From Propionispira arboris (GTDB lineage: Bacteria; Bacillota; Negativicutes; Selenomonadales; Selenomonadaceae), in contig NZ_FNZK01000001.1 in NCBI RefSeq assembly GCF_900109225.1, positions 62,001-126,000 on the forward strand: a stretch of 64,000 bases of DNA, read 5' to 3'. The notes beneath the pieces were generated by a model. It was not told the origin of the DNA and did no database searches. It saw nothing but the letters and a program-made list of their open reading frames with translations. Both the position numbers and the translations under genes were made by a program. Positions 1-64,000 of this stretch are shown here, piece by piece (positions within the stretch are counted from its first letter, which is position 1; every line of letters begins with the position of its first letter).

Positions 1-28
1 AAAACGATCTTTGAAGGAGAAATGAACC

Positions 29-436
29 ATGAGTTTATATAAAATCACTAAAGGAACGGCTCTGGAAAAACAAGTAGATTCTTACATGAAAGCGGAAGCA
101 CATGGCGTGATGCTCTATTATGCACTCAGTCGTTTAGCTAAAGAACAAGGCCTCAACGATCTAGCCGAAACGCTTATAACGATTGCCAACGATGAAGCCC
201 GTCATGCTGGTTTATATGCAGTATTAAATGGAGAAGTTCCACAGGATATTTTTGCTATGCTGGCGCAGGTTCAAAAAGCCGAAGAAGCTGGCGCTGTCCA
301 AATTGCCAAAATTGCTGCAACAGCGCGTACACTTGGCTTAGATACAGCCGCTGCTGAAATTGATGCCGGCGCAAAAGATGAAGAACGTCATGGGGTGATT
401 TTAGCGAAAATCCTTAAAGACTATGCTAAAGCTTAA
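29..436 (+). CDS. Rubrerythrin-type ferritin-like diiron protein
   Basis: A 135-residue ferritin-like four-helix protein. Seen: repeated Glu/His motifs typical of a diiron centre (EAHG near residue 23, DEARH near 55, DEERH near 118) on predicted helices. There is no CxxC rubredoxin module at either end, so it is the rubrerythrin domain alone. Known for the family: peroxide or oxygen detoxification in anaerobes, taking electrons from rubredoxin or similar. The start is supported by a GAAGGAGA ribosome site 8 bases upstream. It is a single gene closed by a strong terminator. The exact electron donor and substrate cannot be read from sequence. It could also be a ferritin-like protein of other function. 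Confidence 0.85.
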   Translation: MSLYKITKGTALEKQVDSYMKAEAHGVMLYYALSRLAKEQGLNDLAETLITIANDEARHAGLYAVLNGEVPQDIFAMLAQVQKAEEAGAVQIAKIAATARTLGLDTAAAEIDAGAKDEERHGVILAKILKDYAKA

Positions 437-450
437 AAAATGATCATGAC

Positions 451-500
451 AAAAAAGCCTTATAGAAATTGCAATAACTCAATTTCTATAAGGCTTTTTT
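451..500 (+). terminator. Rho-independent terminator after the rubrerythrin-like gene
   Basis: A perfect 21-bp stem with an 8-base loop. The 5' arm starts with six A and the 3' arm ends in six T, so it could work in both directions, which would also end transcription of the minus-strand glycosidase gene on its right. Confidence 0.93.
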
Positions 501-585
501 GCGTTTTGCAGGTGAATTACGACTTTTCTTTAATAATCCTAAAAGTATTGTTATGGCTGTTAGGATTTATTAATATGGGTCAGCT

Positions 586-1751
586 TTACTTGAAGTATCC
601 TCCGACCGCATCATCAACTCGGTCTCGGCTTAACCGATCGTCACGCAGTGCTTGCAGCATGCCATTATAAGCAGCGATTTCATGATCGTATTCATGGCAG
701 ACCAGCACGATATCCGCTCCGGCATGGCTGCCCGCACACCAAGTTCATCAAAAGAATAAAGTTTTGCTACAGCGCCCATTTCCATATCATCCGTGATAAT
801 CAAACCATTGAAACGCAGCTGTTGACGCAAAATATCCTGCATAATAGCATGCGAGAGACTCGTTGGATTTTCGGCATCGAGAGCCGGATATTTTAAATGT
901 GAAACCATGATAAAAAAATCACTATTATCTATAGAATTGATAATGAACCTAAATGGTGTGATATCTTCTTTTTCCAACTTATCACGTGTCACCATAATCT
1001 CTGAAGACATCAAATGCGAATCCACTTTCGATTTGCCGATACCCGGAAAATGTTTCAGACTAAACAACAGCTGATCGGCCTGATAAGCTCCAGCCGCCGC
1101 GACAAATTTTGCAGCCTGCTGCGGATCTTTACTGTACGAACGGCCATGTGACAATCCTAGATCGGCATCCGGTGCAAAATTCACATTGATACCTAATGCC
1201 TTGATTTCAGCTGCTGTCTTGTGAGCATAATCAGCCACGGCTTGTTCATCTCCAGATTGTCCCAACTTTTCAGCTTCCGGTGCCACGGTCAAATACTGTA
1301 ACATACGGACAACCTGACCGCCTTCTTCGTCAACAGCAATAAAAAGCGGCAAATCTTCCGCCTGTTTGGCTTCTTTCTGCAAATCAGCAGTAAGTTTCTG
1401 CACTTGCTGGGGTGTGTCCATGTTCCAATCGAATAAAATGATACCACCTATATTGTACTTATTCAAACTATAGCGTAAATTATCATCGACATTCTGTCCC
1501 TGTATGCCAATCATAAGCATCTGCCCAATTTTCTGACCGTCTGACATTTTACTGAGAACGCCTTCGACCTGCTCATCAATCGTCAGCTGTTTAACCGCCT
1601 TCACCGTGGCTGGCTTAGCAGTCTCTTCTACAATTCCAAACTGAACCGCTAAATTATGCCCCTGACTGCTATTCGCCGCAAAATGGCCAAAAACGATCGC
1701 TAAAATGAGCATTCCCAGACCACCAATAACAATGATTTTTTTCTTATTCAT
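586..1751 (-). pseudogene. NagZ-like beta-N-acetylhexosaminidase (GH3), frameshifted near its C terminus
   Basis: A family 3 glycoside hydrolase of the NagZ type, which cleaves N-acetylglucosamine from muropeptides or beta-GlcNAc glycans. Seen: an N-terminal membrane anchor or signal (residues 5-25), the conserved KHFPG segment followed by DSH (catalytic His dyad region) and ITDDMEMGAV with the nucleophile Asp. Read without correction the frame ends at 630 with an unrelated tail. Shifting one base near 725-735 restores a normal tail containing AGADIVLVCHEYDH and ending at a stop at 586-588. The data fit loss of one base, perhaps in a C run. Both catalytic motifs lie before the shift, so an active truncated protein is possible. 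A sequencing error is the main alternative. Confidence 0.75.
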
Positions 1752-1827
1752 AATAGTATTGCCCTTGCCTTATCCGATACCATCAGTATCACTACGTCTA
1801 TAAAAACATTTCGTCAGAAAAAGCATA

Positions 1828-1973
1828 TATATAGAACGCATTAAAGAAATTCCATCAAGTCTATCAGTCTGCCAGGAATGGGGTATAGGGCATCGTTTGC
1901 TTCCTATGTAACGCCACTCAGCCCTATGCCCCATTTTGACGATTGCCATAAAATGTTTAATGCGTTCTATATA
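1828..1973. repeat. 146-bp inverted-repeat (MITE-like) element, copy A
   Basis: Bounded by perfect 18-bp terminal inverted repeats (TATATAGAACGCATTAAA, 1828-1845 and its complement at 1956-1973). The reverse complement matches the element at 45119-45266 over its whole length with about ten substitutions and two single-base indels. The interior holds a second inverted repeat around GGGGTATAGGGC, so the whole unit could fold into a long hairpin. It carries no credible gene and lies between the NagZ-like gene and the IS4 relic. Confidence 0.85.
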
Positions 1974-2117
1974 GTATCCCTGACGAAATTGCAAGATCAG
2001 ATAATTTATGACTAAAAAAAGGGTGTAGCTATATGTCAATACAGCGATGTTTGCACCGGATATTGCTTATTGACATATTACTAATGAATTTAAACTTCGC
2101 ACATGAAAAATATACTG

Positions 2118-3616
2118 TGAGCCTTGAAAAATCAATATAAATCGGCCAGTAGATTCCAATATCATGAAGATTTTGGCAGACTTTCAGCCCATAAGGATGG
2201 TAGTTCCTGTAGAAATGAATCCAGCATCAGTTGGACGGCTTGCTCACTTAGCAAGCAATTTTTCTGAATCAATTCGGCAAATTGTAGTAGTACAAGATGG
2301 AGTGCCTCCAGAAACTGTAAATCTGGTAATTCATCAATAGTCAGATAGAAGAGTTCGCCAATACTGCGCAAATCTTGGTTCTCCCGCTGTTCTACAGCCA
2401 GCAACATATATCGGGTAAACACCACAGCTACATGTGCGGTCATGGCGTCGTAGAAAATCGAACGGCAGTCCTTACTGAGATGCAGATAAGATTTGCAGAT
2501 CTTGAAGAAAACCTCAATGCCCCAGCGTCGCCCATATAGGCTGATGACTTCTTCTTCGCCAAGGGACATGTCGGTCGTAACCAGTACCAGATAGTCTTTA
2601 CGCCGATTGCGGTTATGCACATAGACGAAGCGGACAGGAATGCCTTGCCGTCCTTAACGGCTCCCGCTTCTACGGAAAGCAGATATTTAGCACGGCCGCG
2701 GCGTTTCGTATTTTGCTGGTAAATTGCTTTAACATCCTGCATCTTGCTGGTTTTCTTTGCCATAGCGATGACGTCAAAACCAATATCCTTTATGGCTGTT
2801 AATGAAGCTGGAGCGCAGAAACATTTGTCAAATAAGACATGCTGCGCAGAAATGCCAGCAGCCTTTGTTTCTTTGAGCAGCTTTAGGACAACATCCGTTG
2901 CTTTCAGCTGTGCCAGCTTGCGTTGCCTACCTCCGTTGGTACGTGGATCCACTTTAGTCGAAGCTTCATTGATCCGATTTTTCTGATTCGCCGTAGACAA
3001 AAGGCAATGGCTGACCGGCAGGAAGGTATTGCCATCTGACCATCCGAGAGTGAGCATACGGAAGCCGAAGGTGTAAAGACCATGTGCATGGTCGAATACC
3101 TTCGCCAACAGCTCGACCTTTTTCGAACGAGACCGGCTAAAAATAGAGTCATCGATGATAAGTACATTGCGTCTCTTCTCGTCAGTCAATGGCTCAATAG
3201 AGTGTCGGATGATACTGGAATTCAGCAGTGTAGTGAACTTGCGCATTCGTATGGCAGGAATTCATGAAACGGTAGAACGTATCCTTGCCGAATGGCAGCG
3301 TGTCCGGATAGAGATTCATCTGCATATAGAGAGACTTGTGCTGGAATACGATGCTGACGGCCAGCAGGAAAATCTGCATAGCTGGAATTCCCATGATTTT
3401 GTTGGCATTGGCGGTGTGCAAGATTTTGGCAATACGATACTGCTGAAAAAATCGCATTGATTTTGCCGAAAGGCATTTCGTCTGATGGTTGTCTTGTGTT
3501 ATACTTTTCATAGCATGAGCCTCCATTTGTATGGTTTTATTTCGCAATTTTATTATACAAAATGGTTGTGGTTCATGCTATTTTTATTGTCATAAATATT
3601 GAATTTTCAAGGCTCA
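2118..3616 (-). mobile_element. Degenerate IS4-type insertion sequence
   Basis: A roughly 1.5-kb element with terminal inverted repeats of 21 bp, one mismatch apart (TGAGCCTTGAAAA at 2118 and its complement ending at 3616). It contains one broken transposase on the minus strand. No flanking target duplication is visible, so the boundaries or flanks have probably decayed. The right end abuts another transposase scrap, making this a site of repeated insertion. Confidence 0.85.
2162..3511 (-). pseudogene. IS4-family transposase with two frameshifts
   Basis: Three consecutive reading-frame pieces together give a full DDE transposase. The N-terminal part starts at 3511 behind a GGAGG site and runs to about 3240. 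The middle part carries IDDSIFSRSRSKK (first Asp) and LFDKCFCAP (second Asp). The C-terminal part starts near 2640 with the YGRRWGIEVFFK signature of IS4 elements, which holds the catalytic Glu. The first frame change is near 3235-3250 (between CHTN and RKFTTLL), the second near 2635-2645 (between DGKA and IPVRFVYVHNR). With two shifts it is not expected to be active. Programmed frameshifting at both sites is unlikely. Confidence 0.88.
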
Positions 3617-3627
3617 TAGGCGATTAT

Positions 3628-3823
3628 TTATCTGCGAAGTTTGAGTAATAAAGGAAGATGTTTTATTTTTTGAAGGCGATAATCATTGACTGTTTGCGTC
3701 TGCTGCCCGCAGGACGGGCATATGTGGAGTTTATGAGACGACCGTCAGTGAATTTTGCGTAACATTTATAATAGAAAGTTCTTCTAAGTCTAAGAAAAGT
3801 GTAGTCAACTTAGTATCGAGCAT
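3628..3823 (-). pseudogene. Scrap of an ISL3-family transposase N terminus
   Basis: On the minus strand an ATG at 3823, behind an AAAGGGG site, opens a peptide beginning MLDTKLTTLFLDLEEL. It hits a stop near 3735. A neighbouring frame then gives LHICPSCGQQTQTVNDYR and QKIKHLP, which resembles the zinc-finger start of ISL3 transposases (CPxCG, then HDYR and QKIKDLP). It stops again at 3628. This is a frameshifted remnant of about 65 codons truncated near the IS4 right end. The family call rests on remembered motif similarity only. Confidence 0.55.
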
Positions 3824-3901
3824 AAATGATAACCCCTTTCGGTTAGTGTTGTGATAATTTTAATTGTAAATGAGTTATTCACTTTATGTTCTCTTTTTAT
3901 G

Positions 3902-3950
3902 CAAAAAAATATGTTGGAATAAGCAATTTGTTTTTTGCTTACCCCAACAT
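3902..3950 (-). terminator. Terminator for the minus-strand EIIA/isomerase operon
   Basis: Read on the minus strand, ATGTTGGGGTAAGCAA pairs with TTGCTTATTCCAACAT across a short A-rich loop and is followed by a run of seven T. It lies about 70 bases beyond the stop of the EIIA gene at 4022. The preceding 3617-3901 holds only the ISL3 scrap. Confidence 0.8.
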
Positions 3951-4021
3951 TTATTATAGAACCTCAAATATGCGAGGCTATTAGTTATGTCTAAATTATA
4001 TCTGGTGTATTTTTGTTTTTA

Positions 4022-4342
4022 TTATTTTGCTCTGATTTGTGTATAGAGGTTAATGATTTCAGATGTCATTTCTTTCATAACCATGCCAGTCATCACATAA
4101 TCCTGGGCATGCGCGATTAAAACATTGAAAGGGTCTTTTAATGTGCCATCGGCTTCTTTTTTTAGAAGTTCTTCGGTTTGAAGGCGATGTGCCTTCATAA
4201 GATGTTCATCGGCTTCTTTAACCACTTCTTCTGCTTCACCAAAGTCTCCTTTTCGAGCGAGTTTTAAAGCTTTTGTCAGCGCGGCTCTGCCATCACCGGC
4301 AAGTGATATAATAGAAAAAGCTGTTTCTTCTGTAGTAGACAT
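4022..4342 (-). CDS. PTS lactose/cellobiose-family EIIA component
   Basis: A 106-residue EIIA of the lactose/N,N'-diacetylchitobiose/beta-glucoside class, a cytosolic trimer that passes phosphate from HPr to EIIB. Seen: AHRLQTEELL at 51-60 and the phosphorylated histidine in IAHAQDYVM at position 78, the same position as in LacF. The start at 4342 is chosen over a longer reading because of the AAAGGAGA site 8 bases upstream and the normal family length. It lies 88 bases downstream of the isomerase-like gene and shares its transcript. It duplicates the function of the EIIA at 8817 but is divergent in sequence. No EIIC or EIIB accompanies it here. Confidence 0.92.
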   Translation of the reverse strand: MSTTEETAFSIISLAGDGRAALTKALKLARKGDFGEAEEVVKEADEHLMKAHRLQTEELLKKEADGTLKDPFNVLIAHAQDYVMTGMVMKEMTSEIINLYTQIRAK

Positions 4343-4430
4343 AATGATTTCTCCTTTATTTCTTTTATTTATGAAAAAGCAGTGCTGTACTGAATAAAAG
4401 CTAGCAATGCTTTTTTCAATAGACAGTAAG

Positions 4431-5318
4431 TTAGTTACTGAGAAGTTCCTGTTCGATTCTTTCACGTGTGTCAATGGCTTGTCTGGCTATTTTTTCAGGA
4501 TAACCAAATAATGAAACACAGGCAATTGATTCTCCCCCAACTTTGAATTTTCGTTGGGAAAATTTCATTTCACGTAACTTTTCAAACAGGCAATTGAAGT
4601 CCACTTCTCCTTCACCAAGACCTAAATGTTGATGGATGGTTGCATCGACTCCAGGTGGATTAAGAATATAACGGCAATCCAGTGTGTGATTCATGGTATC
4701 GGCAAAGAGTACATGTGACAGATCGTTGCCGGCATAATCAAGCATTCCATTTATATTACCTTTTCCCTGATCGTAGAAAAACGTATGAGCTGCACAGTAT
4801 AAATACTTTAAATTTTCACTGCGAAATGATTTTACTAAATCAGCAGTTTCATTATTGTTTTCACAAAAATCATAAGGATGTGACTGGATTTCGATGCGAA
4901 TGCCTTCACGTTCAATAATAGGAAGTAGTTCTTCCATGGAACGATACCACATGCCTTCACAAATCTCTGGCTGGTGAGGGTCCCCAGAAAGTTCAGTGTT
5001 GATTACGGGTACATTCATATCGACGGCAATTTCAATCATACGCTTCCAATTTTTAACAGCAAACTGTCTTTGTTCTTCAGTAGGCCCAGACCATCGATAT
5101 ACAACAATAAATGAAGAGATTTCCACTCCAGTTTCCTTTAAAGCTTTTTGATATTCGCTTTGGCATTCGCGACTAAATTTAGGATGCTTGTAAAAAGGAT
5201 TAATACGCGGATGGGGCGATTGCTCAATGAATTTATATCCCCATTCAGAGACTTTATGTACCATATCGGTTATGCTCATTTGTTTTGATAAAACATCGAC
5301 ATCAAATGCGATTTTCAT
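4431..5318 (-). CDS. Sugar phosphate isomerase/epimerase-like TIM-barrel protein
   Basis: A 295-residue protein of the xylose-isomerase-like TIM-barrel superfamily (AP endonuclease family 2 fold), which includes hexulose-phosphate and inosose isomerases. Seen: a conserved N terminus MKIAFDVDVLS, internal acidic and histidine residues suited to metal binding (NTELSG near 112-117, EIQSHPYD near 143-150, HVLFAD near 202-207 and the HLGLGEGEVD turn near 231-240). It is co-transcribed with a PTS EIIA, so it may convert an unusual phosphorylated disaccharide or sugar, but the substrate is unknown. RBS AGGAGGAATTT precedes the ATG. A sigma-A type promoter is visible upstream. Confidence 0.8.
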   Translation of the reverse strand: MKIAFDVDVLSKQMSITDMVHKVSEWGYKFIEQSPHPRINPFYKHPKFSRECQSEYQKALKETGVEISSFIVVYRWSGPTEEQRQFAVKNWKRMIEIAVDMNVPVINTELSGDPHQPEICEGMWYRSMEELLPIIEREGIRIEIQSHPYDFCENNNETADLVKSFRSENLKYLYCAAHTFFYDQGKGNINGMLDYAGNDLSHVLFADTMNHTLDCRYILNPPGVDATIHQHLGLGEGEVDFNCLFEKLREMKFSQRKFKVGGESIACVSLFGYPEKIARQAIDTRERIEQELLSN

Positions 5319-5398
5319 AAAAATTCCTCCTTATTAAACTTTTTGAATGATTATATTATGGTTACATTATGATCTATTTTTGATTACTTATTGATATT

Positions 5399-5427
5399 AA
5401 AATACCATTTAACAAAGCTTTTGTCAA
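5399..5427 (-). promoter_or_regulatory. Promoter of the isomerase/EIIA operon
   Basis: On the minus strand TTGACA (5427-5422), a 17-base spacer, then TATTTT (5404-5399). This predicts an mRNA start about 70 bases before the ATG at 5318. No obvious cre site or RAT antiterminator was recognised in the leader. Confidence 0.6.
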
Positions 5428-5552
5428 TATATTTTTCTCTATTATGCATAATTTTTAGAATAAACTGAATTGTGAATAATGTACTACGTTATAAACTGGT
5501 TGAATGAGGTTAAATAATTTTTAAGAAGCATAACTTTTCTTTATTAAAAAGG

Positions 5553-5582
5553 TTGATTTATTCAAGGTGAATCTTTTACAAT
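5553..5582 (+). promoter_or_regulatory. Probable promoter of the small membrane protein/thpR pair
   Basis: TTGATT (5553-5558), 18 bases, TACAAT (5577-5582), with the predicted start about 30 bases before the ATG at 5619. The rest of the 300-base divergent intergenic region is AT-rich with no other recognisable signal. Confidence 0.45.
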
Positions 5583-5618
5583 AAGATATGGGCACTGGAT
5601 TGAAAAAGGAGGCGCAAC

Positions 5619-5912
5619 ATGCGAAAAAAAGAGTGGGATGATGATTTTGTTAAAACAGATACATCAATGGCGGATCGGCAATCAATACGCATGCGGCGAA
5701 CTTGTTATATTATTGCGATAGGATCTTTATTTTATGCACTGTGGAAGAACGATATACCAGTTGTTTTTTTGTCTGTTTCTTTTTTGCTAATCGAGGCAGC
5801 AGCGATGCTCGCTGAACTGCAAAATAAAAGAGTAGCCGCTTTGAGCAAATTTTTGCGTGCTTTTGGGCTTACTTTATTTGTTGGTTCTGTTTTGCTTTTA
5901 ATTTTTAGGTGA
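5619..5912 (+). CDS. Small membrane protein of unknown function
   Basis: A 97-residue protein, not recognised as a named family. Seen: a charged N terminus (residues 1-27, rich in Lys, Asp and Arg), then three predicted hydrophobic segments at about 28-43, 47-65 and 78-95 separated by a short basic stretch (NKRVAAL). The AAAAAGGAGG site just upstream supports translation. It sits 40 bases before thpR and probably shares its transcript; that pairing does not define a role. A location in the cytoplasmic membrane is inferred from hydrophobicity. Confidence 0.7.
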   Translation: MRKKEWDDDFVKTDTSMADRQSIRMRRTCYIIAIGSLFYALWKNDIPVVFLSVSFLLIEAAAMLAELQNKRVAALSKFLRAFGLTLFVGSVLLLIFR

Positions 5913-5952
5913 AATTATTTTTAATGAAAGAAATATAAAGGTAAGGTGTGGC

Positions 5953-6519
5953 ATGAGATTATTTATTGCAATTGATTTTCCTGAAGATTTGAAAAAAAAA
6001 TTATATACAACGGCGAAAAAACTTAAAGTGAAGGCGAGACAGGGAAATTTTACGTATTTTGATAATTTACATTTTACGTTAGTTTTTATTGGGGAGGTTA
6101 ATCCAGGGAAAATAGTTAGAATTAAAAAAGCCATGGATCAAGTTTCGGTAAATCCCTTTACTATTTCTTTTCAGCGATTAGATCATTTGAAAAAACATGG
6201 AGGTGATATTTATTGGATTGGTATGCGTGAACTACAGGACGTGCGGGTTTTACCAGAATTGTATAACCAGCTTTGTGAATTTTTGGATGAAGCTGGATGC
6301 AGCATTGAAAAACGTAAATTGAAACCACACTTAACCTTGGGACGTAATGTGACGATGCTCGATAGTTTTGACATTGCAAAGTTTGCTACTCATATTCCAA
6401 AAATGCAAATGATGGTTGATCAAGTCAGTCTAATAAAGTCAGAACAAATTGCGGGAAAATTAGTCTATACCAAACTTTATTCTTCTGTTTTACCAAAACA
6501 TAAGTTAGTGGAAAGCTGA
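5953..6519 (+). CDS. thpR: RNA 2',3'-cyclic phosphodiesterase (LigT/ThpR family)
   Basis: A 188-residue two-histidine (2H) phosphodiesterase. Seen: the two HxTx motifs, HFTLVF near residue 40 and HLTLGR near residue 126, and the N-terminal MRLFIAIDFP typical of ThpR. Known: the family opens 2',3'-cyclic phosphate at RNA ends to a 2'-phosphate and can ligate tRNA halves in vitro; the cellular role is unclear. The length matches bacterial ThpR. It follows the small membrane protein gene with a 40-base gap. A terminator hairpin follows at 6675, which could end this transcript. Confidence 0.93.
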   Translation: MRLFIAIDFPEDLKKKLYTTAKKLKVKARQGNFTYFDNLHFTLVFIGEVNPGKIVRIKKAMDQVSVNPFTISFQRLDHLKKHGGDIYWIGMRELQDVRVLPELYNQLCEFLDEAGCSIEKRKLKPHLTLGRNVTMLDSFDIAKFATHIPKMQMMVDQVSLIKSEQIAGKLVYTKLYSSVLPKHKLVES

Positions 6520-6674
6520 TTTTTGAATGTTGAGGAAATTTAAAATATGGTTGGTTGAGTTGGATATAATTGACGATTATGGTAAAAGTGGTTTTTTCCA
6601 TAAAAACACAGTGGTGTGTAATATTGTTTCAGGCTACCTGCTCTTTTTTGCTAAATCATGAAACGGTATTCCAA

Positions 6675-6706
6675 AAGGTGTTCAATCTATTGAACGCCTT
6701 TTTTTG
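6675..6706 (+). terminator. Terminator (or attenuator) between thpR and the GH1 gene
   Basis: AAGGTGTTCAAT pairs with ATTGAACGCCTT across a 2-base loop and is followed by seven T. It lies about 155 bases after thpR and 60 before the glucosidase start, so it may end the thpR mRNA. Alternatively it may be a controlled attenuator for the PTS genes. No RAT sequence overlapping the stem was recognised. Confidence 0.75.
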
Positions 6707-6765
6707 TTATGTTATAGTTTAAATATCTTAAGAAATAAATTAATGCGCGCTGAAGTGATATGATT

Positions 6766-8205
6766 ATGGAAATGATAGAGATGCCAAAAAACTTTCTTTG
6801 GGGTTGTGCTTCGGCAGCTTATCAGGTTGAAGGAGCTTACCAGGAAGATGGTAAAGGATTAACAAATTGGGATCAATTTGTTCGTATTAAAGATAAGACT
6901 TTTAAAGATACAACGGGAGATGTAGCAGTAGATCATTATCACCGTTACAAAGAAGATATTGCTTTAATGGCAGAGTTAGGTCTGAAAACATATCGTTTTT
7001 CCGTATCTTGGGCACGAATTTTCCCGGAAGGAAGGGGAGCTGTCAATGAAAAGGGTTTGCAATTTTATGAAAATTTAGTTGACGAATGTTTAAAATATGG
7101 TATTGAACCAATGGTAACCTTATACCATTGGGATATTCCGGCAGCGCTTGACACAGCCTATGGTGGTTGGGAAGATCGCCAGATTGTTGATGATTATGCA
7201 GCCTATGCAAAATGTTTGTTTAAGCGTCTTGGCCGAAAGGTTAAATATTGGATTACATTTAATGAACAAAATATTTTTACAACTTTTGGCTGGTTGTTAG
7301 CCGCACATCCGCCAGGTAAATTCGATGCACAAAAAATGTTTTATCAAGTGAATCATCATGTTAATATGGCCCATGCGAAAGCAGTCTTAGCCTTTAAACA
7401 AATTGTGCCCGATGGTAAGATCGGTGCTAGTTTTGCTTTTTCGCCGAGTTATGCTTTTGACTGCGATCCGAAAAATGTAATAGCTAAGATTAATTTTGAT
7501 GAAATGAATAGTTTTTGGTGGATGGATATTTATGCTTATGGCCGTTATCCAGCATTTACTTGGAATTATTTAGATAAAAAAGGGCTGGTTCCAGAAATGG
7601 AAGCGGATGATAAAACTATACTTTTGGCAGCAGCGGCAAAACTTGATTTTATGGGAATCAATTATTATCAATCTATTGTTTGTGAATATAATCCGCTGCA
7701 CGGGGGTGTTGATCCCTATGGGACGATGAATACGGCCGGTAAAAAGGGGACAACGGAAATTAAAGGGGTACCAGGGTTATATAAAAATCCACCGAATCCG
7801 TATCTTATGACAACGGATTGGGACTGGACGATTGATGCTAGTGGTTTGCGATATGCCTGCCGTGAAGTCACCAGCCGTTATCATTTGCCAATTGTTATTT
7901 CGGAAAATGGCTTAGGGGCATTTGATATACTGGAAGATGGTAAAATTCATGATGGCTATCGAATCGATTATTTGCGCGAACATGTTTTGGCGTTGGAGGA
8001 AGCAGTGCAGGATGGTTGTGATATTATTTCTTATTGTGTCTGGTCTTTTACCGATTTGCTCAGCTGGTTAAATGGGTATCAAAAACGGTATGGTCTTGTG
8101 TACGTCGATCGAGAAGAACCAGAAGGTTCAAGTATGAATCGTTATAAAAAAGATAGCTTTTACTGGTATAAAAAGGTGATTTCTTCGAATGGAAAACATT
8201 TATGA
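6766..8205 (+). CDS. 6-phospho-beta-glucosidase, glycoside hydrolase family 1
   Basis: A 479-residue GH1 enzyme expected to cleave phosphorylated beta-glucosides (cellobiose-6-P, salicin-6-P) after PTS uptake in the cytosol. Seen: N-terminal FLWGCASAAYQVEGA, acid/base Glu in ITFNEQN (about 167), nucleophile Glu in ISENGLG (about 380) and the C-terminal GYQKRYGLVYVD with the Lys/Tyr pair associated with 6-phosphate binding. The start at 6766 is preferred because AAGTGA lies 7 bases upstream; 6760 and 6781 are alternatives. It opens a cluster with EIIB, EIIA and a second GH1 gene. Both GH1 proteins share the tail FYWYKKVISSNG or a close variant, so one may be an old duplicate of the other. Confidence 0.93.
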   Translation: MEMIEMPKNFLWGCASAAYQVEGAYQEDGKGLTNWDQFVRIKDKTFKDTTGDVAVDHYHRYKEDIALMAELGLKTYRFSVSWARIFPEGRGAVNEKGLQFYENLVDECLKYGIEPMVTLYHWDIPAALDTAYGGWEDRQIVDDYAAYAKCLFKRLGRKVKYWITFNEQNIFTTFGWLLAAHPPGKFDAQKMFYQVNHHVNMAHAKAVLAFKQIVPDGKIGASFAFSPSYAFDCDPKNVIAKINFDEMNSFWWMDIYAYGRYPAFTWNYLDKKGLVPEMEADDKTILLAAAAKLDFMGINYYQSIVCEYNPLHGGVDPYGTMNTAGKKGTTEIKGVPGLYKNPPNPYLMTTDWDWTIDASGLRYACREVTSRYHLPIVISENGLGAFDILEDGKIHDGYRIDYLREHVLALEEAVQDGCDIISYCVWSFTDLLSWLNGYQKRYGLVYVDREEPEGSSMNRYKKDSFYWYKKVISSNGKHL

Positions 8206-8343
8206 TGAGCGGTAGCATTGAATCAAGTAGCGGGTTCTACATTTGGAATTTTAGCAATTTTATGTGTACTAGGAATTTGCTATAAATACTGTCAGGCAGA
8301 AGGCTGTGATGCGCGAACGGTGTATCACCGCTATTTATTGTAA

Positions 8344-8439
8344 GTTTATATAAAAATACAAGATAATATTTATTTTAAAGAAGAATTGGACGCAGTAGAA
8401 GAAAAAGGAATTGAGACAACAAATACAGAACATTCTTAA
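8344..8439 (+). pseudogene. Possible C-terminal remnant of a PTS EIIC gene
   Basis: The 270 bases between the GH1 gene and EIIB contain no complete gene. One frame encodes a hydrophobic stretch (8218-8340, including GSTFGILAILCVLGICY), a TAA, and then VYIKIQDNIYFKEELDAVEE ending at 8439. The last part resembles the cytosolic tail of lactose/cellobiose EIIC proteins (FFK.YDKQ..KEE). In this position an EIIC gene would be expected, so this may be what is left after a deletion. The hydrophobic part before the stop does not clearly match EIIC, so the call is tentative. Confidence 0.35.
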
Positions 8440-8475
8440 TCAATAGATAAATACATTATGCGAGGAGAATTTATT

Positions 8476-8775
8476 ATGAAGAAAATTGTCTTATTATGTG
8501 CATCGGGCATGTCCACTAGTATGCTGGTTAAAACGATGGAAGAAGCAGCAGCGCAGATGCAGTATGAATGTCAGATTTCAGCATACCCAACCTCAGAAGC
8601 TATCAAACAGGCGAGCGATGCGGATCTTATTTTACTTGGACCACAAGTCCGTTTTGCTTTAAATAAAATCAAGGCACAATGTCCAGGTGTTCTGGTTGAG
8701 GCAATTGATATGCGTATGTATGGACGGATGGATGGCAAGGGTGTTGTTGAATTTGCCAAGAGCAAAATCGGTTAA
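8476..8775 (+). CDS. PTS lactose/cellobiose-family EIIB component
   Basis: A 99-residue EIIB that receives phosphate from EIIA and passes it to the sugar bound by EIIC. Seen: KKIVLLCASGMSTSMLV with the phosphorylated cysteine at position 8 and a Rossmann-like alternation ending DMRMYGRMDG. The ATG at 8476 is chosen because GAGGAG precedes it at normal spacing and the family begins exactly with MKKI. It lies 41 bases upstream of EIIA within the GH1/PTS cluster. The membrane EIIC partner is not encoded in the window. Confidence 0.94.
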   Translation: MKKIVLLCASGMSTSMLVKTMEEAAAQMQYECQISAYPTSEAIKQASDADLILLGPQVRFALNKIKAQCPGVLVEAIDMRMYGRMDGKGVVEFAKSKIG

Positions 8776-8816
8776 TTAGTTTAGTAGATCAAGGAAAATG
8801 TAGGGGGAAATACAGG

Positions 8817-10606
<1,790 letters not shown>

Positions 10607-10617
10607 GATTAGAGTTT

Positions 10618-10657
10618 AAATGTCTTTGGATTTTATGAGTCCAAAGACATTTTTTTA
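10618..10657 (+). terminator. Terminator of the GH1/PTS operon
   Basis: AAATGTCTTTGGA pairs perfectly with TCCAAAGACATTT across a 9-base loop and is followed by a T run. Confidence 0.93.
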
Positions 10658-10769
10658 TAGGATAATTTTCTTATTTTTCAGTAAATGCGCACTATAGGAC
10701 GGGTGGAAATGTTATAATAAATATAGTTTTATGGATTGATGATAAAAACAAAGGAGTGTATTTCAATAA

Positions 10770-11873
10770 ATGATAACGAAAAAATGTGGTAAAAAAGCAA
10801 TTGCATCGATTAGCATGGCAGCAATTGCCTTTACAATAGGGTTTTCGGTGCTGCAGCCAATCAAAGCGGAGGCTTTTAATATTGGTGGTGCTGCGGGAGC
10901 TATTGTAGGCAGTGCTATTCAATATACTAAATTTAATAAGGAATTGAATTATTATAATAATGATGGACGAAATGAATATTTTGAAGAAATAAAAAAGAAA
11001 GATGGCGTGAATGAAGACCCTTATAAAAATGAACTTTTGACGAATATTATGACTAGGCTTTCCGCATCGATTGCGCAAAGCGATTCTTCTATTACAAGTA
11101 AACCCTACAATTATTTTGTGAATAATCAAACAACATTTAATGCATATTGTACACTAGGTCATAATATGAGCGTAAATGCAGGCTTATTTGATTTGCTAAA
11201 TTATAATGAAAATGAAGTAGCTTTTGTAGTAGGGCATGAAATGGGGCATGGTCAAAAAGATCATCCGGTTCAAGGGTTTAAAAAAGCGGTGCCAGTTAGC
11301 ATAATTGCTAGTGTGTGGGGGTCGCAAACGAGTGGTATCGAAGCAACTGGTGTTAATGTATTGGCAAACTATGCAACCGCTGTTAATATTACAAAACCAC
11401 AAGAGTGGGAAGCAGATAATTTAGCGTTTGGTTATGCGAGCCATGCTGGCTATAATCCGGGTGCTGGAGCGGCTGTTTGGCAGCGTGTCATTGAAAAGAT
11501 GGGGAGTTCATCCAGTAATTTTGTTGGTGAGATTTTTTCACCATCGGATCATCCTAAAAACGAGGAACGCCGGGAAAATTATTCGAAGAAACTTACGGAA
11601 TACAGCAATCAACATGTAACGGTCGATAATGGTGTCATTAAAGTAAATGGTAAAGAATTTATGACAGCTGGTGCAACGGATTCAATGAGTAGTGCAGAAC
11701 GTGCCTACCTGATTGCCGGAAATTTGGCAGCAGTTTATCATAATAATAATTCGGCACCGGAGGCTTATGTGGAAAATGGGCTTGTGAAAATGGGTGCTCA
11801 AGCTATTTTGGCATCGAATAGCAATGAAGCAGATGCTGATGCACTTGCAGATAAATTAAATCATATTCGCTAA
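10770..11873 (+). CDS. Secreted M48-family zinc metalloprotease
   Basis: A 367-residue protease-like protein. Seen: a signal peptide (basic start, hydrophobic 10-28, cleavage probable near KAEA at 32-35), a Gly/Ala-rich stretch, the zinc motif HEMGH at 156-160 and the third-ligand region EWEADNLAF near 212-220 characteristic of M48 peptidases. It resembles periplasmic BepA/LoiP-like or related M48 proteins that act on envelope proteins. No TPR region is present, but a separate TPR lipoprotein-like gene follows at 12058. RBS AAAGGAGTG supports the start. The gene is flanked by terminators and so is monocistronic. The substrate is unknown. Confidence 0.9.
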   Translation: MITKKCGKKAIASISMAAIAFTIGFSVLQPIKAEAFNIGGAAGAIVGSAIQYTKFNKELNYYNNDGRNEYFEEIKKKDGVNEDPYKNELLTNIMTRLSASIAQSDSSITSKPYNYFVNNQTTFNAYCTLGHNMSVNAGLFDLLNYNENEVAFVVGHEMGHGQKDHPVQGFKKAVPVSIIASVWGSQTSGIEATGVNVLANYATAVNITKPQEWEADNLAFGYASHAGYNPGAGAAVWQRVIEKMGSSSSNFVGEIFSPSDHPKNEERRENYSKKLTEYSNQHVTVDNGVIKVNGKEFMTAGATDSMSSAERAYLIAGNLAAVYHNNNSAPEAYVENGLVKMGAQAILASNSNEADADALADKLNHIR

Positions 11874-11877
11874 ACTA

Positions 11878-11912
11878 AAAGAGCAGTTGCATTGGTGCGA
11901 CTGCTCTTTCGG
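11878..11912 (+). terminator. Terminator after the M48 protease gene
   Basis: AAAGAGCAGTTGCA pairs with TGCGACTGCTCTTT (one mismatch at the loop side) across a 4-base loop, followed by a short mixed T stretch. Confidence 0.85.
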
Positions 11913-12057
11913 TTTATGAAGTTCTATATTTATAAAACTGTTTGCCAATGCTGATTTACCAGCAATAAAAGGAAAATCCTTGAAATCAAAAGCTAAATAG
12001 CTTATAGTAAAATAAGAGCTATGGATTTTGACTTTAATAACAAGAAGGGGATTCATC

Positions 12058-13101
12058 ATGGTAAATAAAAAAATGTTTATCTTTTTTATTATGGTTTGTA
12101 TTTTGATTTTGAATCCGATGGTTTTTGCTCAAACGATAGGCACAAATGAAGCGCAGCAAGATATAAAACAGGCCGAAATTTCGCAGGCACAGGGTGATTA
12201 TTGGGAAAGTGTACGTTCTTATAGTAAAGCAATTGCATTGGATCCGGGACAGGTTGTATTGTATAAAAATCGTGGGAACGTTTATTACCGTCTGGGAAAG
12301 TATAATGAAGCAATGCGTGATTATAATACGGCGATTGCTCTTGACCATTCTTATCTTGATGCCTATAATAATCGGGGTAATATATATAATGAATTTGGTG
12401 AATATGAAAAGGCATTAAAAGATTATACACAAGTTATTGCTGGCAATCCTAAGCATGCCAAGGCCTATTATAACCGTGGAATTGTTTATGGAAATTTGGT
12501 TCAATATGAGAAAGCGGTTGCGGATTATAGCAAGGCGATTGAGCTAAATCCTTTGTTTACGGATGCTTATAATAATCGTGGCAATATTTATGAACTTATG
12601 GAAAAATATCAGGAAGCCTTAAAAGATTATGAAAAAGCAATTCAGTTAGATGAAAAATATATTCATGCATATTATAATGAAGGGAATATTTACGCAAAAC
12701 TTGGTGAAAATGAGCAGGCCCTTAAATTTTATAGAAAGGCAGTCAAGGTAGAGCCGCATTATGTAGATGCCTATAACAATATGGGAATAACCTATGCATT
12801 CATGAAAAAATATCAAAAAGCATTGAAATGGTATGGCCAAGCACTGCAAATAGATCCAAAGTACACAAATGCCTATAATAATCGTGGGAATCTATATGCT
12901 GAAATTGGAAACTATGAAGAGGCCCTTATTGATTTTAATCGTGCGATTGAGTTATCACCGGATAATGCTGGTTGTTATATGAATCGGGCCGATTTATATG
13001 AAAAAATAGGACAAACGGAGCAAGCGAAGCTGGATTATAAACGTGCCGTTGGTCTTGACAGCAAGTATATAAAAGATGTGCCACTCAAATATCAATATTA
13101 G
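12058..13101 (+). CDS. Secreted tetratricopeptide repeat protein
   Basis: A 347-residue protein. Seen: a signal peptide (KKMFIFFIMVCILILNP, cleavage probable after FAQ near residue 23), then a regular array of about nine 34-residue TPR units from about residue 30 to the end, each with an AY(N/Y)NRGNIY-like first helix. TPR arrays mediate protein binding; no catalytic domain is attached. The start at 12058 follows AAGGGG and gives a proper signal peptide, unlike the upstream in-frame ATG at 12028. It probably acts outside the cytoplasmic membrane. The partner is unknown; the M48 protease upstream is a candidate, since BepA-type proteases use TPR scaffolds. Confidence 0.88.
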   Translation: MVNKKMFIFFIMVCILILNPMVFAQTIGTNEAQQDIKQAEISQAQGDYWESVRSYSKAIALDPGQVVLYKNRGNVYYRLGKYNEAMRDYNTAIALDHSYLDAYNNRGNIYNEFGEYEKALKDYTQVIAGNPKHAKAYYNRGIVYGNLVQYEKAVADYSKAIELNPLFTDAYNNRGNIYELMEKYQEALKDYEKAIQLDEKYIHAYYNEGNIYAKLGENEQALKFYRKAVKVEPHYVDAYNNMGITYAFMKKYQKALKWYGQALQIDPKYTNAYNNRGNLYAEIGNYEEALIDFNRAIELSPDNAGCYMNRADLYEKIGQTEQAKLDYKRAVGLDSKYIKDVPLKYQY

Positions 13102-13115
13102 TTTTCTGCCAGATT

Positions 13116-13156
13116 GGCTTTAATAAAAGAAAAATCTTTTATTAAAGCCGTTTTTG
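13116..13156 (+). terminator. Terminator after the TPR gene
   Basis: GGCTTTAATAAAAGA and TCTTTTATTAAAGCC form a perfect 15-bp stem with a 4-base loop, followed by G and five T. Confidence 0.93.
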
Positions 13157-13264
13157 TTTCGCTGCATTCATAGGAGCCTTGTATTTTCGGCCAAATAAGG
13201 TTAAAATTATACAAAATGATAATAAACAATTTACAACAATAAAATAATGCGGTGGAGGGCTTGG

Positions 13265-14176
13265 ATGAAAATGATAAAAGGGCTTGTTTTTGATATACAG
13301 CGGTTTTCTACACATGATGGTGATGGTATTCGAACTACCGTGTTTTTGAAAGGCTGCCCGCTGCACTGTGTGTGGTGCCAAAATCCAGAAGGTATTTCAC
13401 CAGAAAAAAAATTAGTGTATTTTCCTAATAAATGTATTTTTTGTGCTTCCTGTTTGCAGATAGCGGATAAAGCGATAGAAATCAGCGGTAATAAATTGAT
13501 TTTGTCGCAAGCCAAAGTTAAAAATGGTGAACGATATGAAGAAATTTGTCCTACCGGCGCATTGAAAATGGATAGTCGTGAATATAGCATTGAAGAAGTT
13601 TTGGAAATTGTCATGTCGGATCAGGCTTTTTTTGTTCATGGCGGCGGTGTTACATTGTCTGGAGGTGAACCGTTTTTTCAAAAACAATTTACACTTGAGT
13701 TGCTGAAAAATTTGCAGAAAAATCACATTCACACGGCAGTAGAAACATCTTTATTTGTTGATCAAGACTATCTGCTGCAGGTTTTGCCATATATAGACAC
13801 ATTGTTTGCCGATTTAAAAGTGTTTGATGCGGCGCGGCATCAAAAAATAACGTCGGTGAATCCACAATTGATTCAGGATAATATTAAGTATGTGTTACAG
13901 TCACCACATCGAAATAAAGTCGTAATTCGCACTCCACTGATTCCAGAGTATACAGCGTTTTCAGAAAATATTCGTCAGATTTGTCGATATATTACGGATA
14001 TTTTCCCTGATGTAAAATATGAATTATTGAATTATAATCCTTTAGCAAAAGCTAAATATGAGCATGTGGAAGCTTCCTATTGTTTTGAGGACAATCATCC
14101 GCTGTACAGTGCGTCTGAAATGAATGGTTTTTATGCTATGGCATATCAAGCCGGTATAAAGAATTTAATTGTCTAG
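13265..14176 (+). CDS. Glycyl radical enzyme activase (PflA-like radical SAM), orphan
   Basis: A 303-residue radical SAM protein of the glycyl-radical activating family. Seen: GDGIRTTVFLKGCPLHCVWC with the SAM-cluster cysteines at 31, 35 and 38, GGGVTLSGGEP as the SAM-binding GGE motif, and an inserted ferredoxin-like segment. That insert has only CIFCASC (57, 60, 63) and one further Cys in ICPTGAL (95), fewer than the eight cysteines of a typical two-cluster insert. The start at 13265 is set by GGTGGAGG; an upstream ATG at 13247 overlaps this site. No glycyl radical enzyme gene lies nearby, so the target is unknown. A DeoR regulator follows at 68 bases. Confidence 0.9.
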   Translation: MKMIKGLVFDIQRFSTHDGDGIRTTVFLKGCPLHCVWCQNPEGISPEKKLVYFPNKCIFCASCLQIADKAIEISGNKLILSQAKVKNGERYEEICPTGALKMDSREYSIEEVLEIVMSDQAFFVHGGGVTLSGGEPFFQKQFTLELLKNLQKNHIHTAVETSLFVDQDYLLQVLPYIDTLFADLKVFDAARHQKITSVNPQLIQDNIKYVLQSPHRNKVVIRTPLIPEYTAFSENIRQICRYITDIFPDVKYELLNYNPLAKAKYEHVEASYCFEDNHPLYSASEMNGFYAMAYQAGIKNLIV

Positions 14177-14243
14177 AGCTGATAGAAATGGTAGAATGAA
14201 GTTTTCGTGGAATTTAAGGAAAAATATAGATTGAGGTGGAAAT

Positions 14244-15023
14244 ATGTTTTTAGAAGAAAGACAAGAAGCTATTTTAGCAATGTTAGAACATGATGGAAAA
14301 GTTAAAGTAAAAGAACTCAGCGAATTGTTTGATGTGACGGAAGATTGCATACGGAAAGATTTGGGGTCACTTGAAAAACAAGGTAATTTGAAACGTACCT
14401 ATGGCGGCGCCGTTGTTCTTAGACAAAATCTGCACAATATGGAAGTCAGCAAACGCCGCAATACGGATGTAGACGCCAAACGAAAAATAGCACAGGCAGC
14501 GGTTAATTTGATTCACGAAAAAGATATGGTTTTTTTGGATATTTCTACCAGTAACCTGGAGATTGCGGCACTTTTGGCGAAACAGCCTAAAGACGTTACA
14601 GTTGTGACGAATATGATTGAGATTTTAGTGATTTTGGCGCAAAATCCTAAAATAAAAGTATTATTTGCTGGTGGTACCATAAATAAGAGTCGGGATGGTT
14701 TCTGGGGCGGAATGACACTGGATTTTATTTCGCGGCTTAAACCGGATATTGCTTTTGTTGGGGCTGTAGGCGTCGATATAAGAGAAAATAGTGTTTCTAC
14801 GTATGATATTGAAGATGGAATCAATAAAGCAGCGATTATTCAAGTAAGCAAAAAAGCTTATCTTGTTGCAGCCATGAAAAAAATGAGCAATGATGGAAAT
14901 TATAATTATGTAACGCTGGATGCTTTGACGGGCATTATAACGGATTCAGTATTGACAGATGAATTACATGAAATTGCTGCAGGTTATGGTGTCGAAATTA
15001 TCATGCCATATTTGCAAGACTAG
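14244..15023 (+). CDS. DeoR/GlpR-family transcriptional regulator
   Basis: A 259-residue repressor-type regulator. Seen: an N-terminal DeoR helix-turn-helix (ERQEAILAMLEHDGKVKV and then LSELFDVTEDCIRKDL) with LKRTYGGAVV at its end, followed by the DeoR sensor domain with FLDISTSNLEIAALL and VVTNMIEI. Such regulators respond to phosphorylated sugars. The gene follows the radical SAM activase and may share its transcript, so it may regulate a glycyl radical or sugar pathway located elsewhere. RBS GAGGTGG precedes the ATG. The effector and targets cannot be read here. Confidence 0.92.
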   Translation: MFLEERQEAILAMLEHDGKVKVKELSELFDVTEDCIRKDLGSLEKQGNLKRTYGGAVVLRQNLHNMEVSKRRNTDVDAKRKIAQAAVNLIHEKDMVFLDISTSNLEIAALLAKQPKDVTVVTNMIEILVILAQNPKIKVLFAGGTINKSRDGFWGGMTLDFISRLKPDIAFVGAVGVDIRENSVSTYDIEDGINKAAIIQVSKKAYLVAAMKKMSNDGNYNYVTLDALTGIITDSVLTDELHEIAAGYGVEIIMPYLQD

Positions 15024-15027
15024 ACAC

Positions 15028-15053
15028 TCTATATAAAAAATAGAGGATTTTTT
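15028..15053 (+). terminator. Short terminator after the DeoR-family gene
   Basis: CTCTAT pairs with ATAGAG across a 6-base A-rich loop and is followed by GATTTTTT. The stem is only 6 bp, so efficiency may be modest. Confidence 0.6.
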
Positions 15054-15067
15054 GAATAACAAAGCGA

Positions 15068-15115
15068 AACCTTCTAAGTTATTGCTTTTTTGCAAGGATT
15101 TTAGGAGGTTTTTTA
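15068..15115 (+). promoter_or_regulatory. Hairpin that contains the ribosome site of the sulfatase gene
   Basis: AACCTTCTAA pairs with TTAGGAGGTT (15101-15110) with an inner TTGC/GCAA stem and is followed by TTTTATTT. The shape is that of a terminator, but its 3' arm holds AGGAGG, 10 bases before the ATG at 15119. It may reduce both transcription into and translation of the sulfatase gene unless opened. Confidence 0.6.
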
Positions 15116-15118
15116 TTT

Positions 15119-17134
15119 ATGAAAGAGAGTTTATCTCGCATTTTTGATTGGCGAAATTTTTGTCGATTTGTTCAACAAGAAATCAGGGTATTTTTGTTTT
15201 TTCTCATATTACTTTGTTTATTTCGCCTGATCTTTTTGGGCTGGATGTCTGAATACATGAGTAAAACCGCGACGATGCATGATGTGTTGACAGTTATGCT
15301 GGTGGGGACGAAAATTAGTCTTAAAAGTGCGGGGGTTCTTACCGTGATTTCCCTGCTGATCAGCGGCGTGGCTACTGTACTGGCACCGTCTTACGAAATG
15401 ACAGTCCGTAAAGTGGTGGGGAGTTTTTATATTGTAATTTTATCCGTTCTGTTTTGTGCGCGTTTCCCGTATTATAGACAATTTCATTCGGGATTTAATC
15501 AATTGATTTTTAATACATTCAACGATGATGTGTACGCATTGAGCCTTTCGCTGGTACAGGAATTTTATCTGCCACTGCGTTTGGCTGGTGCTTTTGTTTT
15601 GGCATTTTTTCTTTATAAACTATTTTCAGCTTGGCTTAATAGAGCTGTTTTTAAAATGCCGTCTTTTTCGTTTCCTTTTTTTAAGTGGGTAAGTCGTGCA
15701 GTCGTTGTCCTATTTTTATACTGGGGTATTGTTTTTGTGATGTTTGGCGGCAGCTTTAGCTGGGCTACAGAGGTGGACTGGGAAAACGCTGGTGTGACCA
15801 AAGATCCTTTTTTAAATGAAGTGATCTTAGATGATATGCAGGCAATTTATCGTGCCTATACGATGAATAACCGTTTGGAAGCCTGCAATGGTCTGAATTT
15901 TGACGTGGATCAAATACGTTTTTTCACAGCAAAGCTCACGAATAAAACACAGCTGCAATCCAATGATTTAGATGAATATTTACGAAAAGAAGCGCAGGGT
16001 CCGTTGGTTGAAAAACCTAAGCACATTTTTGTGATTATCTCTGAAAGTTATGCGAATTGGCCGCTGCTGGAAAAATATAAAGACCTTCATATCGCGGATG
16101 GTATGAAGCAAATTATTGCCGAAAATGACAGTGATTATATAGGAACTTTTTTGCCAAATGGTGCAAGTACAGTTTCCGCAGTCACTGGTGTGGTTACTGG
16201 ATTTGCCGATGCAAATCTTTATCTTACCACGATGCCGGAAGCTTTTGCTGAGCCTTATTCTACAGCCAGTGCACCACAGCTTCAAAAATTAGGCTATGAC
16301 ACAAATTTTTGGTATGCGGGGCCAACGACTTGGGAACGTATACAGGATTTTACACTGGCACAGGGATATCAGCATTTTTATAGTCGTGGTGATTTTGCCA
16401 AGGCAGCAGCAGGTAGTGTGTGGGGTTGTGATGATAAATACCTTTATGAGGCTGTGTTAGATGGTATCGATTCGGATCAACCAAGCTTCAACGTAATATT
16501 GAATGTATCAAATCATTCCCCCTTTACAGTGGATGTTGCCAAAGAAGGGTTTGATAAAGAAAAGGTGATTGCTGCCTTACCGCCAGAAGCGAAAGCGGAT
16601 ATGGCACTGGTCAATCAATTAGGTCATTTTTGGTATGCAGACAAAATGATGGCAGATTTCATTCAAAAGACAAAACAAAAATATCCAGATAGTCTTTTTA
16701 TTATTGTTGGCGATCATGCGGACCGTTATAATATTGAGAAAACACCGTCCATGTATGAACGGTATGGTATTCCATTTATTGTTACAGGGCAGGGGGTCAC
16801 GAAAGGAATCTTACCTAAAGATGCCGCAGGCAGCCAAATTGATATCATTCCGACTTTGATTGAGATGATAGCCCCACACGGTTTTTCGTATCATTCTGTG
16901 GGGACTAGTTTAACGCGCGGCAATAAAGAAGCAGTAAATTATGGTTTTTGGATGACGCATGACTATATTGGTAAAGCAGATCTTGCAGAATTTCAGCCGG
17001 AATCAATTCGGGGGGATTCACCAGAACTCGACACAGCGGCTTTACAGGATTATATTGATGCGATTAGGAGTATTTCCTGGTGGCGGGCAAAATATGGCCC
17101 GATACTTAATGCAGACTTATTAAAAGATCGTTGA
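15119..17134 (+). CDS. LtaS-type membrane sulfatase (phosphoglycerol transferase family)
   Basis: A 671-residue membrane enzyme of the lipoteichoic acid synthase/OpgB superfamily. Seen: five predicted membrane helices within residues 22-210, then an extracytoplasmic sulfatase-fold domain with the metal Glu in IISESY (309), a likely nucleophile Thr in NGASTVS (351), SNHSPF (His466) and GDHADRY (Asp532, His533). Spacing matches LtaS E255/T300/D475/H476. Known relatives move phosphoglycerol from phosphatidylglycerol to a polymer or glycan. In a diderm Negativicute the acceptor could be a periplasmic glucan or an envelope glycan rather than lipoteichoic acid. The ribosome site lies inside a hairpin. 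Confidence 0.88.
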   Translation: MKESLSRIFDWRNFCRFVQQEIRVFLFFLILLCLFRLIFLGWMSEYMSKTATMHDVLTVMLVGTKISLKSAGVLTVISLLISGVATVLAPSYEMTVRKVVGSFYIVILSVLFCARFPYYRQFHSGFNQLIFNTFNDDVYALSLSLVQEFYLPLRLAGAFVLAFFLYKLFSAWLNRAVFKMPSFSFPFFKWVSRAVVVLFLYWGIVFVMFGGSFSWATEVDWENAGVTKDPFLNEVILDDMQAIYRAYTMNNRLEACNGLNFDVDQIRFFTAKLTNKTQLQSNDLDEYLRKEAQGPLVEKPKHIFVIISESYANWPLLEKYKDLHIADGMKQIIAENDSDYIGTFLPNGASTVSAVTGVVTGFADANLYLTTMPEAFAEPYSTASAPQLQKLGYDTNFWYAGPTTWERIQDFTLAQGYQHFYSRGDFAKAAAGSVWGCDDKYLYEAVLDGIDSDQPSFNVILNVSNHSPFTVDVAKEGFDKEKVIAALPPEAKADMALVNQLGHFWYADKMMADFIQKTKQKYPDSLFIIVGDHADRYNIEKTPSMYERYGIPFIVTGQGVTKGILPKDAAGSQIDIIPTLIEMIAPHGFSYHSVGTSLTRGNKEAVNYGFWMTHDYIGKADLAEFQPESIRGDSPELDTAALQDYIDAIRSISWWRAKYGPILNADLLKDR

Positions 17135-17168
17135 GTTGTTTGTGTTATTTTATAATTGAGGTGTAAGT

Positions 17169-17906
17169 GTGGCTAATGTTCACAAAGGGAAAAAAACATT
17201 AAATAGACAATCAAGGCAGTATTTGTTTAGTGCATTTGTTTGCGCAGGTTTGATCGGAGCTTATGTAGTTATGATTTTTCGGCTGGGGGAAGAACTTTCC
17301 ATCAATCCATTCTTTCATTTATTGCCAGTGATTTGGTTAATGGGGATTTTTTACTATTGTCGCCGGTATAGAATACTCCAAGCGGGGGCTCGCGGAGAAA
17401 ATGAAATTTTGACTTATGTAAGGAACTTACCCAATCAGTACCATGTGTTTTCAAATTTTGTTATTCAAGAAAAACGAATTCGTGATGAAGCCGATTTTAT
17501 TGTTGTTGGTGAAAATGGCGTTTTTGTAGTAGAGGGCAAAAATCATTTAGGGAAAATTGTCGGTACAGAAGACGACATCGAGTGGAAACAATATAAATTT
17601 GGGCAAAAAGGTAAGCTGTATACGAAAAATATGATGAACCCGATTAAACAGACGAAGTGGCATCGTCATAATATTGAAGGTATGCTCCGAAATGCTGGTT
17701 TTTGCATTTCGGTTGTGCCGCTTTTAGTATTTACCAATACCGCGGTGCAGCTCGAAATTATATCAAGCGAGATAGTTGTCTTAAAGGGCAGTAAATATGT
17801 GAATGACTATATTTTGCGCTATAGTCCTCAGCGTAAACTTGATAAACATATGATTAAAGATATTGTTGCTTTACTGGAAAAGAAAGCCCGGGTTATTCAG
17901 TCTTGA
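17169..17906 (+). CDS. NERD-domain membrane protein
   Basis: A 245-residue protein starting with GTG behind TTGAGGTG. Seen: two hydrophobic segments (about 22-42 and 46-62), then a nuclease-related NERD domain with GARGENEILTYV, DEADFIVVGENGVFVVEGKN (acidic Asp and the ExK pair of the PD-(D/E)XK fold), and WHRHNIEGML further on. NERD proteins are suspected nucleases or DNA-processing factors, but few have been studied. It follows the sulfatase by 34 bases and ends at a strong terminator, so the pair is probably one operon. A functional link between the two is not obvious. Confidence 0.85.
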   Translation: MANVHKGKKTLNRQSRQYLFSAFVCAGLIGAYVVMIFRLGEELSINPFFHLLPVIWLMGIFYYCRRYRILQAGARGENEILTYVRNLPNQYHVFSNFVIQEKRIRDEADFIVVGENGVFVVEGKNHLGKIVGTEDDIEWKQYKFGQKGKLYTKNMMNPIKQTKWHRHNIEGMLRNAGFCISVVPLLVFTNTAVQLEIISSEIVVLKGSKYVNDYILRYSPQRKLDKHMIKDIVALLEKKARVIQS

Positions 17907-17908
17907 AA

Positions 17909-17960
17909 AAAGAGAAGGCGGAACGGTTCCTATAGAAAGAACCGTTCCGCCTTCTCTTTG
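17909..17960 (+). terminator. Strong terminator after the NERD gene
   Basis: AAAGAGAAGGCGGAACGGTT pairs perfectly with its complement 8 bases later. The outer A/T runs make it potentially active on both strands, which would suit the minus-strand gene at 17979. Confidence 0.92.
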
Positions 17961-17978
17961 TGAGTAAAAGAATAGCAG

Positions 17979-18293
17979 CTAAAGGACGTGTCTAAAACAT
18001 AATACGATAAAACAGATAAGTGAAACAAAAAAAGTGAAATATTCCACCATTTTTATTGGATAAGCATAATGCAGCGGGATATCAACTACTCTTGGGACAT
18101 TACTGCAAAGCAGTGATATTGCCATTGAAATATAAAATAAGATATTAACCATTGGGACTGAGCGATAAAAAACCAAAGCTTTGAGAAGAATGAAGACGGC
18201 AAATGCAATAAAAAAATAAGAGAATTTTTCGGCAAACATAAAGCAGCACACTCCCAAAAGAAGATTTTTAAGTATTTTTAAAAACTTATTCAT
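17979..18293 (-). CDS. Possible small membrane protein
   Basis: A possible 104-residue protein starting MNKFLKILKNLLLG at 18293 with about four hydrophobic segments, ending FIVLCFRHVL. No family was recognised. No convincing ribosome site precedes the ATG; TATAAT lies immediately upstream, which is odd. A longer start at 18401 adds a low-quality Cys/Tyr-rich stretch. It could be a real minus-strand gene sharing the bidirectional terminator at 17909, or a chance frame in AT-rich DNA. Confidence 0.35.
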   Translation of the reverse strand: MNKFLKILKNLLLGVCCFMFAEKFSYFFIAFAVFILLKALVFYRSVPMVNILFYISMAISLLCSNVPRVVDIPLHYAYPIKMVEYFTFFVSLICFIVLCFRHVL

Positions 18294-18395
18294 ATTATAA
18301 CATAAATATAGGAAATTATAGTCGGGTGACCTTAAAAATAAGCATGATTTCAGAAAATAGTAAATACAGTATAAACAAATTATTTTTTGTGTGTA

Positions 18396-18424
18396 TTGCA
18401 CCTATTATTGCATTATGGTATAAT
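18396..18424 (+). promoter_or_regulatory. Promoter upstream of rpmE
   Basis: TTGCAC (18396-18401), a 17-base spacer, TATAAT (18419-18424). It predicts a leader of about 145 bases before the L31 start; the leader contains a small TTCCCAATTTGGGGAA hairpin just before the ribosome site GAGGTG. Confidence 0.7.
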
Positions 18425-18575
18425 TATTGGGTAATAAACGGAAGTGTGTTTATTATTCAAACAGGTTATAAAGCGACTAGCTTTACCTCAAAATGGGGAG
18501 CTATGTCTAACCAAGTTTTCGCAGAGAGAGCTTGTAATTATTCCCAATTTGGGGAAAAGTGAGGTGCACTAAGAT

Positions 18576-18776
18576 ATGAAAAAAGGAATTCATCCTGAAT
18601 TCAAACAAGCAAAAGTTATTTGTGGTTGTGGCAGTACTTTTACAACAGGTTCTGTAAAAGACGAATTACGTGTTGATGTATGTTCAAACTGTCATCCTTT
18701 CTTTACTGGTCGTCAACGTGATGTTGCTGCTGGTGGTAGAATTGAAAAATTCAACAAGCGTTACGGAAGCAAATAA
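18576..18776 (+). CDS. rpmE: 50S ribosomal protein L31 (zinc-binding type)
   Basis: A 66-residue ribosomal protein of the large subunit. Seen: MKKGIHPEF at the start, [11 protein letters not shown] and [13 protein letters not shown] with the CxC and CxxC zinc ligands, and KFNKRYG at the end. It is the zinc-containing L31 form; under zinc starvation many bacteria use a cysteine-free paralogue, not seen here. The spacing GAGGTG then 9 bases to ATG is normal. It heads the prfA region as in Bacillus and Clostridia, but is separated from yqhQ by a hairpin. Confidence 0.98.
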
Positions 18777-18791
18777 TTTATGTAAATGGGC

Positions 18792-18822
18792 AGCAGAGCA
18801 GAAATGCTCTGCTTCATTTATA
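18792..18822 (+). terminator. Probable terminator after rpmE
   Basis: AGCAGAGCA and TGCTCTGCT form a 9-bp stem with a GAAA tetraloop. The following TCATTTAT is a weak T tract, so readthrough into yqhQ is possible. Confidence 0.6.
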
Positions 18823-18874
18823 TCTGAATGTATTTTATGTTGGGAGTAATTCTGTGTAATGGGAGGAATTACAA

Positions 18875-19786
18875 ATGAGTAGTAATAAATTAACTGTAGG
18901 CGGGCAAGCCGTTATAGAGGGCGTTATGATGCGCGGACCTAAAATGGTATCCACAGCGGTGCGCGAACCATCTGGTCAAATCAGTGTTAAAGTAGATCCT
19001 GTATCATCACTTAGTGATCGTTATCCAATTTTAAAAAAACCAATGCTTCGCGGAGTAGTTGCATTAGGTGAATCGCTGGTATTGGGTTTGAAATCACTAT
19101 CGTATTCAGCACAAAAAGCTGGTGATGAAGATGAACAGCTTTCTGATAAAGAATTGGTTATGACAATTCTGTTTTCTTTGGGGTTGGCAATTTTGCTATT
19201 TGTCATTATACCTACAGCGGCAGCCAAGTATATTGATGCCTCTTTTACGAATCCGATTCTTTTAAATTTATTGGAGGGTGGGCTTCGGTTAGGAATTTTT
19301 CTGGTTTATATCTATGGTATTTCACGGATGAAAGATATTCAACGTGTGTTTAAATATCATGGTGCGGAGCATAAGACAATCCATGCCTATGAAGCCGGTG
19401 TAGAACTTACGGTCGAAAATGTGCAAAAATATAGTACGCTTCATCCACGCTGTGGTACGGCATTTTTGCTTATCGTCATGGTGGTTAGTATTATTATGTT
19501 TGCTTTTTTAGGCTGGCCTGATTTATGGCTGCGTATTTTATCAAGGGTGATACTGCTTCCGGTAGTGGCCGGTATTTCTTATGAAATTATCCGTTTTTCG
19601 GGTAAAAGCCAAAATCCATTGGTGCATATTGCAATCTTGCCGGGGCTTTGGCTGCAAAAAATTACGACAAGCCAACCAGATGATGATATGGTTGAAGTCG
19701 CTATTCAAGCATTGGAAGCAGTACTTGTTGAAGATCCGCTTCCAGAAACGGTTTCAATAGTCGCTCCAATGCCAACGGAAAGTTGA
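18875..19786 (+). CDS. DUF1385 (YqhQ-like) membrane protein
   Basis: A 303-residue protein of the DUF1385 family. Seen: the signature GGQAVIEGVMMRGP near residues 9-22, VALGES, a first pair of membrane helices (about 93-115 and 127-147), the conserved RVFKYHGAEHKTIHAYE (about 157-173) with LHPRCGT, then two further helices. The family is widespread in Firmicutes beside prfA and is essentially uncharacterised; the His/Glu-rich loop suggests metal binding, which is inference. GGGAGG precedes the ATG. It lies 38 bases upstream of prfA, so they are probably co-transcribed. Confidence 0.93.
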   Translation: MSSNKLTVGGQAVIEGVMMRGPKMVSTAVREPSGQISVKVDPVSSLSDRYPILKKPMLRGVVALGESLVLGLKSLSYSAQKAGDEDEQLSDKELVMTILFSLGLAILLFVIIPTAAAKYIDASFTNPILLNLLEGGLRLGIFLVYIYGISRMKDIQRVFKYHGAEHKTIHAYEAGVELTVENVQKYSTLHPRCGTAFLLIVMVVSIIMFAFLGWPDLWLRILSRVILLPVVAGISYEIIRFSGKSQNPLVHIAILPGLWLQKITTSQPDDDMVEVAIQALEAVLVEDPLPETVSIVAPMPTES

Positions 19787-19824
19787 TTGGTATTTAAGTT
19801 TTTAGTTTTAGGGGTGAAGTACAC

Positions 19825-20892
19825 ATGCTGCAAAAATTACAGGCAGTTGAAGATAAATATTTAGAGCTGGAGTCATTGATTAGTGATCCGGATGTCATTT
19901 CAGATATGACAAAATGGCAGAAATATAATCGGGAGCATGCCGCTCTTATGGTGATTGTGGAGAAGTTCCGCGAATATAAAAAAGTTTGCCAGGGAATTGA
20001 TGATGATAAAGCGATGTTCGCTGAGCAGTTAGATGATGATTTTCGCAAGATGGTTGAAGCTGAAATTGTGGAATATAGACTGATCAAAGAAAAACTGGAA
20101 GCGGAGCTGCCACTTCTTCTTTTACCAAAAGACCCAAACGATGATAAAAGTGTTATCGTCGAAATTCGCGGAGGTGTGGGCGGTGATGAAGCTGCACTTT
20201 TTGCCGGAGATCTCTTTCGAATGTATTCACGTTATGCTGAAATGCAGGGCTGGAAAATAGAAATCCTCAATTCCAATGCGACGGAACTTGGGGGATTTAA
20301 AGAAATATCATTTTCTATTTTGGGTTATGGAGCATACAGTAAACTGAAATATGAAAGTGGGACGCATCGAGTTCAGCGTGTGCCAGCAACCGAATCGAGT
20401 GGACGGATTCATACATCTGCGGTTACGGTGGCCGTATTGCCAGAAGTCGAGGAAGTCGAAGTAGATATTAAAGCGAATGAACTTCGTATTGATACCTATT
20501 GTGCGAGTGGTGCTGGTGGTCAGTATGTCAATCGGACCGAAACGGCAGTTCGTATTACGCATTTGCCAACGGGCGTCGTTGTGCAGTGCCAAGATGAAAA
20601 ATCGCAACTTAAAAACAAAGAAAAAGCGATGCGCGTACTTCGTGCTCGAGTTCAGGAAAAAGCGTCACAAGCACAGCATGATGAAATTTCAGCCGATCGA
20701 AAATCTCAGGTGGGATCGGGCGATCGCAGCGGTCGGATTCGTACGTATAATTTTCCTCAAGGCCGTGTGACGGATCATCGGGTAGGACTTACGCTGCATA
20801 AATTAGATTTTGTCTTAAACGGTGAAATAGATGAGCTCATCAATGCTTTGATTACCGCTGATCAGACTGAAAAAATGAAGCGGGTCAATTGA
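19825..20892 (+). CDS. prfA: Peptide chain release factor 1
   Basis: A 355-residue class I release factor that ends translation at UAA and UAG. Seen: [39 protein letters not shown], and the catalytic GGQ in [12 protein letters not shown] near residue 230, which prmC methylates. The stop-codon reading PxT-type motif is PATESS. Length and domain plan are normal. prmC follows with only one base between the stop and the next ATG, a common translational coupling. Confidence 0.98.
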
Positions 20893-20893
20893 T

Positions 20894-21763
20894 ATGGCGA
20901 TAAAAAATGAAGTTTGGACAATCGGCAGTATTATAAAATGGACGGAGCAGTACTTTCGGGATAAAGGCGTGGATTCTCCGCGCCTTGATGCGGAAGTACT
21001 GCTTTCCCATGTCCTAAAGAAAGAGCGTATTTATTTATATATTCATTTTGATGAGCCCTTAGAGGCTGCGGAGCTAGCGTCATTTCGGGAGATGGTCAAA
21101 AAACGTGTTCAGAGAATACCGGTGGCCTATATTGTTGGCGCGCGCGAGTTTATGGGACTTACATTTGCTGTTTCGCCTATGGTACTGATTCCACGTCCTG
21201 ATACCGAAATTCTTGTAGAAGCCGTTATTGAGCGCTTTAAGGATAAAGCACAAATAAAATTTGTTGATATTGGAACTGGCAGTGGTGCTATCGTACTGTC
21301 CCTGCTGCATTATTTGCCCATGGCTTGTGCTGCGGCGGTTGACATATCGCAAGATGCTCTTACTGTTGCGGCAGAAAATGCCGAAACACTTTTAGTGAAG
21401 GATCGTGTCGAGTTTTATTTGGGGGATGTATATGCACCACTAACGGCGGAAAAGTTTGATGCAATTATTTCAAATCCGCCTTATATTCCGGATGACGATA
21501 TTGCCGAACTAGAACCGGAAGTTAGAGATTTTGAACCATATGGGGCTTTAGCCGGCGGTATGGATGGGCTGGACTTTTATCGCCGGTTAATAGTCGGTGG
21601 CAGCGAGCGATTGAAGGACGGTGGCTTTATGGCCTTTGAAGTCGGGATAAACCAAGCAGGAACGGTAGCTGCTTTAGCTAAGTCCATTCCAGAATTAGGC
21701 AAGACAGAAATTCTTAAAGATTACGCGGGAATTGAGCGTGTCGTTATTTTGTATAAAAAATAA
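20894..21763 (+). CDS. prmC: Release factor glutamine methyltransferase
   Basis: A 289-residue SAM-dependent methyltransferase that modifies the Gln of the GGQ motif in release factors. Seen: an N-terminal helical substrate domain (SPRLDAEVLLSHVL), IPRPDTEILVE, the SAM motif FVDIGTGSGAIVLSLL and the catalytic NPPYIP near residue 194. It is coupled to prfA, its substrate, by a one-base gap. No spoIIR gene lies between it and tsaC, unlike in spore formers. Confidence 0.97.
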   Translation: MAIKNEVWTIGSIIKWTEQYFRDKGVDSPRLDAEVLLSHVLKKERIYLYIHFDEPLEAAELASFREMVKKRVQRIPVAYIVGAREFMGLTFAVSPMVLIPRPDTEILVEAVIERFKDKAQIKFVDIGTGSGAIVLSLLHYLPMACAAAVDISQDALTVAAENAETLLVKDRVEFYLGDVYAPLTAEKFDAIISNPPYIPDDDIAELEPEVRDFEPYGALAGGMDGLDFYRRLIVGGSERLKDGGFMAFEVGINQAGTVAALAKSIPELGKTEILKDYAGIERVVILYKK

Positions 21764-21832
21764 ATAGAGCTAAACTATTTTTGTCCTCCCTTTTCAGAAG
21801 GTCAAAGAGGTGAGTGGTGAGAGGTACTAGTT

Positions 21833-22879
21833 ATGAAAACAAATATTGTGAAAATAAACAAACTTGAAGCAGTGGATGCAAATATAATTCAAGCTGCAAA
21901 AATTATTCGATTTGGCGGCTTAGTTGCATTTCCGACTGAGACCGTTTACGGACTTGGGGCGAATGGTCTTGATGCGAAAGCGGCGGCGGGTATTTATGCG
22001 GCGAAGGGACGTCCTTCGGATAATCCATTAATTTTACATGTCTGTGATTTTGCCATGCTGGCAGATTTAGTTGTTGAAATTCCTGAAGCTGCAAAAAAAA
22101 TCATAACTGCTTTTTGTCCGGGGCCGATTACTATGATTCTAAAACATAAAGCAGTTGTGCCATCAGCGATCACTGGCGGTCTCGACACCGTAGGTATACG
22201 AATGCCAGATGACGATATTGCACGAGCGTTGATTCGCCTTGCCGGGGTACCAATTGCGGCCCCCAGTGCCAATACATCCGGACGCCCGAGTCCGACTACA
22301 GCTGCAGCGGTATTGGCTGATTTGAATGGGAAAATTGATATGCTGATTGATGGAGGGGCTTCTACCTTTGGTGTAGAATCAACCATTGTTGATTGTACAG
22401 GTTTGCTGCCAACTGTCCTGCGTCCTGGAGCAATTACCATGGAGATGTTAACAGAAGTTTTGGGTGAGGTTGCTTTGGATCCTGCGCTGGTTGGTGCTGA
22501 TGTGGTACCGAAAGCACCAGGCATGAAATATAGACATTATGCACCAAAAGCACCTTTGGTTGTGATTAAAGGGAATTGTACAAAACTGGTTGATCGATTT
22601 TTAGCTGAAATCAAGGATGCAGCTTTACAAAAGAAGCAGATTGGCTTGATTGTTAGTGCAGAATTGGCAAAAAAACTGCCGACAGATTGTGAAACGTTTA
22701 TATATGGATCACAGACAGATTTATCTGCCATTGCTGCCAGCCTTTATGAAGGTTTGCGCAGTTTCGACGATAAAAAGGTGGATGTACTTTTTGCTGAAGC
22801 TACATCAGAAGCTGGGCTGGGGCTTGCGATTATGAATCGTCTAAATAAAGCAAGTGGTTTTAATACGATAATCGCATAA
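21833..22879 (+). CDS. tsaC: L-threonylcarbamoyladenylate synthase (Sua5/YwlC)
   Basis: A 348-residue Sua5-type enzyme that makes threonylcarbamoyl-AMP from Thr, bicarbonate and ATP for tRNA t6A37. Seen: the YrdC domain with GGLVAFPTETVYGLGANG, KGRPSDNPLILHV, and PSANTSGRPSPTTA, followed by the linker with PGMKYRHYAPKAPL and a C-terminal Sua5 domain from about 235. The two-domain length distinguishes it from the short TsaC form. It stands 70 bases after prmC; the GAGGTGAGTGG before the ATG gives ribosome binding. Confidence 0.96.
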   Translation: MKTNIVKINKLEAVDANIIQAAKIIRFGGLVAFPTETVYGLGANGLDAKAAAGIYAAKGRPSDNPLILHVCDFAMLADLVVEIPEAAKKIITAFCPGPITMILKHKAVVPSAITGGLDTVGIRMPDDDIARALIRLAGVPIAAPSANTSGRPSPTTAAAVLADLNGKIDMLIDGGASTFGVESTIVDCTGLLPTVLRPGAITMEMLTEVLGEVALDPALVGADVVPKAPGMKYRHYAPKAPLVVIKGNCTKLVDRFLAEIKDAALQKKQIGLIVSAELAKKLPTDCETFIYGSQTDLSAIAASLYEGLRSFDDKKVDVLFAEATSEAGLGLAIMNRLNKASGFNTIIA

Positions 22880-23011
22880 CTGCAGGGTCAGGGAAGTTGT
22901 ATAATATTAATCAGAAAAGGGCAGTGCTTTTTATTTTTCAACTTTCAATTTTTAATTTTCGTGTCTTATGATAAAATAGAGGATAAGATTTGATTCCCTG
23001 GAGGTAAAATG

Positions 23012-23473
23012 ATGAGAAAAGTTTTATTCGTTTGCACGGGAAATACCTGTCGCAGTCCAATGGCTGCCGTTGTGCTGCAAGATAAAGTCAAGGCGGAATG
23101 CTTAACAAATGAAATTTATGTTAGTTCAGCCGGGCTGGCAGCTGTACCTGGTTCTCCGGCAGCTGATAATGCTTGCGCAGCTGTAGCGAGTCTTGGTTTA
23201 TCACTTGGTTCTCATAAAGCGACGGCTTTGTCTATGAATATGATTGAGGCAGCTGATTTAGTATTTACCATGACGCGTCAGCATCGTGATGCAATTTTGC
23301 GTGCGCTGCCAACGGCCGGTCGCAAAGTTTTTACTTTGACAGAATATGTGGAAGCAGCAGAAGAAGAAATCACAGATCCATATGGCGGTGATTTGAGCAG
23401 TTATCACAATTGTTTATTGCTGCTTAAAAAAAATATTGATAAAGCTTGGCCAATGATTCGAGCTTTGGTATAA
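23012..23473 (+). CDS. Low-molecular-weight protein phosphatase (YwlE-like)
   Basis: A 153-residue low-molecular-weight tyrosine phosphatase fold, in Bacillus acting on phosphoarginine (YwlE). Seen: the P-loop VCTGNTCRSPMA (CX5R) at residues 7-18, where the Thr at the fourth loop position is the residue linked to phosphoarginine preference, and the general acid DPYGGD near residue 124. ATG 23012 is 7 bases from GGAGG; ATG 23009 is only 4 away. The order with rpiB matches Bacillus ywlE-ywlF. No mcsB kinase is in the window. Confidence 0.93.
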   Translation: MRKVLFVCTGNTCRSPMAAVVLQDKVKAECLTNEIYVSSAGLAAVPGSPAADNACAAVASLGLSLGSHKATALSMNMIEAADLVFTMTRQHRDAILRALPTAGRKVFTLTEYVEAAEEEITDPYGGDLSSYHNCLLLLKKNIDKAWPMIRALV

Positions 23474-23526
23474 AAATAGAGTAATCGTTACAAAATAAAA
23501 AGCTGTTTAGCTATGGAGGTATAGTG

Positions 23527-23970
23527 ATGAAAATTACAATTGGTAGTGATCATGGTGCAGTGGAGTTAAAAGAAGAAATTAAAACAGTGTTAGCAGATTT
23601 TCCTGATATTGAAGTGAAAGATTTGGGTACTTTTGGTGATACTGCCGTGGATTATCCTGATATTGCTGAAAAAGTGTGCCAAACCGTTGTGACTGGTGAG
23701 GCTGACCGTGGTATTTTGCTTTGTGGAACTGGTATTGGCATTTCAATTGCTGCGAATAAAATAAAGGGTATTCGAGCTGCTTTGTGTACAGATGTGTATT
23801 CAGCTAAAATGTCTCGCGAACATAATAATGCAAATGTGCTGGCAATGGGCGGCCGGGTAACTGGCTTTGGCCCTGCGGGGGAAATCGTGAAAGTTTGGGT
23901 TACCACAGAGTTTGCTGGTGGACGCCATGCTCGCCGCGTTGATAAAATCTCTGCTTTGGAAAAAGAATAG
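23527..23970 (+). CDS. rpiB: Ribose-5-phosphate isomerase B
   Basis: A 147-residue isomerase interconverting ribose-5-P and ribulose-5-P, part of the pentose phosphate pathway. Seen: IGSDHGAVELK near the start, DYPDIAEKV, LLCGTGIGISIAANK with the catalytic Cys and the anion-hole Gly/Thr, and EHNNANVLAMGGR with conserved Asn residues. ATG 23527 follows GGAGG with 6 bases; a GTG at 23524 is too close. It also serves the arabinose pathway encoded later in the window by feeding pentose phosphates. RpiB can act on allose-6-P in some species. Confidence 0.96.
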   Translation: MKITIGSDHGAVELKEEIKTVLADFPDIEVKDLGTFGDTAVDYPDIAEKVCQTVVTGEADRGILLCGTGIGISIAANKIKGIRAALCTDVYSAKMSREHNNANVLAMGGRVTGFGPAGEIVKVWVTTEFAGGRHARRVDKISALEKE

Positions 23971-24060
23971 AAATTGGTACCTTACATTACAAGCTAGCTG
24001 ATTGCAGACTTACTGCTATCAAGCTTGATATATTTTTTGATTATAGGGGGATTTGTTTAG

Positions 24061-25305
24061 ATGAGTTTATTAGACAACTTAGCTGCTGTAGATCCGGAAA
24101 TTGCGGTGCAGATTGATCATGAACTAAATAGACAGCGCAATAAACTGGAATTGATTGCCTCGGAAAATATTGTAAGTCAAGCAGTTATGGAAGCGCAGGG
24201 CTCCGTACTCACGAATAAATATGCTGAAGGATATCCTGGCAAACGTTATTATGGTGGCTGCGAATTTGTCGATGTTGTTGAACAACTGGCAATTGATCGG
24301 GCTAAACAATTGTTTGGTGCGGAATATGCAAATGTACAGCCGCATTCCGGAGCACAGGCGAATATGGCAGTGTTTTTTGCCTTGCTGACGCCTGGTGATA
24401 CCGTAATGGGCATGAATTTAACAGATGGTGGTCACTTAACCCATGGCAGCCCAGTCAATATGTCCGGTAAATATTTCAACATTGTTCCTTACGGTGTTGA
24501 TAAAGCAACCGAACGTATTGACTATGATGAGCTGCAAAAAATTGCTCAAGAATGCAAGCCAAAATTGATTGTTGCAGGAGCTAGTGCTTATGCCAGAACA
24601 ATTGATTTTGCAAGGCTTAGTGAAATCGCTAAGTCGGTTGATGCATTATTTATGGTTGATATGGCACATATTGCCGGTTTAGTTGCAGCCGGACTTCATC
24701 CAAATCCGCTGCCTTATGCAGATGTCGTTACATCCACAACCCACAAAACACTGCGTGGACCACGTGGAGGACTTATTTTATGTAAAAATGCTGAATTTGG
24801 CAAACAGTTTAATAAGGCGATATTTCCTGGAATACAGGGTGGACCACTGATGCATGTTATTGCCGCTAAAGCCGTAGCATTTAAAGAGGCTTTGACTGCT
24901 GAATTTAAAATATATCAACAGCAAGTTGTCAAAAATGCGGCTGTGCTGGCTGATGAACTTACAGCAAATGGTTTTAGAATTGTGTCGGGAGGAACCGATA
25001 ATCATCTGATGCTTGTGGATCTTCGCAGCAAAAATTTAACTGGTAAAGTTGCAGAAAAATTATTGGACGATGTGGGAATTACTGCTAATAAAAATACAAT
25101 TCCATTTGAACCACTAAGTCCCTTTGTAACCAGTGGTATTCGACTTGGTTCTCCAGCACTTACGACACGGGGCTTCAAAGAAGCAGACATGAAGCAAGTC
25201 GCAAAAATCATGGCACTTGTTTTAAATGATCCGGAAAATACTGCGGTGCACGAAACAGCAAAGAATATGGTTCATGAACTTTGCGTAAAATATCCTATAT
25301 ATTAA
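24061..25305 (+). CDS. glyA: Serine hydroxymethyltransferase
   Basis: A 414-residue PLP enzyme that converts serine plus tetrahydrofolate to glycine and methylene-THF. Seen: [37 protein letters not shown], the PLP lysine in [14 protein letters not shown] near residue 227, and [11 protein letters not shown]. Full length with no anomaly. It sits between rpiB and upp as in Bacillus. An AGGGGGA ribosome site precedes the ATG. Confidence 0.98.
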
Positions 25306-25324
25306 TAAGAGGTGGAAGAAATTA

Positions 25325-25960
25325 ATGTCAGATTTAAAAATCAATGTAATCAATCATCCCTTGATTCAGCACAAGCTTACGCTTATGCGGAAAGAAACAA
25401 CTGGTACAAAAGATTTTCGTGAATTATTAGAAGAAATTTCTATGCTGATGGCTTATGAAATTACACGCGATTTTCCATTGAAAGAAATTGAAATAAAAAC
25501 ACCAGTAACAACTTGCAAATCGAAAGTTTTAACCGGTAAAAAAGTGGGTGTTGTACCAATTTTACGGGCGGGACTTGGTATGCTGAATGGAGTTGTTAAT
25601 ATGATTCCGGCGGCTCGTGTTGGTCATGTTGGCATGTATCGTGATCCGGAAACCTTGAAACCAGTTGAATATTACTGCAAGCTGCCAAGCGATGTAAGTG
25701 AACGTACACTTATTGTTGTCGATCCAATGCTCGCAACAGGTGGCTCGTCAGCGGCAGCGCTTTCACTCTTAAAAGCAAAAGGTGCGAAATCGATTATTCT
25801 TATGTGCCTTGTTGTAGCACCTGAAGGTGTCAGAGTGGTCAATGAAGAACATCCGGATGTACCTATTTACACAGCAAGTGTAGATGAATGTCTCAATGAA
25901 CATGGTTATATTGTGCCAGGTCTTGGTGATGCTGGCGATCGTATCTTTGGTACTTTGTAA
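25325..25960 (+). CDS. upp: Uracil phosphoribosyltransferase
   Basis: A 211-residue enzyme salvaging uracil to UMP with PRPP. Seen: the PRPP loop region [16 protein letters not shown] near residues 134-149, [10 protein letters not shown], and the uracil-binding [15 protein letters not shown] at the C terminus. GAGGTGG precedes the ATG 19 bases after glyA. The neighbouring dCMP deaminase gene forms a pyrimidine pair with it. Confidence 0.98.
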
Positions 25961-25962
25961 AA

Positions 25963-25984
25963 AAGAAGCTTAGCTTCCTTTTGC
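25963..25984 (+). terminator. Weak hairpin after upp
   Basis: GAAGC pairs with GCTTC around a very tight loop and is followed by CTTTTG. The stem is short, so it may only partly reduce readthrough into the deaminase gene. Confidence 0.35.
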
Positions 25985-26027
25985 GTAGTTTATTTTACGA
26001 TATTGTTTCTTATAAGGAGTTAAGTTT

Positions 26028-26486
26028 ATGGATATATCACCACGTCCGGAATGGACAGATTATTTTCTTGATATTGCCAAAGCGGTAGGCCGGCGGTCTA
26101 CTTGCCTGCGGAGGCAGTATGGAGCGATTATTGTGAAAGATCATATTATTATCAGTACCGGATATAATGGTGCACCACGTGGTGAGAGTAATTGTATTGA
26201 TACTGGTATTTGTGAACGCGAACGCTGCAATGTACCAAAAGGGGAACGTTATGAACTTTGTGTTGCAGTTCATGCCGAGCAAAATGCAATCATCAATGCG
26301 GATCCGGTTAAGATGAAGGGCGCAACAATCTATATCGTTGGCTATAATTCAGATGGAACACTTGCCTCCGGTCAGCCTTGCCTGCTGTGTCGTCGCATGC
26401 TGTGCAACGCAATGGTTGAAAAAGCTATTTATCTTGATACGGATGGTTCTATCATTGAAGTGGCACCGAAGGATATAAAAAATTAA
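26028..26486 (+). CDS. dCMP deaminase (ComEB-like cytidine/deoxycytidylate deaminase)
   Basis: A 152-residue zinc deaminase converting dCMP to dUMP for thymidylate synthesis. Seen: the zinc motif HAEQNAI near residue 84 (His ligand and catalytic Glu) and QPCLLCRRMLCNA (two Cys ligands), plus the N-terminal STCLRRQYGAIIVKDHIIISTGYNGAP typical of dCMP deaminases, broken here by an extra Cys cluster (CIDTGICERERCNVPKG) that often binds a second zinc. An AAGGAG site precedes the ATG. It is near upp and the nucleotide pyrophosphatase-like gene. Confidence 0.94.
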   Translation: MDISPRPEWTDYFLDIAKAVGRRSTCLRRQYGAIIVKDHIIISTGYNGAPRGESNCIDTGICERERCNVPKGERYELCVAVHAEQNAIINADPVKMKGATIYIVGYNSDGTLASGQPCLLCRRMLCNAMVEKAIYLDTDGSIIEVAPKDIKN

Positions 26487-26495
26487 GCAAAATAA

Positions 26496-26536
26496 AAACG
26501 CTGCTGACGCTAATAGCTCAGCAGCGTTTAATTTTT
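26496..26536 (+). terminator. Terminator after the dCMP deaminase gene
   Basis: AAACGCTGCTGA pairs perfectly with TCAGCAGCGTTT across a 10-base loop, followed by AATTTTTG. It separates the prfA-upp block from the next transcript. Confidence 0.9.
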
Positions 26537-26693
26537 GTTCATACCATTTTAAAGATACGCTATTATAAAAAATCGCAAGTTAAAGTGTATTTTTTTATAA
26601 TGGCGCAGCTAAAAACACATATAAGTTTCTTGCGAAATCAAGTATAATAAGATTCATAACTTATATAGTTTATAGGAGAAATGGAGCAACCGT

Positions 26694-27353
26694 ATGTTCA
26701 ATATAATTGGATTGCCAAAACTTAATAAATTATCGCCAACTTTATATTCAACTCTATTAAAAATAGTTGAGGAATCTGGTGAACTGGCAAGGGCTACATT
26801 GACTTTTTTGCCTTATGAAAGATTGCGCCCGGATGAAATTTCTGAACTTGCTGCGGCCCGTGAATCTTTAGCGGAGGTCAATGGTGAGCTGCTCGATGTT
26901 GCGCAGACTTGTGTTACAATGCTGTTTGTCATGGAAGAAAACTATGCGATTGTAATTGATGATTTGATTGAGCGGCATTTAAATAAATTAAAAGTAAAAA
27001 AGTATGCGTTTAGACAAGATCAGGTCTATAAACTTTATACGGAAAATAACTACAAATACATGTCGCTGCCCAAACTTTTACTGCCAGAAGTGACACTTTT
27101 GCGAACGGTTTGTAAAATACAGGAAGAAGTGGGTGAACTCACGCAATATTTGGGGAAAAGGGCAGGTGCATCAGGCGAAAAACATGTTATCGCAAATAAA
27201 GAAGTTTTGGTTGGCAGTGCTGGAGAATTGCTGGATATTGCCCAATGCTGCTTTACAATGATGTATATTTTAGCGGAAAAATATGATGTTGATATTGAAA
27301 ACCTTATTCAGGTACATATTGCTAAATTAAAAGTACGCGGTTATTTCGTTTAA
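26694..27353 (+). CDS. Tandem-duplicated MazG-like nucleotide pyrophosphohydrolase
   Basis: A 219-residue all-alpha protein with two similar halves. Seen: first half KIVEESGELARAT (about 23-35) with VNGELLDVAQTCVTMLFVME (about 62-81) and ERHLNKLKVKKY; second half KIQEEVGELTQYL (about 142-154) with SAGELLDIAQCCFTMMYI (about 176-193) and QVHIAKLKVRGY. The ExxE and ExxD acidic pairs are the magnesium ligands of MazG/dUTPase-like NTP pyrophosphatases. So one chain may form the four-helix unit that normally needs two. The target nucleotide is unknown; the pyrimidine genes just upstream make a house-cleaning role plausible. Confidence 0.8.
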   Translation: MFNIIGLPKLNKLSPTLYSTLLKIVEESGELARATLTFLPYERLRPDEISELAAARESLAEVNGELLDVAQTCVTMLFVMEENYAIVIDDLIERHLNKLKVKKYAFRQDQVYKLYTENNYKYMSLPKLLLPEVTLLRTVCKIQEEVGELTQYLGKRAGASGEKHVIANKEVLVGSAGELLDIAQCCFTMMYILAEKYDVDIENLIQVHIAKLKVRGYFV

Positions 27354-27500
27354 AATAAGCTTTGAAGTTTGCTGGAAATGAGTGCCTGGTTTATGATGAA
27401 TAGCGGGTTTTTATTCAAGTTCTGGCAGGATAATATCGTTGACAGTGGTGAATTGGTGATGTACAATTATTCTGTTGCATAGAAAAGGGGTGCGAAATTT

Positions 27501-28529
27501 ATGCCGGATTATATTTTGGCGTTTTTGATTGCGGTGGTTGTTGCGTATATTTTGACGCCGGGCATTATTTCTTTGGCTGTTAAAATGGGAGCTATGGATG
27601 CTCCGGATGCACGAAAAGTGCATAAATCGCCAATTCCACGGCTAGGCGGAATTGGTATTTATATTGCGTTTATGGTAGCTGTATTATGTACAGTTGAGCT
27701 TACACAGGAAGTAATTGGATTGCTTTTAGGCGGGACGATTATTGCCATTGTCGGGATTATTGATGATTTGAAAAATTTGCCAGCGAAAGTTAAGCTGCTG
27801 GGGCAGATTTTGGCCGCAGTTGTATTGGTTTCATTTGATGTGCGTATTGATTTTATCAGCGATCCATTCGGTGATATGATTTATTTTGAATATTTAGCTA
27901 TTCCAATAACGATTTTTTGGGTTGTCGGTCTGACAAATACGGTAAACCTTATAGATGGTCTTGACGGGCTGGCTGCAGGCGTATCAACAATTGCAGCCAT
28001 TACTATTTTACTGGTGGCATTGCAGCAGGACTATTTGCTGATCGCAGTGCTTACTGCAGCTTTAGCTGGTGGGGCTTTTGGGTTTTTACAGTATAATTTC
28101 AATCCAGCTAAAATTTTTATGGGTGATACGGGCAGTATGTTTTTAGGGTATATGCTGGCTGGTATTTCGATTATTGGTGCTGTGAAAAGTGCTGCGACCA
28201 TTGCCTTGATTGTGCCGATTTTTGCACTGGGCCTGCCAATATTGGACACGGCTTTTGCGATTGTTCGTCGTTATCGCGGCGGTGTGCCGATTTTTAAACC
28301 GGATCGTGGACATTTGCATCATAGACTATTGGATTTAGGATTTACACAAAGGCAGGCAGTGCTTTTGATGTATGTCATTAGTGGAGTTTTAGGGCTTAGT
28401 GCAATTGCCTTGACCGAAGTGAGCAGCGGTATTGCAATTTTAATTATTATTGCAGTGATTTTTGCGGTGCTTTTTGGGGCGAAAAAACTGGGTATTTTTG
28501 ATTCGAAAAAATCAATAAGAATGCATTGA
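27501..28529 (+). CDS. wecA: Undecaprenyl-phosphate GlcNAc-1-phosphate transferase (WecA/TagO)
   Basis: A 342-residue polytopic membrane enzyme that starts lipid-linked glycan synthesis. Seen: about eleven hydrophobic helices, VHKSPIPRLGGIGIYI near residue 42, the DD(D)-type motif GIIDDLKNLPAKVKLLGQ near residue 88, NLIDGLDGLAAGV near 150, FMGDTGSMFLGY near 209, and the RGHLHHRLLDLG signature near 267-278. The product primes O-antigen, teichoic or other envelope glycans. It is followed by wecB (UDP-GlcNAc 2-epimerase), giving a UDP-GlcNAc/ManNAc pair. RBS AAAAGGGG precedes the start. Confidence 0.95.
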   Translation: MPDYILAFLIAVVVAYILTPGIISLAVKMGAMDAPDARKVHKSPIPRLGGIGIYIAFMVAVLCTVELTQEVIGLLLGGTIIAIVGIIDDLKNLPAKVKLLGQILAAVVLVSFDVRIDFISDPFGDMIYFEYLAIPITIFWVVGLTNTVNLIDGLDGLAAGVSTIAAITILLVALQQDYLLIAVLTAALAGGAFGFLQYNFNPAKIFMGDTGSMFLGYMLAGISIIGAVKSAATIALIVPIFALGLPILDTAFAIVRRYRGGVPIFKPDRGHLHHRLLDLGFTQRQAVLLMYVISGVLGLSAIALTEVSSGIAILIIIAVIFAVLFGAKKLGIFDSKKSIRMH

Positions 28530-28531
28530 TG

Positions 28532-28562
28532 ATAGGCAGGCGAAAACCTGCCTATTTTATAA
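28532..28562 (+). terminator. Terminator-like hairpin between wecA and wecB
   Basis: ATAGGCAGG and CCTGCCTAT form a perfect 9-bp stem with a 6-base loop, followed by TTTTAT. It may set the ratio of the two genes. Confidence 0.75.
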
Positions 28563-28622
28563 GTACAAAAAATTATGTATGACATTTGGCTTGAAGCTTG
28601 TGTGGAAGGAGCAAATTATTTT

Positions 28623-29789
28623 ATGAAGAAAAAAATTAAGGTGATGACGGTATTCGGGACACGACCAGAAGCAATTAAAATGGCCCCGATCGTTTTGGAA
28701 TTGACCAAATATCCTGATTTGATCACGCCAATCGTTACGGTTACGGCACAACATAGAGATATGCTGGATCAAGTTTTAGGATTATTCCAAATCAAACCGG
28801 ATCACGACCTTGATATTATGGCAGCGGGACAAACTTTATTTGATATTACAACAAAAGCTATGATGGGGCTTGATAAAGTATTAAGTGAAGAAAAACCGGA
28901 TATTGTTTTGGTCCATGGTGATACAACAACAACTTTTGCTGGAGCTTTGGCAGCATTTTATCATCAGACAACAGTTGGACATGTGGAAGCGGGTCTTCGA
29001 ACCCATAATAAATATTCACCATTTCCTGAGGAAATGAATCGGAAACTCACAGGAGCTTTGACGGATCTTCATTTCGCACCGACCGATACAGCGGCGGCGA
29101 ACTTAGCCGAAGAAAATATTAAAGGTGAAAATGTTTTTGTTACGGGTAATACCGTTATTGATGCCTTACACAAGACGGTTTGCGAAGAATACCAATTTGA
29201 CAATGAAATGCTGCAAAATATCGACTACAAAAATAAAAAAATTATTTTAGTCACGACACATCGCCGTGAAAATTTGGGAGAACCGATGCGTCACGTTTAT
29301 AAGGCCCTTCGACAAATTGTTGAAGAATTTGCCGATGTAGAAATTGTTTTTCCTGTACATAAAAATCCAAAAGTACGCGAAGTTGTTCAAACGGAATTGG
29401 GCGATATGCCAAATGTACATTTGATAGATCCTTTGGACTATGAACCTTTTGCCAATTTGATGTATCGATCTTATCTTATCCTCACCGATTCTGGCGGTGT
29501 GCAGGAAGAGGCACCAGCACTTGGCAAACCTGTTTTGGTTTTGCGTGATACTACAGAACGGCCTGAAGCAGTAGCTGCCGGGACCGTAAAATTGATTGGT
29601 ACTGATAAAAAACGAATATATGATGAAACGAGAGCTCTTTTACTCGATCCGATCGAATATGCTCGAATGTCAGGAGCTTGCAATCCTTACGGTGATGGTA
29701 AAGCAGCCAAACGTATCATTGAAGCGATTCTTTGGAAATATGGATTTGTCAGTCACAAACCAGATATATTTAAAGCAGAGAAAAAATAA
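28623..29789 (+). CDS. wecB: UDP-N-acetylglucosamine 2-epimerase (non-hydrolysing)
   Basis: A 388-residue cytosolic enzyme interconverting UDP-GlcNAc and UDP-ManNAc for envelope glycans. Seen: VFGTRPEAIKMAPIV at the N terminus, TAQHRDMLDQVL, HGDTTTTFAGALAAFY, GHVEAGLRTHNKYSPFPEE, and TDSGGVQEEAPALGKPVLVLR with the UDP-binding Glu residues. The ATG at 28623 is chosen because GGAAGGAG precedes it and the extra 16 residues of a longer reading are not family-like. It follows wecA and precedes the atp genes. Confidence 0.96.
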   Translation: MKKKIKVMTVFGTRPEAIKMAPIVLELTKYPDLITPIVTVTAQHRDMLDQVLGLFQIKPDHDLDIMAAGQTLFDITTKAMMGLDKVLSEEKPDIVLVHGDTTTTFAGALAAFYHQTTVGHVEAGLRTHNKYSPFPEEMNRKLTGALTDLHFAPTDTAAANLAEENIKGENVFVTGNTVIDALHKTVCEEYQFDNEMLQNIDYKNKKIILVTTHRRENLGEPMRHVYKALRQIVEEFADVEIVFPVHKNPKVREVVQTELGDMPNVHLIDPLDYEPFANLMYRSYLILTDSGGVQEEAPALGKPVLVLRDTTERPEAVAAGTVKLIGTDKKRIYDETRALLLDPIEYARMSGACNPYGDGKAAKRIIEAILWKYGFVSHKPDIFKAEKK

Positions 29790-29870
29790 GCATAGAGCCG
29801 GCTGTCATTTTTCTTGATAGTCGGCTGTTATACTATAATAAGTAATGTAAATGGTGGAGGCTCGAAAATA

Positions 29871-30110
29871 ATGGACAAAAAGGAGAAAAAAAACGAAAAT
29901 CCCAGCTCGAAACACACAACATTACAAGCTTTGACCTTTGTAAGCGGCATTGGAATCAATTTTGCTATCACGGTAGGTCTGTTTATTTATATGGGGAAAT
30001 TGGCAGATGAATACTTTAATATCGCCCCGAAAGGAACGCTTGTTGGTATCTTTTTAGGCTTTATAATGGCTTTATGGGTAACAGGTAAAAAATTACTTGG
30101 AAAATCATGA
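29871..30110 (+). CDS. atpZ: AtpZ/AtpI-like small membrane protein
   Basis: A 79-residue protein with a lysine-rich start and two membrane helices (about 20-41 and 53-73), FVSGIGINFAITVGLFIYMGK, then GTLVGIFLGFIMALW. This matches the AtpZ/AtpI-type proteins found ahead of F1Fo operons, thought to help c-ring assembly or divalent cation transport. GGAGG stands 11 bases before the ATG. It lies 308 bases before atpI. Assignment is by position and size more than by strong motifs. Confidence 0.75.
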   Translation: MDKKEKKNENPSSKHTTLQALTFVSGIGINFAITVGLFIYMGKLADEYFNIAPKGTLVGIFLGFIMALWVTGKKLLGKS

Positions 30111-30417
30111 GAATGTGTTATAATAAGATGAAATGCGATAAATAAATATTATGTACATTTATCTTATTATACTTTTTAGTTATGACTGGTGGGGGCGAAA
30201 GCTATTCATCAAAATAAAGCTTTGCTTATCTTGAAGGTTATAAATTAATAAAATAAAAACTTTTTCACAGGAAAAGTTTTGCGGTTTGTCGAATACGTTA
30301 CAAATAAAAGTTTTATTAATAACAGTATGAGACAAAATGAATTTTTAACTTCATGATGAATAGATTAGGCAGATATTCTGTGCCGCTAGCGGTTTAGAAC
30401 ACTGTTGGTGGTGGAAT
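30111..30417 (+). other. 307-base intergenic region before atpI
   Basis: No gene. It holds two stem-loops: TATAATAAGAT with its imperfect complement ATCTTATTATA (30118-30172), and AAAACTTTTTC with GAAAAGTTTT (30257-30281). Neither has a clear T tract directly after it. It probably contains the main promoter of the atp operon, but no convincing -35/-10 pair could be chosen, and no known riboswitch was recognised. Confidence 0.6.
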
Positions 30418-30804
30418 ATGGAAAAGTTATTGACATTAGGCAGGAAAATTCTAGTTCAAACAATTTTGAGCGTAGCGATTTTAAGTATTCCGTTAGGGAT
30501 GCTGCAGAAATTATATCTTGTTGTGCCGCTTATTACTGGATGTATCTTAGGGATATCTTGCTGGATAGTGATTAGTTATAGAATTTTGAAAAGTGATGCA
30601 TCAAATATGGATGCGGCAAAAAAAAGTATGCAGATCGGCTGGCTGATTCGGTTGGTAATGATTCTGGGTACTTTTATTGCGGCCGTTCGTATTTCAACAG
30701 AAACCTTTTGGCTTGTTGTAATTGGCTTCTTTTTAATGTCTATGATCATGATGATCAATGCTATTGTTTATGCCTACAATAGCGATGTCAATAGAAAAAA
30801 ATAG
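30418..30804 (+). CDS. atpI: ATP synthase subunit I (AtpI)
   Basis: A 128-residue membrane protein of the ATP-synt_I family, a c-ring assembly helper. Seen: four hydrophobic helices (about 12-28, 33-52, 70-88, 93-118), with RLVMILGTFIAAVRIS resembling AtpI helix 3. It lies 14 bases before atpB, as in many Firmicutes. GGTGG precedes the ATG at suitable spacing. Confidence 0.85.
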   Translation: MEKLLTLGRKILVQTILSVAILSIPLGMLQKLYLVVPLITGCILGISCWIVISYRILKSDASNMDAAKKSMQIGWLIRLVMILGTFIAAVRISTETFWLVVIGFFLMSMIMMINAIVYAYNSDVNRKK

Positions 30805-30818
30805 GGAGAGTGATATGT

Positions 30819-31490
30819 ATGCATGAAATCGGTGTTCGTCACGTAGCACAGATTGCCGGATTTAGTTTCAACATGGATACATTGTACATGACCTGGCTTG
30901 CGATGGCGATTGTGATTCTTATTGCCATATTGGCAACACGCAGCCTGCATGTCATTCCGAAAGGGTGGCAAAATGTCCTGGAAATCATTATTACAGGGCT
31001 GCAGAGTCAGATCAATGCTACGATGGGGGAAAGAGGCAAACTGGTAGCACCGCTGCTAATCTCTTTGTTCATGTTTATTCTGACGTCAAACTGGCTTGGT
31101 ATGATACCGACGCTTTCATCGCCAACGAGTGACTTGAATACAACACTTGGTCTTGCACTGATGATTGTTTGTATGGTACATGTGTTGGGGCTGTATTTTA
31201 AAGGCTTCAGCTATATCAAACACTTTTTTCAGCCGTTTGCACCGTTTGTCATCATCAATCTTATTGAAGAACTGGCAAAACCTATTACACTGGCGTTTCG
31301 TCTATTTGGTAATATACTGGCAGGAGAAATACTCATTATTATCCTGCTGATGTTAGTACCAATTTGGATGCCGATTCCAAGTGTGGTTTGGCTCGCATTC
31401 AGCCTCTTTGTAGGCGGAGTTCAGGCGTTTATTTTTACAATGTTGTCTATGGCTTATTTAGCCAGTGCAGTAAAACAAGACAACCACTAA
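30819..31490 (+). CDS. atpB: ATP synthase Fo subunit a
   Basis: A 223-residue membrane subunit forming the ion half-channels beside the c ring. Seen: SNWLGMIPTL in helix 2, and EELAKPITLAFRLFGNILAGE with the essential Arg near residue 160, followed by VQAFIFTMLSMAYLASA. The ATG at 30819 is used rather than the in-frame GTG at 30810, because GGGAGAG sits at proper distance from it. The short length is normal for Firmicutes. It interacts with AtpE and AtpF encoded next. Confidence 0.97.
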   Translation: MHEIGVRHVAQIAGFSFNMDTLYMTWLAMAIVILIAILATRSLHVIPKGWQNVLEIIITGLQSQINATMGERGKLVAPLLISLFMFILTSNWLGMIPTLSSPTSDLNTTLGLALMIVCMVHVLGLYFKGFSYIKHFFQPFAPFVIINLIEELAKPITLAFRLFGNILAGEILIIILLMLVPIWMPIPSVVWLAFSLFVGGVQAFIFTMLSMAYLASAVKQDNH

Positions 31491-31526
31491 GACGCGTTTA
31501 AAAAACAATATTTTTAATTATTTTAA

Positions 31527-31793
<267 letters not shown>

Positions 31794-31819
31794 TGAATTG
31801 TCATAGACTTTTTATGTGA

Positions 31820-31847
31820 GGGCGACAGCATAAGAATGCCGTCGCCC
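31820..31847 (+). terminator. Hairpin between atpE and atpF
   Basis: GGGCGACAGCA pairs with TGCCGTCGCCC (one internal mismatch) with a 6-base loop, followed by ACTTTATAC rather than a T run. It is more likely an mRNA-stability or partial-termination element that favours the high-copy c subunit than a full stop. Confidence 0.5.
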
Positions 31848-31877
31848 ACTTTATACGTGAGATAAGGAGGCAGCAGA

Positions 31878-32381
31878 ATGGTTGACATTAATATGACTTT
31901 GGTTGCACAGATTTTTAACTTTTTAATTTTGGCAGCAATTTTAACAAAATTTGCTTACAAACCTTTGATGAAAGTTTTAAAAGAGCGTGAAGATCAAATT
32001 GCGAAAAGCATTGAATCCGCAGAAGCAGATGAGCTTAAAGCACAGGAACTTCTGAAGGAATACCATGATCAGCTTGCAACCGCTAGAATACAAGCACAAG
32101 AAATCGTAGATAAAGCGATTAAAAGGGCGCAAGAAGAGCGCGAAGCACATATCAATGAAACAAAACGTGAGATCGATCAAATGCGCAAAGCCGCTCAGGC
32201 AGAAATCGTTCACGAACGTGAGCGGGCCGTAGCCCAGTTAAAAGGCGAAGTTGTCGCTTTATCAATGGCTGCAGCAACAAAAATTATTGGCAGCAATATT
32301 GATACAGAAGCTAATGATCGCTTGATTGGTGAATTCATCGATAAACTAGACAAAGACAAAATGGGTGGTTTGCCATGTTAA
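31878..32381 (+). CDS. atpF: ATP synthase Fo subunit b
   Basis: A 167-residue stator subunit: one N-terminal membrane helix (about 7-25, LVAQIFNFLILAAILTKFAY), then a long charged coiled coil (about 30-140, rich in Glu, Lys, Arg and Ala) that reaches the F1 head. Its end overlaps the start of atpH by 7 bases, suggesting coupled translation. GGAGG lies 9 bases before the ATG. Confidence 0.95.
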   Translation: MVDINMTLVAQIFNFLILAAILTKFAYKPLMKVLKEREDQIAKSIESAEADELKAQELLKEYHDQLATARIQAQEIVDKAIKRAQEEREAHINETKREIDQMRKAAQAEIVHERERAVAQLKGEVVALSMAAATKIIGSNIDTEANDRLIGEFIDKLDKDKMGGLPC

Positions 32382-32914
32382 ACATGCAGTTGGCAAATAA
32401 ATATGCGAAGGCAATTTTTGAAGTAGCACAAGATGATGGTAAAATCGATGAATATGGCACTGACCTAAAAACAGTTGCCAGCGAAATTGATGCGCATAAA
32501 GAATTAGCCTCATTTTTAGTGAACCCTCAAATTCAGCCAAATGCAAAAAAAGATCTTTGCGCTAAACTGTTTAAGGAAGAACTGTCTGTATCAGTTTATA
32601 ATTTTTTGATGTTGCTCATCGACAAACGTCGTGAAGTTTTATTACAAGAAATTGTCAGAGAATATCAAACTCTGTCAAATGCTGCTCAAAATATCATTCA
32701 TGCAGAAGTTACGGTAGCATCTGCTTTAAATGAAAAGCAGCAAGCAAAACTGATTGAAAAATTGGAAGAATCTACAGGGAAAAAAGTTGTGGTTCGGACA
32801 AAAATAGATCAGAGCATTATCGGCGGGGTAGTTGTAAAAATCGGTGATAGACTTATCGATGGCAGCATAGTACGCCAGATGCAATCATTACAAAAACAAT
32901 TAATGGCAAATTAA
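32375..32914 (+). CDS. atpH: ATP synthase F1 subunit delta
   Basis: A 179-residue stator subunit linking b to the alpha hexamer. Seen: N-terminal helical domain starting QLANKYAKAIFEVAQ, SFLVNPQI, and the C-terminal signature TKIDQSIIGGVVVKIGDRLIDGS. The ATG at 32375 overlaps atpF by 7 bases and has GGTGG 7 bases upstream; an internal ATG at 32384 is possible. Confidence 0.95.
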   Translation: MLNMQLANKYAKAIFEVAQDDGKIDEYGTDLKTVASEIDAHKELASFLVNPQIQPNAKKDLCAKLFKEELSVSVYNFLMLLIDKRREVLLQEIVREYQTLSNAAQNIIHAEVTVASALNEKQQAKLIEKLEESTGKKVVVRTKIDQSIIGGVVVKIGDRLIDGSIVRQMQSLQKQLMAN

Positions 32915-32941
32915 CTTGTGAGATTGGGGTGACAGAGTAGT

Positions 32942-34459
32942 ATGAAAATGAATCCAGAAGAAATAACAGCCATTATCAAGGAACAGATCAAAAACTATGA
33001 TGTGGATCTGAATGTTGATGATGTAGGAACTGTTATCGAAATTGGTGATGGTATTGCTCACATCCATGGTTTAGAAAAAGCTATGGCGGGAGAATTACTT
33101 GACTTTGGTAACGATATTTATGGTTTAGTATTAAACCTTGAACAAGATAACGTCGGCGCCGTTATTCTCGGTGGCGATGTACTTATTAAAGAAGGCGACA
33201 CGGTTAAAAGAACCGGACGTATCATGCAGGTACCTGTTGGTGAAGCAATGATCGGACGTGTGGTGGATGCTTTGGGTCGTCCAATTGACGGCAAAGGGCC
33301 TATTGAATCGACAGAAAATCGTCCGATTGAATATCCGGCTCCTGGTATCGCTGATAGAAAATCAGTACATGAACCATTGCAAACAGGGATTAAAGCAATT
33401 GATGCTTTGGTGCCAATTGGTCGTGGACAACGTGAACTTATCATTGGTGACCGTGGTACTGGTAAAACAGCAATTGCGATTGACACAATTTTAAATCAAA
33501 AAGGACAGGATTGCTTCTGCGTTTATGTAGCAATTGGTCAGAAAGCATCGACAATTGCTCGTGTGGTAAAAACATTAGAAGATCAGGGCGCTATGGCATA
33601 TTCAGTTGTTGTTGTTGCAACGGCTGCAGATAGTGCACCACTTCAGTATTTGGCTCCTTATGCCGGTGTGGCAATTGCGGAATATTTCATGTACAAAGGC
33701 CAGCATGGTCTATGTGTATATGATGACCTTTCGAAACATGCGGCAGCTTATCGTGCCATGAGCTTACTGCTTCGTAGACCACCAGGCCGTGAAGCATACC
33801 CTGGGGACGTATTTTATTTACATTCTCGTCTTTTGGAACGTGCGGCAAAGTTATCAGATGAACTTGGTGCAGGTTCCATTACGGCACTGCCAATTATCGA
33901 AACTTTGGCAGGCGATCTTTCCGGATATATTCCGACAAATGTTATTTCAATTACAGATGGTCAGATCATGCTTGAAACAGAAATGTTTTATTCTGGGATT
34001 AGACCGGCTATCAATGTAGGTCTTTCGGTATCACGTGTTGGTGGTAGTGCTCAGATTAAAGCGATGAAACAAGTTTCCGGGCGTATGCGTCTGGACCTTG
34101 CTCAATATCGTGAACTTGCTGCTTTTGCGCAGTTTGGTTCGGATCTTGATAAAGCTACCAAAGACCAGCTTGATCGTGGTGCTCGTATGGTAGAATCATT
34201 GAAACAAGCACAGTATTCACCACTTTTAGTACAAGATCAGGTACTGATTATTTATACCGCTGTAAGAGGTTTCTTAGCGGATATTCCAGTAGATCAGGTA
34301 GTGCGCTTCCATCAGGACTTCCTCAAATTCATGAATAGCACGCATGCTGAAATTGGTGCAAAAATTATTGAACAGAAAAAACTCGACGATGCCCTTGAAG
34401 AACAGATCAACAAGGCAATTGGCGAATTTAAGGAAACATTTTCTTATAAGAAAGCATAA
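32942..34459 (+). CDS. atpA: ATP synthase F1 subunit alpha
   Basis: A 505-residue non-catalytic nucleotide-binding subunit. Seen: [13 protein letters not shown], Walker [12 protein letters not shown] near residue 170, the [19 protein letters not shown] segment, [18 protein letters not shown] with the arginine finger (SVSR), and a normal C-terminal helical part. It starts behind GGGGTGACAG. The operon order B-E-F-H-A-G-D-C is the standard one. Confidence 0.98.
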
Positions 34460-34479
34460 TGCAGCGAGGTGATTTTTAA

Positions 34480-35337
34480 TTGGCTAGTTTACAAGACATA
34501 CGCCGTCGTATAAAAAGCGTAAAAAGTATCCAGCAAATCACAAAAGCCATGAAAATGGTAGCTGCAGCTCGCTTGCGCCGGGCACAGGAATCGGCAGTGG
34601 CCAATAAGCCATACGCTGATAAAATGCGTCAGGTTATTGCCGATGTAGCGGCAAATGCAGGCGGCGAATTCAGCCATCCGCTGCTCGAAGTGCGTCAAGA
34701 TGGAAAAAAACTCTATCTTGTGCTTGCCTCGGATAAAGGTCTTGCTGGTGCTTATGCCAGTAATGTTTTTAAAGAAGCAACAGCGCATATTTCAAACAAA
34801 TCCGAAGTGGATTTAGTCACGGTCGGCAGAAAGACGAGAGATCATTTCGTCAATCGCCATTACAGTATCGTGAGTCAATATACCGGTATCAGCGAACGCC
34901 CTACGTATGATAATGCGCGCGAAATCGCTTCTGATCTCATCAAAAAATTCACCGCAGGTGAATGTGATGAAATCTATATGGTATATACAAAATTCATCTC
35001 GGCAATCACCTCCATTCCGACAACGATTAAATTATTGCCGTTTGACGATCTTGGAGATGGTGAAAAGGATGCATCAAGTGGAGAATATATTTATGAACCA
35101 TCCGCTGGTGAAGTGCTAGGATTCTTATTACCACAATACTTGGTAACAACAATATATGCGGCGTTACTCCAAGCTTCCGCAAGTGAGCTAAGTTCCCGTA
35201 TGACTGCGATGAGCAATGCAACGGACAACGCCGAAGAACTCATTCAGAAATTAGACTTGCATTATAATAAAGTGCGTCAGGCAAACATTACCCGCGAGAT
35301 CACAGAAATCGTGGGTGGTGCGGAAGCCTTGAAGTAA
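34480..35337 (+). CDS. atpG: ATP synthase F1 subunit gamma
   Basis: A 285-residue central shaft. Seen: N-terminal helix SLQDIRRRIKSVKSIQQITKAMKMV (shown in part), LASDKGLAGAYASN, and the C-terminal helix LHYNKVRQANITREITEIV. Translation starts at TTG (34480) behind GAGGTGAT, because the next ATG would remove the conserved N-terminal helix. The rare start may limit gamma to one copy per complex. Confidence 0.96.
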   Translation: MASLQDIRRRIKSVKSIQQITKAMKMVAAARLRRAQESAVANKPYADKMRQVIADVAANAGGEFSHPLLEVRQDGKKLYLVLASDKGLAGAYASNVFKEATAHISNKSEVDLVTVGRKTRDHFVNRHYSIVSQYTGISERPTYDNAREIASDLIKKFTAGECDEIYMVYTKFISAITSIPTTIKLLPFDDLGDGEKDASSGEYIYEPSAGEVLGFLLPQYLVTTIYAALLQASASELSSRMTAMSNATDNAEELIQKLDLHYNKVRQANITREITEIVGGAEALK

Positions 35338-36765
<1,428 letters not shown>

Positions 36766-36768
36766 TTT

Positions 36769-37197
36769 ATGGCTACAATAAAGCTGGAAATTGTTTCTCC
36801 AACAAAAGTTGTTTATACAACAGATGTTAATATGCTTATTGTCCGTAGTACGGGTGGTGAACTTGGCATTTTGCCGCATCATGCTCCGCTTATTACTGGA
36901 TTGATTCCTCATGCTATGAGGGCTAAGACAGATGCTGGTGAGCAGCTTATTGCTGTGAGCGGCGGTTTTATGGAAGTGCAGCCAGATAAGATTACGATCT
37001 TAGCATCGGCGGCTGAACTGCCAATCAATATTGATATCAATCGTGCGCAAAAAGCATATGCCAGGGCGCAGGAACGATTGGAAGCATTTAAAACCAGTGC
37101 TGAAAAAAGCAAAGATATCGATTCAATTCGTGCCCAGGCTGCTTTTGATCGTGCGAAAGCGCGCCTTAAAGCAACCAAGGCAGATATTGAGAGATAA
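36769..37197 (+). CDS. atpC: ATP synthase F1 subunit epsilon
   Basis: A 142-residue rotor subunit and internal inhibitor. Seen: N-terminal beta sandwich with LEIVSPTKVVY, GGELGILPHHAPLIT, VSGGFMEVQPDKITILA, then a C-terminal two-helix arm (about 90-142) rich in Ala, Lys and Arg. It starts 3 bases after atpD behind AAAGGGGG and ends at the operon terminator. Confidence 0.97.
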   Translation: MATIKLEIVSPTKVVYTTDVNMLIVRSTGGELGILPHHAPLITGLIPHAMRAKTDAGEQLIAVSGGFMEVQPDKITILASAAELPINIDINRAQKAYARAQERLEAFKTSAEKSKDIDSIRAQAAFDRAKARLKATKADIER

Positions 37198-37232
37198 AAA
37201 GAAGTGCGGATTTATCCGCACTTCTTTTTTAT
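37197..37232 (+). terminator. Terminator of the atp operon
   Basis: AAAAGAAGTGCGGA pairs with TCCGCACTTCTTTT across a TTTA loop and is followed by more T residues. Confidence 0.95.
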
Positions 37233-37323
37233 TTTAATATTAGACAGGAAAGGACTTGATAGAAATCCTTGTTGATGATAAACTATGGAGTGATGCTTAG
37301 GAGTATTATTTCGGGAGGATATA

Positions 37324-38589
37324 ATGGAGAAGTTAATTATAAATGGTGGTCATAGATTGGAAGGCCGCGTGAAAATCAGCGGGGCAAAAAATGCAGTGTT
37401 ACCGATTATTGCGGCGACACTTTTGGGTCAAGACGGGCCGAGTCTTCTCGATGAAGTTCCGGCACTGGAAGATGTACATACAATTTCTGAAGTCTTAACT
37501 GAATTAGGTGTAAAAGTACAGTTTGATAGTGAAAAAGATACTTTATTTGTTGATAGTTCTGTGATTGCCAGTTGTGAAGCACCATATGAACTTGTGCGCA
37601 AAATGCGAGCGTCTTTTTTAATCATGGGTCCGCTTTTAGCACGCTGCGGCGAAGCAAAAATTTCTTTGCCAGGAGGCTGCGCTATTGGAACAAGACCGAT
37701 TGATCTTCATTTAAAAGGATTTGAAGCTCTTGGTGCGGAGATAGAAATAGGTCATGGCTTTATTCAGGCTAGTGCACCACATGGCTTGAAAGGGGCAAGG
37801 ATTTATCTTGATTTTCCAAGTGTCGGGGCAACGGAAAATATCATGATGGCAGCTTGTATGGCACAAGGGCAGACTATTCTTGAAAATCCAGCACAAGAAC
37901 CAGAAATCATTGATTTAGCAAACTATTTGAACGTTATGGGGGCTAAAATTCGTGGTGCTGGTACGAATGTAATTAAGATTGATGGTGTTACGAAGCTCAT
38001 TGGTAAAAATTATACGATTATTCCGGATCGCATTGAAGCAGGGACATATATGGTCGCTGCAGCGATGACTCGTGGGGATGTTTATATTGAAAACGCAATT
38101 AGTGAACATTTGAAGCCAGTAATTGCAAAGCTTAAAGAGGCTGGTGTCACGATTGAAGAAGATGTAAATGGTATTCGTGTGACTTGTGATAAACAGACAA
38201 AAGCAGTGGATGTTAAAACAATGCCATATCCAGGCTTTCCAACCGATATGCAGGCACAATTCATGGCAATGCTTACGGTTTCCGAAGGTACCGGACTCGT
38301 TACGGAAACAGTTTTTGAAAATCGTTTTATGCATGTAGATGAATTAAAACGTATGGGATCGAATATCAAAATCGATGGACGAACATCGGTTGTTGAAGGT
38401 GTTCAGAAATTAACTGGCTGCCAGGTTAAAGCAACGGACCTTCGCGCTGGTGCTGCCATGGTACTGGCTGGACTTGTTGCAGACGGCGAAACACAAGTCG
38501 GGTATATACATCATATAGATCGAGGTTACGATCACCTTGTAACGAAGCTCTGCGGCTTGGGGGCGGACATTCGGAGAACAGAAAAATAA
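37324..38589 (+). CDS. murA: UDP-N-acetylglucosamine 1-carboxyvinyltransferase
   Basis: A 421-residue enzyme adding enolpyruvate to UDP-GlcNAc, the first committed peptidoglycan step and the fosfomycin target. Seen: [15 protein letters not shown] with the catalytic Lys22-type region, [31 protein letters not shown] with the reactive Cys near residue 117, and [19 protein letters not shown] precedes the ATG. It follows the atp operon, as in Bacillus (murAA), but no spoIID follows it. Confidence 0.97.
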
Positions 38590-38600
38590 GAATACGCTTA

Positions 38601-38637
38601 AAAAGGACTGTTGCAGTAATTGGCAACGGTCCTTTAG
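38601..38637 (+). terminator. Probable terminator after murA
   Basis: AAAGGACTGTTGC pairs with GCAACGGTCCTTT (one G-T pair) across an 8-base loop. The T tract is short (TTT then AG), so strength is uncertain. Confidence 0.7.
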
Positions 38638-38734
38638 TATATAAAACATTTGTGCGTTAAGCGTGCAGCTAGGTCAAATATTTTTGATTGTGGTATAATA
38701 AACAAGTTATTGTGACAATTTGGAGGGTATTTGT

Positions 38735-39799
38735 ATGAGAAAAATAGAAGAAAAAATTAAATTACAGCATTTAACAGTTAAAAACCGCCTAATACGATCC
38801 GCTGTGCATAGCTTTTTGGGCAATTCGGATGGAACTATGACAGATGCTGAATATGATATGTATGAAACCTTAGCTAAAAATAATGTGGGGCTTATTATAA
38901 CAGGGCATTGCAGTGTCTCCCCGCAAGGACAGGCAAACGAAGAGCAAATTAATATTTATGATGACCGTTTTATTGCGCAGTTCACCAAAGCTCGTGATAT
39001 GGTTCATGCTTATGGAGCTAAATTTGTTGTGCAGATTAATCATGCCGGACCTAGAGCGGTTAATAATGATGATTTAATTGATGTTGTAGAACGTGATCTA
39101 AAAAAAGATCGTCATGCACGAGCACTGACAATTGAAGAAATCAAAGGAATTGAAGAACAGTTTATTGCGGCTGCAGTCCGTTTACAAAAAGCGGGTGTAG
39201 ATGGAGTTCAGATACATGCAGCTCACAGTTATCTTTTATCACGTTTTCTGGATGAAACGTTTAATCAAAGAGTTGATCAATATGGTGGCAGTATTGAAAA
39301 TCGGTTTCGGATTTGCCGTGAAATCATTCAGGGAATTCAAAAACAGTGTGGCCAATCTTTTCCGGTATTGATCAAAATCAATAATGATAGTAAAACCAAT
39401 GATGAACAATATGGACAAGATATGTTGTATGTACTGAATGAGTGCAAAGCTTTACAGGTAGAACTAGTTGAATTTAGTGGTGTTGATTTTATTTCATTGC
39501 CACGGACAGCCAGTCTTTATTATTTGGATCGTATTGCGAAATTGAAAAATTCGGTGGACATACCAATCGCTTTAGTAGGTGGAGTACAGTCTTTGAATGA
39601 TATGGATAAAGTATTGGCAGCTGGGATTGATATGGTATCGTTAGGGCGTCCTTTAATTTGCGAACCGGATTTATTTCTGAATCTTTTGGCAGGACAAGAA
39701 AAAGCGAAATGCCTCTCGTGTAATCGCTGTTTTGCTATTCCCCATATCAAGCCTGGAATACGTTGTGTCTTACACCGTAAATTAAAAAAAACAAATTGA
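38735..39799 (+). CDS. Old Yellow Enzyme-family NAD(P)H:flavin oxidoreductase
   Basis: A 354-residue FMN barrel enzyme. Seen: LTVKNRLIRSAVHSFLG near the start, VVQINHAGPRA, the catalytic IHAAHSYLLSRFLDETFNQR with the His pair and RVDQYGGSIENRFRICREI, and LVGGVQSL and LGRPLICEPDL for FMN phosphate. A C-terminal CLSCNRCF resembles part of the iron-sulfur site of 2,4-dienoyl-CoA reductase-like enzymes, but only CxxCxxC plus one later Cys remain and the NADH/FAD domain is absent. So it is a single-domain OYE with a possible cluster tail. The substrate is unknown. ATG 38735 follows GGAGGG. Confidence 0.85.
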   Translation: MRKIEEKIKLQHLTVKNRLIRSAVHSFLGNSDGTMTDAEYDMYETLAKNNVGLIITGHCSVSPQGQANEEQINIYDDRFIAQFTKARDMVHAYGAKFVVQINHAGPRAVNNDDLIDVVERDLKKDRHARALTIEEIKGIEEQFIAAAVRLQKAGVDGVQIHAAHSYLLSRFLDETFNQRVDQYGGSIENRFRICREIIQGIQKQCGQSFPVLIKINNDSKTNDEQYGQDMLYVLNECKALQVELVEFSGVDFISLPRTASLYYLDRIAKLKNSVDIPIALVGGVQSLNDMDKVLAAGIDMVSLGRPLICEPDLFLNLLAGQEKAKCLSCNRCFAIPHIKPGIRCVLHRKLKKTN

Positions 39800-39809
39800 T
39801 TTATATTAC

Positions 39810-39839
39810 AAGAGAGTAGAAGGCGGCTCTCTTTTTTTT
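39810..39839 (+). terminator. Terminator after the OYE gene
   Basis: AAGAGAG pairs with CTCTCTT across a 10-base loop, followed by six T. Confidence 0.85.
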
Positions 39840-39890
39840 ATTGATTTAATATTCAATTAATAAAATATTTTGTGAATTTTTAAAAAACTA

Positions 39891-39953
39891 TTGAAAAATA
39901 ATTCTGATAGTTGTATGATAAAAGTAAATAAGCAAGAAACAAGTTGTATGATA
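39891..39953 (+). promoter_or_regulatory. ytfQ-operon promoter with two AraR-type boxes
   Basis: TTGAAA (39891-39896), 17 bases, TATGAT (39914-39919). The -10 lies inside the first copy of TTGTATGATA (39911-39920); a second copy follows at 39944-39953, 33 bases on. The same motif occurs at the araR and araB promoters, so a repressor bound here would block transcription of the sugar transporter. AraR identity of the motif is inferred. Confidence 0.6.
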
Positions 39954-40282
39954 ATGAAAGTGACAATAGAGGCTTATTTTTTACATAATAAAATTCAGAA
40001 AGTTTTGTTAGTTTTTGATTTATAAACAATTCAGATTGTTGTCAGCGAATGTTTCGGCTAAGAAAATGGCTAAAAAACAAAAATGTGTAAAGCACTTCCT
40101 GCTTTACGATTACAGGTGGATTTACAGGATTTCATCTGTTGGCACTCAGGGGGTTTTTGTATATAACTCCAAATTGGATATTTTTTAGAATTCGAGGTGA
40201 ATGGGAAAAAAGGGTGTGCAAGAAAAAGTTTTATAAAATGAAGCGGGGATACTTTAATTAACAAGAAAAAGGAGTCGAGAAA
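39954..40282 (+). other. Long leader before ytfQ
   Basis: If the promoter at 39891 is used, about 355 untranslated bases precede ytfQ. Seen: a GTAAAGCA/TGCTTTAC stem-loop at 40086-40107, repeated TTACAGG words near 40110-40130, and no gene. No known riboswitch class was recognised. A second, nearer promoter cannot be excluded. Confidence 0.4.
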
Positions 40283-41305
40283 ATGAAAAAAATAATTTCG
40301 TTATTATTGGCAATTTCGTTGTTAGTCTTAGCTGTAGGTTGTGGCGGCGGTGACCAGGCAAAAAAAGATGATGCAAAAGCGGCCTCATCCGGTGGAAAAC
40401 AGATTACCATGGGATTCTCACAAATTGGTGCTGAATCTGAATGGAGAACGGCCCATACAGAATCTATAAAATCAGCAGCTAAAGCAGCAGGTATTAACTT
40501 ACAATTTTCTGATGCGCAGCAAAAACAAGAAAATCAAATTAAGGCAATTCGTTCTTTCATCGCTCAGGGCGTTGATATTATTGCTTTTGTGCCAATCGTG
40601 GAAACCGGTTGGGATACTGTATTGAAAGAAGCAAAAGATGCTAAGATTCCTGTAATCGTAGTTGATAGAGATGTGAAATTAAGCGATGAATCCTTATATA
40701 TAGCAAAAATTGGTACGGATTCAGTTGCAGAAGGTAAAAAAGTATTTAACTGGATTGACGAATACATGAAAAAAGAAAATAAACAACCACGTAGTGGTGA
40801 TAAATTCAATATCGTAGTTCTTGAAGGCACAGTAGGTTCTTCCGTAGCGATTGGCCGGGCGAATGGATTTAAAGAAGCTATGGCAGCAGCTCCTGATGCA
40901 GCAAAATATACGATTTTGGCATCACAAACTGGTGAATTTACACGCCAAAAAGGTCAAGAAGTTATGGAATCATTCTTGAAATCGGATCGTGACAAAATTG
41001 ATATCTTATTTGCTCATAATGATGATATGGCACTTGGTGCAATTCAGGCTATCGAAGCAGCAGGCCTTAAACCAGGTAAAGATATTACAATTATTTCGAT
41101 TGACTCAGTAAAAGGTATGTTCCAGGCAATGATCGACGGTAAAGCAAACTGTACTGTAGAATGTAATCCACTCCAAGGAGATATTCTTATGGAAACAGCA
41201 AAGAAAATTTTAAATAAAGAAGAAGTTCCTAAAAATGTATATGTTGAAGAAGGAATCTTCCCAGCGGATGTAGCTGCTAAAACTTTACCAGAAAGAAAAT
41301 ATTAA
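40283..41305 (+). CDS. ytfQ: Sugar ABC transporter substrate-binding lipoprotein, YtfQ-like
   Basis: A 340-residue periplasmic-type binding lipoprotein. Seen: signal peptide with lipobox LAVGC (Cys20), then the ribose/galactose-binding fold with ITMGFSQIGAESEWR, DAQQKQENQIKAIRSFIAQGVD, FAHNDDMALGAIQAIEAAGLKPGKD. These closely follow E. coli YtfQ, the galactofuranose binder. Arabinofuranose is structurally close, and the AraR-like boxes upstream point to arabinose uptake here. It heads an operon with ytfR, ytfT and yjfF, and a terminator after it probably makes it the most abundant component. Confidence 0.93.
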   Translation: MKKIISLLLAISLLVLAVGCGGGDQAKKDDAKAASSGGKQITMGFSQIGAESEWRTAHTESIKSAAKAAGINLQFSDAQQKQENQIKAIRSFIAQGVDIIAFVPIVETGWDTVLKEAKDAKIPVIVVDRDVKLSDESLYIAKIGTDSVAEGKKVFNWIDEYMKKENKQPRSGDKFNIVVLEGTVGSSVAIGRANGFKEAMAAAPDAAKYTILASQTGEFTRQKGQEVMESFLKSDRDKIDILFAHNDDMALGAIQAIEAAGLKPGKDITIISIDSVKGMFQAMIDGKANCTVECNPLQGDILMETAKKILNKEEVPKNVYVEEGIFPADVAAKTLPERKY

Positions 41306-41322
41306 GGTTTTGATCTAAAGCT

Positions 41323-41372
41323 ATAACCACACCCGTAACCGGGTTGTTCGGTTAGGGTGTGGTTATTTTTAT
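41323..41372 (+). terminator. Hairpin between ytfQ and ytfR
   Basis: ATAACCACACCC and GGGTGTGGTTAT form a 12-bp stem with an inner AACCG/CGGTT pairing and are followed by five T. Partial termination would keep the membrane and ATPase genes below the binding protein in level. Confidence 0.85.
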
Positions 41373-41406
41373 CTAAAAACTGCCATCAGGAGAAAGAAGT
41401 GGGAAT

Positions 41407-42915
41407 ATGGAAAATCTACTTTTAGAAATGCGACAAATTGATAAAGTTTTTCCTGGCGTTAAAGCATTGAGCAGCGTTGACTTCACTCTAAGGGCTGGAG
41501 AAATTCATTCTATTATGGGTGAAAATGGTGCCGGGAAATCAACATTGATAAAGGTTTTAACAGGCGTTTACCCGCGCGATGGCGGCAGTATTTATATGGA
41601 AGGGAAAGCAATTGCCCCGCGAACGCCAAAAGAAGCACAAGAAGTCGGTATATCTACGGTATATCAGGAAGTCAATCTTTGTGCGAATCTGACAGTTACA
41701 GAGAATATATTTATTGGTCGCCAGCCGACAAAACATGGTTTTATTGACTGGAAGCAAATGAATACAAGAGCGCAGGAACTATTACAGAAACTGAATGTTG
41801 ATATTGATGTGACAAAAACATTGGATCATTATTCAGTTGCAATTCAGCAAATGATTGCGATTGCCCGGTCTGTTGATGTTTCAGCAAAAATATTGATTCT
41901 TGATGAACCAACATCAAGCCTTGATGAACAGGAAACACAGAAACTTTTTACGGTAATTCGCCGACTGAAAAAACAGGGCATGGGTATTATTTTTATTTCA
42001 CATTTTTTGGAACAAATTTATGATTTGTGCGAAAAAATTACGATTTTACGCAATGGAGAACTTGTGGGGGCATATGATGTTGCAAAATTGCCACGAGTTG
42101 AACTCATTGCGAAAATGATCGGCAAAGATTTATCAGCTTTGAAAGATTTCGATAAATCAGAAGAAAAAAGTGTACCATCAGCAGGAGTTTTCCTTGATGC
42201 AAAAAATATTTCTTGTATTGGAAAACTCAATCATATGGATGTGCAAATCCATCAAGGTGAAGTAATGGGCTTTGCGGGACTTTTGGGTTCAGGCCGGACT
42301 GAAACAGCAGAATTGTTGTTTGGTATCAACAAAATCACGGCAGGGGAAATCCTTATTCACGGGACACAAATGCGCTTGGATGAACCAATGAAGGCCATGC
42401 AGCAAAAAATTGCCTTTTGTCCGGAAGATCGCAAGCAACAAGGTGTTGTTGGAGATTTGAGTGTACGAGAAAATATTATATTAGCTTTGCAGGCCAAAGA
42501 TGGCATCTTTCATCATATTCCCCTTAACGAGCAGATTGTTATTGTCGATGACTACATTAAACTTTTGAATATAAAAGTTTCTGATCGGGAGCAGCTCATT
42601 AAAAACCTGAGCGGCGGTAATCAGCAAAAAGTGATTATTGCCCGTTGGCTGGCAACAAATCCGGAGCTTTTAATTTTAGATGAACCAACGAGAGGTATCG
42701 ATGTTGGTACCAAAAATGAGATACAGAAAATGGCCGTTACGTTAGCAAAACAAAAAGGTATGGCGGTGATATTTATTTCTAGTGAATTGGATGAAATGAT
42801 TCGTACTTGTTCTAAGTTAATCGTTTTGCGTGATCGTAATAAAGTCGCTGAAATCGAGGGCGATGCTATTAGCTCGGAAAATGTGATGCGGGCGATTGCA
42901 GGGGGGGATGCTTGA
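41407..42915 (+). CDS. ytfR: Sugar ABC transporter ATPase (two nucleotide-binding domains)
   Basis: A 502-residue fused ATPase of the ribose/arabinose/galactose importer class. Seen: domain 1 with Walker A GENGAGKST near residue 38 and Walker B ILILDEPTSSLD, domain 2 with a degenerate Walker A GLLGSGRTET near residue 293, signature LSGGNQQKV near 400 and LLILDEPTRGID. It overlaps ytfT by one base (TGA/ATG). It energises the two membrane proteins encoded next. Confidence 0.95.
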   Translation: MENLLLEMRQIDKVFPGVKALSSVDFTLRAGEIHSIMGENGAGKSTLIKVLTGVYPRDGGSIYMEGKAIAPRTPKEAQEVGISTVYQEVNLCANLTVTENIFIGRQPTKHGFIDWKQMNTRAQELLQKLNVDIDVTKTLDHYSVAIQQMIAIARSVDVSAKILILDEPTSSLDEQETQKLFTVIRRLKKQGMGIIFISHFLEQIYDLCEKITILRNGELVGAYDVAKLPRVELIAKMIGKDLSALKDFDKSEEKSVPSAGVFLDAKNISCIGKLNHMDVQIHQGEVMGFAGLLGSGRTETAELLFGINKITAGEILIHGTQMRLDEPMKAMQQKIAFCPEDRKQQGVVGDLSVRENIILALQAKDGIFHHIPLNEQIVIVDDYIKLLNIKVSDREQLIKNLSGGNQQKVIIARWLATNPELLILDEPTRGIDVGTKNEIQKMAVTLAKQKGMAVIFISSELDEMIRTCSKLIVLRDRNKVAEIEGDAISSENVMRAIAGGDA

Positions 42916-43991
42916 TGGAAACACTCAAGAAAATAACAGCCAGTCCATTGTTTTTACCTCTTTTTGCGCTAGCAGTATTACTTATTTTCAATATTATTTT
43001 TGTGGATGGTTTTTTAACGATTGAAATGACCGATGATGGTCGTCTGTATGGACGGTTGATTGATATTTTAAATCGCTCGTCATCGCTTATTATTTTGGCA
43101 CTTGGTATGACCTTTGTCATAGCGACGAGTGGTATAGATATATCGGTTGGTTCTGTAATCGCCATATCCTCAGCGGTTTGTTGTACGTTGATCGGCGGAC
43201 GCGGCGATGGGGCAGCTGAATATCCAATGCTTTTAGCTATGCTGGCAGCTGTTTTGGCAGGTGTTTTATGTGGGGTTTGGAATGGTTTACTCGTAGCGAA
43301 GTTTAAAATTCAACCAGTTGTTGCAACACTGATCTTGATGACAGCCGGGCGTGGGATTGCTCAGCTTATTACAGAAGGTCAGATCATAACGGTATACTAT
43401 AAACCTTTTGCCTATATAGGCAGCAGTATTCCTGGCAATATTTTACCAACGACAATTTTTATTGCCATTGCCATGATTTTACTCGTAACGTTCATCATAA
43501 AAAAAACATCGATTGGTCTATTTGTTCAGTCGGTGGGGATTAATCCAACGGCAAGTCGATTTACAGGTATCAATGTAACGTTTGTTATTTTTCTTGTTTA
43601 TGCATTTTCGGGTTTTTGTGCGGGGGTGTCAGGGCTGATTGAAAGTTCTTTGATTCGTGCTGCTGATGCCAATAATGCAGGACTTAATATGGAAATGGAC
43701 GCGATATTGGCTGTAGCTTTAGGCGGTACCTTGCTGAGTGGTGGTAAATTCAATATTGGCGGCAGTGTTATCGGCGCCATTACAATTCAGACGCTGACAA
43801 CGACCATGTATGCATTGGGCGTGTCCTCAGAGCAATTGCCGGTAATTAAGGCGGTTGCAGTTATTATTCTCTGCTTGATGCAGTCCAGCAAATTCAGAGT
43901 TATGTTCAATAATTGGAAATCCCGCAATAAAGTGGGTCCACAGGGAGATAAAAACTTTCTGATGGATGAAAAGGCGGTGAATAAAGCATGA
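42915..43991 (+). CDS. ytfT: Sugar ABC transporter permease, YtfT-like
   Basis: A 358-residue RbsC-type permease with about nine to ten membrane helices. Seen: SSLIILALGMTFVIATSGIDISVGSVIAIS near the N terminus, the AraH/RbsC-type VGINPTASRFTGINV cytoplasmic loop and MDAILAVALGGTLLSGGKFNIGG. The ATG at 42915 overlaps the ytfR stop and has GGGGGG upstream; an upstream TTG at 42912 is an alternative. It pairs with YjfF. Confidence 0.94.
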   Translation: METLKKITASPLFLPLFALAVLLIFNIIFVDGFLTIEMTDDGRLYGRLIDILNRSSSLIILALGMTFVIATSGIDISVGSVIAISSAVCCTLIGGRGDGAAEYPMLLAMLAAVLAGVLCGVWNGLLVAKFKIQPVVATLILMTAGRGIAQLITEGQIITVYYKPFAYIGSSIPGNILPTTIFIAIAMILLVTFIIKKTSIGLFVQSVGINPTASRFTGINVTFVIFLVYAFSGFCAGVSGLIESSLIRAADANNAGLNMEMDAILAVALGGTLLSGGKFNIGGSVIGAITIQTLTTTMYALGVSSEQLPVIKAVAVIILCLMQSSKFRVMFNNWKSRNKVGPQGDKNFLMDEKAVNKA

Positions 43992-45013
43992 ATTCAAAAT
44001 TGAGAACATTGACCAATGAAGCGATTTCATCACAATATTTTTCATTTTTTGTAACTGTGATTTTGTTTCTGGTTTTATATGGTGTTGGTATCATGACCTA
44101 TAAGGGGTTTATGCGGCCACAGGTATTTTTTAATCTCTTTATTGATAATTCAGCCTTAATCATTGTGACAATCGGGATTACTTTTACGCTTTTAACGGGT
44201 GGAATTGATTTATCGGTTGGTGCAATTGTAGCTCTTTCCTGTATGATTTTGGCATCGCTTTTGCAAAATACAGGTGTATCTGTACCTGTTGCAGTGGTCG
44301 CGGTACTCGTTTTGGGAATCTTCATTGGCGGTGTGCAGGGGTATTTGATTACAGCATTCAATATGCAGCCGTTTATCGTGACTTTGGCGGGGATGTTCTT
44401 TTGCCGAGGACTTACAGCGGTTATTTCAAGGGAAACGATCAGTATAACCAATGACTTTTATGTGTCAATTGCCAGTGAACGTATTGGGATCTTTGGTTTA
44501 GGGTTTATATCAATTGGTGCAGTAGTGGCTTTATGTGCGTTGGTTGTTGCGGCGGTCGTTTTAAAATATACGAAATTTGGTCGTACGATCTTCGCCTTGG
44601 GTGGCAATGAAGTATCTGCATCACTTATGGGACTGCCTGTATTTAAAACGAAAATCATGGTCTATGTTATTAGTGGTTTTTGTGCGGCTTTGGGTGGTGT
44701 TGTATATTCCTGGATCATGTTATCTGGGTACACGCTGCATGGATTAGGTATGGAAATGGATGCGATTGCCTCATCTGTAATTGGCGGCACACTTCTTACT
44801 GGTGGGGTTGGTTTCATTCCAGGAACTTTGTTTGGAGTACTCATTCAGGGTGTCATTCTTACCTTTATCACATTTCAAGGAACATTATCTGCCTGGTGGA
44901 CAAAAATTGTTGTTGGAGCATTGCTCTGTATTTTTATTATTATGCAAGCTTTGATTACAGAACGTAAAAGCAAGCTTTCATCGAAAAGTTCGATTGAAGC
45001 TGCTAAACAATAA
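43988..45013 (+). CDS. yjfF: Sugar ABC transporter permease, YjfF-like
   Basis: A 341-residue second permease of the same family. Seen: IIVTIGITFTLLTGGIDLSVGAIVALS, LGGNEVSASLMGLPVFKTK as the cytoplasmic coupling loop, and MEMDAIASSVIGGTLLTGGVGF. It overlaps ytfT by 4 bases (ATGA), so translation is coupled. Two different permeases plus a double ATPase match the YtfQRT-YjfF plan of E. coli. Confidence 0.94.
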   Translation: MNSKLRTLTNEAISSQYFSFFVTVILFLVLYGVGIMTYKGFMRPQVFFNLFIDNSALIIVTIGITFTLLTGGIDLSVGAIVALSCMILASLLQNTGVSVPVAVVAVLVLGIFIGGVQGYLITAFNMQPFIVTLAGMFFCRGLTAVISRETISITNDFYVSIASERIGIFGLGFISIGAVVALCALVVAAVVLKYTKFGRTIFALGGNEVSASLMGLPVFKTKIMVYVISGFCAALGGVVYSWIMLSGYTLHGLGMEMDAIASSVIGGTLLTGGVGFIPGTLFGVLIQGVILTFITFQGTLSAWWTKIVVGALLCIFIIMQALITERKSKLSSKSSIEAAKQ

Positions 45014-45044
45014 ATTTTTCATGATACCCTCTTTTGGCAAGTCG

Positions 45045-45081
45045 AAAAGTCGAAATCTTTTAGTAGATTTCGACTTTTTCG
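45045..45081 (+). terminator. Terminator of the ytfQRT-yjfF operon
   Basis: AAAAGTCGAAATC and GATTTCGACTTTT form a perfect stem with an 8-base loop; five T end the 3' arm. Confidence 0.92.
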
Positions 45082-45118
45082 TTTAAAAAATAAAATTAGC
45101 AAATTCGTTTTATTCTAC

Positions 45119-45266
45119 TATATAGAACGCATTAAACGTTTTATGGCAATCGTCAGGAATGGAGTATAGGGCTGAGTAGCGTTACGTTAGGAAGCAAACG
45201 ATGCCCTATACCCCATTCCTGGCAGACTGATAGACGGGATGGAATTTCTTTAGTGCGTTATATATA
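45119..45266. repeat. 148-bp inverted-repeat (MITE-like) element, copy B
   Basis: Same family as 1828-1973, in the opposite orientation. Terminal repeats are TATATAGAACGCATTAAA (45119-45136) and TTTAGTGCGTTATATATA (45249-45266), now with two mismatches. The interior GGAATGGAGTATAGGGC pairs with GCCCTATACCCCATTCC, so the element can fold as a long hairpin. It ends about 24 bases before the -35 of the T-box promoter. Confidence 0.85.
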
Positions 45267-45289
45267 GTTTACATGTTGACACATAAATA

Positions 45290-45318
45290 TTGACAAATAT
45301 TCTATTGAATGATATATT
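45290..45318 (+). promoter_or_regulatory. Promoter of the T-box/cstA transcript
   Basis: TTGACA (45290-45295), 17 bases, TATATT (45313-45318). A consensus-like sigma-A promoter with a predicted start near 45325, immediately before the T-box leader. Confidence 0.8.
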
Positions 45319-45324
45319 ATCATA

Positions 45325-45607
45325 CAATAGAATAAAGAAATGCAGATAATTAGGACACGAAATCTTGGTATGTTTTTTACAGAGAGTCATTTGTTGGTGG
45401 AAGAGTGACATTGAAACAATGATTTTATCACCTATCGAATCTTGGCTGAAATATAGAATCAGTCTGTATCGGTTTTCCACCGTTACCGGAAAGCAGTTTT
45501 TAGTCAGGCTGAAAATTGTTCTGAGTGGCTGCTGGAGCAGCAATTGGAGTGGTAACACGGAGTTCACCTTCGTCTTCATAGAATTTATGGAGAGGAAGGT
45601 TTTTTTG
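45325..45607 (+). promoter_or_regulatory. T-box leader, predicted specifier AUC (isoleucine), upstream of cstA
   Basis: Seen: a stem I with AGAGAG and the distal TTGGTGGAAGAG hairpin (GTCA/TGAC closing, 45386-45409); pairing of AAATC with GATTT below it; an internal loop whose 3' side reads T-ATC-A (ATC at 45427-45429) followed by CC paired with GG; and a basal GATA/TATC helix. Further on, GAGTGGTAACACGG (45547-45560) is the T-box sequence, whose TGGT would pair with a tRNA end ACCA. It is followed by a terminator (45566-45606, ACCTTC paired with GAAGGT, then T run). Known logic: uncharged tRNA turns the terminator into an antiterminator. The Ile specificity is my fold-based reading and moderate in certainty. 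Confidence 0.82.
45566..45607 (+). terminator. Terminator arm of the T-box
   Basis: ACCTTC with GAAGGT and an inner GTCTTCATA/TATGGAGA pairing, then seven T. Its 5' arm can alternatively pair with the T-box sequence just upstream, giving the antiterminator. Confidence 0.85.
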
Positions 45608-45623
45608 CATTTATTTATATAAG

Positions 45624-45710
45624 TTGTATTAAATATTTTATATGGCAATTGTCAGGATTGGCGTATAGGGTTGTAGGCTGGATATCATTTATTTAATACA
45701 TTATATTTAT
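45624..45710. repeat. Shortened, diverged copy C of the inverted-repeat element
   Basis: TATTAAATATTTTATATGGC, then AATTGTCAGGATTGGCGTAT, match the first half of copy B with several changes. The right end ATTTAATACATTATATT mirrors the left. The central part is deleted, leaving about 85 bases. It sits between the T-box terminator and cstA, so it is transcribed in the cstA leader. Confidence 0.65.
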
Positions 45711-45774
45711 TTACCGCGTGTGATTTATCTGCAGTTGTTATTCTAGAATTATAGAAAGAAATGAGGGACTTATT

Positions 45775-47463
45775 ATGAATGGTTTAACCATTGTAGGGAT
45801 TGGTATCGTTATACTAGCTGGTGCCTATATCAGTTACGGCAGGTGGCTCGTTAGAATATGGGGCATTGATCCGAAGGCAAAAACACCTGCTTATAAATTT
45901 GAGGATGGTCAGGATTATATACCAGCTTCAAAAATCACGGTGTTTACACATCAGTTTTCTTCAATTGCGGGTGCAGGACCGGTGACTGGACCGATTATTG
46001 CCGCTATGTTTGGCTGGCTGCCAGCATTGTTATGGATTTTAGCCGGGGGCATTTTTTTTGGTGCGGTACAAGATTTTACAGCACTCTATGCCTCTGTTAA
46101 AAATGATGGAAAATCAATGGGGGTTCTTATTGAAAAATATATTGGCAAAATGGGAAAACGGTTATTTTTATTATTTTCCTGGCTTTTTACGCTACTGGTT
46201 ATTGCTGCTTTTGCCGATATTGTAGCCAATACATTTAATGGTTTTGCCAAAGATGGTTCGCTGGCGACACCAAATGCTGCCGCTGCATCCATTTCAATGT
46301 TATATATTTTTGTGGCCATTTTATTTGGACTATTTATTAAACGATTTAAACCATCGGAAAAACTTGAATTTGTTGTTGGTATTATTTTGATTCTTGTGAT
46401 GCTTGCAGCTGGTATTGCCTATCCATTATATTTTGATAAAACGATTTGGCTGTATGTGGTTTTCGCTTATATTTTTGCGGCATCAGTTATGCCAATGTGG
46501 CTTTTGATGCAACCTCGTGATTATCTTAGTTCTTTTTTATTGCTAGGTATGATTGCGGGAGCAGTTATCGGGGTGATTGTAGCAAATCCAACGCTCCAGA
46601 TGCCAGCATTTGTTGGTTTTGAAGTGAATGGGAAAATGCTCTTTCCAATGCTTTTCATTACGATTGCTTGTGGTGCTGTATCGGGCTTTCATAGTCTGGT
46701 TTCATCAGGTACGTCTTCTAAAACGATTCGCAACGAAAAAGATATGCTATTTGTTGGTTATGGTGCGATGCTGGTAGAATGTTTGCTGGGAATTGTTGCT
46801 TTAGTTGTAGTTTGTTCGGCAGCAACAAATGGTGTATTACCGGAAGGCACGCCATTTCAGATTTTTTCCAATGCAGTAGCTGGATTTTTATCGATGTTTG
46901 GACTGCCAATCGGCATTGCTGGTTGTATTATGACGATGTGCGTATCGGCACTGGCAATGACGTCACTTGACTCCGTTGCTCGCATAGGCCGGATGTCTTT
47001 CCAAGAACTTTTTATGAGTGAAACACAAGGGGAAGTCACATGGGTACAGCGTGTTTGTACGAATAAATATTTTGCAACTATTATCACCTTGTTTTGTGGA
47101 TATTTATTATGTTTAGGTGGGTATATGAATATTTGGCCGCTGTTTGGTGCAGCGAATCAGTTATTGAGTGCATTGGTGCTGATTGGCCTGGCCGTGTTTT
47201 TAAAAACAACAGGGCGACAGGGCTGGATGCTTTATGTGCCAATGACGGTTATGTTTCTGGTTACTTTCACAGCGCTGTTGCAAGCTGTTTATGGCATTTA
47301 TAATAAGTTATTTGTCGGCGGCGGTTTTGTCTTTATGATTGATGGATTGCAGCTTATTTTAGCCTTAGCATTGATGACCTTAGCGGCATCGGTTGCTTTT
47401 CATTGTGTGAAAGAATTGCTGCGTGCCAAGACAGAAGATAAAGCGGCCGTTACATTAGAATAA
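45775..47463 (+). CDS. cstA: CstA-family carbon starvation membrane transporter
   Basis: A 562-residue transporter with about sixteen membrane helices. Seen: KTPAYKFEDGQDYIPASK, the conserved HQFSSIAGAGPVTGPIIAA near residues 62-80, AVQDFTALYASVKNDGKS, GFHSLVSSGTSSKTI and SALAMTSLDSVARIGR. Known members (E. coli CstA, BtsT) import peptides or pyruvate. Control by a T-box instead of a carbon-starvation signal suggests amino acid or peptide uptake in this organism. GAGGG precedes the ATG by 8 bases. It is shorter than E. coli CstA (about 700), as is common in Firmicutes. Confidence 0.93.
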   Translation: MNGLTIVGIGIVILAGAYISYGRWLVRIWGIDPKAKTPAYKFEDGQDYIPASKITVFTHQFSSIAGAGPVTGPIIAAMFGWLPALLWILAGGIFFGAVQDFTALYASVKNDGKSMGVLIEKYIGKMGKRLFLLFSWLFTLLVIAAFADIVANTFNGFAKDGSLATPNAAAASISMLYIFVAILFGLFIKRFKPSEKLEFVVGIILILVMLAAGIAYPLYFDKTIWLYVVFAYIFAASVMPMWLLMQPRDYLSSFLLLGMIAGAVIGVIVANPTLQMPAFVGFEVNGKMLFPMLFITIACGAVSGFHSLVSSGTSSKTIRNEKDMLFVGYGAMLVECLLGIVALVVVCSAATNGVLPEGTPFQIFSNAVAGFLSMFGLPIGIAGCIMTMCVSALAMTSLDSVARIGRMSFQELFMSETQGEVTWVQRVCTNKYFATIITLFCGYLLCLGGYMNIWPLFGAANQLLSALVLIGLAVFLKTTGRQGWMLYVPMTVMFLVTFTALLQAVYGIYNKLFVGGGFVFMIDGLQLILALALMTLAASVAFHCVKELLRAKTEDKAAVTLE

Positions 47464-47479
47464 AAGAGTTAGTTAATAA

Positions 47480-47528
47480 AATAAAGCAGGGCATAAAATC
47501 CATCTGGATTTTATGCCCTGCTTTATTC
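47480..47528 (+). terminator. Terminator between cstA and the facing small gene
   Basis: AATAAAGCAGGGCATAAAAT pairs perfectly with its complement across a short loop. Because both sides are A/T rich it may end the cstA mRNA and also the minus-strand gene at 47579. Confidence 0.92.
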
Positions 47529-47578
47529 GATTTTTAAGAATAAAAAACAAAGTGTCAGTAAAAAACAAAAATTGCTTT

Positions 47579-47812
47579 TTAAACGACACAACGATTTGAA
47601 TTAAATGTTGTGATATTTACGCGACGAATTCGTTCAAATGGAATAGAGTGAAATGCATATCTAAGATCCACATAATCGTCAGTAAGCTTAAAATCTATAC
47701 TTTTAAGCTCCTTGCCTTTGGAATGCTTTTTGATTTTTTTTATATAATATTGAATCTCACTTTTTTCCAGTTGACCGTCTTCGATAGTGACATAGACATT
47801 GTCGATCAACAT
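47579..47812 (-). CDS. Small conserved-looking protein, resembling the NrdD C-terminal motif
   Basis: A 77-residue protein starting MLIDNVYVTIEDGQ at 47812 behind GGAGG. It has a Lys-rich middle (IKKIKKHSKGKEL) and ends with VDLRYAFHSIPFERIRRVNI. The YxFxxxPFERIRR segment resembles a stretch in small proteins annotated near anaerobic ribonucleotide reductase in Clostridia; there it is normally followed by TGYLVGT, which is missing here. So it may be a shortened relative. That comparison is from memory and the function is unknown. A longer start at 47908 is not supported. Confidence 0.65.
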   Translation of the reverse strand: MLIDNVYVTIEDGQLEKSEIQYYIKKIKKHSKGKELKSIDFKLTDDYVDLRYAFHSIPFERIRRVNITTFNSNRCVV

Positions 47813-47953
47813 ACAAAATACCTCCATCAAAATTGCGGAACACCTTGCTATATATTCATTATACACTAAAAAAGAAAATTTGTTAAGACAAATTTCGCAA
47901 GATGTCACACAACTAGAGATTAGATTATTTATATGGTTGTGAAAATTTTGAAG

Positions 47954-49123
47954 TCATTCGAGTATGTTTTTTAGATTTTGCAAAGCCTGCGTGAGCGTTG
48001 CACGGGGGCAGGCGATATTAATTCTTTGGAAATTTGCGCCTTCAGGACCGAACATCGGACCGCGATCAAGCCACAAACCGGCTTGATGGATGATTTTTTG
48101 ATCTAACTCTTCCGGCGATAGGCCCAGTGCAGAAAAATCAAGCCAGATCAAATAAGTTCCTTCTGGTTCGACGAGTCTAACACCAGGGAGTTCTTTTTCG
48201 ATAAAGTCCCGACTCAGACGAAGATTTTCTGTCAGATATACTTTCAGTTGGTTCAGCCAATCCCGACCATGTTCATAAGCTGCTTTTGCTGCAATCAATC
48301 CTAACGAATTTAACTCACAATATCCGGTTTTATTAATCTCTTTTTGAAATTTTTTTCTTAAAGTTTGGTCAGCAATAAAAATATGTGAGACTTGTAAACC
48401 GGCTAGATTGAATGTTTTACTCGGCGCTGTACAAGTGATCGTACGATTTAAGTATTCAGGTTTTAAATCAGCAAATACATGGTGTTTATATCCGCTGTAA
48501 ACAAATTCATGATGTATTTCATCAGCTAAAATTAAGACATCATGTTTTAGGCAGATGTCACCGATGCGAATGAGTTCCTCTTTCGTCCAGACTCTGCCAA
48601 CGGGATTATGTGGACTGCAGAGAAGAAAGAGTTTTACGTTGTTTTGAATAATTTTTTCTTCGAAATCCATGTAGTCCATTTCATAATGAAAATTTTTATA
48701 AATGAGCGGTGAATTGACCAGCCGCCGATCATTATCTTCGATTGTCAGTGAAAAGGGATAATAGACGGGTCTCTGAATGAGTATACTGTCACCGGGGTTT
48801 GTGAAAGCCCGAATGGCCATGGCAATGGAAAAAACAACCCCGGGGGCTTTAATAAGCCAGTCTTCCTGGACTTTCCAGTTGAAAGATTCATCCAGCCATT
48901 TAGCAATTGTTAGAAAATAATCACGTTTGACATCTGAATACCCAAAAATACCATGCTGGCAGCCGGCGGTTATGGCGGCGATAATTTCAGGTGCAGTCAT
49001 AACATCCATATCGGCTACCCAAAGCGGCAGTATATTTGCAGGTTTGCCGCGTTCTACAGCAAAGTCATACTTTAAAGAATTCGTATTTTTTCGATCAATA
49101 ATCTTATCAAAGTTATAATTCAT
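47954..49123 (-). CDS. patB: PatB/MalY-type cystathionine beta-lyase aminotransferase
   Basis: A 389-residue fold-type I PLP enzyme that splits C-S bonds in cystathionine, cysteine or related compounds. Seen: NILPLWVADMDVMTAPEI, SPHNPVGRVWTKEEL, LADEIHHEFVYSG and the PLP lysine in APSKTFNLAGLQ near residue 233. It is co-transcribed 18 bases after the gamma-type lyase gene, downstream of the Rrf2 regulator. With cysK divergent from them, this is a sulfur amino acid group. The AGGAGG site precedes the ATG. Confidence 0.93.
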   Translation of the reverse strand: MNYNFDKIIDRKNTNSLKYDFAVERGKPANILPLWVADMDVMTAPEIIAAITAGCQHGIFGYSDVKRDYFLTIAKWLDESFNWKVQEDWLIKAPGVVFSIAMAIRAFTNPGDSILIQRPVYYPFSLTIEDNDRRLVNSPLIYKNFHYEMDYMDFEEKIIQNNVKLFLLCSPHNPVGRVWTKEELIRIGDICLKHDVLILADEIHHEFVYSGYKHHVFADLKPEYLNRTITCTAPSKTFNLAGLQVSHIFIADQTLRKKFQKEINKTGYCELNSLGLIAAKAAYEHGRDWLNQLKVYLTENLRLSRDFIEKELPGVRLVEPEGTYLIWLDFSALGLSPEELDQKIIHQAGLWLDRGPMFGPEGANFQRINIACPRATLTQALQNLKNILE

Positions 49124-49141
49124 AGGTAGTCCTCCTGAAAA

Positions 49142-50275
49142 TTAAATAAAGGCCGCTTCGAGATCGGCGATGAGATCGGCGGCATTTTCGATACCAACTG
49201 ATAATCTTAAGAGACATTCATTGATCCCTTTTGCTTCACGTTCTGCTTGCGGCAGGTCAGCATGGGTTTGCATCATTGGATAGGTCATGAGTGTTTCTAC
49301 ACCGCCCAAGCTTTCCGCAAATTGAATGATTCTAATATGTTCTAATAGCTGACAGGCCGTTTTTTCTTGATCAACGGTAAATGAGATCATACTACCATAG
49401 CCCGAAGCTTGTTGGGTTGAAATTTCATAAGCGGGATGTTCTGGTAAACCGACATAATATACTTTTTTTATTTTTGGCTGCTTTTTTAACCAATTTGCAA
49501 TTTGCAAAGCATTTTCTTGTTGTTTTTCCATGCGAATTGCTAATGTTTTTATGCCCCGCAATAAAAGCCAGCTGTCAAAGGGAGCTAAGCAAGAGCCAAC
49601 TGTCTTATAAATGAATCGTAATTTGGCTGATAGTTCAGCATCATTCACGACGAGAAAACCAGCCAGGGTATCATTGTGTCCACCCAAATATTTCGTTCCG
49701 CTGTGTAAAACAACATCAGCACCAAGGCTGAGTGGCTGCTGAAAATAAGGTGTAAGGAAGGTATTATCGACGATGACAAGCAAATTATGTGTTTTAGCGA
49801 TTTCGCAAACAGCTTTGATATCTGTAACATTCATCATCGGATTGGTTGGTGTTTCAACATAGATTGCTTTTGTGCGGGGGTTGATATTTTGTTCGATCTG
49901 AGCTAGATCGGACGTATCAATTGAACTAAAAGAAAGACCGTTTTTTGTGGAGATATGATCGAACAAGCGGTGTGAACCACCGTATAAATCGTTCGAGGCG
50001 ATGATATGATCACCTGGAGTGAACAGTTCCATTAACATAGTAAGTGCTGCCATACCCGTGGAAAACGCCATTGCGTCCAAACCGTGTTCGAGTTGAGCAA
50101 CCGTTTTTTCTAAGTGCTCACGGGTTGGGTTTTGCAGGCGTGAATAATCATAACCGGCAGTCTGACCGACTCCGGGGTGAACAAACGTTGCTGATTGATA
50201 AATCGGCATACTGATTGCTCGGGTAGGGTTATGTTCAATGGCTGCTGCATGAATGCAGAGGGTATCTTTTTTCAT
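49142..50275 (-). CDS. Cys/Met-metabolism PLP enzyme (cystathionine gamma-lyase/synthase)
   Basis: A 377-residue enzyme of the MetB/MetC/MccB family. Seen: PIYQSATFVHPG, YDYSRLQNPTREHLE, the segment STGMAALTMLMELF, DNTFLTPYFQQPLSLGADVV and the PLP lysine in HSGTKYLGGHNDT near residue 195. Sequence alone does not separate gamma-synthase from gamma- or beta-lyase. Beside cymR, cysK and patB a role in interconverting methionine and cysteine sulfur is likely (MccB-like). It lies 15 bases after the regulator gene in the same transcript. Confidence 0.9.
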   Translation of the reverse strand: MKKDTLCIHAAAIEHNPTRAISMPIYQSATFVHPGVGQTAGYDYSRLQNPTREHLEKTVAQLEHGLDAMAFSTGMAALTMLMELFTPGDHIIASNDLYGGSHRLFDHISTKNGLSFSSIDTSDLAQIEQNINPRTKAIYVETPTNPMMNVTDIKAVCEIAKTHNLLVIVDNTFLTPYFQQPLSLGADVVLHSGTKYLGGHNDTLAGFLVVNDAELSAKLRFIYKTVGSCLAPFDSWLLLRGIKTLAIRMEKQQENALQIANWLKKQPKIKKVYYVGLPEHPAYEISTQQASGYGSMISFTVDQEKTACQLLEHIRIIQFAESLGGVETLMTYPMMQTHADLPQAEREAKGINECLLRLSVGIENAADLIADLEAAFI

Positions 50276-50290
50276 TTATTTCAGTCCTTT

Positions 50291-50737
50291 TTAAATAAAA
50301 TACATAAAATCATCGATTGGTTTTTGCTTTTCTGCTTCGTTGATAATATCATTTAATGATATTTGTTTTAATGTTTCAGAAAGATTGCGGTCAATCACAT
50401 TAAATACGGTGATACGAAGGGCTGCATCGAGCGAAGGTGCTTGCTCTTTGACCGTGCTTTCGGTTGTTTCAACTAATGCAATTTCAATGGCGGCCAATAT
50501 CGCATATACAGTGATTTTGTTTGGAGCTAAAGCTAATTGATAGCCGCCTTGGGCTCCTTTTATCGAATTGACCAGACCGGATCTTTTGAGCAGTGAAAAA
50601 ACTTGTTCAAGATAAATCTTAGAAATACCCAGCTTTTCAGCAATGCTAATAATGGTAATCGGGCTGCCCGTTTGATAGTTTTGTGCCATATGTGACATGG
50701 CTGCAAGACCATAGCGCCCTTTTGCAGAAATTTTCAT
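50291..50737 (-). CDS. cymR: Rrf2-family regulator, CymR-like
   Basis: A 148-residue Rrf2 winged-helix regulator. Seen: MKISAKGRYGLAAMSHMAQN at the start (a CymR and IscR hallmark), AEKLGISKIYLEQVFSLLKRSGLVNSIKGAQGGY for the recognition region, and no cysteine triplet, so it is not an iron-sulfur IscR. In Bacillus, CymR represses cysteine genes and interacts with CysK. Here the gene is divergent from cysK, which fits the same partnership. It heads the operon with the lyase and patB. Confidence 0.85.
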   Translation of the reverse strand: MKISAKGRYGLAAMSHMAQNYQTGSPITIISIAEKLGISKIYLEQVFSLLKRSGLVNSIKGAQGGYQLALAPNKITVYAILAAIEIALVETTESTVKEQAPSLDAALRITVFNVIDRNLSETLKQISLNDIINEAEKQKPIDDFMYFI

Positions 50738-50776
50738 GAATAACCACCCATTTCATACTAATACTATATGTTTTTC

Positions 50777-50806
50777 ATTATAATATAAATTGAAGTAAAA
50801 TGTCAA
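50777..50806 (-). promoter_or_regulatory. Promoter of the cymR-lyase-patB operon
   Basis: Minus strand TTGACA (50806-50801), 18 bases, TATAAT (50782-50777). Just downstream lies AAAAACATATAGTATTAGT, which overlaps the predicted start and resembles motifs at cysK and the NifH-like gene. Confidence 0.7.
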
Positions 50807-50839
50807 TAACATAGTTGAGGAGTATGTTATTGACATTTT
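50797..50839. promoter_or_regulatory. 17-bp perfect inverted repeat between cymR and cysK
   Basis: AAAATGTCAATAACATA (50797-50813) and its complement (50823-50839) flank a 9-base spacer. The left arm contains the -35 of the cymR promoter. The symmetric arrangement suggests a regulator site or duplicated -35 box; the right arm also holds TTGACA on the plus strand. Confidence 0.7.
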
Positions 50840-50851
50840 TCCGAAAAAGTA

Positions 50852-50907
50852 TTGACAGGATTCGTAAAGGGGTATACAATACAAACATATTAATCATATA
50901 TGTTTTA
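50852..50907 (+). promoter_or_regulatory. cysK promoter with putative CymR-type operator
   Basis: TTGACA (50852-50857), 17 bases, TACAAT (50875-50880). AACATATTAATCATATATGT and the following TTTTAC (50884-50907) cover the start point, so a repressor bound here would block initiation. A related sequence is present before the NifH-like gene at 57739-57758. Confidence 0.65.
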
Positions 50908-50983
50908 CAAAATAATTCGAACAAAACATTTGCGTTTCGAGTTTAGTAGTCAAGATAAAAAATAATATGCGGAGGGATTCAAC

Positions 50984-51916
50984 ATGGCAAAAATTTATGA
51001 AAGCATTACAGATCTTATCGGAGGTACGCCCTTATTAAGAGTAAAAAATTATAGTGAAAAACATGATCTTAAAGCAACAATCCTGGCTAAATTGGAATAT
51101 TTTAATCCGGCAGGCAGTGTAAAAGATCGTATCGCAAAGGCAATGCTTGATGAAGCAGAAGAAAAAGGTCTCATCAATAAAGATTCCATCATTATTGAAC
51201 CAACAAGTGGTAACACAGGTATTGGCCTGGCAAGTGTAGCAGCAGCTCGCGGTTATAAAGCGATTCTTACAATGCCGGAAACAATGAGTATTGAAAGAAG
51301 AAATCTTCTTAAGGCATATGGTGCTCAGATTGTATTGACGGATGGTGCAAAAGGTATGAAAGGTGCAATTGCAAAAGCGGAAGAGCTGGCAAAAGAAACA
51401 CCACATTCCTATATTCCATCCCAGTTCACAAATCAGGCAAATCCAGCTGCTCATAAAGCAACTACAGGTCCTGAAATTTGGCAGGATACAGATGGAAAAG
51501 TAGATATTTTTGTTGCTGGTGTTGGTACTGGTGGAACCTTGACTGGTGTTGGGGAATATTTGAAATCGCAAAACCCGGCTATCAAAATTGTGGCAGTTGA
51601 ACCTACAACATCACCGGTATTGTCAAAAGGCGTTGCCGGTCCACATAAAATACAGGGAATTGGTGCAGGTTTTGTACCGGATACATTAAATACTAAAATT
51701 TATGATGAAATCATAACCATTGATAATGAAGTGGCATTTAAATTTGCTCGTGATTTCTGTCATTCAGAAGGTGTACTCGTTGGTATTTCCTGCGGTGCAG
51801 CTTTTGCCGCAGCTGTAGAACTTGCTAAACGCCCGGAAAATGAAGGAAAAACGATTGTGGCACTTTTGCCAGATACAGGTGAACGGTATTTATCAACTGC
51901 TTTGTTTACGGACTAA
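50984..51916 (+). CDS. cysK: Cysteine synthase A (O-acetylserine sulfhydrylase)
   Basis: A 310-residue PLP enzyme making cysteine from O-acetylserine and sulfide. Seen: [19 protein letters not shown] with the PLP lysine near residue 43, [11 protein letters not shown] near 69, [17 protein letters not shown] and [15 protein letters not shown]. Full length and intact. It is transcribed divergently from the Rrf2 regulator. GGAGGG precedes the ATG. The last C-terminal residues are ALFTD. Confidence 0.97.
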
Positions 51917-51944
51917 TCGTACAGAGTATTTGATAGTTGTGCTT

Positions 51945-52015
51945 AAAAAAAGACCGTTCCTTAATATATATCTGTTTAGCAAAGAATAGATAATATTAAG
52001 GACCGGTCTTTTTTG
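51945..52015 (+). terminator. Terminator after cysK
   Basis: AAAAAGACCGTTCCTTAATA pairs with its near-complement ending GGTCTTTTTT (one G-T/C mismatch), with a 22-base loop. Confidence 0.9.
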
Positions 52016-52083
52016 CAGCCTGCAGCAAAGTCTTTTAGTAAAAAATACAACTATCAAAGGATATTGTTTTTAAAATCGAGACA

Positions 52084-52115
52084 AATCATACAAATTAATC
52101 TTATTTGTATGATTT
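52084..52115. promoter_or_regulatory. Putative AraR operator at the araR promoter
   Basis: A perfect inverted repeat: AATCATACAAAT (52084-52095) and ATTTGTATGATT (52103-52114), 7 bases apart. Each arm carries TTGTATGATT, the motif seen at araB and ytfQ, but here in opposed orientation. Autoregulation of araR is inferred. Confidence 0.65.
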
Positions 52116-52136
52116 ATATTGCAATGAAGTCTTGCC

Positions 52137-52172
52137 TATGCTAAAGTTGAACATAAGAACAACTTTAGCATA
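52137..52172 (+). promoter_or_regulatory. 13-bp inverted repeat in the araR leader
   Basis: TATGCTAAAGTTG and CAACTTTAGCATA, 10-base loop, then AAATTTTG. It could be a weak attenuator in the leader RNA or a second DNA operator; the sequence does not tell which. Confidence 0.55.
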
Positions 52173-52229
52173 AAATTTTGTGATTTTATAAAAAGACAAA
52201 ATAGTTGGGAAATTAATGGAGTGATTTGT

Positions 52230-53318
52230 ATGGCAGTGCAAAAAAGTGAGCCGAAATATTTGAAAATTGTTAATTGGATCAAACAGCAGATTGCCGAAGA
52301 AGCTCTCACCGTAGGGGATCGACTTCAATCGGAAAATGAACTCAGTATAGCTTTTTCTTTGAGTCGTCAGACTGTGCGACAAGCAACGAGTATTTTAGAA
52401 AATGATGGTATTTTGGAAAGACGACGCGGTAGTGGAACGTATGTGGCATCAACTCGAATTGTGCAGCGAGCTGTTACAATGAATATTGGTGTTATTACAA
52501 CATATCTGGATGATTATCTATTTCCGCGTGTTATACGAGGTATCGATCAGGTTCTTACAAATAATAATTACTCAATGCAATTGGCTATTACATATAATAA
52601 AGTAGAGAACGAAATGAAAATTCTGGAAGCTATGCTCGAAAAAGGCGTTGATGGACTCATTGTCGAACCGACAAAAAGTGGTCTGCCAAACTTGAATGCA
52701 GAACTTTATAAGCAGATTAAACGTCAGAGCATTCCCTGTGTATTTATCCATGCTTGTTATCAGGGACTGAGCTTTCCTTATGTGGCTATGGATGATTATG
52801 CCTGCGGGAAAGCGGCGGTAGATTACTTGATGGAGAAAAATCATACACGTGTAGCGGGCATATTTAAAGCGGATGATATCCAGGGGCATCTTCGTTATGC
52901 CGGATGTGCGGGTGAATTGAAAAAAAATAAGGTTTTGCTGCAAGAAGACAGTATCGTCTGGTTTACGACGGAAGATTTAGATAGTGACGTAGTTGAAAAT
53001 TTTGAGCAGCGCATTTTGAAACGTCTCGATGGCTGCAGTGCTGTGATTTGCTATAATGATCAAATTGCCTTACGGGTGATGGATTTGTTAGCACGAAACA
53101 ACAAATCAGTACCAGAAGATCTATCGGTTATTTCATTTGATAACTCCAATTTGGCAACATTGGGACCTGTTGGACTGACTACCTTTACGCATCCAAAAGA
53201 AGAATTAGGCCGTGTGGCTGCTGAAAATCTTATGAAAATTATCCATAAAGAACAATGTGAAATGACTGTAAAGTTTAAACCAGAACTCATTGAAAGAGAT
53301 TCCGTCCGTGAGCAATAA
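52230..53318 (+). CDS. araR: Arabinose-responsive repressor AraR (GntR-LacI chimera)
   Basis: A 362-residue regulator: N-terminal GntR winged helix (residues 1-70; YLKIVNWIKQQIAEEALTVG, LSIAFSLSRQTVRQATSILE and RRRGSGTYV) joined to a LacI/periplasmic-binding-type ligand domain (MNIGVITTYLDDYLFPRVIRG onward, ending VISFDNSNLATLGPVGLTTF). This GntR-LacI fusion is the plan of Bacillus AraR. It stands before araB, araA, araD. ATG 52230 follows GGAGTG. L-arabinose would release it from its sites. Confidence 0.92.
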   Translation: MAVQKSEPKYLKIVNWIKQQIAEEALTVGDRLQSENELSIAFSLSRQTVRQATSILENDGILERRRGSGTYVASTRIVQRAVTMNIGVITTYLDDYLFPRVIRGIDQVLTNNNYSMQLAITYNKVENEMKILEAMLEKGVDGLIVEPTKSGLPNLNAELYKQIKRQSIPCVFIHACYQGLSFPYVAMDDYACGKAAVDYLMEKNHTRVAGIFKADDIQGHLRYAGCAGELKKNKVLLQEDSIVWFTTEDLDSDVVENFEQRILKRLDGCSAVICYNDQIALRVMDLLARNNKSVPEDLSVISFDNSNLATLGPVGLTTFTHPKEELGRVAAENLMKIIHKEQCEMTVKFKPELIERDSVREQ

Positions 53319-53345
53319 TTGCGTACGGAGTCTCTTTGTTTTTTA
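53293..53345 (+). terminator. Terminator overlapping the end of araR
   Basis: AAAGAGATTCCGT pairs with ACGGAGTCTCTTT, then GTTTTTTAT. The 5' arm lies inside the last codons of araR. Confidence 0.8.
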
Positions 53346-53412
53346 TTTATGACAGAGCAACAGAAAAGCATTTTAAATAAATTGATAATTCTAAAATTTT
53401 AGTAAAATAATA

Positions 53413-53482
53413 TTGAAAAATTTTATTTTAAATAGTATACTAACAATAGAACTTGTATGATAAATAAGCTTAGTTGTATGAT
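53413..53482 (+). promoter_or_regulatory. araBAD promoter with two AraR-type boxes
   Basis: TTGAAA (53413-53418), 17 bases, TATACT (53436-53441). Two TTGTATGAT copies at 53453 and 53474 are 21 bases apart, that is two helical turns, and lie just after the predicted start. A repressor there would block initiation or escape. Confidence 0.7.
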
Positions 53483-53556
53483 TTATGAAATTTCAACATA
53501 CAGTTTTGATAAACTGAAGTAGAAATGGGGAGTGAAAAAGTCTCGTTATTGCGAAG

Positions 53557-53612
53557 AGTCACTATATTATTGAATAGTCTTAAAAATAAGAATATTCAAT
53601 AATATAGTGACT
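53557..53612 (+). promoter_or_regulatory. 20-bp perfect inverted repeat in the araB leader
   Basis: AGTCACTATATTATTGAATA (53557-53576) is repeated inverted at 53593-53612 with a 16-base loop. No T tract follows, so it is not a normal terminator. It could protect the mRNA 5' end or form an operator. It lies about 68 bases before the araB start. Confidence 0.7.
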
Positions 53613-53679
53613 GGATCATTCGATTTGGGCATATTTTTTAGAAAATAAGTTGAGTCATAAATTTTTAGGAGGGGTATAC

Positions 53680-55359
53680 ATGCCAAAATATTCAATCGGT
53701 GTGGACTTTGGGTCACTTTCTGGCAGGTCGGTTTTAGTGGAAATAGGTACAGGTAAAGAATTAGATAGTTGTATTTTTGACTATCCCCATGCAGTGATGG
53801 ACAAGCAGCTGCCGGATGGAACAAAACTTGGTGTGGATTGGGCATTACAGGATCCGCAAGATTATATTGATGTATTATCGCATACAATTCCGGAATTGAT
53901 CAAAAAAACAGGTGTTTCCCCAGATGATATTATTGGAATCGGTACTGACTTCACGGCTTGTACAGTTTTACCTGTCAAAGCGGATGGAACACCACTTTGT
54001 TTTCTCGCGGAATATCGCAGTCAGCCGCATGCTTATGTGAAACTATGGAAACATCATGCAGCGCAGGATAAAGCGAATCAACTCAACGAGATTGCAGCCA
54101 AGATGGGCCAGTCATGGCTGCACAGATATGGTGGAAAAATTTCATCGGAATGGGCAATACCGAAAATTTGGCAAATTCTTGATGAAGCTCCGGAAATTTA
54201 TGCGGCGATGGATTATTTTGTTGAAGCTGCTGATTGGATTATTTGGCAGATGACGGGAGTACAGTCTCGTAATTCCTGTACAGCGGGATATAAAGCGATG
54301 TGGAACAAAAAAGATGGTTATCCATCTTCGGCTTTTTTTAAAGCTCTTGATCCGCGTTTAGAAGATATAACTACCACCAAACTAAGTTGTCCAGTTACAG
54401 CACTTGGTGAAAAAGCTGGGGAAATCACAGCGGAGATGGCTAAACTTACGGGACTCAATCCCGGAACGGCGGTAGCTATTGGCAATGTCGATGCCCATGT
54501 AACAATTCCGGCAGTCAAGATCGAAGGAACAGGAAAGATACTTGGTATTATGGGAACTTCTACCTGCCACGTGCTTTTGGGAGATGAAGAAAAAATCGTT
54601 CCCGGGATGTGCGGTGTTGTCGAAGATGGAATATTACCGGGATTTTTTGGCTATGAAGCAGGACAATCTTGTGTGGGGGATCATTTCGACTGGTTTGTTA
54701 AAAATTGCGTTTCTAGTGAATATGAAGCAGCCGCTAAAAAAGAACATAAGAATATCCATGAATATTTGACGGACAAAGCAGCCATGCTGGATGCTGGTGA
54801 GTCGGGACTTGTGGCACTTGATTGGTGGAATGGTAATCGTTCTGTTTTAGTTGATGTCGATCTGACCGGACTTATGCTTGGAATGACCTTACAGACAAAA
54901 CCAGAAGAAATGTATCGTGCTTTGATTGAAGCAACGGCTTATGGCACCCGGAAAATTATCGAAACCTTTATTAAGAGTGGTGTCCCAATTCAAGAGTTTT
55001 ATGCATCAGGTGGCATTTCACAAAAAAATGCTATGGCAATGCAGATTTATGCAGATGTAATTAATTTGCCAGTTAGAATTGCCGGTTCAAAACAGGGCCC
55101 GGCATTAGGGTCGGCAATTTTTGGTGCGGTAGCTGCAGGCAAAACACGTGGCGGGTATGACGATATATTTCAGGCAACACGTGACATGGGGAAACTTCGT
55201 GATGATGTTTACATCCCAAATCCGGTCAATGTGGCCGTGTATGATAAACTGTATGCAGAATATGATATCTTGCATGATTATTTTGGCCGTGGTGATAATA
55301 ATGCGATGAAACGTCTTAAAAAAATAAAAAAAGATGTAATAAAAGCCAAAAATAACTGA
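53680..55359 (+). CDS. araB: L-ribulokinase
   Basis: A 559-residue FGGY-type kinase phosphorylating L-ribulose to ribulose-5-P. Seen: [17 protein letters not shown] at the N terminus, [48 protein letters not shown] and [19 protein letters not shown] in the ATP domain. The ATG at 53680 follows TAGGAGGGG; a longer reading from 53650 would place the ribosome site inside the gene. It is the first gene of the araBAD set in this order. Length matches bacterial AraB. Confidence 0.97.
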
Positions 55360-55396
55360 AATTTTTAACAGCTAAGTGATGTTTTTACAATAAAAA

Positions 55397-55421
55397 TGAT
55401 ACTTTGAATTTTAGTATCATA
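55397..55421 (+). other. Small hairpin between araB and araA
   Basis: ATGATACT and AGTATCAT form an 8-bp stem with a 9-base loop. With no T tract it is likely an mRNA stability or processing element. Confidence 0.4.
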
Positions 55422-55441
55422 ATAATAGGAGGCAGATTTTT

Positions 55442-56923
55442 ATGAAATGTTTAAAAAAAGCAGAATTTTGGTTTATTACCGGTAGTCAACACTTGTATGG
55501 TGAAGAAACTTTACGTTTGGTAGGCAGCCATTCGGAAACGATTGTGGCAAAGTTAAATGAATCAGCAAAAATACCGGCGCGCATTTCGTTCAAGCTGGTA
55601 GCGACAACTTCAGATGCAATTGAACAGGTGATTGAAGATGCGAATCATGATAAAAATTGTGCGGGTATTATCACTTGGATGCATACGTTTTCGCCATCTA
55701 AAATGTGGATACGCGGTTTAGGAAAACTGCAAAAACCATATCTGCATTTGCATACGCAATTTAATCGAGAAATCCCCAATGAAGGGATTGATATGGATTT
55801 TATGAATTTAAATCAGTCCGCGCATGGCGATAGAGAACACGGTTTTATCGGTACGCGTATGCGATTGGCACGTAAAGTTGTCGTGGGCTATTGGGAAGAT
55901 GAAATCGTTCAGGAAAAAATCGGTAGATGGATGCGTACTGCTATAGGCGTCATGGGCAGCCGTGAACTGAAGGTGGCACGTTTCTCTGATAATATGCGTG
56001 ATGTTGCAGTGACAGAAGGAGATAAAGTAGAAGCACAGATCAAGCTTGGCTGGGCTGTTAATACCTATCCTGTAGGGGATTTGGTGCAATATATTAATAA
56101 AGTAACGGAAAGTCAAATTGATGTCCTCATGAAGGAATACGGTCAGAAATATACGATGCATACAGATAATCTTGCATCGGTGCGGTATCAGGCCAAAATG
56201 GAAATTGGGATGAAAACATTCCTTGAAGCAGGTGGTTTTGATGCTTTTGTCAATAATTTTGAAGACTTGTTTGGAATGGATCAGCTGCCGGGACTTGCTA
56301 CACAAGATCTGACGGCTGCCGGATATGGATTTGGGCCGGAAGGTGACTGGAAAATTGCTGCTTTGGCAAGTGTTATGAAAATTATGGCGCAAGATGATGA
56401 TAAGGGTACGGCTCTAATGGAAGATTATACGTATCATTATGCAGATCATGGTGAAAGCCTTATTTTAGGGGCACATATGCTTGAAGTTTGTCCAAGTGTG
56501 GCTGCGGATAAACCAAGGATTGAAGTGCATGATTTAGGTATCGGCGGAAAAGATGCTCCGGCACGACTTGTTTTTGAAGGTAAAGCAGGTCCGGCTATTA
56601 CGGCTACCTTGATTGATATGGGCGGCAGGATGCGTCTGATTGTGAATGATGTTCTGGCAGTAAAGCCAATCCTGTCGATGCCGAATCTGCCAGTGGCCAG
56701 AGTTATGTGGAAACCACTTCCTAATCTTGAAACGTCTGCCGAAAGCTGGATTTTAGCGGGCGGTGCTCATCACAGTGTAATTAGCTACAGTGTAACAGCA
56801 GAACAGCTGCGAGATTGGGCCGAAATCATGGATATTGAATTTGTGCATATTGGCGAAAAAACAGAGATCAATCAATTCAAACAGGATTTACTCATGGCAG
56901 ATCTTGTTTGGAAATTGAAATAA
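55442..56923 (+). CDS. araA: L-arabinose isomerase
   Basis: A 493-residue enzyme converting L-arabinose to L-ribulose. Seen: EFWFITGSQHLYGEETL at the start, WMHTFSPSKMWIRGL, HLHTQFNREIPNE, MDFMNLNQSAHGDREHGFI and the metal ligands in EDYTYHYADHGESLILGAHMLE (part shown) with EVCPSVA, and His in AGGAHHSVIS. RBS AGGAGG precedes the ATG. It is 82 bases after araB in the same operon. Full length. Confidence 0.97.
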   Translation: MKCLKKAEFWFITGSQHLYGEETLRLVGSHSETIVAKLNESAKIPARISFKLVATTSDAIEQVIEDANHDKNCAGIITWMHTFSPSKMWIRGLGKLQKPYLHLHTQFNREIPNEGIDMDFMNLNQSAHGDREHGFIGTRMRLARKVVVGYWEDEIVQEKIGRWMRTAIGVMGSRELKVARFSDNMRDVAVTEGDKVEAQIKLGWAVNTYPVGDLVQYINKVTESQIDVLMKEYGQKYTMHTDNLASVRYQAKMEIGMKTFLEAGGFDAFVNNFEDLFGMDQLPGLATQDLTAAGYGFGPEGDWKIAALASVMKIMAQDDDKGTALMEDYTYHYADHGESLILGAHMLEVCPSVAADKPRIEVHDLGIGGKDAPARLVFEGKAGPAITATLIDMGGRMRLIVNDVLAVKPILSMPNLPVARVMWKPLPNLETSAESWILAGGAHHSVISYSVTAEQLRDWAEIMDIEFVHIGEKTEINQFKQDLLMADLVWKLK

Positions 56924-56942
56924 GAGAGTAGGGTGAAGCTGG

Positions 56943-57632
56943 ATGCTGGAAGAACTTAAACAAAAAGTCTATGAAGCAAATATGATGCTGCCGGAATATA
57001 AAATGGTGACCTTTACCTGGGGTAACGTTTCAGCCATTGATGAAACACGCAAATTGATTGTTATTAAGCCATCCGGGGTTGAATATAATAAAATGAAAGC
57101 TGAAGATATGGTCGTTGTTGATCTGGAGGGAAATATTATCGAAGGTGAACTCAATCCATCATCGGATACAGCAACTCATATTGAGCTGTATAAAGCTTGT
57201 GCAAGCATTGGCGGCATAGTCCATACCCATTCACGTTATGCAACATCCTGGGCACAGGCAAGGATGAGTATTCCCGCATTGGGGACAACGCATGCGGATG
57301 ATTTTTATGGTGCAATTCCTTGTACGAGAGCAATGACAAATGAAGAAATTCAGGGAGATTATGAAAAAGAGACCGGAAAGGTAATCATAGAGACTATGGG
57401 GCAGCGCATGATGGAAGAAGTACCAGGCGTAATTGTTTATTCACATGGACCGTTTGCTTGGGGCCCTGATCCAATTGCTGCTGTAAAAAAAGCAGTTGTT
57501 TTGGAAGAAGTTGCATTTATGGCGTATCAGGCGATGACGCTTAATCCTTCTTTATTGCCGATGCAGCAAACACTGCTCGATAAACATTATCTGCGTAAAC
57601 ATGGTGCAAATTCATATTATGGACAAAAATAA
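56943..57632 (+). CDS. araD: L-ribulose-5-phosphate 4-epimerase
   Basis: A 229-residue class II aldolase-type epimerase giving xylulose-5-P. Seen: [37 protein letters not shown], the zinc ligands in [32 protein letters not shown] and the third His in YSHGPFAWG. It follows araA by 19 bases. It ends the operon at a terminator; products enter the pentose phosphate path. Confidence 0.97.
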
Positions 57633-57642
57633 ATAGATAATG

Positions 57643-57706
57643 AAGCTGCTGGCAGCAAACTATCTTTTGTAGTCGAGATGGTTTCTGCTAGCAGCTTTTT
57701 GTTTTT
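57643..57706 (+). terminator. Terminator of araBAD
   Basis: AAGCTGCTGGCAG pairs with CTGCTAGCAGCTT (one mismatch) around a long loop, followed by TTTGTTTTT. Confidence 0.8.
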
Positions 57707-57738
57707 AATAAAGAAAAACGACAAAACATATATTACAT

Positions 57739-57786
57739 ATAAAACATATATGTTTTATTGACGGTGCTATAATAGAATGTTATAGT
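57739..57786 (+). promoter_or_regulatory. Promoter of the NifH-like gene with a 20-bp palindrome
   Basis: ATAAAACATATATGTTTTAT (57739-57758) is a perfect palindrome that touches the -35 TTGACG (57758-57763); the -10 TATAGT follows after 17 bases (57781-57786). AAACATAT also occurs just before at 57724. CATATATGTTTTA is identical to a stretch at the cysK start point. Confidence 0.65.
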
Positions 57787-57819
57787 AAAGAAAAGATCAT
57801 AGCAAAGGTGGCAGGCTTT

Positions 57820-58692
57820 ATGAAAGAAGCGAAGAAAATTTGCTTTTTAGGAAAAGGCGGTGTAGGCAAATCGATCATTGCGTCAAATTTGAGTGAAGCA
57901 TTGGTACGGGCTGGATACCATGTATTGCAAATTGGTAATGATAGTAGTTTAAGCTCAACGATTTTACTCCGTGGTTTTACAGATGCGGTGCCAGCACTGG
58001 AAGAATACAGGAAAAATTATGTGATTCAACTGGCTGATTATATTATAAAAACTGCTTCGGGAGTTTATTGTTTAGAACTTGGTAGTTTAGAACCAGGGGT
58101 AGGTTGTATGGCGCGAGGCATTCAGATTATTGATGAAATGATGGAGATGCAGGGGATTACGGATGCTTTAGATTTAGATTACATCATTTATGATATTGCG
58201 GGGGATATTCCGTGTACCGGCTATATTCTGCCAATGCGTGATGGAATCATGGATACTTGTATTGTAGTCACCGATGGTTCGGTCACATCGTTTGTTACAG
58301 CCAATAGTATTATTGCTGGAATTGTAAAAGCAAGACGCAATGAGCCTATTTCCATTCAAATGCTGGTGAATTATGCGGATCGTTATCCAACCAGATCACA
58401 GTTAGATGCATATGCAGTGACGACACAGTTGACTATCTTAGATTATTTAGATTATTATCAGCGACTTGAGCATAGCGAATTGGCGGGGGAGACAATCTTT
58501 GTTTCGCAGCCAGACAGTAAGGCGGCTTTGTTTTTTACCGACCTGGTGGAAAAGATTACAGTTACAAAGCAAATAATTATGCCGCAGCCACTCGGGCGCA
58601 ATGAACTTTTTCGTTGGCTGAGGCTTTGGAAACAGCAGTCACTTGATCAAAAAAGCGGTGTAATCGGTGGGGATTACTCTGGTAATATTTAA
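57820..58692 (+). CDS. NifH-like iron-sulfur ATPase (nitrogenase reductase-like), orphan
   Basis: A 290-residue protein, the length of nitrogenase iron protein. Seen: P-loop GKGGVGKS at 11-18; Asp41 in GNDSSLSST (the NifH DPKADST region, where Lys and the second Asp are lost); EPGVGCMARG with Cys96; YDIAGDIPCTGYILPMRD with Asp125, Gly128, Asp129 and Cys132. Cys96/Cys132 match the 4Fe-4S ligands 97/132 of Azotobacter NifH, so a dimer bridging one cluster and donating electrons with ATP hydrolysis is inferred. No NifD/K-like partner is in the window. ATG 57820 is preferred; a GTG at 57808 overlaps the AGGTGG site. A MinD-like ATPase without cluster is the alternative. Confidence 0.8.
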   Translation: MKEAKKICFLGKGGVGKSIIASNLSEALVRAGYHVLQIGNDSSLSSTILLRGFTDAVPALEEYRKNYVIQLADYIIKTASGVYCLELGSLEPGVGCMARGIQIIDEMMEMQGITDALDLDYIIYDIAGDIPCTGYILPMRDGIMDTCIVVTDGSVTSFVTANSIIAGIVKARRNEPISIQMLVNYADRYPTRSQLDAYAVTTQLTILDYLDYYQRLEHSELAGETIFVSQPDSKAALFFTDLVEKITVTKQIIMPQPLGRNELFRWLRLWKQQSLDQKSGVIGGDYSGNI

Positions 58693-58731
58693 AAGGATTT
58701 TATATTGATGTAGGGGAGATCAGGTGAGGAA

Positions 58732-60084
58732 ATGCTTGATGTTGCAATCTGCAAAGGTTTAGTTATTAACACAAAGAGACAGACAAAACGAATAACGAAT
58801 ATTGGAATTAAAGCTGGTGAAATTGTCTGTGTTACAGGGGATGATTTGACTGCTTCTGTCGTAATTGATGCACAAGGCTTGATTGTAAGTCCGGGATTTA
58901 TTGATGTGCATGGACATGTTGATGGATACCTTTATAGTGGTGAATTATCTGCCTGCCAAGGGATTACAACAAGCATTGGTGGTAATTGTGGTCTAAGTCC
59001 GCTTGATTTTGATGATTTTTTTAATTGCCAGGAAAGAGATGGCTTTTATATCAATCAAGGTGAGTTAGTTGGCCATTCTTTTTCTTTGCGTCAAGCGGCA
59101 GGAATTGCTAATCCCTATCGGAGGGCTTTGCCGTGTGAGTTCGAGAAGATGAAGTATATGGCGCGTGCGGCATTGGATGCTGGAGCGTGTGGTATTTCGT
59201 TTGGGCTCGATTATTCACCGGGAGCATCTTATGATGAAATTACAGCCCTCGCCAGTATTTGTGCCGATTTTGATCGTGTTATGCCGATTCACACGCGTTT
59301 GTTTACGCAAAATGATTTATATTCTTTATTTGAAGTGTTATCGATTGCTAAACGAACGGGCGTTAAATTATTGTTTTCTCATTTTGTTTACCAGTATGGT
59401 TCAGGTATTATGGGCGATGCTTTAGAGATTATTGAAAAAGCAATACACGATGGACTCGATATTAAGATTGACAGCGGAATGTATATGGATTGGCTTACAT
59501 TTATTGGGACAGCTACGTTTGATGAACAGACAATTAATGATAATGAAATACGTTTTTCAGATATGATTGCAGCCAGCGGTCCCTATAAAGGGCAGCGGCT
59601 GAATCTGGAGTTGTATCGACTTATGCGCAAAAATTATCCCAATGATTCCGTTATTTGTTGCGTGCCAAATGATGCATCACAAATTTATGCTGCTTTAAAA
59701 CCAGATTATGCGATGCCATCCACCGATATAGGGCAATATCTGCCAGGTGAAGGTCATCCGCAAATTGCCGGGTCTTTTCCTAAGTATATTAAAGAAATGG
59801 TACAGGAACGGCATGATTTGACATTGGAAGCAGCCATCTATAAAGCAACGCTGCTGCCAGCGCAAACGTTTCATTTGGCAAAAAAAGGGCAGATTGAAGT
59901 TGGTATGGATGCGGATCTGACGATTTTCAATTTAAGTACGATTAAAGACACAGCGGTTTTCCCAGATCAAGGTTTCCCTGATAATAAGCCGGAAGGTATA
60001 GAATATGTCTTAGTGAATGGTGTGCCAGTTGTTGTCCAGGGGGCATTTACTGGTAAAAAACCGGGGCGGGTACTTCGGGCTTGA
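58732..60084 (+). CDS. D-aminoacylase-family amidohydrolase
   Basis: A 450-residue metal-dependent amidohydrolase (N-acyl-D-amino-acid deacylase/dihydroorotase-like barrel). Seen: GFIDVHGHVDGYL with His60, His62 and Asp64, GNCGLSP with Cys86 (the metal-bridging Cys of D-aminoacylases), PIHTRLF and LLFSHFVYQYG for further His ligands, AMPSTDIGQYLPGEGHPQ near residue 325, and the C-terminal VGMDADLTIFN. Known substrates are N-acyl amino acids and related amides. It starts 39 bases after the NifH-like gene, so they are probably co-transcribed, and a joint pathway is possible. No substrate can be named. Confidence 0.88.
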   Translation: MLDVAICKGLVINTKRQTKRITNIGIKAGEIVCVTGDDLTASVVIDAQGLIVSPGFIDVHGHVDGYLYSGELSACQGITTSIGGNCGLSPLDFDDFFNCQERDGFYINQGELVGHSFSLRQAAGIANPYRRALPCEFEKMKYMARAALDAGACGISFGLDYSPGASYDEITALASICADFDRVMPIHTRLFTQNDLYSLFEVLSIAKRTGVKLLFSHFVYQYGSGIMGDALEIIEKAIHDGLDIKIDSGMYMDWLTFIGTATFDEQTINDNEIRFSDMIAASGPYKGQRLNLELYRLMRKNYPNDSVICCVPNDASQIYAALKPDYAMPSTDIGQYLPGEGHPQIAGSFPKYIKEMVQERHDLTLEAAIYKATLLPAQTFHLAKKGQIEVGMDADLTIFNLSTIKDTAVFPDQGFPDNKPEGIEYVLVNGVPVVVQGAFTGKKPGRVLRA

Positions 60085-60110
60085 AAATAGATTTTGTACA
60101 GAAAACGACA

Positions 60111-60178
60111 AAAATACAGGGAGTAACGGGCTGGATTTGAATGTATCCATGGAGTCGTTGCTTCCTGTATTTTTGTTG
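60111..60178 (+). terminator. Terminator after the amidohydrolase
   Basis: AAAAATACAGGGAGTAACG pairs with CGTTGCTTCCTGTATTTTT with two mismatches; a loop of about 30 bases; T run ends the 3' arm. Confidence 0.75.
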
Positions 60179-60263
60179 GATTTTTTGAATTGACAACAAG
60201 TGACAGAATCTACAGAAAAAACAGAAAATTTAAATAAAATGTAAAAAATATTGAGCTTAAAAA

Positions 60264-60292
60264 TTGTGGAATTTTGTTACACTATATATTAT
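60264..60292 (+). promoter_or_regulatory. Possible promoter of the araN operon
   Basis: TTGTGG (60264-60269), 17 bases, TATTAT (60287-60292). TGTTACA occurs twice around it (60275 and about 60300). No TTGTATGAT box was found here, so control may differ from araBAD. Confidence 0.45.
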
Positions 60293-60360
60293 GAGGAAAT
60301 GTTACATAATGGGTATCGAAAAATGGTAATCAATTTTAAAAAACGAGAGGAGACGTATTC

Positions 60361-61668
60361 ATGAAAAAAAGTTGGGTTTATGTACTTTCAATGGTCGTTT
60401 TGTTAGCGGTAGCTGCCGCAGGGTGTGGCCAAAAAAAAGAATCAGCACAATCGTCAGGTGATGGTGATGCAACCGTACTTAATTTTTGGACATTTCAAGA
60501 ATTACACAAGGGGTTTATGGATGATGCAGTTAGTACCTGGAATGAAAAGCATCCCGATAAAAAAATAATTTTAAAAACGGACGTATATCCGTATGATGAA
60601 CAGCATAATAAATTATTAATTGCTTTGCAGTCTGGTACTGGAGCACCTGATTTGGCAGATATTGAAATAGGGAAATTTGCAAATTATATTAAGGGCAGTA
60701 AACCAGGCCTGGTAGAACTGAATGATATTGTTGATCCAGTCAAAGATAATTTGATTATGGGGAGAATGGACAATTACGCGAAAGATGGTAAATATTATGG
60801 TGTGGATTATCATGTTGGCGCTGAAGTCATGTATTACAATAAAGAAATATTAGATCAGGCTGGCGTGGATATCAATAAAATTGTTACTTGGGATGATTAT
60901 ATTGCCGCCGGTAAACAAGTCGTTGCTAAAACTGGTAAACCAATGACAACAATTGAAACGACAGAACACTGGTCGGTCTATCCACTGATGAATATGCAAG
61001 GGTCTGATGTTTTAGATAAAGACGGGAATTCAAGTTTTGACAATGCGACTAATATCAAAACACTACAAATGTTGAAAGATATGTTATATAAAGATAAAAT
61101 TGCGGTACCGGCACCAGGAGGGTATCATCATTCCGAAGAATACTGGGCTTGGATGAATAAAGGCAATGCGGCTTCGGTTTGGATGCCAATGTGGTATATG
61201 GGGCGATTTGTCCAATATATGCCGGAATTAAAAGGTAAAATTGTCATCCGTCCGATGCCAGTATTTGCTGGTGGTAAAAGATCAGTGGGGATGGGGGGAA
61301 CCGCAACTGTTATTACAACGCAGAGTAAACATGCAGAATTAGTTAAACAATTTTTAGCGGAAGCAAAATTATCAAAAGAAGGCAGTATCAAAACATGGAC
61401 TTTATTAGGGTTTGATCCAATCAGAAAAGATGCCTGGTCTGATCCAGCCATGTCAGCACCAAATAAATATACCGATTATTTTGGTACAGATATATTTAGT
61501 ACATTGCAATCGGTTGTAGCTGATATTGGACAATTAAATGTTGGGGCGAAATATCCAGCGGCTATTTCTTTATTGCAAAAGAATGTTTGTTTTAGAGTGC
61601 TTAAGGAACAAAGCCAATCACCAGAAGAAGCTTTAAAAGCAGCGGGAGAAGATCTTAAAGCACAATAA
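60361..61668 (+). CDS. araN: Sugar ABC transporter substrate-binding lipoprotein, AraN-like
   Basis: A 435-residue family 1 extracellular binding lipoprotein for oligosaccharides. Seen: signal peptide with lipobox VAAAGC (Cys22), TVLNFWTFQELHKGF at the mature start, SGTGAPDLADIEIGKFANYI, and AASVWMPMWYMGRFVQYMP. With two permease genes and a GH51 arabinofuranosidase downstream, an arabino-oligosaccharide substrate is likely, as for Bacillus AraN. AGGAG precedes the ATG. No ATPase gene is in the operon so far, so a shared MsmX-type ATPase is expected. Confidence 0.88.
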   Translation: MKKSWVYVLSMVVLLAVAAAGCGQKKESAQSSGDGDATVLNFWTFQELHKGFMDDAVSTWNEKHPDKKIILKTDVYPYDEQHNKLLIALQSGTGAPDLADIEIGKFANYIKGSKPGLVELNDIVDPVKDNLIMGRMDNYAKDGKYYGVDYHVGAEVMYYNKEILDQAGVDINKIVTWDDYIAAGKQVVAKTGKPMTTIETTEHWSVYPLMNMQGSDVLDKDGNSSFDNATNIKTLQMLKDMLYKDKIAVPAPGGYHHSEEYWAWMNKGNAASVWMPMWYMGRFVQYMPELKGKIVIRPMPVFAGGKRSVGMGGTATVITTQSKHAELVKQFLAEAKLSKEGSIKTWTLLGFDPIRKDAWSDPAMSAPNKYTDYFGTDIFSTLQSVVADIGQLNVGAKYPAAISLLQKNVCFRVLKEQSQSPEEALKAAGEDLKAQ

Positions 61669-61775
61669 AGAAAATGGTGGTTTTGTATGAATGGGCCTGG
61701 TAGGACTCGGCTGTGGCAGGCTGGGTCGTATCATTTTATTCAAAATTTCCCCAGTGGGCGAGGAGGTTTTTTTAC

Positions 61776-62720
61776 GTGCCAGAACCTATAGCAAGAACAA
61801 TTTGTACCGAAAAACAGAAGAAAAAACAGTGGGGCGATTTATTTTTTTCACAGACGGCGGCTCCATATCTGTTTGTGTTACCCTTTGTTATTTCTTTTTT
61901 GATTTTTTTCCTATACCCGATTATTTCTACCGTTATTATGAGTTTTGAGAGAATTGATGGACCGGGTGATGTGACTTTTATTGGTTGGCAGAACTATATG
62001 AATTTATTGAATCCGCATTTTTTTAATGCGATCTGGATTACAACAAAATATACGTTTTGGACCTTACTTGTTTTGATTCCACTGCCTTTGTTGTTTGCGG
62101 TATGCTTAAATAAAAAAACACTGCCGGGCCGTAACTTTTTTCGCTCTGCTTTTTTTATGCCAGCACTGACATCGGTTATTGTAGCCGGACTTTTTTTCCG
62201 TCTGGCTTTTGGTGAACAGGATACAACGTTGATCAATTCAATGCTTAATGTATTTGGCATAAGTTCTACAGTATGGCTCCAAAATCCCAATACAGCGATG
62301 TTTGTTATGGTTTTGTTATGTACATGGCGCTGGCTTGGTGTCAATGTGATCTACTTTTTATCAGGACTGCAAAGCATTCCTGATGAATTATATGAAGCAG
62401 CCTCGATTGACGGGGCCAATGCTTGGGAAAAGTTTTTACACATAACGATTCCTGGGTTGAAACCAGTGATTGTATATGTGCTGACGATCAGTGTGTATGG
62501 TGGATATTCTATGTTTGCTGAATCCTTTGCCTTATTTAGCAGCGCGCGTTCTCCCGGTGAAATTGGTACAACGATTGTCACATATTTGTATCAAGAAGGG
62601 TTTAATAACAATAATTTGGGATTAGGATCAGCGATTGGTGTTGGTTTGTTTGTCCTCGTAATGGTCTTAAACATTATTCAATTATGGTTGAATGGTTTCT
62701 TTAAAAAGGAGGTTGACTGA
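61776..62720 (+). CDS. araP: Sugar ABC transporter permease, AraP-like
   Basis: A 314-residue MalF-type permease with six to seven membrane helices. Seen: LFVLPFVISFLIFFLYPIIST, the EAA loop EAASIDGANAWEKFLHITIP near residue 205-225, which docks the ATPase. GTG at 61776 is preferred as start because GAGGAGG lies 9 bases upstream; a longer frame opening at 61713 would add residues that include this ribosome site. It ends one base before the araQ start. Confidence 0.9.
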   Translation: MPEPIARTICTEKQKKKQWGDLFFSQTAAPYLFVLPFVISFLIFFLYPIISTVIMSFERIDGPGDVTFIGWQNYMNLLNPHFFNAIWITTKYTFWTLLVLIPLPLLFAVCLNKKTLPGRNFFRSAFFMPALTSVIVAGLFFRLAFGEQDTTLINSMLNVFGISSTVWLQNPNTAMFVMVLLCTWRWLGVNVIYFLSGLQSIPDELYEAASIDGANAWEKFLHITIPGLKPVIVYVLTISVYGGYSMFAESFALFSSARSPGEIGTTIVTYLYQEGFNNNNLGLGSAIGVGLFVLVMVLNIIQLWLNGFFKKEVD

Positions 62721-62721
62721 T

Positions 62722-63555
62722 ATGGGACCAAAGATAACCAATGCATTGGTATTTGTCATTTTATTGATTTTTGCAGTATTTTGTTTAGCTCCTTTTTTCT
62801 TCTTGGTTATTTCATCCTTACGACCTGGTGTGGAAATGATACGCCAGGGAATTTCCCTCAATATCGATTTTTCAGCATTGAACTTTGATAATTATGTGCT
62901 TTTACTGGATGGCAAGGAAGGAATTTATCTTTCCTGGTATTTTAACAGTGTAGTTATAACCGTGGTTCATACATTGTTATCGCTGTTATTGACATCTATG
63001 GTTGGTTATGGTTTGGCGATGTATAATTTCAAGGGGAAAAATGCAGTTTTTATTATTGTCTTAGTCGTTATGATGATTCCAGTGGAGATATTGATATTAC
63101 CACTATATGAATTATCGATTAGTACCGGTTTGATTGATAGCTATCTGGGTGTCATTCTGCCCTTTGTTGTGGCACCGATGTCCATTTTCTTTTTTCGGCA
63201 GTATGCCCAATCCCTGCCACGTGAACTTTTGGACGCAGGGCGAATTGATGGCTGCGGTGAATTCAAAATTTTTTTCAAGATCATGCTACCACTCATGAAA
63301 CCGGCTTTTGGTGCTATGGGGATTTTGCAGGCCATGTTTAGCTGGAATAATTTTGTTTGGCCGCTGATTGTACTGCGTTCGAACGATATGCTGACTTTGC
63401 CGATTGGATTGCAATCTTTGATTACTCCTTATGGCAACAATTATGATATTTTGTTTCCTGGTGCAGTGATGTCAGTTATACCAATTATTATCTTGTTTAT
63501 TTTAAATCAAAAAGCATTTATTTCAGGACTTACAGTTGGTGGAGTGAAAGGTTAA
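62722..63555 (+). CDS. araQ: Sugar ABC transporter permease, AraQ-like
   Basis: A 277-residue MalG-type permease. Seen: six predicted helices, FFLVISSLRPGVEM after helix 1, and the EAA-type loop LLDAGRIDGCGEFKIFFKIMLP near residues 173-195. ATG 62722 follows AAAGGAGG within the end of araP. It completes the AraNPQ importer. Confidence 0.92.
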   Translation: MGPKITNALVFVILLIFAVFCLAPFFFLVISSLRPGVEMIRQGISLNIDFSALNFDNYVLLLDGKEGIYLSWYFNSVVITVVHTLLSLLLTSMVGYGLAMYNFKGKNAVFIIVLVVMMIPVEILILPLYELSISTGLIDSYLGVILPFVVAPMSIFFFRQYAQSLPRELLDAGRIDGCGEFKIFFKIMLPLMKPAFGAMGILQAMFSWNNFVWPLIVLRSNDMLTLPIGLQSLITPYGNNYDILFPGAVMSVIPIIILFILNQKAFISGLTVGGVKG

Positions 63556-63561
63556 TTATAA

Positions 63562-64000
<439 letters not shown>

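Follow-up and report, generated by a model that had tools for sequence, protein, structure and literature searches.

What does a NifH-type ATPase do when the gene beside it encodes a metal amidohydrolase? The question is raised by two open reading frames at 57820–60084 of the window, the whole stretch of 64,000 nucleotides of Propionispira arboris DNA that was analyzed, which a sequence-only reading had described as an orphan NifH-like protein paired with a D-aminoacylase-like enzyme. Both frames were confirmed: the NifH-like protein (290 residues) is encoded at 57820–58692 and the amidohydrolase (450 residues) 39 bp further on, at 58732–60084, both on the forward strand. The mechanical first start of the NifH-like gene is a GTG at 57808; homologues align from 57820, which was therefore taken as the start. 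The NifH-like protein scored 169.1 bits against the Pfam family Fer4_NifH (PF00142; cut-off 25), and the amidohydrolase scored 78.4 bits against PF07969 (cut-off 29.7). Membership of the NifH-like protein in the MinD/ParA/ArsA group was rejected, since its ParA, CbiA, and ArsA scores were 30.7, 28.3, and 16.4 bits and the cluster cysteines are kept; its nearest relatives are NifH-family proteins with both cysteines, and the cysteine-less homologues named earlier as possible counter-evidence did not appear. The protein (P0001) nevertheless lies below each characterized type that was scored, with 157.6 bits against the nitrogenase iron protein equivalog TIGR01287 (cut-off 394.35; two scanned Nfl/Mar-type H proteins reached 464 and 415 bits), 154.7 of the 402 bits needed for CfbC (NF033200), 108.2 of 345.15 for BchL (TIGR01281), and 91.7 of 331.2 for BchX (TIGR02016).

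The P-loop GKGGVGKS and residues Cys96, Asp125, Gly128, Asp129, and Cys132 align with those of solved Fe proteins, as had been read from the sequence. The altered switch I, said earlier to depart from the DPKADST type, also holds: the motif is GNDSSLSST in the window protein versus GCDPKSDST in MarH, and Ser occupies columns K41 and D43 in 7/7 members of the derived subfamily (GNDxSLSST), against K/D in all 73 other aligned proteins. The change is thus not the drift of one copy. F135 is altered as well. Both cluster cysteines (C97 and C132 of the NifH family), which bridge the predicted [4Fe-4S] cluster of the dimer, are present in all 7 members, as are R100, D125, and G128. From the kept cluster cysteines we infer that the protein may be a working reductase. 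The loss of K41 and D43, together with Glu in place of D129 in 3/7 members, could uncouple ATP hydrolysis from electron transfer.

MarH was the best solved relative by single sequence and by profile (chain 9fmg_D, E-value 9e-46; second-best chain, 1e-32). In a careful tree of 32 rows, hand-picked from 80 (77 different) with BchL omitted for its very long branch, the subfamily formed its own clade with support of 100/100. Its placement on the Mar side had support of 80/93 on a long branch, and grouping with NifH was not rejected by the AU test (p = 0.063).

The NifH-like gene and the amidohydrolase gene are adjacent in all 7 loci (six genomes and one plasmid record), with gaps of 39 bp (the window and L017) or 18 bp (L090, L091, L092, and L110) or an 8-bp overlap (L089). 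The pair is a real genetic module, and the two-gene system proposed earlier is upheld to that extent; the amidohydrolase gene adjoined that of every subfamily member found. Propionispira raffinosivorans DSM 20765 carries the pair. The clostridial operons of the pair also contain an M20 amidase, which is 44–46% identical to the M20 protein behind an operator site (see below) on Propionispira contig C22 and 27–29% identical to that on C23. The transporters differ (polar amino acid type and Pot type), which speaks against a single import route as assumed below.

A profile of the 7 paired amidohydrolases had 3gip as its top match (201.7 bits). H60, H62, C86, H187, H217, and D332, aligned to 3gip and 1m7j, are invariant in all 7, and by comparison with D-aminoacylase we take them to be the metal-site residues. 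By this set of HxH, Cys, His, His, and Asp, the window enzyme is assigned to the D-aminoacylase type, with predicted hydrolysis of N-acyl-D-amino acids. An Fe–S cluster within the amidohydrolase, considered as an electron acceptor, was rejected: the only invariant cysteines are C86 and C309, C75 and C153 are absent from the S. variabile enzyme, and C153 is also present in 26/26 unpaired relatives. As a separate lead, metallo bile-salt hydrolases might point toward taurine amides, as far as the available part of the source goes (PMC13081902).

The word orphan fits the NifH-like protein with regard to component 1 and not with regard to its surroundings, where sulfur genes that had escaped the sequence-only reading were found. 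These comprise cysK, cysteine synthase (50984–51916, forward strand; TIGR01139, 457 bits, cut-off 351), and, on the reverse strand, an Rrf2-family regulator (50291–50737; TIGR00738, 97.9 bits, cut-off 73.3), a gene of the cystathionine lyase/synthase family, metB/mccB-like (49142–50275; best score 478 bits, below the equivalog cut-off of 594), and a PatB/MalY-type C–S lyase (47954–49123; TIGR04350, 459.8 bits, cut-off 340). The regulator scored 99.1 bits on the CymR model (cut-off 195) and 93.7 on IscR (cut-off 207.6); the plain CymR label is thereby weakened, and we call the protein CymR-like because it passes the Rrf2 superfamily cut-off and misses that of CymR. In the genomes G231 and G240, the pair directly follows cysK, and in L090 and L091, cysK and the pair are syntenic with C–S lyase, metB-like, and CymR-like genes, whose families were assigned on the window copies. 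In the three clostridial loci, no sulfur gene was seen beside the pair.

A shared operator-like motif links the pair to these genes. The site before the pair, CATATAAAACATATATG (57736–57752), is conserved in L017 and is one base off the motif before rrf2 (50754–50770) and cysK (50886–50902), all on the forward strand. Elsewhere in the Propionispira genome, the motif precedes metY, an Nfl DK operon, a MetN/MetQ methionine-type transporter with an M20 gene, and an M20/aminopeptidase pair; the Nfl link concerns one of its own operons only. In G231 and G240, the motif stands before rrf2, cysK, and an ABC transporter and not directly before the pair. The search pattern, one position of which was loosened after the site of the pair had been seen, gave 22 matches. 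The surroundings of 12 were read (3 in the window, 1 in L111, and 8 others), and 4 of these 12 (on C11, C14, C34, and C37) had no evident sulfur link, 2 of them lying inside reading frames. At one mismatch, the motif was absent from the three clostridial loci, from 20 unpaired amidohydrolase loci, and from L113–L116, the Nfl regions of G231, G240, G420, and Propionispira C11; the regulon evidence therefore comes from the Negativicutes alone. Directly after the operator lies a promoter-like sequence, TTGACG-17-TATAGT, whose second hexamer is preceded by TG (57758–57786, forward strand; 10/12 matches), of a kind that is weak evidence by itself (10 sites in the region versus 9.6 in shuffles). A terminator-like long hairpin followed by a T run (60106–60178, forward strand) would close the two-gene unit; the fold of 60100–60185 has −40.4 kcal/mol (z = −8.32), and the consensus terminator scan did not pick up the hairpin. 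Riboswitch or T-box control was discarded: nothing in the window reached the Rfam gathering score, and the sole match across six loci, a c-di-GMP-I riboswitch, lies far away from the two genes. By its shared predicted operator, the pair appears to be a member of a CymR/Rrf2-like regulon, switched by the sulfur regulator of the cell.

The explanation that we favor, at about even confidence, is that the pair is an anaerobic organosulfur-salvage operon of this sulfur-limitation regulon and that its NifH-type ATPase works without component 1. Sulfur limitation would trigger the import of an N-acylated or amide-linked organosulfur compound, from which the amidohydrolase, with the M20 amidase in the clostridial operons, would free a sulfur amino acid or thiol. 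The NifH-like dimer would supply ATP-gated low-potential electrons, or its own cluster, to an acceptor that may be the amidohydrolase, its substrate, or another protein outside the NifDK fold, and the released sulfur would pass to CysK/MetY. Aerobes such as Bacillus subtilis carry out the corresponding step with a monooxygenase, for which the dimer would stand in. To our knowledge, the characterized NifH-family reductases all pass electrons to a NifD-type protein. It is a rather unlikely, more far-reaching possibility that this is the first nitrogenase-type ATP-dependent [4Fe-4S] reductase partnered by a metal amidohydrolase instead of a NifDK fold, with ATP and low-potential electrons driving the O2-independent release of sulfur from organosulfur compounds that are N-acylated or amide-linked.

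A metal-centre chaperone is the alternative that survives best, and we regard it as unlikely though credible: the NifH-like dimer would load or activate the metal site of the amidohydrolase and donate no electrons. UreG, HypB, and CooC are related P-loop NTPases that serve metal centres, and urease, the target of UreG, belongs to the amidohydrolase superfamily. The constant adjacency to a metal amidohydrolase and the combination of kept cluster cysteines with altered switch residues suit such a role, and so does a comparison with amidohydrolases that occur without the ATPase. Among 41 amidohydrolase places, 4 were paired, 26 relatives (46–50%) were compared, and 11 weaker ones (32–41%) were left out. 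Metal column 187 is His in the 7 paired enzymes versus Asp in 26/26 unpaired relatives, and columns 214 and 309 also set the two groups apart; the metal site thus goes with the pairing. However, a Cetobacterium plasmid relative (34%), located among D-amino-acid genes, has His at 187 with no NifH gene annotated within the 17 kb read; the sequence of the ATPase fits the NifH family and not the UreG/HypB model; and the chaperone would leave the sulfur regulation unexplained. As for the unpaired loci, 15 of the 20 fetched were annotated, many genes being named by eye. In favor of the salvage reading, 3/15 lie beside Mar-type clusters and 1/15 in a run of metB-like genes; against it stand the 26 relatives that occur without the ATPase and the 10/15 loci that showed no sulfur link.

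It is improbable that the NifH-like protein serves as an additional reductase to Nfl/Mar-type DK proteins whose genes lie elsewhere. The earlier statement that the 64 kb hold no NifDK proved true: the Propionispira genome has 12 PF00148 hits, all on contigs other than that of the window (C28), namely C17 (4), C11 (2), and C32 (6). G024, G231, and G240 have 14, 10, and 9, and the Nfl operon bearing the operator motif also speaks for this alternative. By contrast, each of the three Propionispira PF00148 regions carries its own ordinary NifH gene, K41, D43, and F135 are changed in the subfamily, and no NifD-type catalytic component lies beside the pair at the subfamily loci. Two genomes that carry the pair, G745 and G1015 (both 99% complete), yielded no PF00148 hit over the cut-off; in each, a single NifH-family gene exceeded 100 bits. 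These two genomes make it unlikely that the distant, unlinked NifDK-like partner suggested by the sequence-only reading applies across the subfamily; the four Negativicutes genomes, with their PF00148 genes, could encode one.

We see little prospect for the view that the Fe protein has degenerated and now acts as a regulator or carrier responsive to ATP or redox state instead of as an enzyme component. The change of the Walker A signature Lys to Arg in L089, alongside the D129 replacements, points that way, against which stand 84 invariant positions, including both cluster cysteines, among members 48–98% identical to the window copy, and the enzyme gene that always adjoins. Chance proximity, which the position of the window pair between arabinose genes and sugar-transport genes might suggest, is refuted by the adjacency in 7/7 loci with unlike surroundings and has a negligible probability.

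The organosulfur-salvage reading would have consequences beyond this locus. The pair points to undescribed O2-free scavenging of organic sulfur and suggests such a route in gut and fermenting bacteria. The conserved subfamily, present even in genomes with no NifD-type gene over the cut-off, combines a rebuilt switch I with an amidohydrolase neighbor at every locus and offers a test, with two small genes, of whether the Fe protein module can drive other chemistry.

Several known systems resemble the pair in part. MarHDK methylthio-alkane reductase (PDB 9FMG, the Mar complex; PMC12552129, available in part) shares with the subfamily the NifH family, the P-loop, both cluster cysteines, and a setting in sulfur metabolism; MarH, with GCDPKSDST, has MarDK and the maturase MarB as partners, whereas the subfamily, with GNDxSLSST, has an amidohydrolase instead of an adjoining DK gene. 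Isethionate reductase IsrBHDK and other Group IV Nfl enzymes, as the accessible text presents them (PMC11423573), likewise have in common an ATP-dependent reductase family, sulfur sources, and anaerobic conditions, and differ in that the subfamily loci lack a D component. The "pseudo-nifH" or T3-nifH genes are NifH homologues in nifDK-less genomes (136/236 in Clostridia, and in Negativicutes too) and, in the portion of the report at hand, are called hard to separate from true NifH (PMC8597730), whereas P0001 reaches only 157.6 bits (cut-off 394); the subfamily may give a context to part of these unexplained genes in DK-less anaerobes.

On the hydrolase side, we know of no coupling of D-aminoacylase, N-acyl-D-glutamate deacylase, or UacY to a NifH-type ATPase. 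The first two (1m7j and 3gip) and UacY of C. difficile, from what is available of its description (PMC12507026), share with the window enzyme the family, the metal-site residues, and N-acyl amino acid hydrolysis.

The salvage route of B. subtilis is aerobic and uses a monooxygenase, whereas the pair has a NifH-like ATPase in anaerobes. That route, S-(2-succino)cysteine salvage with N-acetylcysteine deacetylases, as outlined in the accessible parts of two reports (PMC12757645, PMC9706529), would have its logic in common with the pair, namely an N-acyl sulfur amino acid and an amidase.

The genome of Propionispira arboris comprises 4.26 Mb in 40 contigs, and the window corresponds to positions 62001–126000 of contig C28. 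The sequence-only reading had described a NifH-like gene followed by a D-aminoacylase-like gene, and this observation was borne out: both reading frames are present on the forward strand (57820–58692 and 58732–60084), and both products match the families described. By Pfam, the first product is a member of the NifH family (169.1 bits); kinship with MinD, ParA or ArsA was looked for and is far weaker, and all 7 members of its subfamily have both cluster cysteines. The protein scores below the equivalog cut-offs of nifH (157.6 versus 394 bits), CfbC (154.7 versus 402 bits) and BchL (108.2 versus 345 bits), and the best solved relative of its subfamily by profile is MarH (9fmg; 217.5 bits, runner-up 153.4 bits). 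The second product belongs to the D-aminoacylase/N-acyl-D-glutamate deacylase family. Elsewhere in the window, a glycyl-radical-activase-like gene (13247–14176; 309 residues, by eye) is followed by a DeoR-type regulator, with no obvious glycyl radical enzyme next to it, and a transposase-like gene in two overlapping frames (2162–3246, by eye) is apparently frameshifted.

The NifH-like proteins of the pair form a discrete subfamily of seven loci, which span four genus labels and a plasmid record of Subdoligranulum variabile. The closest locus among named genomes, and the sole one in the close-relative scan, is that of Propionispira raffinosivorans DSM 20765 (98% identity). Within the class, 4 of 380 genomes contain members, namely P. 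arboris itself and the Negativicutes genomes G024 (98%), G231 and G240 (61%); the remaining class matches at E ≤1e-40 reach at most 34% identity. The phylum sample yielded 2 of 398 genomes, P. arboris and the clostridial-type G745 (49%; next match 35%), and at E 1e-56 G745 and the clostridial-type G1015 are the two matching genomes in both the class (2/391) and the order (2/245) of G745. The plasmid collection contributed the S. variabile record OY725846 (50% identity). A tree built from 80 NifH-family rows groups the seven proteins in one clade (SH-aLRT 100); a careful tree of 32 rows, with five of the seven members taken in, recovers this clade with support of 100/100 and places it on the MarH side with support of 80/93, although the AU test does not reject the alternative grouping with NifH (p 0.063).

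In all seven loci, the amidohydrolase gene is downstream of the NifH-like gene and co-directional with it, forming a two-gene module. The intergenic gap is 39 bp in the window and in L017 and 18 bp in L090, L091, L092 and L110, and the two genes overlap by 8 bp in the S. variabile locus L089. The clostridial pairs are the last two genes in a run of seven, comprising an ABC ATPase, two permeases, a PotD-like binding protein, an M20 amidase, the NifH-like protein and the amidohydrolase; the five genes upstream of the S. variabile pair are 49–62% identical to their G745 counterparts. The S. variabile record (OY725846.1), which is circular, 386 kb long and called a plasmid, bears this entire run. 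In the window, the two genes seem to be transcribed as a unit of their own, because a promoter-like hexamer pair lies between an operator-like site and the NifH-like gene, and the amidohydrolase gene is followed by a long hairpin (−40.4 kcal/mol, z −8.3) and a T run.

Residue comparison revealed that (i) 7/7 members retain both cluster cysteines and the P-loop lysine, as well as D39, T45, R100, D125, G128 and R140; (ii) switch I is changed, with K41 and D43 replaced by serine in 7/7 members, versus lysine and aspartate in all 73 other aligned proteins, including BchL and MarH; (iii) D129 is glutamate in 3/7 members, F135 is tyrosine in 6/7, and the signature Walker A lysine is arginine in the S. 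variabile protein; and (iv) the subfamily-specific invariant residues include C8, N40, P131, T133 and C147. D43 and D129 of the Azotobacter Fe protein are part of the coupling of the ATP cycle to component 1. This pattern suggests that the cluster site is under selection and that the coupling to component 1 has been rebuilt or lost.

In G745 and in G1015, both 99% complete, a single gene scores above 100 bits for the NifH family (173 and 178 bits, respectively), the next matches being at 28 bits. The NifD/K family PF00148 has no match at E 0.001 in G745; in G1015, a search relaxed to E 10 gave nothing above 15.5 bits (cut-off 28.6). No match was found on the S. variabile record either, the search there covering the plasmid. 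The four Negativicutes genomes with the pair have 9 to 14 PF00148 matches each, none of them beside the pair. From these findings, the subfamily seems as a rule to be independent of a NifDK-fold partner. The bolder alternative raised earlier, a new two-gene system of ATPase and amidohydrolase, gains support from the pairing in every locus and from the two genomes without PF00148 over the cut-off.

The Negativicutes loci have a sulfur context, which the sequence-only reading had overlooked. In G231 and G240, the pair is immediately downstream of cysK, which is divergent from Rrf2-family, cystathionine lyase-type and PatB-type C-S lyase genes, and is followed by a pyridoxal kinase-like gene and a polar amino acid ABC transporter. 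A c-di-GMP-I riboswitch in one of these loci (L090:623–706; 62.8 bits) is unrelated to the pair. The same four sulfur genes occur in the window (47954–51916), separated from the pair by arabinose genes (52221–57632). The rrf2-cysK promoter regions of the window, G231 and G240 share a 17-bp motif, CATAYTAAWMATATATG, with one copy before rrf2 and one before cysK. At up to 2 mismatches, the window has 3 sites versus 0.26 expected, two of the three having served to derive the motif. The third site is 67 bp upstream of the NifH-like start, and P. raffinosivorans retains it; G231 and G240 have their third site upstream of the ABC transporter rather than immediately 5′ of the pair.

When the pattern is loosened slightly, the P. 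arboris genome contains 5 exact matches, preceding cysK, the pair, metY, an OscA-like-NflD-NflK operon on contig C32 and an M20 amidase/aminopeptidase pair. At one mismatch the loosened pattern has 22 sites versus 3 for the reversed pattern; one of the 22 precedes genes for a MetN/MetQ-type transporter and an M20 amidase, and another precedes a UroD-like gene. Family names of the genes behind these sites come partly from profile matches and otherwise by eye, and in 4 of the 12 sites read (C11, C14, C34 and C37) a sulfur link is not evident. The M20 proteins on C22 and C23 are 44–46% and 27–29% identical, respectively, to the clostridial-operon M20. Thus, part types of the clostridial operon recur dispersed behind one common motif in P. 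arboris. At one mismatch, the motif is absent from the clostridial loci, the unpaired amidohydrolase loci and the Nfl regions of G231, G240, G420 and P. arboris C11. The operon on contig C32 belongs to a large Nfl-type region (57507–73216; L111, L112) with one NifH gene, six NifDK-like genes and a NifB-like gene, the last scoring 272.6 bits against a cut-off of 343.65; by eye, the region also contains ABC transporters and two cysK-like genes. The OscA-like protein of this operon scores 45.7 bits (cut-off 85).

The amidohydrolase occurs at E 1e-30 in 40 of 380 genomes of the class, and the genomes of 26 relatives (46–50% identity) have no member of the NifH-like subfamily. In 3 of the 15 unpaired loci read, the gene is divergent to, and about 1 kb from, the NifH gene in a Mar-type cluster; in 1 it follows two metB-like genes, and in 1 a Pot-type transporter is no more than about 2.6 kb away. 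Neither sulfur-type neighbours nor a Pot-type transporter were seen in 10. This survey indicates that the amidohydrolase is itself sometimes sulfur-linked and that the ATPase is not needed everywhere. Compared with the 7 paired proteins, all 26 unpaired ones (L122–L147) differ at three positions: Asp replaces His at metal column 187, Val replaces C309 and Gln replaces L214. Pairing with the ATPase thus accompanies a particular amidohydrolase metal site. The predicted metal site of the unpaired proteins is unusual for the D-aminoacylase-like family; Cys at 86 is kept in all 26 despite Asp at 187.

We prefer electron donation as the role of the NifH-like protein, because its cluster site is intact and its likely nearest kin serve organosulfur reductases. 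The protein would be an ATP-gated reductase, or a cluster or metal donor, in a system that may salvage N-acylated or amide-linked organosulfur compounds. A metallochaperone acting on the amidohydrolase fits nearly as well, and agrees both with the constant adjacency of the two genes and with the metal-site difference between paired and unpaired amidohydrolases. The pair is not described in the titles and abstract openings of the literature matches listed, a coverage that mostly excludes subscription journals. A survey counted 236 RefSeq genomes with nifH and without nifDK, vnfDK or anfDK, 136 of them Clostridia, and the parts of that article covered give no role for nifH in these genomes (PMC8597730). 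For electron donation, the known systems to compare are MarHDK (PMC12552129) and IsrHDK (PMC11423573), both described, in the parts covered, as reductases of organosulfur compounds; nitrogenase-like reductases consist of H, D and K, with Cfb alone lacking K, and the majority occur with a radical SAM protein (PMC11423573, in the same parts).
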